Shown: positions 1 through 23,084 of the stretch, piece by piece
How the letters are laid out: each line of letters opens with the position of its first letter
Numbering within the stretch: position 1 is the first letter of the stretch
From: a virus
IMG/VR virus record: IMGVR_UViG_3300032224_000629
Coordinates: 1 to 23,084 of that record
Direction: 5' to 3' (one strand)
DNA length: 23,084 bases
Translations under genes and position numbers: made by a program
The notes under the pieces: model-generated
Databases searched by the model: none
What the model saw: only the letters and a program-made list of their open reading frames with translations
Told to the model about the DNA's origin: nothing

Positions 1-951
1 ACCACGGCTCGCCCAGCGGCCAGTACTAGCGCCATGATATACCAGTGTATTCCTAATCCGTCCTTCACGTTGTATCTCCATCATCTTAGCGTACTTAGCC
101 ACGCTAGTTTGGCTTCCTTCTTGACGTAACTCTAAAGCACGCCGTACATTAGGTGTTAAATTGGTGCGTTGCAACATGGCTGTAACCATCTCAGCGGTCA
201 TGTTGGACATATCCATGCCATGGGCATTTAACCAACCCAGTAATTTATCCCTCTCAGACGCTCTAAAACCCGTCAAGGCGACGCATTCGTTGTCGATGGC
301 ATCCTGTGCCCTTGCCACAGCTAGGACAGCGTTGTGGAGCTCATTAACGTCCACAGGAACGCCTCTAAGGTTGATCCGTTGGGTAGCCTCCCAGACTGCC
401 TGTTCGACCTCTGTAAGCCCCCTTAAAACGCTTCCTATAGCCATTTCTGTGCGTACGTCTTGGGCACAGTAATCAAACAGCTGTTTCATCAATTCGGGGT
501 CTTCATTAAACAATCCCTTGGTATTGGGTTTAGACAGCTTCATAATAAGCCTCTTGCCAATAGGGTCTTTCTTGTATTCCGCATTGAGAAATGCGCCAGC
601 CTCATCCAAGCTTTGTGGCACATTATTGCAAGCTGCAATAGCCATGGTGTCAATGCACTGGGTTAGCTTGAGGGGCGGCCAGTCGTACTTAGGTACACAG
701 ACACAATTCCAAATGGCGTACTCAAACATGGCGTTCCATGCTTGGATCTTGCCACCTTTACTGACATGTTGCATCAGTGGCCAGAGTTGGTTTGTTGCGG
801 GGTTTTGGGGAGGTAAAACCTTAACGGTTTCTATGGTGTTGCCAAACGCAATGCACAGAACTTCTGTGCTTGGATCGTTGGCATAGATGTCTAGACCGAC
901 ATCGGGAAGATTTGCTCTACTGCGGGTTTCAAAGTCAATGCTGTAAATCAT
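1..951 (-). CDS. Family A DNA polymerase, N-terminal part (runs off the left edge)
   Basis: An open frame of 317 codons starts at ATG 951 and is still open at base 1, so the gene is cut by the window edge. The protein begins MIYSIDFETRS, the Exo I motif (D-x-E) of a DnaQ-like 3'-5' proofreading exonuclease. At the window edge it reads YHGASTGRWASRG, the segment that starts the palm of phage family A polymerases (compare HGAxTGRWAG). It is therefore the replicative polymerase of a PolA-type phage module; the 5'-3' exonuclease domain of bacterial Pol I is absent. ATAGGAG lies 6 bases upstream of the ATG. It follows the ribonucleotide reductase gene after a 126-base gap with three palindromes. 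The catalytic palm motifs lie outside the window. Confidence 0.93.
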   Translation of the reverse strand, partial: MIYSIDFETRSRANLPDVGLDIYANDPSTEVLCIAFGNTIETVKVLPPQNPATNQLWPLMQHVSKGGKIQAWNAMFEYAIWNCVCVPKYDWPPLKLTQCIDTMAIAACNNVPQSLDEAGAFLNAEYKKDPIGKRLIMKLSKPNTKGLFNEDPELMKQLFDYCAQDVRTEMAIGSVLRGLTEVEQAVWEATQRINLRGVPVDVNELHNAVLAVARAQDAIDNECVALTGFRASERDKLLGWLNAHGMDMSNMTAEMVTAMLQRTNLTPNVRRALELRQEGSQTSVAKYAKMMEIQREGRIRNTLVYHGASTGRWASRG

Positions 952-1009
952 ATGATGCTCCTATGGCAAGCAGACAAATCTGCGGTTAAAAATGTAATAT
1001 AACACAAGT

Positions 1010-1023
1010 TTCCCGATCGGGAA
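1010..1023. repeat. Perfect 14-bp palindrome, copy 1
   Basis: TTCCCGATCGGGAA is its own reverse complement. An identical copy lies 49 bases away (start to start) at 1059-1072. This pattern is typical of paired binding sites for a dimeric DNA-binding protein. The distance to the polymerase ATG is 58 bases. Confidence 0.8.
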
Positions 1024-1035
1024 TATTTTGGATTT

Positions 1036-1056
1036 TTTGCTTAATATTTAAGCAAA
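1036..1056. repeat. 9-bp inverted repeat between the two palindromes
   Basis: TTTGCTTAA (1036-1044) and TTAAGCAAA (1048-1056) are perfect arms around a 3-base centre. There is no T-run on the minus-strand 3' side, so it does not look like a terminator for the upstream ribonucleotide reductase gene. It is more likely part of a composite operator. Confidence 0.6.
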
Positions 1057-1058
1057 TC

Positions 1059-1072
1059 TTCCCGATCGGGAA
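1059..1072. repeat. Perfect 14-bp palindrome, copy 2
   Basis: This is a second exact TTCCCGATCGGGAA. A T-run (1073-1079) follows on the plus strand and overlaps the ribonucleotide reductase stop codon. Read as plus-strand RNA it could form a short GATC-loop terminator, but no plus-strand gene points at it. Confidence 0.75.
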
Positions 1073-1077
1073 TTTTT

Positions 1078-2952
1078 TTAAATCTCGCAAGCTCCTGCAC
1101 TGCAAGCTAACATTTGTGCACCTTCTACGTTGTCGGTGTTTTCTCTGAGGGCACTCCAGTCAACGACTGGGATGCTGGCTTTAAGCTTTTCGTACTCTTC
1201 TTGCGTACACTCTTCGTAGGGGGCTTGGCGATAGGTTCCTCCGTCATAGGGCAGGTAGCTAACTCCACTGATTTCGTCAAAGTGGTCCCATGTCCACGCT
1301 CCGACACTGGGCCAGTCCTTTTCCGCCACAGAGATGGTGACGGACGGCTTGTGTTCGCACCAGTGTCTTTGGTAGGTGAGCCAGAGCTCAAGGTGGTCGA
1401 TTGGGGTGATGTCGTCTCTGACAAGTCCGTCAGGGGCTCTTTGTGGAAAACTGAAGACGGTAGTTTGGGTTGGCTTGTAAACGCAGTCTTCAGCTGGTAC
1501 TCCTTGTCCAACAAGGAATTGGGTGAGAGGATCTTTTTTATCTCCTCGCACTCTTCGGATATAGAATTTAGAATGGCGAGGGTGGATGCCGCTCGCCGAA
1601 TCAACGAGCTGGGATACTGTTCCACTTGGCTTGACGCATGTGATAGAAGCGCTGATAGGGATTCCGAGAGCATTCGCCCATTCTGTATTTGTTGCTCGAG
1701 CGCATTCTCTAAGTTCGTCCAATAAAACATTTAGTTCCTCTCCTTGTGTACACAAGAGTTTGTTGTCATAGATTCCTGTGAGCGAGACACCAAGTAAGCG
1801 CTCCTCTTCAGTATTACGTTGCCACACTTTACGCAAGTAGGGGAATTTTGTGAAGGTGGATTGGATTGTACCAAGGATGGAGGCAAGCCGCACTTTTCGC
1901 AATAAGGTTTCTTTGGTGTCGTCATGTCTTACTACTACCTCACTAAGATTACAAAATTGGTATGGTCGAAGAACAATTTCTGAGCAGGGGTTAGTGCCGA
2001 ATTCAAAGTTAGGATCACGGTGACCATATTTTTCAACCGTCTTGCGCGCAGCCTCACGGTTGAATATCCCTCTTTCTCCACTATGTGAATTGTATAGAGA
2101 AAGCCATTCTTCCATAAACTTTCCAACGGTAGGAGTTTCATTATAAACCGCGCTATTGTTGGCGAGTGCACGGTGAGGTGCAGTGTCCCACCACGGTCCA
2201 GCTTTAGCATGGCGAATCCTTTCATCATCCAAATCTGATAACGAGATCATTGCAGAGCGACGCACGCCGCCCACCACAACTACCTCACCAATTTTGCACA
2301 TCAAGTCGTGGCATTCTAATGAATGTAAGCGACGACCCTGTGCGTGTTTAAATGTAGCTACAGTAAACTCAAATAAGTCAATTAGTGGTTGCGGCCCGGA
2401 AGCTCTTCCACCAAATGTTTTGAGTCGTGCTCCGGCAGGTCTAACATTGCTGACATCCCACTTTGGGATTTCTCCGGCCCAGAGGTTGGCGAGGAGTAGA
2501 CGCAATGATTTTGCCCATCCTTCTTTGGAATCGTGCACGGCAATGGTATGTTCGGAATCGAATAAACGGTCTGGCACTTCCGGCAACTGACTAATATATT
2601 TTGACTCGACTGAGAAACCAACTCCAGTGCCACACAAGAGGATAAACATCGCTTCGTCAAACGATTTCGGATCATCCACTGGGAGATAACTGCAGTTATA
2701 GACGCAAGTATTGTCACGATCGGCACTCTTTCCAGCCGTCATCATGGCACGCATGGACGGCATTAGTTCTAGGTTTTTGATTGCGGTGAATAATTCTTCT
2801 TTCAACGCGCTATTTGCGGTGATTGCTGGAGTACGACTAAAAATATAATCTGTAAAGCGAGTTACTGTTTCTGGCCAACTTTCGCGGCGCTGTTTGTCAT
2901 CGATGAAGCGAGCGTAGCGACTCGCGGCAATGTATTCTTGATATTGATCCAT
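1078..2952 (-). CDS. nrdJ: Adenosylcobalamin-dependent (class II) ribonucleoside-triphosphate reductase
   Basis: It makes deoxynucleotides from ribonucleotides for phage DNA synthesis and needs host coenzyme B12. The 624-residue protein has the radical-enzyme signature NPCSEI, giving N321, C323 (thiyl radical) and E325. The redox pair is C87 and C334, and the C-terminal shuttle pair is C617 and C622 (CSAGACEI). The C323-to-C334 spacing (11) and the C617-to-C622 spacing (5) equal those of the monomeric Lactobacillus leichmannii RTPR. That enzyme is about 739 residues, and the C87-to-C323 interval here is about 50 residues shorter, so the effector-binding insertion is probably reduced. GGVRRSAMISLSD (about 228-240) is also family-typical. 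The gene lies directly downstream of a terminator (2987-3009) and upstream of the DNA polymerase. Confidence 0.95.
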   Translation of the reverse strand: MDQYQEYIAASRYARFIDDKQRRESWPETVTRFTDYIFSRTPAITANSALKEELFTAIKNLELMPSMRAMMTAGKSADRDNTCVYNCSYLPVDDPKSFDEAMFILLCGTGVGFSVESKYISQLPEVPDRLFDSEHTIAVHDSKEGWAKSLRLLLANLWAGEIPKWDVSNVRPAGARLKTFGGRASGPQPLIDLFEFTVATFKHAQGRRLHSLECHDLMCKIGEVVVVGGVRRSAMISLSDLDDERIRHAKAGPWWDTAPHRALANNSAVYNETPTVGKFMEEWLSLYNSHSGERGIFNREAARKTVEKYGHRDPNFEFGTNPCSEIVLRPYQFCNLSEVVVRHDDTKETLLRKVRLASILGTIQSTFTKFPYLRKVWQRNTEEERLLGVSLTGIYDNKLLCTQGEELNVLLDELRECARATNTEWANALGIPISASITCVKPSGTVSQLVDSASGIHPRHSKFYIRRVRGDKKDPLTQFLVGQGVPAEDCVYKPTQTTVFSFPQRAPDGLVRDDITPIDHLELWLTYQRHWCEHKPSVTISVAEKDWPSVGAWTWDHFDEISGVSYLPYDGGTYRQAPYEECTQEEYEKLKASIPVVDWSALRENTDNVEGAQMLACSAGACEI

Positions 2953-2979
2953 GTTTATTTTTATAATTAGAGTTAGAGG

Positions 2980-3009
2980 AAAAAACGCCCCGCCAAACTT
3001 CGACGGGGC
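2980..3009 (-). terminator. Rho-independent terminator after the ssDNA-binding protein gene
   Basis: On the minus strand GCCCCG (3009-3004) pairs with CGGGGC (2992-2987), followed by a T-run (complement of A 2980-2985). It separates the ssDNA-binding unit from the ribonucleotide reductase/polymerase unit. Confidence 0.85.
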
Positions 3010-3037
3010 TTACAACGTACTACCACAAGGAGGACTA

Positions 3038-3556
3038 CTATACTGCGAAATCTACTGCTGCGGATACACCGCCACCGCCAAGACGCTCACCGTCTTCAAG
3101 CTTTTGTACATTACCTAAACCACAAGCAATGCCTTTGGAACCTTCCATGTTGTATGGGAAGAATTCGATTGCTGCACGACCATAGCAACCACTGTAGAAC
3201 TCATCTGCATCGATGATTGGTTGCATGTCAGCATCGACAACACCTGGTTTCTTAGTGGTGTTGGCATTGATGAACATGGAGCCAGCGTATGCTGCATCTT
3301 CTTTTTCCAAGTCGCCATCACGCAAACCGCCTTTGAGTAACTTAGGCACTGTGCCACCAAAATAGCCAGCAGAGTTTGCTTTAGCTTCTTCAAACGCTTT
3401 GTTAATCTTAGCAATGGTTTCTTTGTCAGACTTTGGAATGATGATTGACACTGAATACTTAGGTGTCTTGCCATCGCCCTTGTCTACAGGAGCAAACACA
3501 TTAGCGTAAGAGAAACGAACTTTACCAGTTACGATACGAGGATTTTTTGTAGCCAT
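3038..3556 (-). CDS. DUF2815 family phage ssDNA-binding protein
   Basis: This 172-residue protein begins MATKNPRIVTGKVRFSYANVF and has the YSVSIIIPKSDKET segment typical of DUF2815, an OB-fold-like family that acts as the single-strand DNA-binding protein of phages with PolA/DUF2800 replication modules. The centre holds the conserved DEFYSGCYGRAAIEFFPYN region (about 117-135), and the C terminus is Gly-rich. It should coat ssDNA at the fork and in recombination. AAGGAAATC lies upstream of the ATG. It is the last gene of the DUF2800 unit, followed by a strong terminator. Two minus-strand TTGACA hexamers (3602-3607 and 3620-3625) precede it, but without a good -10. Confidence 0.88.
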   Translation of the reverse strand: MATKNPRIVTGKVRFSYANVFAPVDKGDGKTPKYSVSIIIPKSDKETIAKINKAFEEAKANSAGYFGGTVPKLLKGGLRDGDLEKEDAAYAGSMFINANTTKKPGVVDADMQPIIDADEFYSGCYGRAAIEFFPYNMEGSKGIACGLGNVQKLEDGERLGGGGVSAAVDFAV

Positions 3557-3610
3557 TTGACTGATTTCCTTATTTACTTAAAATTGATTGAACTTTAACG
3601 GTGTCAATCT

Positions 3611-3754
3611 CTACCGTACTGTCAAGAGTATACCACAGTTTCCTATAGTGTACCCTAAAAACATTACTGCTGGCCCAACTGCACCTTTCATATACTGATC
3701 TATTGCTACTCCTAAGTATATCAAAGTTGAAATGATTATTAAGGGGGTACTCAT
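3611..3754 (-). CDS. 47-residue two-helix membrane protein
   Basis: This small gene starts at an ATGA overlap (3751-3754) with the DUF2800 stop codon, so it is translationally coupled. The product begins MSTPLIIISTLIYLGVAIDQ. It has a hydrophobic N-terminal segment (about 4-18), a short polar link (DQYMKG) and a second hydrophobic segment (about 25-45) containing the pattern MFLGYTIGNCG. I have seen similar short proteins with a GYxIGN motif encoded in tailed phages, always without an assigned role. It probably sits in the inner membrane. The coupling between a nuclease and an ssDNA-binding protein is odd and may only reflect compact packing. Confidence 0.75.
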   Translation of the reverse strand: MSTPLIIISTLIYLGVAIDQYMKGAVGPAVMFLGYTIGNCGILLTVR

Positions 3755-4884
3755 GCGAAATCTTCTTTCAAAGTTTCATCCTTAACTAATCTTGGGCTAC
3801 CATCTGGACGCAAAATCAAACCACCTAATGTTGCCGCAACTTGACCTTTTTGTCCAAGCTTTTCTAATTGTGCCACAGATTTAAGTTTTGTCTCAAACAT
3901 ATCAGCACGATTAAAACCCTTCTCTTCCAATATTGTAACAGCTAAATCAGGATCTGCAATTTTACGATTACCCTTTGGAGTATACAACTTATATCCAGTT
4001 GGCACAATATTTTCATTGATGGCGCGTTGTGTAGCAAATTCTTCTACATCACTTGCCCATGTCTTTAAATCTGCAACACGAGATAACACAAGATCAAACT
4101 CTTCATTGGTTAACAATGGAGCTGGACGGAAGTCCAGTGTTGCTATTTCGTTGTTGAATTCCGACCTTGCTTTACATTGCGCTTTGGCGCGGCAGAACTG
4201 GCAGTGCTCGCCGGGGATGAAGTCGCCCGTACCCGCCCACGCCCTTTTGGCTTTTTGTTTGACGAAGTAATTACTCCAATCGAGGAGCTTTTCGATTGTG
4301 GTTTCGTCACTGCTGATGTTGTCGATACGGGGTTGGTAGATTGTATACTTGACCGTTTTGATGTTTGGGTACTCTTCTTGGAATTTGTTCCACGAACCGA
4401 GGGCGTAGAGTCTGAGTTGCGTGTTATCTTTGGCATCGACGGGGATACCTTTTCCGTATTTGAGGTCGATGATGTGAACGGAGCGCTCAGAAAGAATAAC
4501 CACATCGGACGTACCAAAGCCGTCAGGAACCCAGTCACTGAAGTCAACACGTTGCTCAAATAAAGCTTTGTCATGTTCACCGATTTGGCTACGGACATAG
4601 AGGCTGTACACATCGGTGTAATTTTCGAGTTCTTCGTTGTAATAGAAATTCTTTTTGATTTCTGCGTAACGAGTTTCATATTCTTCTTTCGTGATCTGGT
4701 TGTAGTGTAACTTTAACTTTATCTCACCCAAATCATGAGCAAGAGTTCCTTCGGCAGAAAAGTCGAATGATCCCGCTGGGCGTTTTGGTTCAGGTAAAGT
4801 TTGCTCGAGTCGAGCAGATGGTGTGCAAGTAAGCCACCGTTTTGATGATGATGCTGATAGTACTGCGTGTGCGTTTGCTGACAT
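3751..4884 (-). CDS. DUF2800 phage nuclease, Cas4/AddB-like PD-(D/E)XK with Fe-S cysteines
   Basis: This 377-residue protein has a PD-(D/E)XK nuclease core: AEGTLAH (44-50), D127 in GFGTSD, and D140-L-K142 in IIDLKYGKG, with Q156 in the QLRLYALG helix (156-163). Cysteines at 20, 228, 231 and 237 (one N-terminal, then CQFCRAKAQC) match the split four-cysteine iron-sulfur layout of Cas4 and AddB nucleases. DUF2800 genes regularly lie beside DUF2815 and PolA genes in phages, so a role in end processing during recombination-dependent replication is likely. The 13-bp promoter-like element (4923-4935) lies 38 bases upstream of the ATG, directly behind a hairpin. Confidence 0.9.
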   Translation of the reverse strand: MSANAHAVLSASSSKRWLTCTPSARLEQTLPEPKRPAGSFDFSAEGTLAHDLGEIKLKLHYNQITKEEYETRYAEIKKNFYYNEELENYTDVYSLYVRSQIGEHDKALFEQRVDFSDWVPDGFGTSDVVILSERSVHIIDLKYGKGIPVDAKDNTQLRLYALGSWNKFQEEYPNIKTVKYTIYQPRIDNISSDETTIEKLLDWSNYFVKQKAKRAWAGTGDFIPGEHCQFCRAKAQCKARSEFNNEIATLDFRPAPLLTNEEFDLVLSRVADLKTWASDVEEFATQRAINENIVPTGYKLYTPKGNRKIADPDLAVTILEEKGFNRADMFETKLKSVAQLEKLGQKGQVAATLGGLILRPDGSPRLVKDETLKEDFA

Positions 4885-4922
4885 AACTGTTTTCCTTTTT
4901 AGCTGTTTATCTGAGTGTACTA

Positions 4923-4935
4923 CTACTTATGCAAA
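4923..4935 (-). promoter_or_regulatory. Repeated 13-bp promoter-like element, copy 1
   Basis: TTTGCATAAGTAG on the minus strand, 38 bases upstream of the DUF2800 ATG and immediately after the terminator hairpin 4934-4965. It is identical to 6148-6160 and 14064-14076. It contains a -10-like CATAAG preceded by TTTG. No conserved -35 hexamer is shared by the three sites. Confidence 0.65.
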
Positions 4936-4965
4936 ATGGGCTAGGTTTTTATGCCTAGCCCATTT
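4934..4965 (-). terminator. Strong hairpin after the small-terminase-like gene
   Basis: AAATGGGCTAGG (4934-4945) and CCTAGCCCATTT (4954-4965) form a perfect 12-bp stem with an 8-base loop. It lies 22 bases beyond the stop codon of the gene at 4988-5374. On the minus strand the stem ends in TTTT, so it can act as an intrinsic terminator. The promoter-like element begins at its foot. Confidence 0.8.
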
Positions 4966-4987
4966 CATAATGTGAGAAACTTTTGAC

Positions 4988-5374
4988 TTATTCTTTAACT
5001 GCTCGTAATTGCTTGATTAAGTCGTTAACTGCGCCGGCAAAGTCGATTGTAACATCAGCTTTGACTTCTTGCTTAATATCCATGCGTTCCCTGTAATCTG
5101 TTGGGAATTGACCACGCAAGGCTATTTCAGCGATACGGCTGTTAAATGCTTTATTACCTACATTGGCAAGCATTTCACGCTCCCAGTAAGCCTGTGAGTG
5201 TACCAGTGCCATATCTAATGCATCGGCAAACTCTGGGTACTTTTTACGCCAGCCAGCGGCTACATCTTTGGTAATGCCAATGTCAGACCAAATCATTTTT
5301 TGCGATGCACCAAGCTTTCCCAGCTCGATCATTTTCTCGCACATCTCTGGTTTATACGTGTACTTAGTTGCCAC
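4988..5374 (-). CDS. Small terminase subunit-like helix-turn-helix protein
   Basis: This 128-residue protein starts with YKPEMCEKMIELGKLGASQK and continues with an HTH-like segment (IWSDIGITKDVAAGWRKKYPEF, about 28-49). This is the pattern of phage small terminase subunits and terminase-associated HTH proteins (YKPE...xxLGxxGxSxxEIAxxLGVSxxTxxxWxxxxPEF). A helical middle (HSQAYWEREM) and a C-terminal VNDLIKQLRAVKE helix follow. It would recognise the packaging site on phage DNA. No large terminase gene is in the window. It overlaps the upstream gene by 11 bases and ends the four-gene unit before a hairpin. A plain DNA-binding regulator is the alternative. Confidence 0.6.
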   Translation of the reverse strand: MATKYTYKPEMCEKMIELGKLGASQKMIWSDIGITKDVAAGWRKKYPEFADALDMALVHSQAYWEREMLANVGNKAFNSRIAEIALRGQFPTDYRERMDIKQEVKADVTIDFAGAVNDLIKQLRAVKE

Positions 5375-5630
5375 ACTTCCACCTTTTTAAAGCGGCTGCT
5401 TTGCGTGTTGGTTTACCGTTCTCGTCTTTCATTGGACCTTTTACGCCAGACATACGAGCGCAAAATGAGTTTTTACGAGCACCACCTTGTGGCTGTGGCG
5501 CTTTTAAATTCGAGCCAGTAGCCGCATTATACTTAGCACGACCTTTGGCGGTAAGCCCAGCACCCTGAGATGCTGGCAACTTTTCACCACGGCCAATTGC
5601 AAGCGATACACTTTTCTTTTTAGTTGCCAT
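5364..5630 (-). CDS. Small basic phage protein (VSLAIGRGEKLP/GLTAKGRAKYN type)
   Basis: This 88-residue, Lys/Arg-rich protein contains SLAIGRGEKLPASQGAGLTA and KNSFCARMSGVKGPMKDENG. I recognise these phrases from conserved small proteins near packaging or structural genes of aquatic phages; the function is unknown. The composition suggests nucleic acid binding or a minor virion role. Its ATG shares one base with the stop of the upstream gene (TAATG at 5628-5632), and its end overlaps the terminase-like gene by 11 bases. Confidence 0.75.
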   Translation of the reverse strand: MATKKKSVSLAIGRGEKLPASQGAGLTAKGRAKYNAATGSNLKAPQPQGGARKNSFCARMSGVKGPMKDENGKPTRKAAALKRWKCGN

Positions 5631-5779
5631 TACTTTTTAGCAGTCTTTGCAGACTCTTTAAATTGTTTAGCGGTAGGAGCACCCTTGGCACCTGGCTTAC
5701 GCATTTTCTCGCCAGAACCGTTTTTTATGCGCTCTTGTTTAGCATGAATATTGGCGTACAAGCCAGGTTTAGTTGCCAT
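5630..5779 (-). CDS. 49-residue basic phage protein
   Basis: It begins MATKPGLYANIHAKQERIKN and continues GSGEKMRKPGAKGAPTAKQF. This short lysine-rich protein type is commonly encoded next to the 88-residue basic protein in phage genomes. It has no predicted membrane segment. Function unknown. Its stop TAA overlaps the next ATG by one base. The ATG lies within one copy of an 11-bp direct repeat (5778-5788). Confidence 0.75.
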   Translation of the reverse strand: MATKPGLYANIHAKQERIKNGSGEKMRKPGAKGAPTAKQFKESAKTAKK

Positions 5780-5809
5780 TGTAAAGTTCTCTTAAATGAT
5801 TGTAAAGTT
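5778..5809. repeat. 11-bp direct repeat spaced 21 bp
   Basis: ATTGTAAAGTT occurs at 5778-5788 and 5799-5809. The 21-bp spacing is two helical turns. One copy covers the ATG of the 49-residue gene. It could be a protein or translational operator, or a chance duplication. Confidence 0.45.
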
Positions 5810-6070
5810 TTAGAATATTACTGAAACGCCTGCCATCTTTTTGGCGATACCAGTTAATTCTTTGGTGTATTGACCACTGATAAAGGTATTGATTTCAATC
5901 GCTTTATCAATAATTTCGTCAGTTGTTGGAAAAGCTGGAGCTAATTCAGCTGCTTCTTTAGTTGTTTTGTTTACCACTTCCCATGCTGCCAAGTTGGCTT
6001 CATGTTGTTTGATCATAAGATCTTTAGCGGTGTTAAAAATAGAAAAACGAAGTTCAAATGGGGATACCAT
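5810..6070 (-). CDS. Conserved phage protein of unknown function (SPFELRFxIF)
   Basis: This 86-residue protein starts MVSPFELRFSIFNTAKDLM and continues with a long acidic helix and PTTDEIIDKAIEINTFIS. Proteins opening with (S/N)PFELRFxIF and ending with a KAxEIN(T/S)FVS-like helix occur in T4-like cyanophages and other aquatic phages, without a known role. It is the first gene of the unit headed by the 13-bp element at 6148-6160. AAAGG lies 9 bases upstream of the ATG. Confidence 0.75.
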   Translation of the reverse strand: MVSPFELRFSIFNTAKDLMIKQHEANLAAWEVVNKTTKEAAELAPAFPTTDEIIDKAIEINTFISGQYTKELTGIAKKMAGVSVIF

Positions 6071-6178
6071 GGTAATACCTTTCTGTGTGTGTGTTGTGTG
6101 TAAGAATAGGTTTCCAAGCGTTTCACAACGAGTTGTACTCCCTATATCTACTTATGCAAACTTTTAACCTTTTTCGCC
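6071..6178. promoter_or_regulatory. Leader of the four-gene unit, with TG-rich tract
   Basis: This 108-base gap holds the 13-bp promoter-like element and, between it and the gene, a TG-dinucleotide tract (6084-6101) close to the ribosome site. The leader RNA would be about 70 bases, longer than for the other two copies of the element. Confidence 0.5.
6148..6160 (-). promoter_or_regulatory. Repeated 13-bp promoter-like element, copy 2
   Basis: TTTGCATAAGTAG on the minus strand, 77 bases upstream of the ATG at 6070 and just 18 bases beyond the last stop codon of the replication operon (6179). Its position exactly at an operon boundary supports a promoter role. Confidence 0.65.
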
Positions 6179-6403
6179 CTAATCTGGAATGATTATGGTC
6201 TTTTTAGGTTTGGAAGGCGGGGTGTTATCCCCGTGCTCTTTGCGATACCGCAAGGCATCATTTAGCATCATCTTGGTCATGGCCAGCGCCTTTTCTTGGT
6301 GCTCTTGCTCCATCTGGGCGGTGGTTTGTTTTGCTTTACGCTCCACTTCCTTGATGATGTTGTTGCTGATGCCAGCGTGTTTAAGCAGTTGCTTTAGGTT
6401 CAT
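6179..6403 (-). CDS. Small helical protein, unknown
   Basis: This 74-residue protein is almost entirely a charged helix with coiled-coil character (EVERKAKQTTAQMEQEHQEKAL...), ending in a Pro/Lys tail (PPSKPKKTIIIPD). I do not recognise it. It is the last gene of the replication operon and overlaps the preceding gene by 23 bases. Confidence 0.6.
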   Translation of the reverse strand: MNLKQLLKHAGISNNIIKEVERKAKQTTAQMEQEHQEKALAMTKMMLNDALRYRKEHGDNTPPSKPKKTIIIPD

Positions 6404-6614
6404 CTTGAGCCTTTGCTACAGCGGCTAATCCCTCTTCAGCTTTTTTAACTTGAGGACCGGCTTGTTGCTGGATCATGTTGATGAACGCAACGAACGTTGT
6501 TGTTGGCACAGCGTTTGGTGTGTTCAAAATGTTCAACAGTGCGTTAACTTCTTTCACTGGGAACTCCAAGGTTACTACAAAATCGTCCAACATGTTTTTG
6601 ACTTGATCTGTCAT
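6381..6614 (-). CDS. Small protein, unknown
   Basis: This 77-residue protein begins MTDQVKNMLDDFVVTLEFPV and includes EVNALLNILNTP (22-33), a pattern I associate with small phage helical proteins without known function. The tail is Ala/Lys/Glu-rich. Its ATG overlaps the previous stop (ATGA, 6611-6614), so expression follows that gene. Confidence 0.65.
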   Translation of the reverse strand: MTDQVKNMLDDFVVTLEFPVKEVNALLNILNTPNAVPTTTFVAFINMIQQQAGPQVKKAEEGLAAVAKAQDEPKATA

Positions 6615-6931
6615 TTTTTACTTCCTTTCTTAAATTTTTTGGTAAATGCATTACCTTTTCTTTCTACTGAAAACATTGCTTCTCTTGCTGCTAACTTCAC
6701 TGGATCAGTGCAATACTGATTTAATTCAAATACTCTTGCCGACATATCCATCAACTGCCAGCAACGCATTTCATGTAATTGTTTGAGACCAAGTAATGTG
6801 TTTGCCACTTCATCTTCGGTCATTGGCTTTTCAGCATCGCCGTGATACAAAAACAATGTCTCAATATCATCAGCCGTTTGCCATACTTTGTAGATGGCAT
6901 CTTCTAAATCAAAGTGAGTATATTTTTTCAT
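6611..6931 (-). CDS. Hypothetical phage protein, 106 residues
   Basis: This acidic helical protein starts MKKYTHFDLEDAIYKVWQTA and includes a middle resembling a small phage tail or regulator helix (DDIETLFLYHGDAEKPMTED) and a strongly basic C terminus (KKFKKGSKK). I cannot assign a function. It is coupled on both sides by ATGA overlaps (6928-6931 and 6611-6614). Confidence 0.65.
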   Translation of the reverse strand: MKKYTHFDLEDAIYKVWQTADDIETLFLYHGDAEKPMTEDEVANTLLGLKQLHEMRCWQLMDMSARVFELNQYCTDPVKLAAREAMFSVERKGNAFTKKFKKGSKK

Positions 6932-7152
6932 GATTTCATTCTTTTCTTTGCTTTTTTAATTTCAGCATTAAAGTCTACACTAAACCAACCCCCAACAGTT
7001 TTTAAAGCTGGCATTAATTCTTCGTATGCCGCAATATCATCTTCGTGCCAAACAGATCCGTTTTTTAACATTGACTGCATACTTACATAAGAGTCCGCTA
7101 AAACAGTAACTACAACTTGATCTGAAAAGTCATCATCAATTTCTATTATCAT
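6928..7152 (-). CDS. Hypothetical phage protein, 74 residues
   Basis: It starts MIIEIDDDFSDQVVVTVLADS with two beta-strand-like stretches around a DDDFSD acidic turn, followed by a helix and a basic end (KKAKKRMKS). Not recognised. ATGA overlaps at both ends place it firmly in the operon. Confidence 0.65.
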   Translation of the reverse strand: MIIEIDDDFSDQVVVTVLADSYVSMQSMLKNGSVWHEDDIAAYEELMPALKTVGGWFSVDFNAEIKKAKKRMKS

Positions 7153-7373
7153 TTACCACACTCCACTTCATGATTAATTATTTTATCAATGTACCACTTT
7201 GCTTTGCGTAAATCTTCTACGCCACCTTTTTGTTTCCAACGATACAGATATTTAATAGCATTACCTGTACACATTGCTTCCATACCAGTAAGTTCCTCGA
7301 TGGCAGACTCAATGGCATCAATGCACTCTACCTTGCCTTGATAATGTTTAGGATGATTAACTGGATCGTGCAT
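7149..7373 (-). CDS. DUF3310 phage protein
   Basis: This 74-residue protein has the full DUF3310 signature: VNHPKHYQ (5-12), CIDAIE (17-22), GNAIKYLYRWKQKGG (37-51) and DLRKAKWYID (54-63). DUF3310 proteins are very common in phage early regions. Some longer members are annotated as nucleotide kinases, but this short form has no Walker motif and its biochemical role is not established. It overlaps the upstream gene by 17 bases. Confidence 0.9.
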   Translation of the reverse strand: MHDPVNHPKHYQGKVECIDAIESAIEELTGMEAMCTGNAIKYLYRWKQKGGVEDLRKAKWYIDKIINHEVECGK

Positions 7374-7542
7374 TTCTTAATCTCTTAAGTTCATCTTCGA
7401 CTGCTTTAACTTCTTCCGAGCTGTCACAAACCCAGATTCCCAATAAATCTTTGTATATGCTCGTGTCAATGTCTTCCACACCAGCAATCGTCTCCATAAC
7501 ATAATTACCTTTATACATATGTTCAACCACAAAAGTGCTCAT
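7357..7542 (-). CDS. Hypothetical phage protein, 61 residues
   Basis: A short acidic protein, MSTFVVEHMYKGNYVMETIA, with a beta-rich first half and a helical Glu/Lys-rich second half. Not recognised. It is coupled to the upstream 99-residue gene by an ATGA overlap (7539-7542) and overlaps DUF3310 by 17 bases. Confidence 0.6.
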   Translation of the reverse strand: MSTFVVEHMYKGNYVMETIAGVEDIDTSIYKDLLGIWVCDSSEEVKAVEDELKRLRNARSS

Positions 7543-7838
7543 TCGCCCAACTCCTTTTGAATAAACTCTACTGCTTTGTCGTAATGATATCGCCAGTACT
7601 TTTCAGTCATACCAACATCTAAATAACTTCTGCCTATTAAAAATGCTTCAATTACTTGTTTCTGTTTAAAAGGCATACGCTCATCTATTATACGCCTAAT
7701 ATCTATCAGATCGTCAAGATCCCATGGAACCCACCCTTCGGAGGAGTGGTGTGATACTGATTCTGAATCATCTTGCTCAATCGGATCCATTTCTTCATCC
7801 GATAAACGAGGTTTACTGCAATTGATTATCATTCTCAT
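7539..7838 (-). CDS. Small helix-turn-helix-like protein, possibly sigma region 4-like
   Basis: This 99-residue protein has an acidic, Ser-rich N terminus (1-35) and a helical C-terminal half. Segment 56-97 (FKQKQVIEAFLIGRSYLDVG, then MTEKYWRYHYDKAVEFIQKEL) follows the rough pattern of sigma region 4 or phage RinA/ArpU-type regulators: a helix, a short turn, then a recognition-type helix with WRYHYDKA. It could act as a transcription regulator or as a partner for the region-4-less sigma factor at 16981-17556; that pairing is speculation. It is coupled by ATGA overlaps on both sides. Confidence 0.55.
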   Translation of the reverse strand: MRMIINCSKPRLSDEEMDPIEQDDSESVSHHSSEGWVPWDLDDLIDIRRIIDERMPFKQKQVIEAFLIGRSYLDVGMTEKYWRYHYDKAVEFIQKELGE

Positions 7839-8941
7839 AATTGTGTGTCAAAGATTGCTGCCGAGTAAATATTACCCATCCCCGCCGCCAAAGAGAGTAT
7901 TTTTTGCTCTCCAGAAATATGCAACGGATCTGATATGAAGACACTGTCTCTCTGAGTTCTGTTTTTAATTGGAGTTACTAGACGATCTTTAATGTTGTCT
8001 AGTAATAAGCAAGTTTCCAGTAAACCTGACGCACCCATAGTGTGTCCAATCCACTGCTTATATGATGTCGCTACAAAGCGGTGATCAAACAATGTTTTAA
8101 GAGCATTGCGTTCTGCAATATTGTTTGACTTTGTGCCAGTGCCATGGGTCTTTACAATATCTATCTGCTCGGGGCGTATTTTAGATACAGACATTGCACC
8201 ATGTGCGGCTTTGATAAATCCTTCTCCGTCTTCACGCTGACCAATAGCGTTAGTACTTTTTTCTGAGGCGCTATACGCACCAAGCAACCGAGCATGAGGG
8301 TTCTTCGCATATTTTTCATTTTCAAATACAACCAGCGCCGCTCCTTGACCAATGTTAAAACCAAAGTTAATCGAATCAAATGCTGATGGCACTACACCTT
8401 GTTCTTCTTGCTCTTTGGTGAGCACTGCTTTGGATTCACCAAAAAACTTGAGTACTGTGTTAGTCACTGCATCTTCCACGGCCAGTACAATCACCCTATC
8501 AAAATGATAGAGAGCGAATAGCTCATGCACATTCATCATGACTTTGAGGCTAGACGCACAAGCACTGGCATCTGTGATGACCATGTCTTCCGCGCCACAA
8601 ACCTGGGCAACACGACCAGCATACACTTGAGTTAGTGTAAGGGGTAGCATTTTGTAATCATAGGTCAAGCTGTTTGGCTCTGGATCTTTGGGATTGATCC
8701 CGGCGAAATGTTGGTTGCCAGCAGCTAAAATAAATGCTGTCTTTCCACCACGATTTTTTAAGTCTGCCATCAAAGCTTTATCCAACACACGCTCTGCCAG
8801 TTTGTGGGGTGCGTACACTAGGCCAGTGTCTTTTTTGGCGTAAGTATCAACAAACCAATGCACACGCTGTGGATATAGTATGTCCTCGATCATATGCGTC
8901 TGTGTGGTTGACGCAGTGCGGTAGTCTGTTAAGTAAATCAT
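7835..8941 (-). CDS. Phage-encoded beta-ketoacyl-ACP synthase (KAS II/FabF-like)
   Basis: This 368-residue protein has the thiolase-fold condensing enzyme signatures: nucleophile C128 in DASACASSL, H266 in KTHGTGTKSNN and H300 in GHTMGASG. The C-to-H (138) and H-to-H (34) spacings are close to FabF (C163/H303/H340). KAS enzymes condense an acyl group with malonyl-ACP in fatty acid or polyketide synthesis. The N terminus is shorter than the usual roughly 410 residues, and the terminal FGGTN-type loop is replaced by AAGMGNIYSAAIF, so substrate choice may differ. It is coupled by ATGA to an acyl carrier protein gene (8938-8941) in the replication operon. No reductase, dehydratase or malonyltransferase genes are in the window, so host partners would be needed. 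Confidence 0.92.
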   Translation of the reverse strand: MIYLTDYRTASTTQTHMIEDILYPQRVHWFVDTYAKKDTGLVYAPHKLAERVLDKALMADLKNRGGKTAFILAAGNQHFAGINPKDPEPNSLTYDYKMLPLTLTQVYAGRVAQVCGAEDMVITDASACASSLKVMMNVHELFALYHFDRVIVLAVEDAVTNTVLKFFGESKAVLTKEQEEQGVVPSAFDSINFGFNIGQGAALVVFENEKYAKNPHARLLGAYSASEKSTNAIGQREDGEGFIKAAHGAMSVSKIRPEQIDIVKTHGTGTKSNNIAERNALKTLFDHRFVATSYKQWIGHTMGASGLLETCLLLDNIKDRLVTPIKNRTQRDSVFISDPLHISGEQKILSLAAGMGNIYSAAIFDTQL

Positions 8942-9228
8942 TGAATCGATGCCAAGGCTTCTTCTACGCTAGTTGGCTCTTTGGTTTTGTGCTGACACAT
9001 AAACTCAAATAGATCTCTGACTGTAACGGGCTGTAGCGTCTTTAAATCGTCCTCAGAGACTCCGTAGATGTCGCCAAGGTATATCCCTACCATGAGCATA
9101 TCCAAGCTGTCTAAGCCCGTTTCTGCTAGGTTCTCGTCTAGGGATTTGATCTTTACCCCGTTGGAGTTCAATGGGGTTGCTAAAGCAACAACACCTTCTA
9201 ATATTTTTAATAGTTCTTGTTCGGTCAT
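8938..9228 (-). CDS. Phage-encoded acyl carrier protein
   Basis: This 96-residue acidic protein has the ACP core LAETGLDSLDMLMVGIYLGD. S41 in DSL is the site for the 4'-phosphopantetheine arm, which a host transferase would have to add. Helix II (42-52) carries the acidic and hydrophobic surface that partner enzymes recognise. Helix III follows at about 70-80 (TVRDLFEFM). It is longer than typical ACPs (about 78 residues) because of a C-terminal tail of about 15 residues (KTKEPTSVEEALASIQ). It lies between the SNF2 helicase and the ketoacyl synthase with ATGA overlaps on both sides, so the ACP-synthase pair should be made together. Confidence 0.92.
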   Translation of the reverse strand: MTEQELLKILEGVVALATPLNSNGVKIKSLDENLAETGLDSLDMLMVGIYLGDIYGVSEDDLKTLQPVTVRDLFEFMCQHKTKEPTSVEEALASIQ

Positions 9229-10616
9229 TTTAGTGATTCCATTAATGCATCTTGTAAGTTCATTTTGCCTTCTAATACATTTACCACATGTTTGTCGATA
9301 CTATTAGCCACTGTCAAATGGTGTATGATAACCGGCTTTTCTTGCCCTTGGCGGTAGATCCGTGCGTTGGCTTGGATGTAGTTCTCTGAGCTCCATGGTA
9401 AATCGAACCAGACCGTTTGTGCTGTCTCTCCAGTGTTGCACTGAAGATTAAGCCCGATACCCCCAGACTGGGGATGGGCGAGGAGCATACGAATCTCGCC
9501 ACGATTCCACGCTGTAATGTTGTTGTCGTCCAGCACCACAGCCTGCGGGAATGTGTCACGCAATCGTTGTAGCGAATGTTTGAAGTGATAGAAGACCAGC
9601 GTTGGCGAGGAAGATTCTTCCATGATCGACTCAAGGTATTCCAGTTTAGAGCGGTGTACTTCTTGCGCTTTTCCGTCTTCTCCATAAACTGCACCCGAGG
9701 TGAATTGCAAAAGCTTGTTCGCCAGTGTCGCTGCTGTTGGAGCTGTGATTGTTTCGCCACTGATCTCAGCGACCATATTCTTTCTAAGTTGCTCATATTT
9801 TTTTCTAACATCTTTGTCTAAAGATATACTGTGGTATACATAGGTACATTTGGGTAGATTTAAATAATCCTCTGCTTTTAGTGATAAACAAATGTCACTA
9901 ATTTTATTTTGTATTGCTACATCAGCGCCGGGGATAAGCTCCCAGTTGTACACCACTCGGGTATGGGGATTCACCTTGCCTGGGCGCATATACTTCGTCC
10001 TAAACTTCGTAAGGCTAGTTTCTAGCCGTTGCCCTAAATCTAAAATTGCTACTTGGCTCCACAAATCCCCATACCCTTGTGGTGTAGGTGTACCCGTCAT
10101 AATAATACGACGCTTGAAAGATTTTAACACAGTCTTTAATGCTTTAAATCTTTTTGTGCTGCTGTCTTTAAAGCGTGATGACTCATCAATGATGAGCCCA
10201 TCAAACTTATTCGGTATCCAGTTCTCTACTAACCAAGGTACATTTTCTACATTGATTAAATAGATATCAGCTTTTTCTTTTAAGCCAGATATTCTCTCTG
10301 CTGGATTGCCCATTATTTTGGATACCTTCATATCTTTCAAGTGTTCCCATTTCTGACACTCTTGCGCCCAAACGTTCTGAGCTACTCTTAAAGGTGCGAT
10401 CACCAAGGTCGCGGCTAATTTTCCTTCTTGGACTATCGTCAACGCTGTCGCCGTCTTCCCAAGGCCTGGCTCGAGGAATAGCCCCATATTCATTATCGAT
10501 GTCGATCGCAACACGATCTCGTTTTGATATGAATGAAGCTGATGCCTTTTTAGTTTTGGAGACTGTACGATCCCAGATCCAGTCTGCGATGTCGTAGTGC
10601 TCTTGCATTGTTCCAT
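9225..10616 (-). CDS. SNF2-type superfamily 2 DNA helicase/translocase
   Basis: This 463-residue protein has the SF2 ATPase motifs in order: a Q-like segment LHSYQNEIV (about 27-35), Walker A EPGLGKTAT (49-57), a DESS Walker B (143-146), TGTP (173-176), SGGIGLNLQ (383-391) and the arginine-finger motif QANARIYRQGQ (about 414-424). It uses ATP to move on double-stranded DNA, probably remodelling forks. Phage SNF2 proteins of this size often neighbour VRR-NUC and DUF2800 genes. Its first 116 codons overlap, out of frame, the 3' end of the endonuclease gene. The ATG at 10616 is needed to include the Q-like segment, so the overlap looks real. Confidence 0.92.
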   Translation of the reverse strand: MEQCKSTTTSQTGSGIVQSPKLKRHQLHSYQNEIVLRSTSIMNMGLFLEPGLGKTATALTIVQEGKLAATLVIAPLRVAQNVWAQECQKWEHLKDMKVSKIMGNPAERISGLKEKADIYLINVENVPWLVENWIPNKFDGLIIDESSRFKDSSTKRFKALKTVLKSFKRRIIMTGTPTPQGYGDLWSQVAILDLGQRLETSLTKFRTKYMRPGKVNPHTRVVYNWELIPGADVAIQNKISDICLSLKAEDYLNLPKCTYVYHSISLDKDVRKKYEQLRKNMVAEISGETITAPTAATLANKLLQFTSGAVYGEDGKAQEVHRSKLEYLESIMEESSSPTLVFYHFKHSLQRLRDTFPQAVVLDDNNITAWNRGEIRMLLAHPQSGGIGLNLQCNTGETAQTVWFDLPWSSENYIQANARIYRQGQEKPVIIHHLTVANSIDKHVVNVLEGKMNLQDALMESLK

Positions 10617-10935
10617 TGTCTTTTATTCTGTTTGCTCTGTGTGATATGAATGCTACATTACCAATGACGTAACCTAATTCTGGGATGATGCGATCTAACT
10701 GTGGTGCGTTGTCTTTAAACTTTCCCTTACCCAATCCCGCTCGACCCCAACTAAAGTCGGTATGGAAGATGGGGCATTTGTCTTCTGCTATAGATCTTAA
10801 ATACTCTAAAGTAATACTAAATGGAACGCCTTTCCTTTTGGCTCTTTGCCTAGCTGAATCAAAGTATCTACCAACATGTAATTCTTTTTTAGTTAACAGC
10901 TTGCGTGCCACGAATAAACTCCTCAATGTCGTCAT
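10267..10935 (-). CDS. Endonuclease VII/HNH-like phage nuclease with a tail overprinting the helicase gene
   Basis: Residues about 22-120 match the phage endonuclease VII/HNH-like family: ARQRAKRKGVPFSITLEYL, a CPIF segment, then APQLDRIIPELGYVIGNV, FISHRANRIK and a final IADWIW helix. Such proteins cut branched DNA or act as free-standing homing nucleases. About 100 further residues (RTVSKTKKAS... to KRKS) have an Arg/Ser/Asp-rich composition unlike a folded domain. They are read from the bases that encode the N terminus of the SNF2 helicase in another frame. The gene also overlaps VRR-NUC by 47 bases. The domain is well supported; whether the full tail is made is less certain. Confidence 0.75.
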   Translation of the reverse strand: MTTLRSLFVARKLLTKKELHVGRYFDSARQRAKRKGVPFSITLEYLRSIAEDKCPIFHTDFSWGRAGLGKGKFKDNAPQLDRIIPELGYVIGNVAFISHRANRIKDNGTMQEHYDIADWIWDRTVSKTKKASASFISKRDRVAIDIDNEYGAIPRARPWEDGDSVDDSPRRKISRDLGDRTFKSSSERLGARVSEMGTLERYEGIQNNGQSSRENIWLKRKS

Positions 10936-11176
10936 ATGATCTTAGAATGTGTACTGGAAAACCAGCTTCGCCTAATTCATCGAATATGAAGATTTGTCTT
11001 GGTGACAGTTTTCCCGTTTCCGTTTTTAGTTCTACGAACATTATCTTTTGGTTGAGGATCACTATTCGATCCGGCACCCCCGTCACTGTGCTCTGCCATT
11101 TGTAAGAGAGCCCCGATAACTGCTTGATTCTTTTGTTCAAGTATTTTTCTATATCTTTTTCTAATATCAGGCTCAT
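10889..11176 (-). CDS. VRR-NUC domain nuclease
   Basis: A stand-alone VRR-NUC protein of 95 residues. It has the GVPDR motif (33-37, catalytic D36), VELKTETGKLSPRQ (48-61, E49-x-K51 and Q61), and an N-terminal Glu helix (EKDIEKYL). VRR-NUC proteins are small PD-(D/E)XK-fold nucleases that can act on branched DNA and are typical of phage replication modules beside SNF2 helicases. The start lies inside the HExxH gene, with a 200-base out-of-frame overlap. The N-terminal helix is part of the fold, so this start is believable. Confidence 0.9.
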   Translation of the reverse strand: MSLILEKDIEKYLNKRIKQLSGLSYKWQSTVTGVPDRIVILNQKIMFVELKTETGKLSPRQIFIFDELGEAGFPVHILRSYDDIEEFIRGTQAVN

Positions 11177-11531
11177 TTAGGATCTTTTTAACCTCTTTAA
11201 AAATGTATTCTGTTAGATAAGCGCGAATCTCTTCGCCCGGGCTTTCTTCGTTGATGTATTCAAATATGCGATACACAAGATGTACTGATTCATGTACCAA
11301 GGTAGAATCCAAATCGTCAATAGCGGCCAGATCAAGAATCAAAGAGATTAGTGTGCGTCCGTCTGCTGTTGGTGTGGAGTGAACCTCTGCCATTGCACCA
11401 TCTTCAAGGTACTCAATCTTTTGGGGCACATTCTTGTCCTTGAGCATCTGCCTAAATGCTTGCTCATCCAAACAAACATGAATGTTTGCTGGAAAGATTG
11501 GCACTTTGAAAACACGATATAGTTTTTTCAT
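10977..11531 (-). CDS. Putative zinc metallopeptidase-like protein (HExxH)
   Basis: This 184-residue protein contains HESVH (H80, E81, H84) in LVHESVHLVYRIFEYINEE, followed about 16 residues later by an acidic GEEIRAYLTEYIF segment that could give the third zinc ligand (E100 or E101). Similar short HExxH proteins occur in phage replication operons, with no proven substrate. The C-terminal tail (from about 119, with HSDGGAGSNSDPQPKD and a basic end) is coded by the same bases as the first 66 codons of VRR-NUC in another frame and looks disordered. ATGA coupling to the upstream small acidic gene. Confidence 0.7.
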   Translation of the reverse strand: MKKLYRVFKVPIFPANIHVCLDEQAFRQMLKDKNVPQKIEYLEDGAMAEVHSTPTADGRTLISLILDLAAIDDLDSTLVHESVHLVYRIFEYINEESPGEEIRAYLTEYIFKEVKKILNEPDIRKRYRKILEQKNQAVIGALLQMAEHSDGGAGSNSDPQPKDNVRRTKNGNGKTVTKTNLHIR

Positions 11532-11737
11532 TGTCTTGTATTCTTTTCTATTGTGCTAAGTTGTTTTAATATAAGGTCGGACTCTTCGCTAGACAAGGGT
11601 TCTGAATTCTCAAACAATTCACCACTGTCGACTAAAGCTTGAATTTCGGCAGTGAGAGCGTCCAATTCTTCTTGCGTCATTTCTTCCGCCAGTTCATCAA
11701 AACACCCTTCTGCAAAAGTAACTTTTAGTTTTTTCAA
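11528..11737 (-). CDS. Small acidic phage protein
   Basis: This 69-residue, strongly acidic protein begins MKKLKVTFAEGCFDELAEEM, followed by TQEELDALTAEIQALVDSGE. The phrase MTQEELDxLxxEIxxLVxSGEL is familiar from small proteins in phage replication operons; no function is known to me. It is coupled by ATGA overlaps to the primase-helicase (11734-11737) and the HExxH gene (11528-11531). Confidence 0.75.
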   Translation of the reverse strand: MKKLKVTFAEGCFDELAEEMTQEELDALTAEIQALVDSGELFENSEPLSSEESDLILKQLSTIEKNTRQ

Positions 11738-14043
11738 AATAATTCCTCTTCATCAAACATGGTTTGCTTATCGATAAATGCTTGAGCTTTTTCATTTAGT
11801 TTCATGCCGCTGTACTTATGCTGACGCTTACCATCAATTCGTATTGCAGTTGCTGATACGCCTTTATCTTGAGTGGCAGCAAGGAATCTACGCTTGAATG
11901 ATAAATCATTTCCTGGTGTAAGTCCATGTTTAACCGCCCATCGTTTGTAGCATAGGAATACATCGTCCTTGTCTACTTCAGCACCCGTCTCATACTCCAA
12001 GGCATCCTCAATGAATGAGCCAATTGGATTGCTCATCTCTTCCATGGTTTCCAGTAACTCTTGACCAGTGGTAGGTTGTACAAAGTATCCACCACGCTCA
12101 ATCCTTCTGTGCAAACCGACCATCGCCCAGTTAAAAATGCCCGATAGTTCAGCCATCAATTTGGTTGATAGTGCCGTGTCTTCTTTGCCGTAGAAAGACT
12201 TGCTCATTTTTAGTACGATCATGCGACCTGTTAGCGCGTTAGATGATTCGGTTAACTGAAGAACTTCGTTTGAATAAATAACGATGCGTGTCGGTAGATA
12301 GCCATTCCAAGCTTCCTTGTTTTTTCGATTAATAGTAACAGTGTCCCCACCAACAATACGAAGTAACTGGCTAACAACGGCACCCCTGTCACGATCAGGA
12401 GCACGAGCATCAGTAAAAGATGCCAAAAGTTTTCCAAGCCAAGGTTGAAGTCCAAAGGTGTCACAAAGTTCTCCTAATTCTGGTGCTACTGTATTGTGCT
12501 GACCGAGCAACTCGACTAGCACCTTGTTGATTGTACCCTTACCAGAGCGTCGTGGTCCAATGATATTAAAGAATTTCTGTTGCAATGTATCACCCGATAA
12601 AATGTAACCAAACATTTCTTGCAAGCAATCAATCGACTCTTGATCTTCTGACCACACATCATCTAAAAACTGTAACCACTGAGGGCACTGTGCCAACGGG
12701 TCATATGAGAATGGTAACGAGTTTTGTGTGAAGAATCCCAATGAGTGTGGCAGTAGGATGTTGTCTTCTAAATGAAACAAACCATTCTTCAAACTAACCA
12801 GTTTGTTTGCCTCTGGACGATTGACGCTGTAGCCGTTGAGCCATACTGGTGGTCTTGTGTTGGCGTGGTTCTCCAAGTGTACTAATGCTTTGGTAGCGTC
12901 CATGGCTGCACTCACACTAGCTGGGTTTGGTGCGAACGGCACGATGTTACCTTTGCGATCTTGTTTTTTACAACGATCTAAAAACTTGTATAGATCTGAG
13001 CGTACTGTTGACTCTTCCACATCAGCATAGTGTGTGCCCTTGTAAGCAAAGAAGTCACCACTGTAGTGAACCAGTTTGATTCCCTCTTCGCATGAGAATT
13101 TGGAATCCAAAAAAGTCTGTGCGTTTTCCATTGGTGCAACACCAAGGATCAAGTCACCTTTGGCTAGTGCCTCATTGCGATTGTTTTGTGAAATCTTAAA
13201 AGTCAGCGTGCGTAATGTTGCACCGCCTCCTTTTTGGTTAAATGTCTTCCACTTGTTCTCACACGCATTGGTAGTGTAGTTCACCACACTGCCGTCACCA
13301 TACGACCAACGATCCCACATTTCACACGCTTCAAGATCGCCTTGAAACTGATGATGTAGGCACATACCCATTTGTAGCCAATCTGTGTACCCGCAGTGAG
13401 GATCAAACTGTGGCAGTAGCTCTGCCTCTACCTTGGCCATGTCCCACCCTTCTAGGGGCGGATTGTAGTCTGCAAACGCATCTCCTGATGCTCTGACTGT
13501 CCGCTCTGGAATAAGATGAGTAATATCTTGTAATTCGGTTGGTAGTTCACCGCCCAGTTTGTGACCAGTGACAGTGAAGTAACGACCCTTGGGGTAGATT
13601 TCCAATCCTTTATCGTGATCCACATGAGCACCTTGAAGATCAGCAAGGGTGAATATCTTGACTCCAGTACCCGATGGGCTGATTTCCATGTAGCCTTGGA
13701 TGCCGTCTGCAATTCCCTTTAATTCTGCGTTGATAAATTGATTGGTTAGATCATCAAAACAATCATCAAGATCGACACCAATAATATGATCGTCGCCAGT
13801 GAACACAAAGCCGATGCCATCGAAGCGTCCTGTTAAATATGCAGCCTCGGCACTGAGAAAGTCAGTCCAAGTTGTTGCGTTAGTTGAAGATGCTGCTTTG
13901 CCAGTGGGTTGTACTGGCAGTTTTGACCAACGTTGAGTATCCCCTTCGCCAATCAATACATAATTCCATAATGTCCACCTTGGCACTGATCGTAGCCCCA
14001 GTGGTATGTTCTGAAATAGAACGGGTAAAGTCTTCGGTTTCAT
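11734..14043 (-). CDS. Prim-pol/D5-type primase-helicase
   Basis: This 769-residue multidomain replication protein begins with a primase-polymerase (AEP) domain: the metal-binding motif GVDLDD (D91, D93), SPSGTGVK (122-129) and GRYFTVTG (153-160). A PriCT-2-like region follows (about 217-270, GYTDWLQMGMCLHHQF...WDRWS). The C-terminal D5-like SF3 helicase has Walker A GPRRSGKGT (496-504) and a B-type SFTDARAPDRD segment (about 545-555). It should prime and unwind DNA at the phage origin. It is the first gene of the replication operon. The 13-bp element lies 20 bases upstream of the ATG, and AAGGAAAACAG supplies the ribosome site. The repeat-rich candidate origin lies directly upstream. Confidence 0.95.
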   Translation of the reverse strand: MKPKTLPVLFQNIPLGLRSVPRWTLWNYVLIGEGDTQRWSKLPVQPTGKAASSTNATTWTDFLSAEAAYLTGRFDGIGFVFTGDDHIIGVDLDDCFDDLTNQFINAELKGIADGIQGYMEISPSGTGVKIFTLADLQGAHVDHDKGLEIYPKGRYFTVTGHKLGGELPTELQDITHLIPERTVRASGDAFADYNPPLEGWDMAKVEAELLPQFDPHCGYTDWLQMGMCLHHQFQGDLEACEMWDRWSYGDGSVVNYTTNACENKWKTFNQKGGGATLRTLTFKISQNNRNEALAKGDLILGVAPMENAQTFLDSKFSCEEGIKLVHYSGDFFAYKGTHYADVEESTVRSDLYKFLDRCKKQDRKGNIVPFAPNPASVSAAMDATKALVHLENHANTRPPVWLNGYSVNRPEANKLVSLKNGLFHLEDNILLPHSLGFFTQNSLPFSYDPLAQCPQWLQFLDDVWSEDQESIDCLQEMFGYILSGDTLQQKFFNIIGPRRSGKGTINKVLVELLGQHNTVAPELGELCDTFGLQPWLGKLLASFTDARAPDRDRGAVVSQLLRIVGGDTVTINRKNKEAWNGYLPTRIVIYSNEVLQLTESSNALTGRMIVLKMSKSFYGKEDTALSTKLMAELSGIFNWAMVGLHRRIERGGYFVQPTTGQELLETMEEMSNPIGSFIEDALEYETGAEVDKDDVFLCYKRWAVKHGLTPGNDLSFKRRFLAATQDKGVSATAIRIDGKRQHKYSGMKLNEKAQAFIDKQTMFDEEELF

Positions 14044-14063
14044 CTGTTTTCCTTGTGTGCAAT

Positions 14064-14076
14064 CTACTTATGCAAA
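14064..14076 (-). promoter_or_regulatory. Repeated 13-bp promoter-like element, copy 3
   Basis: TTTGCATAAGTAG on the minus strand, 20 bases upstream of the primase-helicase ATG. It is identical to 4923-4935 and 6148-6160. It heads the longest uninterrupted operon in the window (14043 to 6179). Confidence 0.65.
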
Positions 14077-14252
14077 TTTTGTCATACCTTTTGAACTATT
14101 TCTAGACATAAAAGTAATATACATATAACTAAAAGTAATCATTATCCATAGAAGACAGGGTACGATTTGGTAAAAAAGTTATATCGCGGCGCACCATTTT
14201 GTTTGCAAGTGTTTGATTCCATTTAATAATTTTATTGAAATTTCATGCAATC

Positions 14253-14346
14253 CACAGTATCCATAGTATTTTACTATTTTTTCTATTTTAATTTAATAAA
14301 AGAAAACACAGTAGGGGGTAAAGTGAAAATTACTGTGGATACTGTG
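14253..14346. repeat. 16-bp inverted repeat of a TACTGTGGATA-type unit
   Basis: CACAGTATCCATAGTA (14253-14268) is the reverse complement of TACTGTGGATACTGTG (14331-14346) with one mismatch. Each arm itself holds a 9-base tandem of the unit ACTRTGGAT. Partial copies lie at 14143-14151 and 14307-14313. These are iteron-like sites. Confidence 0.65.
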
Positions 14347-14363
14347 TCTTTTGCGGCGCACAA

Positions 14364-14384
14364 TAAAAATGCCCCGAAGGGCAT
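14364..14384 (-). terminator. UUCG-loop terminator closing the early region
   Basis: On the minus strand ATGCCC-TTCG-GGGCAT (14384-14369) is followed by TTTTATT. It begins 4 bases after the stop codon of the gene at 14388-14579. A UUCG tetraloop on a 6-bp GC-rich stem with a U-tract is a classic intrinsic terminator. Confidence 0.9.
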
Positions 14385-14387
14385 CTT

Positions 14388-14579
14388 TTAGGTTAGTTCA
14401 TGGCCTTGCTGACTGACCATGCGTTTTGTCCATTCTCGAAAAGCAATTCGGTTTTTTTCGTTTTGCTCATCGTTATCATCCCAGACAGCATCAAAAAGAT
14501 GAGTGCCGTTTTCTAAGGTAATCTCAATCTTTTCTAAATTGCCATCCTGGTCAAACACTTCTAATTGTCTAGCTTTCAT
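14388..14579 (-). CDS. Hypothetical phage protein, 63 residues
   Basis: The preferred start is ATG 14579, with GGAG six bases upstream and an ATGA overlap with the preceding stop; a TTG four codons earlier is less likely. The product begins MKARQLEVFDQDGNLEKIEI: a beta-hairpin-like N terminus, an acidic middle (AVWDDNDEQNEKN), then a helix (RIAFREWTKRMV). Not recognised. It is the last gene of the early region before a strong terminator. Confidence 0.65.
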   Translation of the reverse strand: MKARQLEVFDQDGNLEKIEITLENGTHLFDAVWDDNDEQNEKNRIAFREWTKRMVSQQGHELT

Positions 14580-14695
14580 GCATTTCTCCAATATCTGTCG
14601 TTGGGGTTATTAAGCATACTTTTAATAAGTTCTTCTGTATTAAAGAACCATTGAATAATTTTTGTGCCATCTTGTTGATAGATGGTAAAGCTCAT
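14576..14695 (-). CDS. Very small protein, 39 residues
   Basis: It starts MSFTIYQQDGTKIIQWFFNT and ends RYWRNA. It lies between two ATGA overlaps (14692-14695 and 14576-14579), which is the main evidence that it is translated. The sequence suggests a beta-hairpin followed by an amphipathic helix. Function unknown. Confidence 0.5.
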   Translation of the reverse strand: MSFTIYQQDGTKIIQWFFNTEELIKSMLNNPNDRYWRNA

Positions 14696-14835
14696 TTGAT
14701 TTGATCCATCAAAGCCTCGAGCTCTTCTTGTTGCAAGCGCAGCACACGGATTGCCTCTTGGATTAGTTCTAATCCTTTAGCGTTTGGGTTGCCGTATCGG
14801 TTGTCTAATGCTTCAATCAATTCTGTTGTGTTCAT
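14692..14835 (-). CDS. Small helical protein, 47 residues
   Basis: It begins MNTTELIEALDNRYGNPNAK and ends in a Leu/Gln/Glu-rich helix (LRLQQEELEALMDQIK) that could form a coiled coil. GGAGATAGT precedes the ATG. It is coupled to the next gene by ATGA. No family recognised. Confidence 0.6.
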   Translation of the reverse strand: MNTTELIEALDNRYGNPNAKGLELIQEAIRVLRLQQEELEALMDQIK

Positions 14836-14836
14836 A

Positions 14837-15085
14837 CTATCTCCTAAACTGTGCTATTGGTTTGCGTCTACCAAATACTTTTTGAATCTTTCGTGCCGTA
14901 ATACTACCATAAACACGATTTCGCCACCCTTGATGGGCTCTACGAATCTTTTGCATCTTAAAGCGAGCTTTAATATGTTTTGGCTTATTAATGTAATCTT
15001 GAATAAGCCTACGCTTTCCAACACCACCAAAAATGATGTTGAAAAGCTTACGCTTAATAATACGAGGAAACCTAAACTGTTTCAT
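14837..15085 (-). CDS. Very basic small protein
   Basis: This 82-residue protein has roughly a third Lys plus Arg and a single acidic residue (one Asp). It starts MKQFRFPRIIKRKLFNIIFG and continues with repeated basic helices and an IQKVFGRRKPIAQFRR end. The composition points to nucleic acid or ribosome binding, or to an antimicrobial-like membrane-active peptide. I do not recognise it. It overlaps the upstream gene by ATGA (15082-15085). The ribosome site is weak (AAAAAG). Confidence 0.6.
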   Translation of the reverse strand: MKQFRFPRIIKRKLFNIIFGGVGKRRLIQDYINKPKHIKARFKMQKIRRAHQGWRNRVYGSITARKIQKVFGRRKPIAQFRR

Positions 15086-15225
15086 TTTCTTTTTACTATG
15101 GTATACATACTAAGTATAAAGGTAGTAATCGATTGCGCAAAAAATGCTAACCAAAATAACATCCACCAGCCCCAGTGAGCATCGGCAGAATATAAAAAGA
15201 AACCCGTTAGTACTGATAACATCAT
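15082..15225 (-). CDS. 47-residue two-helix membrane protein
   Basis: The preferred start is ATG 15225 (MM...), with GGAGG seven bases upstream and an ATGA overlap with the methyltransferase stop. The product has two hydrophobic segments: MMLSVLTGFFLY (1-12) and WWMLFWLAFFAQSITTFIL (20-38), joined by SADAHWGW, and a basic KRK end on the cytoplasmic side. It could be an inner-membrane holin-like or superinfection-exclusion peptide; nothing shows which. Function unknown. Confidence 0.65.
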   Translation of the reverse strand: MMLSVLTGFFLYSADAHWGWWMLFWLAFFAQSITTFILSMYTIVKRK

Positions 15226-16643
15226 GATAATTCCTCCACTTGTTGAATTTGTTGTCCAATCCAATGCATTACTGGTACTGCCATACTGTTGCCCATTGCT
15301 TTGTAGCGTGGTCCATCTGGTGACTCCTCTTTCTTGCGCCAAGGAATGTTGGTGTGGTTATCGGGAAAGCCTTGTAACCGCTCGCACTCTATTGGCGTAA
15401 GTCTACGCACGGCCATGTTTTGCATAAGCTTAGGTCCGCTCGTGTTTGTGCCACCGCACGCTTGTGTTAAGGTTGCTGCTACATCACCATCAACCGCTTG
15501 GTTATATACATCAACTGCGTATGCCGTAGCCATTTGGTTGTCACCCATATGGGCGCGTAATGTCGGTGTCTTATTTTCTACAAAACGATTTGGGTTGCCA
15601 TCACGCTTGGCAATTCCGGGTTCAAACCCGTATGCCACACCATGCACACCCGTAGCATTCAAAGTGTACATCGGTCCGCCTTCAGTAAACCCGTTGCCGT
15701 TACCACCATTCATGGGTTGCCGTCCGATCGTGTTTTCAGCCAAAGCAAAAGGCACATTCCCACCACCAGTTCCCCATCTCGCAGTAACAGTGGTACAAAC
15801 ACTCCCCATTTCTTTGACTCTAGAATCAGTGGGATGGTTCTCATAAACAATTAATCCTCTTCCGTCTTTCATGTCTTGGTTTCCAAAACCTTTGTAATCA
15901 CGAGCCATCAGAGTTCCAATGGTATCTTTCCCATCGGGAGGACAAGGAATTAGCGTATTAGTTGTAGGGTCATGCCTTGTTTTGGTTGAGATAGCGTGAG
16001 CTATTCTGTCTGATCCGCTACTGATTTCAGTGCTTGATGTAGAAGTGGTGGAAGAGTTTTGTTTCTTACTTCTGCCCGTCTTAGGATTCCCGAGCAAGCT
16101 TTCTGACTTAAAAAGAACCTTTGCGGCACTGGTCCAGTCTCCAAGACATCCAACAACGAACACTCGCCTTCTCCGTTGAGGCACTGCTCCTGCCCCTCCA
16201 ACGTATTGAGCGTCAAGCACCCGATAGGCGAACCCATACCCGAGTTCGACCAACGCCCCAAGGAAGGAACCAAAATCCCGTCCTCCGTTTGAACTGAGGA
16301 CACCTGGCACGTTTTCCCAAACGCACCACTTGGGTCTAAATTTGTCAAGAATGCCCACATAGGTAAGCATGAGGTTACCCCTTGGGTCTTCGAGTCCTTT
16401 ACGCAGTCCAGCGACTGAGAAAGATTGGCATGGTGTTCCTCCAACGAGAAGGTCAATTGAGTCATTTAAGTTCCACTCCTTATATTTAGTCATGTCCCCT
16501 ACATTGGGAACGTTTGGAAAACGATGTGCTAGTACTGCTGATGGAAAAGGTTCGATCTCCGAAAAGGCAATCGGTTTCCACCCAAGGCCGTGCCATGCTA
16601 CTGTAGCCGCCTCGACTCCGCTACATACTGATAAGTATTTCAT
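15222..16643 (-). CDS. DNA (cytosine-5) methyltransferase
   Basis: This 473-residue protein has the C5-methyltransferase motifs in order: motif I SVCSGVEAATVAW (5-17), motif IV GGTPCQSFS (68-76, catalytic C72), motif VI ENV (110-112), motif VIII QRRRRVFVVG (about 156-165), a long variable target-recognition region (about 170-420) and motif X GNSMAVPV near the C terminus. It methylates the C5 of cytosine in a specific site, probably protecting phage DNA from host restriction. No restriction endonuclease gene is adjacent, so it looks like an orphan. AAGGAGGAG precedes the ATG. The variable region is rich in Ser/Thr and Gly/Asn. The target site cannot be read from sequence. Confidence 0.95.
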   Translation of the reverse strand: MKYLSVCSGVEAATVAWHGLGWKPIAFSEIEPFPSAVLAHRFPNVPNVGDMTKYKEWNLNDSIDLLVGGTPCQSFSVAGLRKGLEDPRGNLMLTYVGILDKFRPKWCVWENVPGVLSSNGGRDFGSFLGALVELGYGFAYRVLDAQYVGGAGAVPQRRRRVFVVGCLGDWTSAAKVLFKSESLLGNPKTGRSKKQNSSTTSTSSTEISSGSDRIAHAISTKTRHDPTTNTLIPCPPDGKDTIGTLMARDYKGFGNQDMKDGRGLIVYENHPTDSRVKEMGSVCTTVTARWGTGGGNVPFALAENTIGRQPMNGGNGNGFTEGGPMYTLNATGVHGVAYGFEPGIAKRDGNPNRFVENKTPTLRAHMGDNQMATAYAVDVYNQAVDGDVAATLTQACGGTNTSGPKLMQNMAVRRLTPIECERLQGFPDNHTNIPWRKKEESPDGPRYKAMGNSMAVPVMHWIGQQIQQVEELS

Positions 16644-17000
16644 TTACTCCTCCTTGAAGTATTGGTATATGTCCACGACATCTGATCCATCTTCGTCCCA
16701 GTTGTCTTCGACACCATAATCACCACGGCTGGCTCGCATTCTTTGGTCGTGCCTAAACCTTGGTTCAATTTGCCACCACGCTGATGATGCCTCTTTGTAT
16801 TCCAACCATTCGTCATTTTGGATAAAGACGGAATGGTTGCAACCCTCAAATCGTATTGAGTCGAGGTAATCACGATGGGGAATATACGGGTTTCGGATAT
16901 TATCATTGGTTTTAACTAATTTAACTAAGTCCCTTGCTCTAATAAATCTACGATAAGCTTTTAATTGCTCTTCAGTTAAATCAAGTGTCATATCCTTCAT
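16644..17000 (-). CDS. Hypothetical phage protein, 118 residues
   Basis: It starts MKDMTLDLTEEQLKAYRRFI: a helical N terminus, then an aromatic and charged middle (HSVFIQNDEWLEYKEASSAW) and an acidic C terminus (VEDNWDEDGSDVVDIYQYFK). Not recognised. An internal ATG at 16991 would leave a smaller overlap with the sigma factor stop and is an equally good start. The stop codon directly abuts the methyltransferase ATG, so the two are co-expressed. Confidence 0.7.
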   Translation of the reverse strand: MKDMTLDLTEEQLKAYRRFIRARDLVKLVKTNDNIRNPYIPHRDYLDSIRFEGCNHSVFIQNDEWLEYKEASSAWWQIEPRFRHDQRMRASRGDYGVEDNWDEDGSDVVDIYQYFKEE

Positions 17001-17556
17001 CCCCTAAATGCTCTGTATTAAAATTTTCCAAACTAATGGGTTCTTTGTCGAGTATACCATTCAGTTCAGCAATACGCAATGGTGGTACATTTAGTTTCTG
17101 AGCAAGCTCATGGACTGTCGGTTCTCTTCCTAGTTCTTGAGTGAGTGTCCGCTCGGTGTATCTCATGCGCCGTATCTCTTCAGTCACATTTACTGGCAAA
17201 CGAATTAGGTTCTTAGTGTTTGCTACACCACGATTGACTTCAGTCAATATCACTTGCCTTGCATAAGAGATAAACCGAATGTTATCCATGGGTTTCCACT
17301 TGCGTGCCGCGAGGAGCAATGCCTCGTTACCAAACCCAATAAGATCTTCCATGTCCACACCCGAATGATGCCAAGTTGGAGTGTTCTTAATTGTGGTCAC
17401 GGCAAAGCGTAGGTTGTGGGTCACCAGTTTTTCGAGTGCAAGATCATCGCCCTGCGAAATTCGGGTAGCCAGGTTTCGCTCTTCCTCGACTGTAAGCGGT
17501 TGAATTCCATAGAGCGATTTCATGTAATCTGAGAGCGAGTTCTTTCTGTTTTTCAA
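16981..17556 (-). CDS. Sigma-70 family factor lacking region 4
   Basis: The protein has region 1.2 (SLSDYMKSLYGIQPLTVEEE), region 2 (LEKLVTHNLRFAVTTIKN... DLIGFGNEALLLAARKWKP... FISYARQVILTEVNRG) and region 3 (LTQELGREPTVHELAQKLNV, then the region 3.2-like EPISLENF and LGDE). It stops exactly where region 4, the -35 binding domain, should begin. I chose TTG 17556: GGAG lies 9 bases upstream and TTGA overlaps the preceding stop. ATG 17574 or GTG 17646 are open alternatives with poorer ribosome sites. At 191 residues it should direct host RNA polymerase to promoters defined mainly by a -10 element, as T4 gp55 does. Confidence 0.88.
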   Translation of the reverse strand: MKNRKNSLSDYMKSLYGIQPLTVEEERNLATRISQGDDLALEKLVTHNLRFAVTTIKNTPTWHHSGVDMEDLIGFGNEALLLAARKWKPMDNIRFISYARQVILTEVNRGVANTKNLIRLPVNVTEEIRRMRYTERTLTQELGREPTVHELAQKLNVPPLRIAELNGILDKEPISLENFNTEHLGDEGYDT

Positions 17557-17732
17557 AGTAAGGCATCTCCACATAATTGATGGGCATACTGGATCAGCAT
17601 GGATGGGGTTGGATTCTTGGGTTTGGGCAAGACCTTGAGCGTACACCCAGTTCTGAGGAATGGTTCACATTCGATGCGGGATGCAAACTTTCGTACCAGT
17701 TCCCCATCCTCATAAACTAAGTATCTAAACAT
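17553..17732 (-). CDS. Hypothetical phage protein, 59 residues
   Basis: It starts MFRYLVYEDGELVRKFASRI and continues ECEPFLRTGCTLKVLPKPKN. The pattern of a short beta-hairpin with (Y/L)VxxDGxxVRxFxSRxEAExFL suggests a small phage fold seen in aquatic phage genomes, function unknown. ATG 17732 overlaps the preceding stop by 8 bases, with GAGG upstream. The stop overlaps the sigma factor start. Confidence 0.7.
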   Translation of the reverse strand: MFRYLVYEDGELVRKFASRIECEPFLRTGCTLKVLPKPKNPTPSMLIQYAHQLCGDALL

Positions 17733-18039
17733 TAACTTTGCTACCCTCTTTAACCTTCTTTTTAACTGGTTGCACAATATCAAATTGATCGATGGGCAAT
17801 CTTCTCAGTATACCATTCTTTGGCACAAAGTAAATGAATTCACCTTCGGGATACCAACACGCTTTAGTGACATCACCCTTGTCATTGGTTGCATACGCTT
17901 GAAGATGAACCTTACTGGTCGTGCAGTATTCATCGGTCAATACTGTGTAACCACCCGTCACATTTGGTGTGACTGCAAGTGGGGCTGCCATGGTAGTCGT
18001 GTGGTATAGAATTAAGGCAATCGGTAGAATGGCTTTCAT
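17725..18039 (-). CDS. Predicted exported protein with Sec signal peptide
   Basis: The preferred start is ATG 18039, with TTGGAGGAC upstream and an ATGA overlap. The product starts MKAILPIALILYHTTTMAAP, a short signal peptide: basic n-region, hydrophobic core and a likely cleavage after MAA. The mature part of about 85 residues has two cysteines (DEYCTTSK and KACWYPEG) that could form one disulfide in the periplasm, and a Lys-rich end (VKKKVKEGSKVNV). I do not recognise the family. A secreted early phage protein could act on the envelope or block superinfection; this is inference. Confidence 0.7.
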   Translation of the reverse strand: MKAILPIALILYHTTTMAAPLAVTPNVTGGYTVLTDEYCTTSKVHLQAYATNDKGDVTKACWYPEGEFIYFVPKNGILRRLPIDQFDIVQPVKKKVKEGSKVNV

Positions 18040-18275
18040 TCTATTGTCCTCCAAGACCATGCCATTGGTCGACCAAAGTTCCAGTTGTTGGCGGAGTCTT
18101 CATCGTGAAAATCCCACAATTTGGAGTAGCAGTCGATCACCACCTTGTCCCCTAATTTAAGATCGTCCTTCTTAACTGCCTTGTATTCGGCATTGGGTAG
18201 CACCCAGTTCCTCTTGTAAGGATGATCCAGTTTGTAGGGTTCAGTTTCAATCAATACCCATTCATTTTTATTCAT
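18036..18275 (-). CDS. Hypothetical phage protein, 79 residues
   Basis: It starts MNKNEWVLIETEPYKLDHPY and includes KLGDKVVIDCYSKLWDFH (about 40-57), which looks like a small beta-barrel with an aromatic C-terminal half (NNWNFGRPMAWSWRTIE). Not recognised. It is coupled to the exported protein gene by ATGA. Confidence 0.65.
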   Translation of the reverse strand: MNKNEWVLIETEPYKLDHPYKRNWVLPNAEYKAVKKDDLKLGDKVVIDCYSKLWDFHDEDSANNWNFGRPMAWSWRTIE

Positions 18276-18276
18276 A

Positions 18277-18438
18277 TTAATACTCTCCGTTAACTTCTAA
18301 TTGATCATCCCCAAAGTCGGTTGCCTTTGCCAATGCATCTAGCTTGGGCATCTCTGAGAGTTCTTGCATATACTCTTCTGGATCACGGCCGTGGGGCACT
18401 TCCCAGTATATTGTAGTATGCATCTTGATTTCAATCAT
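18277..18438 (-). CDS. Small acidic protein, 53 residues
   Basis: It begins MIEIKMHTTIYWEVPHGRDP and continues as an acidic helix (EEYMQELSEMPKLDALAKATDFGDD). It has an N-terminal strand and a C-terminal helix. It is supported by its ATGA overlap with the upstream stop (18435-18438) and by filling the space exactly to the next ATG. Function unknown. Confidence 0.6.
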   Translation of the reverse strand: MIEIKMHTTIYWEVPHGRDPEEYMQELSEMPKLDALAKATDFGDDQLEVNGEY

Positions 18439-18629
18439 AATTCCCCCAAAAATGCTTGTAAATTTTTAACTGGCACACAATTTAGCAATTCTTCAATCGC
18501 AGTTACATCGCCATCAGATAAATCAGATTTAATCTGATTAATTACTTTGTCCATTAAATCGTCATTGTTTGCTGGAGGGTTTACCAGTTTGGTGATAAAG
18601 CTTTCCACGAATTGTTGTTCCCAGTTCAT
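18435..18629 (-). CDS. Small helical protein, 64 residues
   Basis: The start is ATG 18629, with GGAGG seven bases upstream, within an ATGA overlap. The product begins MNWEQQFVESFITKLVNPPA, then a helical acidic stretch (DKVINQIKSDLSDGDVTAIE), and ends VPVKNLQAFLGEL. The GD(V/Y)TAIEELL phrase is typical of short phage helical proteins. Function unknown. Confidence 0.65.
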   Translation of the reverse strand: MNWEQQFVESFITKLVNPPANNDDLMDKVINQIKSDLSDGDVTAIEELLNCVPVKNLQAFLGEL

Positions 18630-18787
18630 ACTGTATCCTCCCATAAGTTTAATATTTCATTGCGAGTTTCTTCTACTGTATATTGCCCATTTAATAACTT
18701 ACGCAACAAGCTAAGATATTCTGCCTTGTTATCATGGTCGCTACCAATCCAATGACAGATCATTTCTTCGTTAATATACATTTTCAT
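18626..18787 (-). CDS. Small protein, 53 residues
   Basis: It begins MKMYINEEMICHWIGSDHDN and continues KAEYLSLLRKLLNGQYTVEE. GGAGAAC precedes the ATG, and the stop overlaps the next start (ATGA). It is helical in the second half. Not recognised. Confidence 0.6.
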   Translation of the reverse strand: MKMYINEEMICHWIGSDHDNKAEYLSLLRKLLNGQYTVEETRNEILNLWEDTV

Positions 18788-18788
18788 A

Positions 18789-19094
18789 TTAGTTCTCCAA
18801 GTGGATAGTTAATGTTACTGGATTATAAATCTCATTCTCTTCTAACCACAAGTAGCAATCACTTGCAGTTTTGAAGAAAATTTTGTGCTCCAAAACCTGG
18901 TTCGCGCTCCGCTGCGGGGTATTTTCTGTTCCGCAAACGAGGCAAGTACTGCCCTCATGAGGGGTTTGGCATTCGCATGGTACACAATGGTGATACCCAT
19001 CATGCGTTAAAAACCCATCTTTGACTGCCTCAAAGACTGCGACCATGCCACCATTTTCATATACTTGTACTGCTTTTTCATAATTAGTCTTCAT
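18789..19094 (-). CDS. Zinc-ribbon phage protein
   Basis: The central segment YHHCVPCECQTPHEGSTCLVCG (about 34-55) has two CxxC knuckles plus extra Cys and His, a zinc-ribbon-like metal site. The N-terminal helix (NYEKAVQVYENGGMVAVFEAV) and the C-terminal half (ASDCYLWLEENEI) flank it. I recognise the xCxPC(x)xxTPHExxxCLVCG pattern from small proteins of phages, without function. Possible roles are nucleic acid binding or protein interaction. AAGGAAACC precedes the ATG. Confidence 0.75.
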   Translation of the reverse strand: MKTNYEKAVQVYENGGMVAVFEAVKDGFLTHDGYHHCVPCECQTPHEGSTCLVCGTENTPQRSANQVLEHKIFFKTASDCYLWLEENEIYNPVTLTIHLEN

Positions 19095-19254
19095 TACTGG
19101 TTTCCTTTTTGGCGAATTTAATAAAAGCTTTGCAACAATTGACTAGCAGTTTTTCTGCATCGTCATAATGGATCTCACCTTCGTCCCATTGTGTATAAAT
19201 ATCATTGACTGAGAAAAACAGATCGTCAATGTTGTAGTCTTTAAGATCGTTCAT
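19084..19254 (-). CDS. Small acidic protein, 56 residues
   Basis: It begins MNDLKDYNIDDLFFSVNDIY and ends KAFIKFAKKETSNED, with an acidic N terminus and a basic helix. A CC pair sits at 40-41. An ATGA overlap with the upstream stop supports translation. It overlaps the zinc-ribbon gene by 11 bases. Not recognised. Confidence 0.6.
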   Translation of the reverse strand: MNDLKDYNIDDLFFSVNDIYTQWDEGEIHYDDAEKLLVNCCKAFIKFAKKETSNED

Positions 19255-19421
19255 GCTTGCTCCTTTGATAGTCTGGAATACAGTTCATTTACTTTACTGC
19301 TCATCTCTTCAAAAAACTCTTTCTTGGTGTCATACCCTACATCTTTATAGGTATGACCTAATGCCAAATCATTAAAATCAAATAACATTTCTGTTACCAG
19401 TTCTTCAACATATTTGTTCAT
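19251..19421 (-). CDS. Small helical protein, 56 residues
   Basis: It begins MNKYVEELVTEMLFDFNDLA and continues GHTYKDVGYDTKKEFFEEMS. It is mostly helical and acidic. It is linked to both neighbours by ATGA overlaps (19418-19421 and 19251-19254). Function unknown. Confidence 0.6.
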   Translation of the reverse strand: MNKYVEELVTEMLFDFNDLALGHTYKDVGYDTKKEFFEEMSSKVNELYSRLSKEQA

Positions 19422-19639
19422 TTGATAATGCTCCTATCCCTATAAGGTTTGTTTAATTGGTACTCATCGCACTCAATACCATCTGATTCACCAAACATAA
19501 ACCAATCGGGTTCAAGCTTGCATTGCTTAGTGTGCTTTCTTAATGCCACCAATACATTAAAGCGAGCAAGTGCCTCCTCTTGGCTATATGCCTCAAATGA
19601 GAAATTGCGACTGTCATAATACGCACGATAGATTTTCAT
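19418..19639 (-). CDS. Hypothetical phage protein, 73 residues
   Basis: It starts MKIYRAYYDSRNFSFEAYSQ, followed by an EALARFN helix. The layout (a strand with a YRA(Y/H)Y start, then a (S/T)xEEAxxxF helix) is common in small early phage proteins that convert residues in an FEAYSQEEAL-type motif. Function unknown. It is coupled to the upstream gene by ATGA. Confidence 0.65.
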   Translation of the reverse strand: MKIYRAYYDSRNFSFEAYSQEEALARFNVLVALRKHTKQCKLEPDWFMFGESDGIECDEYQLNKPYRDRSIIK

Positions 19640-20007
19640 GATAATTTCTCCGCTAAGTTACCCTCGTTCCACATCGACAATCCGAAGTTAATAGCCTCTT
19701 TAGTCAATGCGACTTGGTTGGTGCTTGCATGGTGCTTAACTACATCCATAGGGCAATCGTTTTCTGTTGGAAAATTGTCGCCCCACATTTGACCCCATGA
19801 TTTGTCACGCACAACTGTTTTCTTGACATAGGTATCGCAAATACCAAAACTAAACTGTCGCATGATGATGGCATTGGTGCAATCCAAACCAAGGTAGCAA
19901 GCGTTGTTTAATTGACCCTCAAGTTCTTTAAGAGTAACTGTTGGGTTTTCTGCCAAATACTCATCGATGTATGAATCATCAATGTCCACCACTAAATTAA
20001 ATTTCAT
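19636..20007 (-). CDS. Hypothetical phage protein, 123 residues
   Basis: It begins MKFNLVVDIDDSYIDEYLAE. An N-terminal beta-strand is followed by a helix (LKELEGQLNNACYLGLDCTN) and a long middle of unknown fold. Not recognised. It is the first gene after a gap holding the TAGGGGT...ACCCTAA element, so it probably heads a transcription unit. TAAGGAG lies 8 bases upstream of the ATG. Confidence 0.65.
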   Translation of the reverse strand: MKFNLVVDIDDSYIDEYLAENPTVTLKELEGQLNNACYLGLDCTNAIIMRQFSFGICDTYVKKTVVRDKSWGQMWGDNFPTENDCPMDVVKHHASTNQVALTKEAINFGLSMWNEGNLAEKLS

Positions 20008-20066
20008 AACATTCTCCTTATGTAAGACTCAATCGTACTGGTATTGCAACAAAAATAAATAGGTAG

Positions 20067-20104
20067 TTACCCTGGTCCCGGCCTTAGGGTAAACCCCTAT
20101 TGAC
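20067..20104. promoter_or_regulatory. AGGGG/ACCCT inverted-repeat element upstream of the 20007 gene
   Basis: The reverse complement reads GTCAATAGGGG then TTTACCCTAA and matches 21848-21868 at 20 of 21 bases. A second inverted repeat, TTACCCT (20067-20073) with AGGGTAA (20086-20092), overlaps it. It is located 77 bases upstream of the ATG at 20007, in the only gap between 18000 and 20800. It looks like an operator or regulatory site shared by unit heads in this region. Confidence 0.55.
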
Positions 20105-20106
20105 TT

Positions 20107-20271
20107 TCATTTAAAATGTCTTTCAGCATTTCTCCATCCCGAAACAAAATCTATACAACTCGCTTTAAGATCGGATGAGAAAAGTATTTTGCCGTTCAAT
20201 GTCACCACGAACCCACCACGATGGTCGGTTCGTGGTTCGATGACGAGGGCTGCCATGTCTTCTACTTTCAT
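20107..20271 (-). CDS. Hypothetical phage protein, 54 residues
   Basis: The start is ATG 20271, within ATGA and with an AGGTGG ribosome site. The product begins MKVEDMAALVIEPRTDHRGG and continues FVVTLNGKILFSSDLKASCI, an antiparallel beta pair with a TLNG turn, then FVSGWRNAER. Not recognised. It is the last gene before the 20008-20106 gap. Confidence 0.65.
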   Translation of the reverse strand: MKVEDMAALVIEPRTDHRGGFVVTLNGKILFSSDLKASCIDFVSGWRNAERHFK

Positions 20272-20468
20272 ACATCCACCTCTGCGACTCGCCAATCGTG
20301 GGCATCGTAGTCACTCATATAACCCATCTCTACTGCATATGCCATGTCGGTGAGATGATCTTCAAGTTCAATCTCTGCCTCTTCTTTGGTGTCGTAAAGG
20401 GTAGGACAATCTTCGGGGCATTCCCATCCCTCATTAAAAAACAATGCTTGGATTTGCCATTTTTTCAT
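20268..20468 (-). CDS. Hypothetical phage protein, 66 residues (KWQIQALF type)
   Basis: It starts MKKWQIQALFFNEGWECPED, then CPTLYDTKEEAEIELEDHLT. The K-W-x-I-Q...F-x-x-G-W-E-(x)-(Y/V)-(E)-T-x-x-E-A pattern (beta-hairpin plus an acidic helix) is common in early regions of aquatic phages. No function known. It overlaps both neighbours by ATGA. Confidence 0.7.
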   Translation of the reverse strand: MKKWQIQALFFNEGWECPEDCPTLYDTKEEAEIELEDHLTDMAYAVEMGYMSDYDAHDWRVAEVDV

Positions 20469-20617
20469 GATACCTCCGCATTCAATTCGACAATGCCTTG
20501 CTCGATAAATGAATCGTCAATGTCCCAAATCTCGCAACGCTCGTTATCCACAAAAACAGTTACTTGGTAGGACGGATCAAACCTACGCAATTCTTGGATG
20601 ATTTCACCAACTGTCAT
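20465..20617 (-). CDS. Small phage protein, 50 residues (MTVGEIIxELRRFDP type)
   Basis: It begins MTVGEIIQELRRFDPSYQVT and continues VFVDNERCEIWDIDDSFIEQ. The (K/T)VGELIxxLxxxDPxxxVxV start is a widespread small phage/bacterial module (helix, strand, strand) of unknown function. It is coupled by ATGA on both sides. CGGAGGATGTC precedes the ATG. Confidence 0.75.
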   Translation of the reverse strand: MTVGEIIQELRRFDPSYQVTVFVDNERCEIWDIDDSFIEQGIVELNAEVS

Positions 20618-20814
20618 GACATCCTCCGCACCCAATGATCACCAGACTCTTGAAATTGTGCGTACTCACCAATTTGAAGAAGACTAATTTTTGTTGCATC
20701 AATAAAACTGTAACCACGATCTTCATTGAAAAAATGTAAATCATGGTATTCAAGAATGGATTTACCATCCATGTTGCGATATCCATCGCCCCAAAAACAT
20801 TCAAACTGTTTCAT
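20614..20814 (-). CDS. Hypothetical phage protein, 66 residues
   Basis: It starts MKQFECFWGDGYRNMDGKSI and includes FFNEDRGYSFIDATKISLLQ, with an aromatic-rich N terminus. The segment GY(S/T)xxD...I..L..G(E/D)xxQF...GDHxVxR(L/M) resembles small phage proteins in early clusters. Function unknown. It is coupled by ATGA to the next gene. Confidence 0.65.
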   Translation of the reverse strand: MKQFECFWGDGYRNMDGKSILEYHDLHFFNEDRGYSFIDATKISLLQIGEYAQFQESGDHWVRRMS

Positions 20815-20974
20815 CGCTCAATACCTCCATATGTTCGCTGATAATGTTGCGATTATGATTTCTAAAACAATGCTTAAGTACTTCTACAAGCAAATTCTTT
20901 TCTAAAGCTTGCAAATAATCGTCCGACACTTCGAGTGTCATAGATATATCAATTTTGACTTTATTTTTTGCCAT
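20801..20974 (-). CDS. Small protein, 57 residues
   Basis: The start is ATG 20974, with GGGAGTTGAG upstream. The product begins MAKNKVKIDISMTLEVSDDY and continues as a helix (LQALEKNLLVEVLKHCF). It has the strand-helix layout of the KxVxIxxxxxLxVxxxxxxxL family of short phage proteins. It is preceded by a palindrome and a hairpin (20996-21037), which may control it. Overlap of 14 bases with the next gene. Confidence 0.65.
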   Translation of the reverse strand: MAKNKVKIDISMTLEVSDDYLQALEKNLLVEVLKHCFRNHNRNIISEHMEVLSDETV

Positions 20975-20995
20975 CTCAACTCCCTGTAAATGTTT

Positions 20996-21009
20996 GATCA
21001 ATATTGATC
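20996..21009. repeat. 14-bp perfect palindrome
   Basis: GATCAATATTGATC is its own reverse complement, 22 bases upstream of the ATG at 20974. It overlaps the region where a promoter or ribosome site control would act. It is a probable operator. Confidence 0.6.
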
Positions 21010-21010
21010 C

Positions 21011-21037
21011 AGTAATGCACTCACAGAATGCATTACT
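21011..21037 (-). repeat. 9-bp stem-loop in the gap before the 20974 gene
   Basis: AGTAATGCA (21011-21019) and TGCATTACT (21029-21037) are perfect arms with a 9-base loop, just after the stop of the 21046-21510 gene. There is no T-run, so a terminator role is weak. It may be an RNA processing or protein site. Confidence 0.6.
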
Positions 21038-21045
21038 AGGCAACA

Positions 21046-21510
21046 TTAAACAAGCTCGTACTTACCCTTACCGAATGTCTTATCTAAATGTGCGACTGCT
21101 AAATCCATGTCGTGCGTTGTGATGGTGCGGAATGCATTCTCACTATCAGTCAACAAGCGAAATAGAATGCCCTTTTTACGATGCTTAGACATCTCATACT
21201 CTTCTACCAGTATGCCGATGGCAGTATCAGTATCGTGATCAAACCATTCTGTGCCGTTGATCGCACCAAAATCAGATTTCCATTGACCTAATGATTTGAC
21301 ATACTTATTCCAAACAATGGCGGATGGTGACTCATCCCATCCATACTGCCCACCCATAAATTTAAGATCATAGAATTTCATGTCTATGCATCCACCATTG
21401 CCATCGTTGTGGACATAAGCGAATTTCTTTTTATCCAAATACAAATTGAATTGATATCCGCCACCATCATCGGTATTCCAAGTTTTAAAACCTTTAATTT
21501 GAAAATTCAT
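21046..21510 (-). CDS. Hypothetical phage protein, 154 residues
   Basis: The start is ATG 21510 with GGGAGGTAG upstream, in an ATGA overlap. The product begins MNFQIKGFKTWNTDDGGGYQ, then FNLYLDKKKFAYVHNDGNGG and CIDMKFYD. The beta-rich start with (A/V)xVxNDGxGGCxxxxxxD is a recurrent module in small proteins of phages and plasmids. The C-terminal half is helical and charged. Role unknown. Confidence 0.7.
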   Translation of the reverse strand: MNFQIKGFKTWNTDDGGGYQFNLYLDKKKFAYVHNDGNGGCIDMKFYDLKFMGGQYGWDESPSAIVWNKYVKSLGQWKSDFGAINGTEWFDHDTDTAIGILVEEYEMSKHRKKGILFRLLTDSENAFRTITTHDMDLAVAHLDKTFGKGKYELV

Positions 21511-21779
21511 GCTACCTCCCAAGTGTTGATCCAAATACGATGCTCATCTGCAAAATCATACAATGCTGACAATTGATAATCGATCTCTTCAGTCGACTCA
21601 CAATATTTTAATTCGTCAATTGCATCTACTACTGAATACTCATCCTCAAACAAGCTTGGATGTGAATCCATAAAACTGGTAAAGCGTTGATAAATTTCCA
21701 TTGCAGTTGTTTCAATGGGTTGATCTTCAACATTCTCAAAAATATCTGAGAGATTGATTTGATATTTCCAATTTGCCAT
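21507..21779 (-). CDS. Hypothetical phage protein, 90 residues (WKYQINLSDIF type)
   Basis: It starts MANWKYQINLSDIFENVEDQ, with a helical acidic remainder (VVDAIDELKYCESTEEIDYQ). The opening W-K-Y-x-(I/L)-x-L-(S/D)-D-(I/V)-(F/W) recurs in aquatic phage early regions. Function unknown. CGGAGG precedes the ATG. It heads the unit behind the hairpin 21817-21842 and the AGGGGTATACCC element. Confidence 0.7.
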   Translation of the reverse strand: MANWKYQINLSDIFENVEDQPIETTAMEIYQRFTSFMDSHPSLFEDEYSVVDAIDELKYCESTEEIDYQLSALYDFADEHRIWINTWEVA

Positions 21780-21816
21780 AAAACCTCCGTTGTTAAATTA
21801 AACTACTGACTCCAAC

Positions 21817-21842
21817 AAAAACCACTCTATAGAATGGTTTTT
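21817..21842 (-). terminator. Near-perfect 26-bp palindrome, probable terminator
   Basis: AAAAACCA-C-TCTATAGA-A-TGGTTTTT is palindromic except one mismatched pair. On the minus strand it ends in TTTTT, 60 bases beyond the stop of the gene at 21902-22075. It could also act as a protein binding site. Confidence 0.6.
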
Positions 21843-21847
21843 AGTAG

Positions 21848-21868
21848 GTCAATAGGGGTATACCCTAA
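21848..21868. promoter_or_regulatory. AGGGGTATACCCT element upstream of the 21779 gene
   Basis: It contains GGGTATACCC, a perfect 10-bp palindrome, within TCAATAGGGGTATACCCTAA. It matches the reverse complement of 20084-20104 at 20 of 21 bases. It lies in the 122-base gap before the gene at 21507-21779. Confidence 0.6.
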
Positions 21869-21901
21869 TCCTGGCCGTGGTATAAAAACAACACTATCAG
21901 G

Positions 21902-22075
21902 CTAGGGGTTGATTAAACCCTCATCCAGTAATTGCTTGAGGGTACGACCAAAAAACCCTTGCAATCCGTAACCTATGCGAGTGTCATGCAAGTACTGCCA
22001 TGCCTCCAGTACTTGCTCTTCTGAGTCGCACTCAATAAAACCCTCTGCTATTCCTACTGCCGTATAGTTATCCAT
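21902..22075 (-). CDS. Conserved small phage protein (AWQYLHDTxxxYGLQGFFGR)
   Basis: The start is ATG 22075, two bases after the previous stop. The product begins MDNYTAVGIAEGFIECDSEE and contains EAWQYLHDTRIGYGLQGFFG. I recognise this as a very widespread short phage protein, usually (A)WQxLxDTGxxWxLQGxFGRxAxxLIxxG. It is probably a helical bundle of unknown role. It precedes a hairpin and is the last gene of the first short unit. Confidence 0.8.
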   Translation of the reverse strand: MDNYTAVGIAEGFIECDSEEQVLEAWQYLHDTRIGYGLQGFFGRTLKQLLDEGLINP

Positions 22076-22076
22076 A

Positions 22077-22301
22077 TTAATTTGCCTTTGCGTAGTTAAG
22101 TAATTGCTTGATGTAGTCAATATAAGATTTTTGAAAACTGGCATTGCCTTGCCATGCCACCACTACAGTACCCGATTTTTTAACACCTAAAAACCTACCT
22201 AAGTTTTTAGTATCGCCTCCAAAAACCCATTGCCCAGTTTGTAACTGAGCAATGGATTTATCAGATAACTTCCAAATATCTAAAGCTTTCTGATATTGCA
22301 T
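22077..22301 (-). CDS. Hypothetical phage protein, 74 residues
   Basis: It starts MQYQKALDIWKLSDKSIAQL and continues QTGQWVFGGDTKNLGRFLGV, followed by KKSGTVVVAWQGNA. The GQWV...G..GRFLGV(K)...G(S/T)VVVAWQGNA pattern resembles small SH3-like beta-barrel proteins of phages and plasmids. Function unknown. It ends two bases before the next ATG. Confidence 0.7.
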   Translation of the reverse strand: MQYQKALDIWKLSDKSIAQLQTGQWVFGGDTKNLGRFLGVKKSGTVVVAWQGNASFQKSYIDYIKQLLNYAKAN

Positions 22302-22303
22302 AA

Positions 22304-22630
22304 TTATTCCCCTTTCTCATAATCATATGGTGTCCACCAACACCAACTACCCCATCCAATTGCATAATATTTTTGCCCATCAATAATGGAAGGTTCAAAT
22401 ATATCTATATCTTCGGGATCTTGATTAGGATCATAAACATAGACATCCTTTTCAGCATCATATGTCAAAAATCCATCGGTAAATAATTCAAGAATTTTCT
22501 TAGCATTTTCGGAAGTGAAATAAGGACATTCCCATCCATTCCAAGATTTTCCGAAGGTCATACCATCTACTGCTTGATCATCTTCAAAAAAATCAAGCTT
22601 AAATTTTGCGGGTTTAAATTCGTGGATCAT
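22304..22630 (-). CDS. Hypothetical phage protein, 108 residues
   Basis: It starts MIHEFKPAKFKLDFFEDDQA. It contains KSWNGWECPYFTSENAKKIL (28-47), then VYDPNQDPEDIDIFEPSIID and GWGSWCWW. The NGW(E/A)CPYFT...(D)G..YxIGxGSWxW pattern is shared with small proteins in phages, plasmids and bacterial accessory regions. Role unknown. Acidic. Confidence 0.75.
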   Translation of the reverse strand: MIHEFKPAKFKLDFFEDDQAVDGMTFGKSWNGWECPYFTSENAKKILELFTDGFLTYDAEKDVYVYDPNQDPEDIDIFEPSIIDGQKYYAIGWGSWCWWTPYDYEKGE

Positions 22631-22632
22631 AA

Positions 22633-22869
22633 TTAATTGCCTTTCATTAAGTTTTTTAATTCTTGCTTTAATACTTTGGCATCATTGCCTCTAAATGTTG
22701 ACGCATTCGCTAAAAAATACATAATGACACTTCTAGCATCGTCATACATATATTTTGAATTGATGTTATCTAATTGTGTCATTGCATCTAAATAGGGTTT
22801 AGCACCAAAATATGGTTTTGCCCAAACCCGTTTGATATCGTAAGCAATACTGGAAATTGATCGTTGCAT
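22633..22869 (-). CDS. Conserved small protein (YFGAKPYLDAM...YFLANAxTxRG)
   Basis: This 78-residue protein contains WAKPYFGAKPYLDAMTQLDN and VIMYFLANASTFRG...KQELK. I recognise it as a short conserved protein found in many phages, plasmids and actinobacterial accessory genomes, with no known function. It is helical. It is the first gene of the right-hand region, behind the long leader at 22870-23084. GGAGAATAAATT precedes the ATG. Confidence 0.8.
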   Translation of the reverse strand: MQRSISSIAYDIKRVWAKPYFGAKPYLDAMTQLDNINSKYMYDDARSVIMYFLANASTFRGNDAKVLKQELKNLMKGN

Positions 22870-22938
22870 AATTTATTCTCCAAATAATAGGCACAATTGC
22901 CCTATCACTATCTTATAGGAATGGTATAAAATTCATAT

Positions 22939-22960
22939 TAGGGGAAACCCTTACAGGGTA
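22939..22960. promoter_or_regulatory. Degenerate AGGGG...ACCCT element with stem
   Basis: TAGGGGAAACCCTTA (22939-22953) is a shorter relative of the motif at 20084-20104 and 21848-21868. It overlaps ACCCT-TAC-AGGGT (22947-22959), as the copy at 20067-20104 also overlaps a second inverted repeat. Confidence 0.45.
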
Positions 22961-22974
22961 CGCAAAAATACCAT

Positions 22975-22991
22975 TTGAGAATAATTCTCAA
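22975..22991. promoter_or_regulatory. 17-bp perfect palindrome resembling a Fur box
   Basis: TTGAGAAT-A-ATTCTCAA is perfectly symmetric around one base. Its inner 7-1-7 TGAGAATnATTCTCA matches the well-known Fur-box core pattern TGATAATnATTATCA at 6 of 7 positions per arm. It lies about 105 bases upstream of the first gene of the small-gene region. Binding by Fur or by a phage repressor cannot be told apart by sequence. Confidence 0.45.
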
Positions 22992-23005
22992 TAACCTATA
23001 CCCCT

Positions 23006-23037
23006 AAAAACGCTTAAAACGATCATAGAGCGGTTTT
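23006..23037 (-). terminator. Terminator-like hairpin at the right edge
   Basis: On the minus strand AAAACCGCT (23037-23029) pairs with AGCGTTTTT (23014-23006), with one bulged C and a 14-base loop, ending in a T-run. It may end a minus-strand transcript arriving from beyond the window. Confidence 0.5.
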
Positions 23038-23084
23038 AGTGGTTTTGCTTACAAGTGTATTGGAGGGTATGCGATCGCTCAACT

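Follow-up and report, generated by a model that had tools for sequence, protein, structure and literature searches.

Gene content and element copies

The window, which is the whole stretch of DNA analyzed here, is a linear IMG/VR fragment of 23,084 bases from a tailed phage. Its genes code for a primase, an SNF2-type helicase, a VRR-NUC nuclease, a DUF2800/PD-(D/E)XK nuclease, and an Enc34-type SSB, and also for a ribonucleotide reductase, a cytosine methylase, a terminase small subunit-like protein, and a sigma factor. Three perfect copies of TTTGCATAAGTAG occur at 4923–4935 (copy 1), 6148–6160 (copy 2), and 14064–14076 (copy 3), all on the minus strand and with none elsewhere in the window, as a sequence-only reading of this DNA had reported. 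There are also no copies with one mismatch in the window. Dinucleotide-preserving shuffles of the window had a mean of 0.00 exact matches, and no shuffle had three. The distances from element to start codon given in that reading (38, 77, and 20 nt) are borne out by the ATG positions of the nuclease gene (4884), an 86-aa gene (6070), and the primase gene (14043), respectively.

Each copy heads a unit of genes on the minus strand. Copy 1 precedes a unit with nuclease, SSB, ribonucleotide reductase, and DNA polymerase genes, the first of which is the DUF2800/PD-(D/E)XK nuclease (3751–4884). A 10-bp terminator-like hairpin (4936–4963, minus strand) lies 3' of the preceding unit, and its T-run enters the element; the same order, hairpin and then element, is found in most relatives. 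Copy 2 heads a packaging unit made up of the 86-aa gene (5810–6070), to which no function was assigned, a DUF6321 gene, and the terminase small subunit-like gene (4988–5374). The first gene below copy 3 codes for a primase/helicase with PriCT-2, D5_N, and DUF5906 domains (11734–14043), and this unit includes a gene (7539–7838) for a 99-aa protein whose predicted fold is that of a stand-alone sigma region 4.

The three copies had been described as sharing no −35 hexamer. This is literally correct, but copy 2 has a GGGCG at 6175–6179 on the same strand, exactly 14 nt 5' of the 13-mer and abutting the stop codon of the previous gene. No GGGCG accompanies copies 1 and 3. Host sigma70 promoters were tried as a candidate and rejected, as a consensus scan of the sequence did not rise above shuffles. 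A sigma54 reading, with TTTGCA as the −12 element, was ruled out by spacing: the distance from GG to GC is 22 nt here and 12 nt in sigma54 promoters.

The element in related phages

Relatives were reached via the primase, yielding 80 related loci, and about 34 related IMG/VR contigs formed the comparison set. In close relatives, the unchanged 13-mer stands ahead of the same three genes and the DNA on both sides of it differs. One 67.8-kb relative (G004) has nine exact copies, each at an operon head and no more than ~130 nt 5' of the start of a same-strand gene, although non-coding DNA makes up only ~6% of this genome. The reversed pattern, used as a control, had 0 matches in G004. The earlier count of exactly three operons thus stands for the 23-kb fragment and not beyond it. 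Location at operon heads, fixed orientation, and absence from gene interiors, as expected of members of a promoter class, were all found. Many copies inside genes, which would speak against a promoter class, were looked for and did not occur.

Distant relatives have the variants CATAAG, CATTAG, CATTAT, CATTAA, and TATTAT, and one genome (G015) has GCGTATTAG where others have TTTGCATTAG. The copies within one genome drift in concert, clade by clade, as predicted if one common protein reads them; in two genomes (G007 and G010), neighboring variants are mixed. Viewed as a −10 element, every variant has A at position 6, and the other bases vary like those of known −10 hexamers. The hexamer register may be CATAAG or ATAAGT, both of which are compatible with the sequence. 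No recognizable element was found in the outgroup genomes G024 and G029, which do have the region-4-like protein.

The comparison strongly supports TTTGCATAAGTAG as the putative extended −10 element of a promoter class common to a large family of uncultured phages. A phage-specific class for replication and packaging genes, perhaps read by the phage sigma factor, had been proposed from the window; that proposal gains strong support here and needs amending in three respects, as the promoters fall into two tiers, the sigma factor has no region 4 and a second protein resembles the missing part, and the predicted start site lies closer to the element.

Two promoter tiers and predicted start sites

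Of 54 GGGCG occurrences, 51 precede the 13-mer by exactly 14 nt. When all IMG/VR contigs were scanned, at least 119 stretches had this spacer vs 13 with a spacer of 15 nt. Among replication-type genes, none of 59 promoters has GGGCG (nuclease, 22; primase, 18; SSB, 8; region-4-like protein, 7; ACP, 4), vs 51 of 55 in packaging-unit and structural gene families. All 10 promoters in the gene family of the 86-aa protein below copy 2 have it. The Fisher P value for this split is ~4e-28, a rough figure given that the sequences are related. The predicted promoters are shown by these counts to form two tiers, the element alone for replication genes and the element plus GGGCG for packaging and structural genes. 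No shared −35 element was noticed earlier because the window mixes the tiers, with copies 1 and 3 in the first and copy 2 in the second. It is quite likely that these tiers correspond to middle and late in time.

A TA dinucleotide is conserved downstream, at positions 17–18 with the first base of the element as position 1 (T in 106 and A in 110 of 134). Past spacer-14 matches in IMG/VR, TA is found at +4/+5 in 117 of 123 among the matches listed vs 2 of 8 controls, and TA was not included in the search pattern. ATG is at +4 in 23 spacer-14 cases, again among the matches listed. Many late genes and the ACP gene begin at position 18 itself, which is occupied by the A of their ATG (29 cases), and whole gene families have ATG at offset 4. 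Copy 3 in the window has GC in place of the downstream TA. Because TA is conserved at this place and ATG is often exactly there, transcription is predicted to start ~4–5 nt after the 13-mer, closer to it than the 6–10 nt expected earlier. An ATG at the predicted start in turn predicts leaderless mRNAs for many late genes.

A phage sigma factor without region 4

The sigma gene (16981–17646, minus strand) codes for 221 aa, and its true start is probably the ATG near 17574. A phmmer comparison to SigA gave 7e-22 over residues 39–209, Pfam identified Sigma70_r3 and r1_2, and the structural model resembles RpoS, RpoD, and SigA (Z up to 17). The protein clearly belongs to the sigma70 family, with regions 2 and 3 homologous to those of sigma70/SigA. 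It consists of regions 1.2, 2, and 3 only. A homolog is present in 26 of 34 contigs, with region 4 missing every time, and all relatives stop ~15 residues past region 3.1, in the region 3.2 finger, so that the sigma factor itself contains no part to read the −35 position. Isolate phages gave only remote matches to it.

In the window, the sigma gene is in a unit that has no element, so the host enzyme presumably transcribes it early. Sigma self-activation was rejected as a general feature; an element directly 5' of the sigma gene was found in G016 only. A residue-to-base code in sigma region 2.4 was also sought, with no clear pattern except in G015. This is the sole main-group genome with an altered upstream part of the −10 element, and it is also the one whose sigma factor is altered, with K in place of N at the site equivalent to E. 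coli sigma70 H455, a single event. We infer that the phage sigma factor very probably reads the element.

A separate region-4-like protein

The 99-aa protein, which had no annotation, was found through gene conservation across the family. It is present in 31 of 34 contigs, the remainder being fragments, and the complete G001 record has it as well. Invariant motifs in the family are RLSDE and EK-WRY. The model has four helices (41–54, 57–67, 72–75, and 79–97) in a pattern like that of sigma region 4, with a pLDDT of ~93 over residues 41–97. Nearly all structural matches are to sigma region 4, with Z below 8 and Foldseek E-values that are not significant; the best is to E. coli sigma-E region 4 on −35 DNA (Z 7.9, rmsd 2.8, 61 residues). 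Sigma70_r4_2 is the commonest Pfam match, a weak one (best E 0.026, 7 of 22 members). No Sigma70_r4 model matched the family above the curated cut-off, six-frame Pfam searches gave sub-threshold matches only, and a PDB sequence search with the family profile found no relative. The evidence from sequence is suggestive, and with the model it points to the 99-aa protein as a candidate sigma region 4.

IMG/VR has 522 stretches with relatives of the protein, and 50,697 isolate phage records had no match. One relative occurs in a betaproteobacterial MAG contig, which carries the element too. In other genomes, a separate element-only promoter precedes the gene, whose ATG often coincides with the predicted transcription start or lies close to it; its promoters never have GGGCG. 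Every element-bearing genome has both the sigma factor and the 99-aa protein, plus both tiers, so there is no natural knock-out that links GGGCG to the 99-aa protein. That the protein reads GGGCG is, in our estimate, fairly likely.

A proposed split sigma factor

The sigma factor and the 99-aa protein are encoded by separate genes, and the correlation of the tiers with these proteins suggests a staged-switch mechanism. Host RNA polymerase core with the phage sigma factor (regions 1.2, 2, and 3) would read TTTGCATAAGTAG as an extended −10 element. At element-only promoters (copies 1 and 3), sigma alone would direct transcription of replication genes and of the 99-aa region-4-like protein. The latter would then become a second sigma subunit of the holoenzyme and contact GGGCG at −35, and the completed holoenzyme would activate the packaging and structural genes, which copy 2 represents in the window. 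Transcripts would begin ~4–5 nt past the 13-mer, and late genes with ATG there would have leaderless mRNA. We consider it likely that the phage sigma is split in this way, with sigma alone serving element-only promoters and the 99-aa region-4-like protein then opening those with GGGCG. With somewhat more reserve, we lean toward the broader statement that in this uncultured phage family the timing of infection depends on completion of the phage's own sigma factor, with a separate region 4 adding recognition of GGGCG and switching to late transcripts.

Small HTH proteins can serve many roles, and the position of GGGCG is also used by class II activators. There may therefore be a single promoter class read by sigma alone, with GGGCG as the operator of another activator of late genes, from phage or host, and the 99-aa protein, whose region-4 homology is weak by sequence, as an unrelated regulator with a region-4-like HTH. 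We regard this as unlikely, since the truncated sigma factor leaves the −35 position open, GGGCG keeps a strict 14-nt distance, and no region-4-like fold other than that of the 99-aa protein was found throughout the family.

A less probable alternative follows the example of T4, where late transcription is activated by the sliding clamp and gp33, which binds the beta-flap, has no sequence likeness to sigma. T4 gp55/gp33 has been described as a split sigma in which gp33 does not recognize DNA and the late promoters have no −35 element (PMC2988020). As with gp55 (sigma region 2-like) and gp33, sigma function in the phages studied here appears to be divided between two separately encoded phage proteins, with single-element promoters for the −10 reader; unlike in T4, a region 4 fold is predicted for the second protein, and promoters of one tier carry a −35 element at constant spacing. 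If the 99-aa protein were a gp33-like coactivator that does not read DNA, GGGCG would have to be read by something else or via DNA structure. We consider this improbable: T4 late promoters lack a −35 element, whereas the late tier here has GGGCG at a fixed spacing and specific to a gene class, and gp33 does not resemble sigma in sequence, whereas the 99-aa family matches Sigma70_r4_2 most often.

Conserved, repeated intergenic elements may also be operators or origins. Phage repressor operators, or replication or packaging signals, are nevertheless a very improbable explanation for elements that keep a constant direction relative to the gene, have no dyad symmetry, stand at operon heads genome-wide, and are flanked by TA and ATG at fixed positions downstream and by GGGCG at a fixed position upstream. 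Reuse of host promoters (sigma70, sigma54, or another host sigma) is just as hard to credit, as there is no TTGACA at −35 and copies of the element within a phage genome change together, even though CATAAG agrees with TATAAT at 4 of 6 bases and TTTGCA resembles the sigma54 −12 element.

Comparison to other divided or truncated sigma systems

The proposed split sigma also has a bacterial counterpart. In Bacillus, SigO-RsoA is a two-subunit sigma in which region 4 (SigO) and region 2 (RsoA) are separate and both are needed (PMC10028694). The phages studied here likewise have sigma regions on separate proteins, proposed to act jointly at the promoter. Unlike SigO-RsoA, in which both halves are always needed, the −10 half here seems to suffice for the first tier, to which the gene for the other half belongs.

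Phage sigma factors for middle and late genes, as proposed here, are represented by gp36 of phiEco32 and gp47 of phage 7-11. The former has no region 4, is served by single-element promoters (tAATGTAtA), and has the activator gp79; the latter has its own region 4 and reads two elements (PMC8948821). Both belong to other sigma lineages, and neither phage combines a split sigma with promoters of both kinds. Thermus phage P23-45 has promoters of the extended −10 type and leaderless mRNAs, and its host RNA polymerase is remodeled by gp39 and gp76. Extended −10 phage promoters and predicted leaderless mRNAs are likewise features of the phages studied here, which, unlike P23-45, bring their own sigma. 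The system described here would combine features of T4, SigO-RsoA, and phiEco32/7-11 within one phage, and a literature search in a limited collection found no report of this arrangement.

Known split sigmas include those of T4, in which the second half reads no DNA, and of one Bacillus regulon. If the mechanism proposed here is correct, the halves would work in sequence on tiers distinguished solely by the −35 element, which would make a −35 domain a genetic switch. The divergent −10 variants with their sigma factors, together with hundreds of strict-spacing promoters, form a ready resource for studying how sigma factors recognize DNA when region 4 is missing. For phages never cultured by anyone, the analysis also yields putative promoters and the start sites predicted for them, along with gene classes.

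A further feature was predicted in the 5' leader of the packaging unit (6071–6143, minus strand). An Rfam search produced no match, and the copy-2 leader folded as a single sequence was not significant. In the alignment, where alone it is visible, covariation indicates a conserved GNRA-type hairpin (CGUU-GUGA-AACG).

A conserved hairpin in the packaging leader

The minus-strand leader of the packaging unit (6071-6143), which follows copy 2 of the 13-bp extended -10 element, contains a hairpin with a GNRA-type loop close to its predicted 5' end. The hairpin is conserved in related leaders; its forms include CGUU-GUGA-AACG (the window), CGUC-GUGA-GACG, and CGCC-GGGA-GGCG. Across the window leader and related leaders, both sides had changed in 7 of 9 pairs, and pairing was retained in 93.8% of cells in the leader comparison, versus 38-49% in a slid control. 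This hairpin may serve to stabilise the 5' end of the packaging transcript or to regulate translation of the unit. Two further conserved leaders, TAGGAAGATTAATCCCATTCTGACCGC and GGACTGATCATCC, were observed at loci such as L174, L188, and L254; the former lies ~95 nt upstream of a gene of 153 or 189 aa.

Gene content and gene starts

The aligned frame of the phage sigma factor (16981-17646, minus strand) contains an early stop codon in two relatives (G002 and G026), and its true start is therefore probably the ATG near 17574. A second, divergent region-4-like protein of 135 aa accompanies the usual copy in two related contigs, at about 10274-10822 of locus L172 (G013) and in L145 (G033). The phage primase unit includes genes for a ketoacyl-synthase-like protein (7835-8941) and an acyl carrier protein-like protein (8938-9228), both on the minus strand. 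In some relatives the latter gene has its own element, with the ATG at offset 4.

The 67.8-kb relative G004 carries 87 occurrences of the 11-mer GGTATCTCTGG (loci L116-L119). Its open frame adjoining the large terminase (L116, about 13009-13986) has, by eye only, an intein-like beginning. In the window, the intergenic gap between the ribonucleotide reductase and DNA polymerase genes holds two similar hairpin-like repeats at 997-1078 (TTCCCGATCGGGAA).

Follow-up and report, generated by a model that had tools for sequence, protein, structure and literature searches.

Hundreds of freshwater tailed phages have their own matched acyl carrier protein (ACP) and beta-ketoacyl-ACP synthase (KAS). Suggestively, a third gene, c14, is co-inherited with this pair; judged from its structural model, its product is a candidate GNAT-fold acyltransferase. 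This association hints that these phages may make a special fatty-acyl group and couple it to one of their virion proteins. Our best explanation is that KAS and ACP would make a dedicated acyl-ACP and that c14 would move the acyl group to its target, for instance an ejection protein, a reading to which we assign a probability of about 0.4.

The ACP and KAS genes of the window

The window, i. e. the whole stretch of 23,084 nucleotides analysed here (IMG/VR record IMGVR_UViG_3300032224_000629), encodes KAS, a FabF-type condensing enzyme of 368 aa, at 7835..8941 and ACP (96 aa, with a GLDSLD motif) at 8938..9228, both on the minus strand. Directly 5' of ACP lies the gene of an SNF2-type helicase (9225..10616, minus strand; phrog_62, E 8.8e-141; Pfam SNF2-rel_dom, E 4e-22). 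Directly 3' of KAS lies a gene for a protein of 99 aa (7539..7838, minus strand), which had no match in Pfam, PHROG or NCBIfam and belongs to a cluster, c2, with 51 members within the first 82 loci of the gene-neighbourhood clustering. All these neighbours overlap by 4 nt: SNF2 and ACP at 9225-9228, ACP and KAS at 8938-8941 (ATGA), and KAS and the 99-aa gene at 7835-7838. The flanks of the pair are phage genes, namely SNF2 and a D5-type primase.

A preliminary description of this DNA, made from the sequence alone, had proposed an ATGA-coupled carrier-condenser pair of a phage with ACP S41 and KAS C128/H266/H300 as active sites; both reading frames and all of these residues were confirmed. The codons, located by script on the minus strand, are 9106..9108 for Ser41 of ACP, the predicted phosphopantetheine site, and 8558..8560, 8144..8146, 8057..8059 and 8042..8044 for Cys128, His266 (in HGTGT), Lys295 (in SYKQ) and His300 (in GHTMG) of KAS, the Cys and both His being the catalytic residues.

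Two further genes of the window were noted. An endonuclease-like ORF (10267-10935, minus strand; phrog_3322, E 3e-28) shares 350 nt with the 5' part of the SNF2 ORF, read in a different frame; since their matched domains barely overlap, one start or tail of the two ORFs may be misread. At 1078-2952 (minus strand) a B12-type ribonucleotide reductase of the phage family phrog_367 is encoded (E 1e-181), which is also present in those relatives that share the gene order of the window.

KAS exceeded the Pfam cut-off for both the N and the C ketoacyl-synthase domain (42.6 and 61.5 bits against 20.8), with E-values for the two domains of 9.6e-17 and 7.4e-11, and it matched the unnamed phage family phrog_35856 (E 1.7e-32). 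Its AlphaFold model (pTM 0.91) has a complete thiolase fold and aligns along residues 1-368 with FabF-type enzymes (Z about 40, rmsd about 3.0, about 350 residues). By this model KAS is a complete FabF-fold ketoacyl synthase, for which fold and residues predict catalytic activity. With FabF and FabB (KAS I/II) it shares the whole fold, the Cys-His-His triad and the Lys, but it differs from them in its identity of 18-23%, in being about 45 residues shorter and in belonging to a separate phage clade. Its scores are far under all NCBIfam equivalog cut-offs, including that of the FabF equivalog TIGR03150 (116.3 against 493.75 bits). The FabF gating loop GFGGTN is absent from the phage KAS, which have GMGN-[I/V]-Y instead, with Met355 in 153/153 sequences.

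Among 153 distinct phage KAS, the catalytic Cys is conserved in 152 and both His as well as the Lys in all 153. In the one remaining sequence Arg replaces the Cys, which may be a sequencing error or else a decarboxylase-like or inactive variant.

These residues bear on the question whether the pair works by catalysis at all. ACP and KAS could have a regulatory or structural role and act by binding, either sequestering host ACP-dependent enzymes or serving as parts of the virion. Such a role would suit the known non-metabolic partners of ACPs, the replacement of the gating loop by an invariant GMGN and the very long stem of the phage KAS clade (see below). Yet a role by binding alone would not require the conservation of Cys, both His and Lys seen in 152-153 of the 153 sequences, and we rank this explanation fourth and regard it as very unlikely.

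Taken alone, the window ACP stayed under the Pfam PP-binding cut-off (15.4 against 20.8 bits). A family profile (A2) built from 21 relatives matched solved ACPs in the PDB at E 1.1e-5 and many more ACPs below 0.001; a weak match to NodF was also obtained (E 0.02). The DS of the motif, and with it Ser41, is conserved in 151/151 sequences, as DSL in 146 and as DSM in 5.

Recurrence and origin of the pair

A scan of IMG/VR with the single KAS sequence returned 317 relatives, and a scan with the KAS family pattern returned at least 563 stretches encoding KAS. ACP was found directly 5' of KAS in 111/111 assessable loci (113 were examined; two contigs start at KAS), and at every assessable locus the ACP stop forms an NTGA overlap with KAS. 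Between close relatives dN/dS was 0.08-0.13 for KAS and 0.17-0.27 for ACP. Since the pair is kept at all 111 loci, the catalytic residues are nearly invariant and dN/dS is low, the association of ACP and KAS is not due to chance, and strong selection acts on them as a pair, active sites included.

In the scan of about 85,000 prokaryote genomes, a single close relative of KAS was found (L083, 53% identity); the others were partial matches of 24-33% identity. L083 (JAGYJQ010000016.1) is a contig with phage virion genes and KAS-c14 that was binned to a Balneolaceae MAG. It is a possible hint at the host of one branch, or a binning error. In a KAS tree, the analysis suggested in the preliminary description, 39 cellular enzymes were included, and the phage KAS lie on one side of a fully supported branch as a phage-only clade. 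The stem of this clade is very long (3.47 changes per site), and thus a cellular source of the phage KAS cannot be named. With respect to a plasmid origin no match was found. The one GenBank member having both ACP and c14 is MW202545, a complete 57-kb genome (Manatee Spring), in which KAS is annotated plainly as 3-oxoacyl-ACP synthase.

These findings dispose of host contamination or chance gene pickup as the origin of KAS and ACP. GenBank matches labelled as phage at 22-28% identity do appear to resemble host FabF in contaminated records. However, the family described here comprises at least 563 viral stretches, has phage genes on both sides and forms one phage clade, and its sole close relative in the prokaryote genomes scanned is on a phage-like contig. 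The preliminary description had allowed for a pair restricted to this contig, with host-like neighbours elsewhere, which is not what we found. Contamination was therefore rejected; the recurrence alone refutes it, and its remaining probability is negligible.

Two genomic contexts

The pair occurs in two contexts. In context A, that of the window, the gene order is SNF2, which serves as the marker, ACP, KAS and small genes (the first of them being the 99-aa gene), toward the small terminase. In context B the order is an SU10-type adaptor, two virion/tail genes, a small gene, ACP, KAS, c14 and large Ala/Gly-rich proteins. The adaptor was identified by Pfam SU10_adaptor and was used to mark the virion module independently. 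From their position, the large proteins after c14 are putative internal virion (ejection) proteins; in MW202545 they are followed by a transglycosylase-SLT protein, as expected for an ejection cassette.

Of the 153 distinct KAS, 98 are in context B and 52 in context A, with 3 left unassigned. Recurrence of the ACP-KAS order beside SNF2 in other phages, a check proposed in the preliminary description, is borne out by the 52 KAS in context A. Its assignment of the pair to a replication operon is true for the window and for these 52, but they are the minority. Since 98 of 153 are in the virion module before c14, co-expression with replication is not what the loci have in common. Relocation of ACP-KAS must have been rare, because the KAS tree needs just three changes between the context groups. 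Context A phages have the adaptor, c14 and the next protein elsewhere; in G001, for example, c14 is at 17.7 kb and KAS at 33.6 kb. As the window ends short of the virion module, we infer c14 in the window phage from its relatives, the nearest of which with c14 showing the virion module (G007) has a KAS 72% identical to that of the window.

The two contexts also bear on a serious rival to acyl-ACP supply for c14, which we rank second. The phage KAS and ACP could plug into the type II fatty acid synthase of the host and alter chain length, saturation or flux of the membrane lipids, c14 being a mere neighbour. The complete active site of KAS, an ACP motif that suits the host AcpS and the grouping of the pair with replication genes in context A are all in line with this, and in the accessible text of the respective reports phage ACP and fabF genes are read in the same way (PMC8224337, PMC7029224, PMC11705849). 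Against it, bulk host lipid synthesis needs no dedicated ACP, most phages have the pair inside the late virion cassette, the pair is co-inherited with c14 even if unlinked, and no reductase or dehydratase is annotated in MW202545 despite its complete genome. Remodelling of host lipids thus appears possible but rather unlikely.

The GNAT-fold partner gene c14

The c14 protein is about 148 aa long (as a rule 143-150 aa). Its gene is directly 3' of KAS in 51 context B loci, with a start at most 10 nt from the KAS stop in nearly all of them, and 80/80 of the nearest c14 genes have KAS directly 5'. By sequence no family match was found in Pfam, PHROG or the PDB, and a Pfam search with 23 members gave no family above chance; the relation to GNAT enzymes is one of fold only. 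In the c14 model (pLDDT 91) the elements follow the GNAT order, and the model matches RimI with Z 11.3 and an rmsd of 3.1 over 123 residues. All listed matches are GNAT enzymes, among them the AHL synthase TofI and the NRPS acyltransferase domain NcdE. The canonical Q/RxxGxG/A loop for the CoA pyrophosphate is missing, and the alignment has a conserved, Gly-free ALNADTAxN at this place. H59 is nearly invariant and D74 invariant in the alignment; they may or may not correspond to the His/Asp dyad of RtxC/HlyC.

The c14 matches in G002 (about 36.6 kb), G004 (about 36.1 kb) and G048 (about 18.8 kb) each show a single internal stop close to the model end, which is probably a natural stop that was read through.

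The preliminary description had stated that no other fatty-acid gene is present. This is true of both the 23-kb window and the MW202545 annotation, but has to be qualified by the co-inheritance of an acyltransferase candidate.

Phage T7 has neither ACP nor KAS but does have a virion gene, gp13, at a comparable position, and therefore c14 could be a structural gene that merely travels with ACP-KAS. Homology of c14 to gp13 was rejected (hhalign probability 0.3%); the two are alike in relative gene position only.

The fold would also be compatible with the synthesis of a small acylated molecule, such as a signal, a siderophore-like compound or an antibacterial, with c14 as a small-molecule N-acyltransferase similar to LuxI-type synthases or NodA. 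The matches to TofI and NcdE point in this direction, and NodF/NodE/NodA would be a precedent (PMC5080398). But no further biosynthetic gene travels with ACP-KAS-c14, and c14 lies between structural genes and is exchanged along with the adjacent virion protein. We rank this explanation third and consider it quite unlikely.

Co-occurrence of KAS, ACP and c14

Among the adaptor-bearing contigs, KAS and c14 are both present in 16 and both absent from 13 that span the region, and no contig has one gene without the other; G051, whose contig ends before the c14 position, was omitted from the count of those with neither. KAS and c14 are unlinked in 3 of the 16 (G001, G005, G007), being 16-21 kb apart. 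Several contigs with KAS and without c14 were considered as counter-examples and rejected: G003, G006, G008 and G059 have no adaptor and end outside the tail/ejection part of the virion module, and L273, L284 and L327 end in or at KAS.

The adaptor tree requires three or more changes of presence on well-supported branches (seven in the best tree), and ACP, KAS and c14 change together. There are three well-supported pairs, which all point the same way (sign test, p 0.25). Although the adaptors of L266 and L071 are 91% identical, L266 lacks ACP, KAS and c14 and has a different large protein in the place of the cassette. Given the small number of independent events and the many fragmentary contigs, this co-inheritance is suggestive but not a proof.

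L266, L286, L287, L300, L302 and other KAS-minus loci have nearly the same adaptor and tail genes and unrelated large proteins downstream. The block of ACP, KAS, c14 and the first large virion protein has apparently been swapped as a whole, i. e. by cassette exchange of ejection proteins. L300, a single 7.8-kb contig, has a diverged c14 (4614-5138) without ACP or KAS nearby and a related large protein (5135-7828) with a lysine-rich N-terminus in place of the acidic one. A search for relatives of this diverged c14 found none.

A possible role in protein acylation

The protein after c14 starts with M-S, M-G or M-A in 97/100 cases, mostly as MSAVV, MGAV or MGGV. This N-terminus, M-[S/G/A]-[A/G]-V, is followed by an amphipathic acidic helix, also in representatives of less than 55% identity. 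In KAS-minus relatives, the N-terminus of the first large protein is variable. The motif would fit N-terminal acylation after removal of Met, and would equally fit a plain amphipathic helix with a small residue 2. As evidence it is weak, because a small second residue and a Val-rich amphipathic helix are both common features.

The mechanism that we favour, supply of acyl-ACP to c14, would proceed as follows. A host transferase of the AcpS type would put phosphopantetheine on Ser41 of ACP, as its motif suggests, and the phage KAS would condense or transfer acyl groups on this ACP via its Cys-His-His site. The co-inherited c14 could then use the dedicated acyl-ACP to acylate its target. The likeliest target would be the putative ejection protein encoded beside c14, which is the weakest step. 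An acyl anchor on the amphipathic N-terminus of this protein may aid entry into the host membrane during DNA ejection. In context A, ACP-KAS would have moved next to SNF2, with c14 left in the virion module, as seen in relatives. The location of the context A pair among replication genes, at a distance from c14, counts against the mechanism.

Of the three options named in the preliminary description, i. e. altered membrane lipids, a small acyl product or an acylated protein, the evidence leans to the last, without proving it. In its most specific form, acylation would mean a self-contained system in which the phage's own ACP, KAS and GNAT-fold acyltransferase yield a fatty-acylated internal virion protein, perhaps modified at the N-terminus, and hence a lipid-anchored DNA-ejection channel. 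This specific form we regard as unlikely. If the acylation model is true, we know of no earlier case of lipid-modified ejection machinery in tailed phages, and the need of a phage for a carrier and a condensing enzyme of its own would be explained. Even if the model is wrong, the trio is a concrete, testable three-gene set for studying phage ACP function.

Comparison with known systems

For years, phage ACPs have been recorded without a clear function; the present data link one such ACP, across hundreds of genomes, to a KAS that forms a phage-only clade. Reported phage ACPs of unclear role are gp30 of Alteromonas phage R22Y (PMC11705849), ORF32 of Erythrobacter phage vB_EliS-R6L (PMC5463345) and ORF117 of Vibrio phage R16F (PMC10152775). 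Unlike for the pair described here, the accessible parts of these three reports mention no KAS partner, and none of the three phages was among the tblastn matches of the window ACP. In Rhodobacteraceae (roseobacter) prophages acpP, fabF and fabG have been reported (PMC8224337), in the host order fabG-acpP-fabF, and fabF has been reported in Fonsibacter pelagimyophages (PMC7029224), which we set apart by their description only. An ACP-KAS-GNAT cassette is described in neither case, and our literature search found no paper on the phage clade of ACP and KAS described here or on its connection with a GNAT-fold gene.

Closer in the way of working are systems outside phages. In rhizobia, a dedicated ACP (NodF) and a FabF-type KAS (NodE) feed the N-acyltransferase NodA, which takes the chain from the ACP (PMC5080398). 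The phage trio would likewise combine a dedicated ACP and KAS that supply an acyltransferase. It differs in being phage-borne, in that c14 has a GNAT-fold model and no sequence match to NodA, and in the target, which is chitin oligomers for NodA and would be a protein for the phages. ApxIC is an acyltransferase that uses acyl-ACP and whose structure is devoid of CoA-binding elements (PMC8339906), and with RtxC and CdiC a GNAT-fold enzyme acylates the protein encoded beside it (PMC8339906, PMC8510554). HlyC/ApxIC and CdiC (class IV CDI) resemble c14 in the GNAT fold and the missing CoA loop; their donor is acyl-ACP and their target is encoded next to them, as would be the case for c14. They differ in using the ACP of the host and in having no KAS of their own, and c14 has no sequence match to them. 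NodF/NodE/NodA, RtxC and CdiC are thus analogies for how the phage trio may work, not families to which it belongs.
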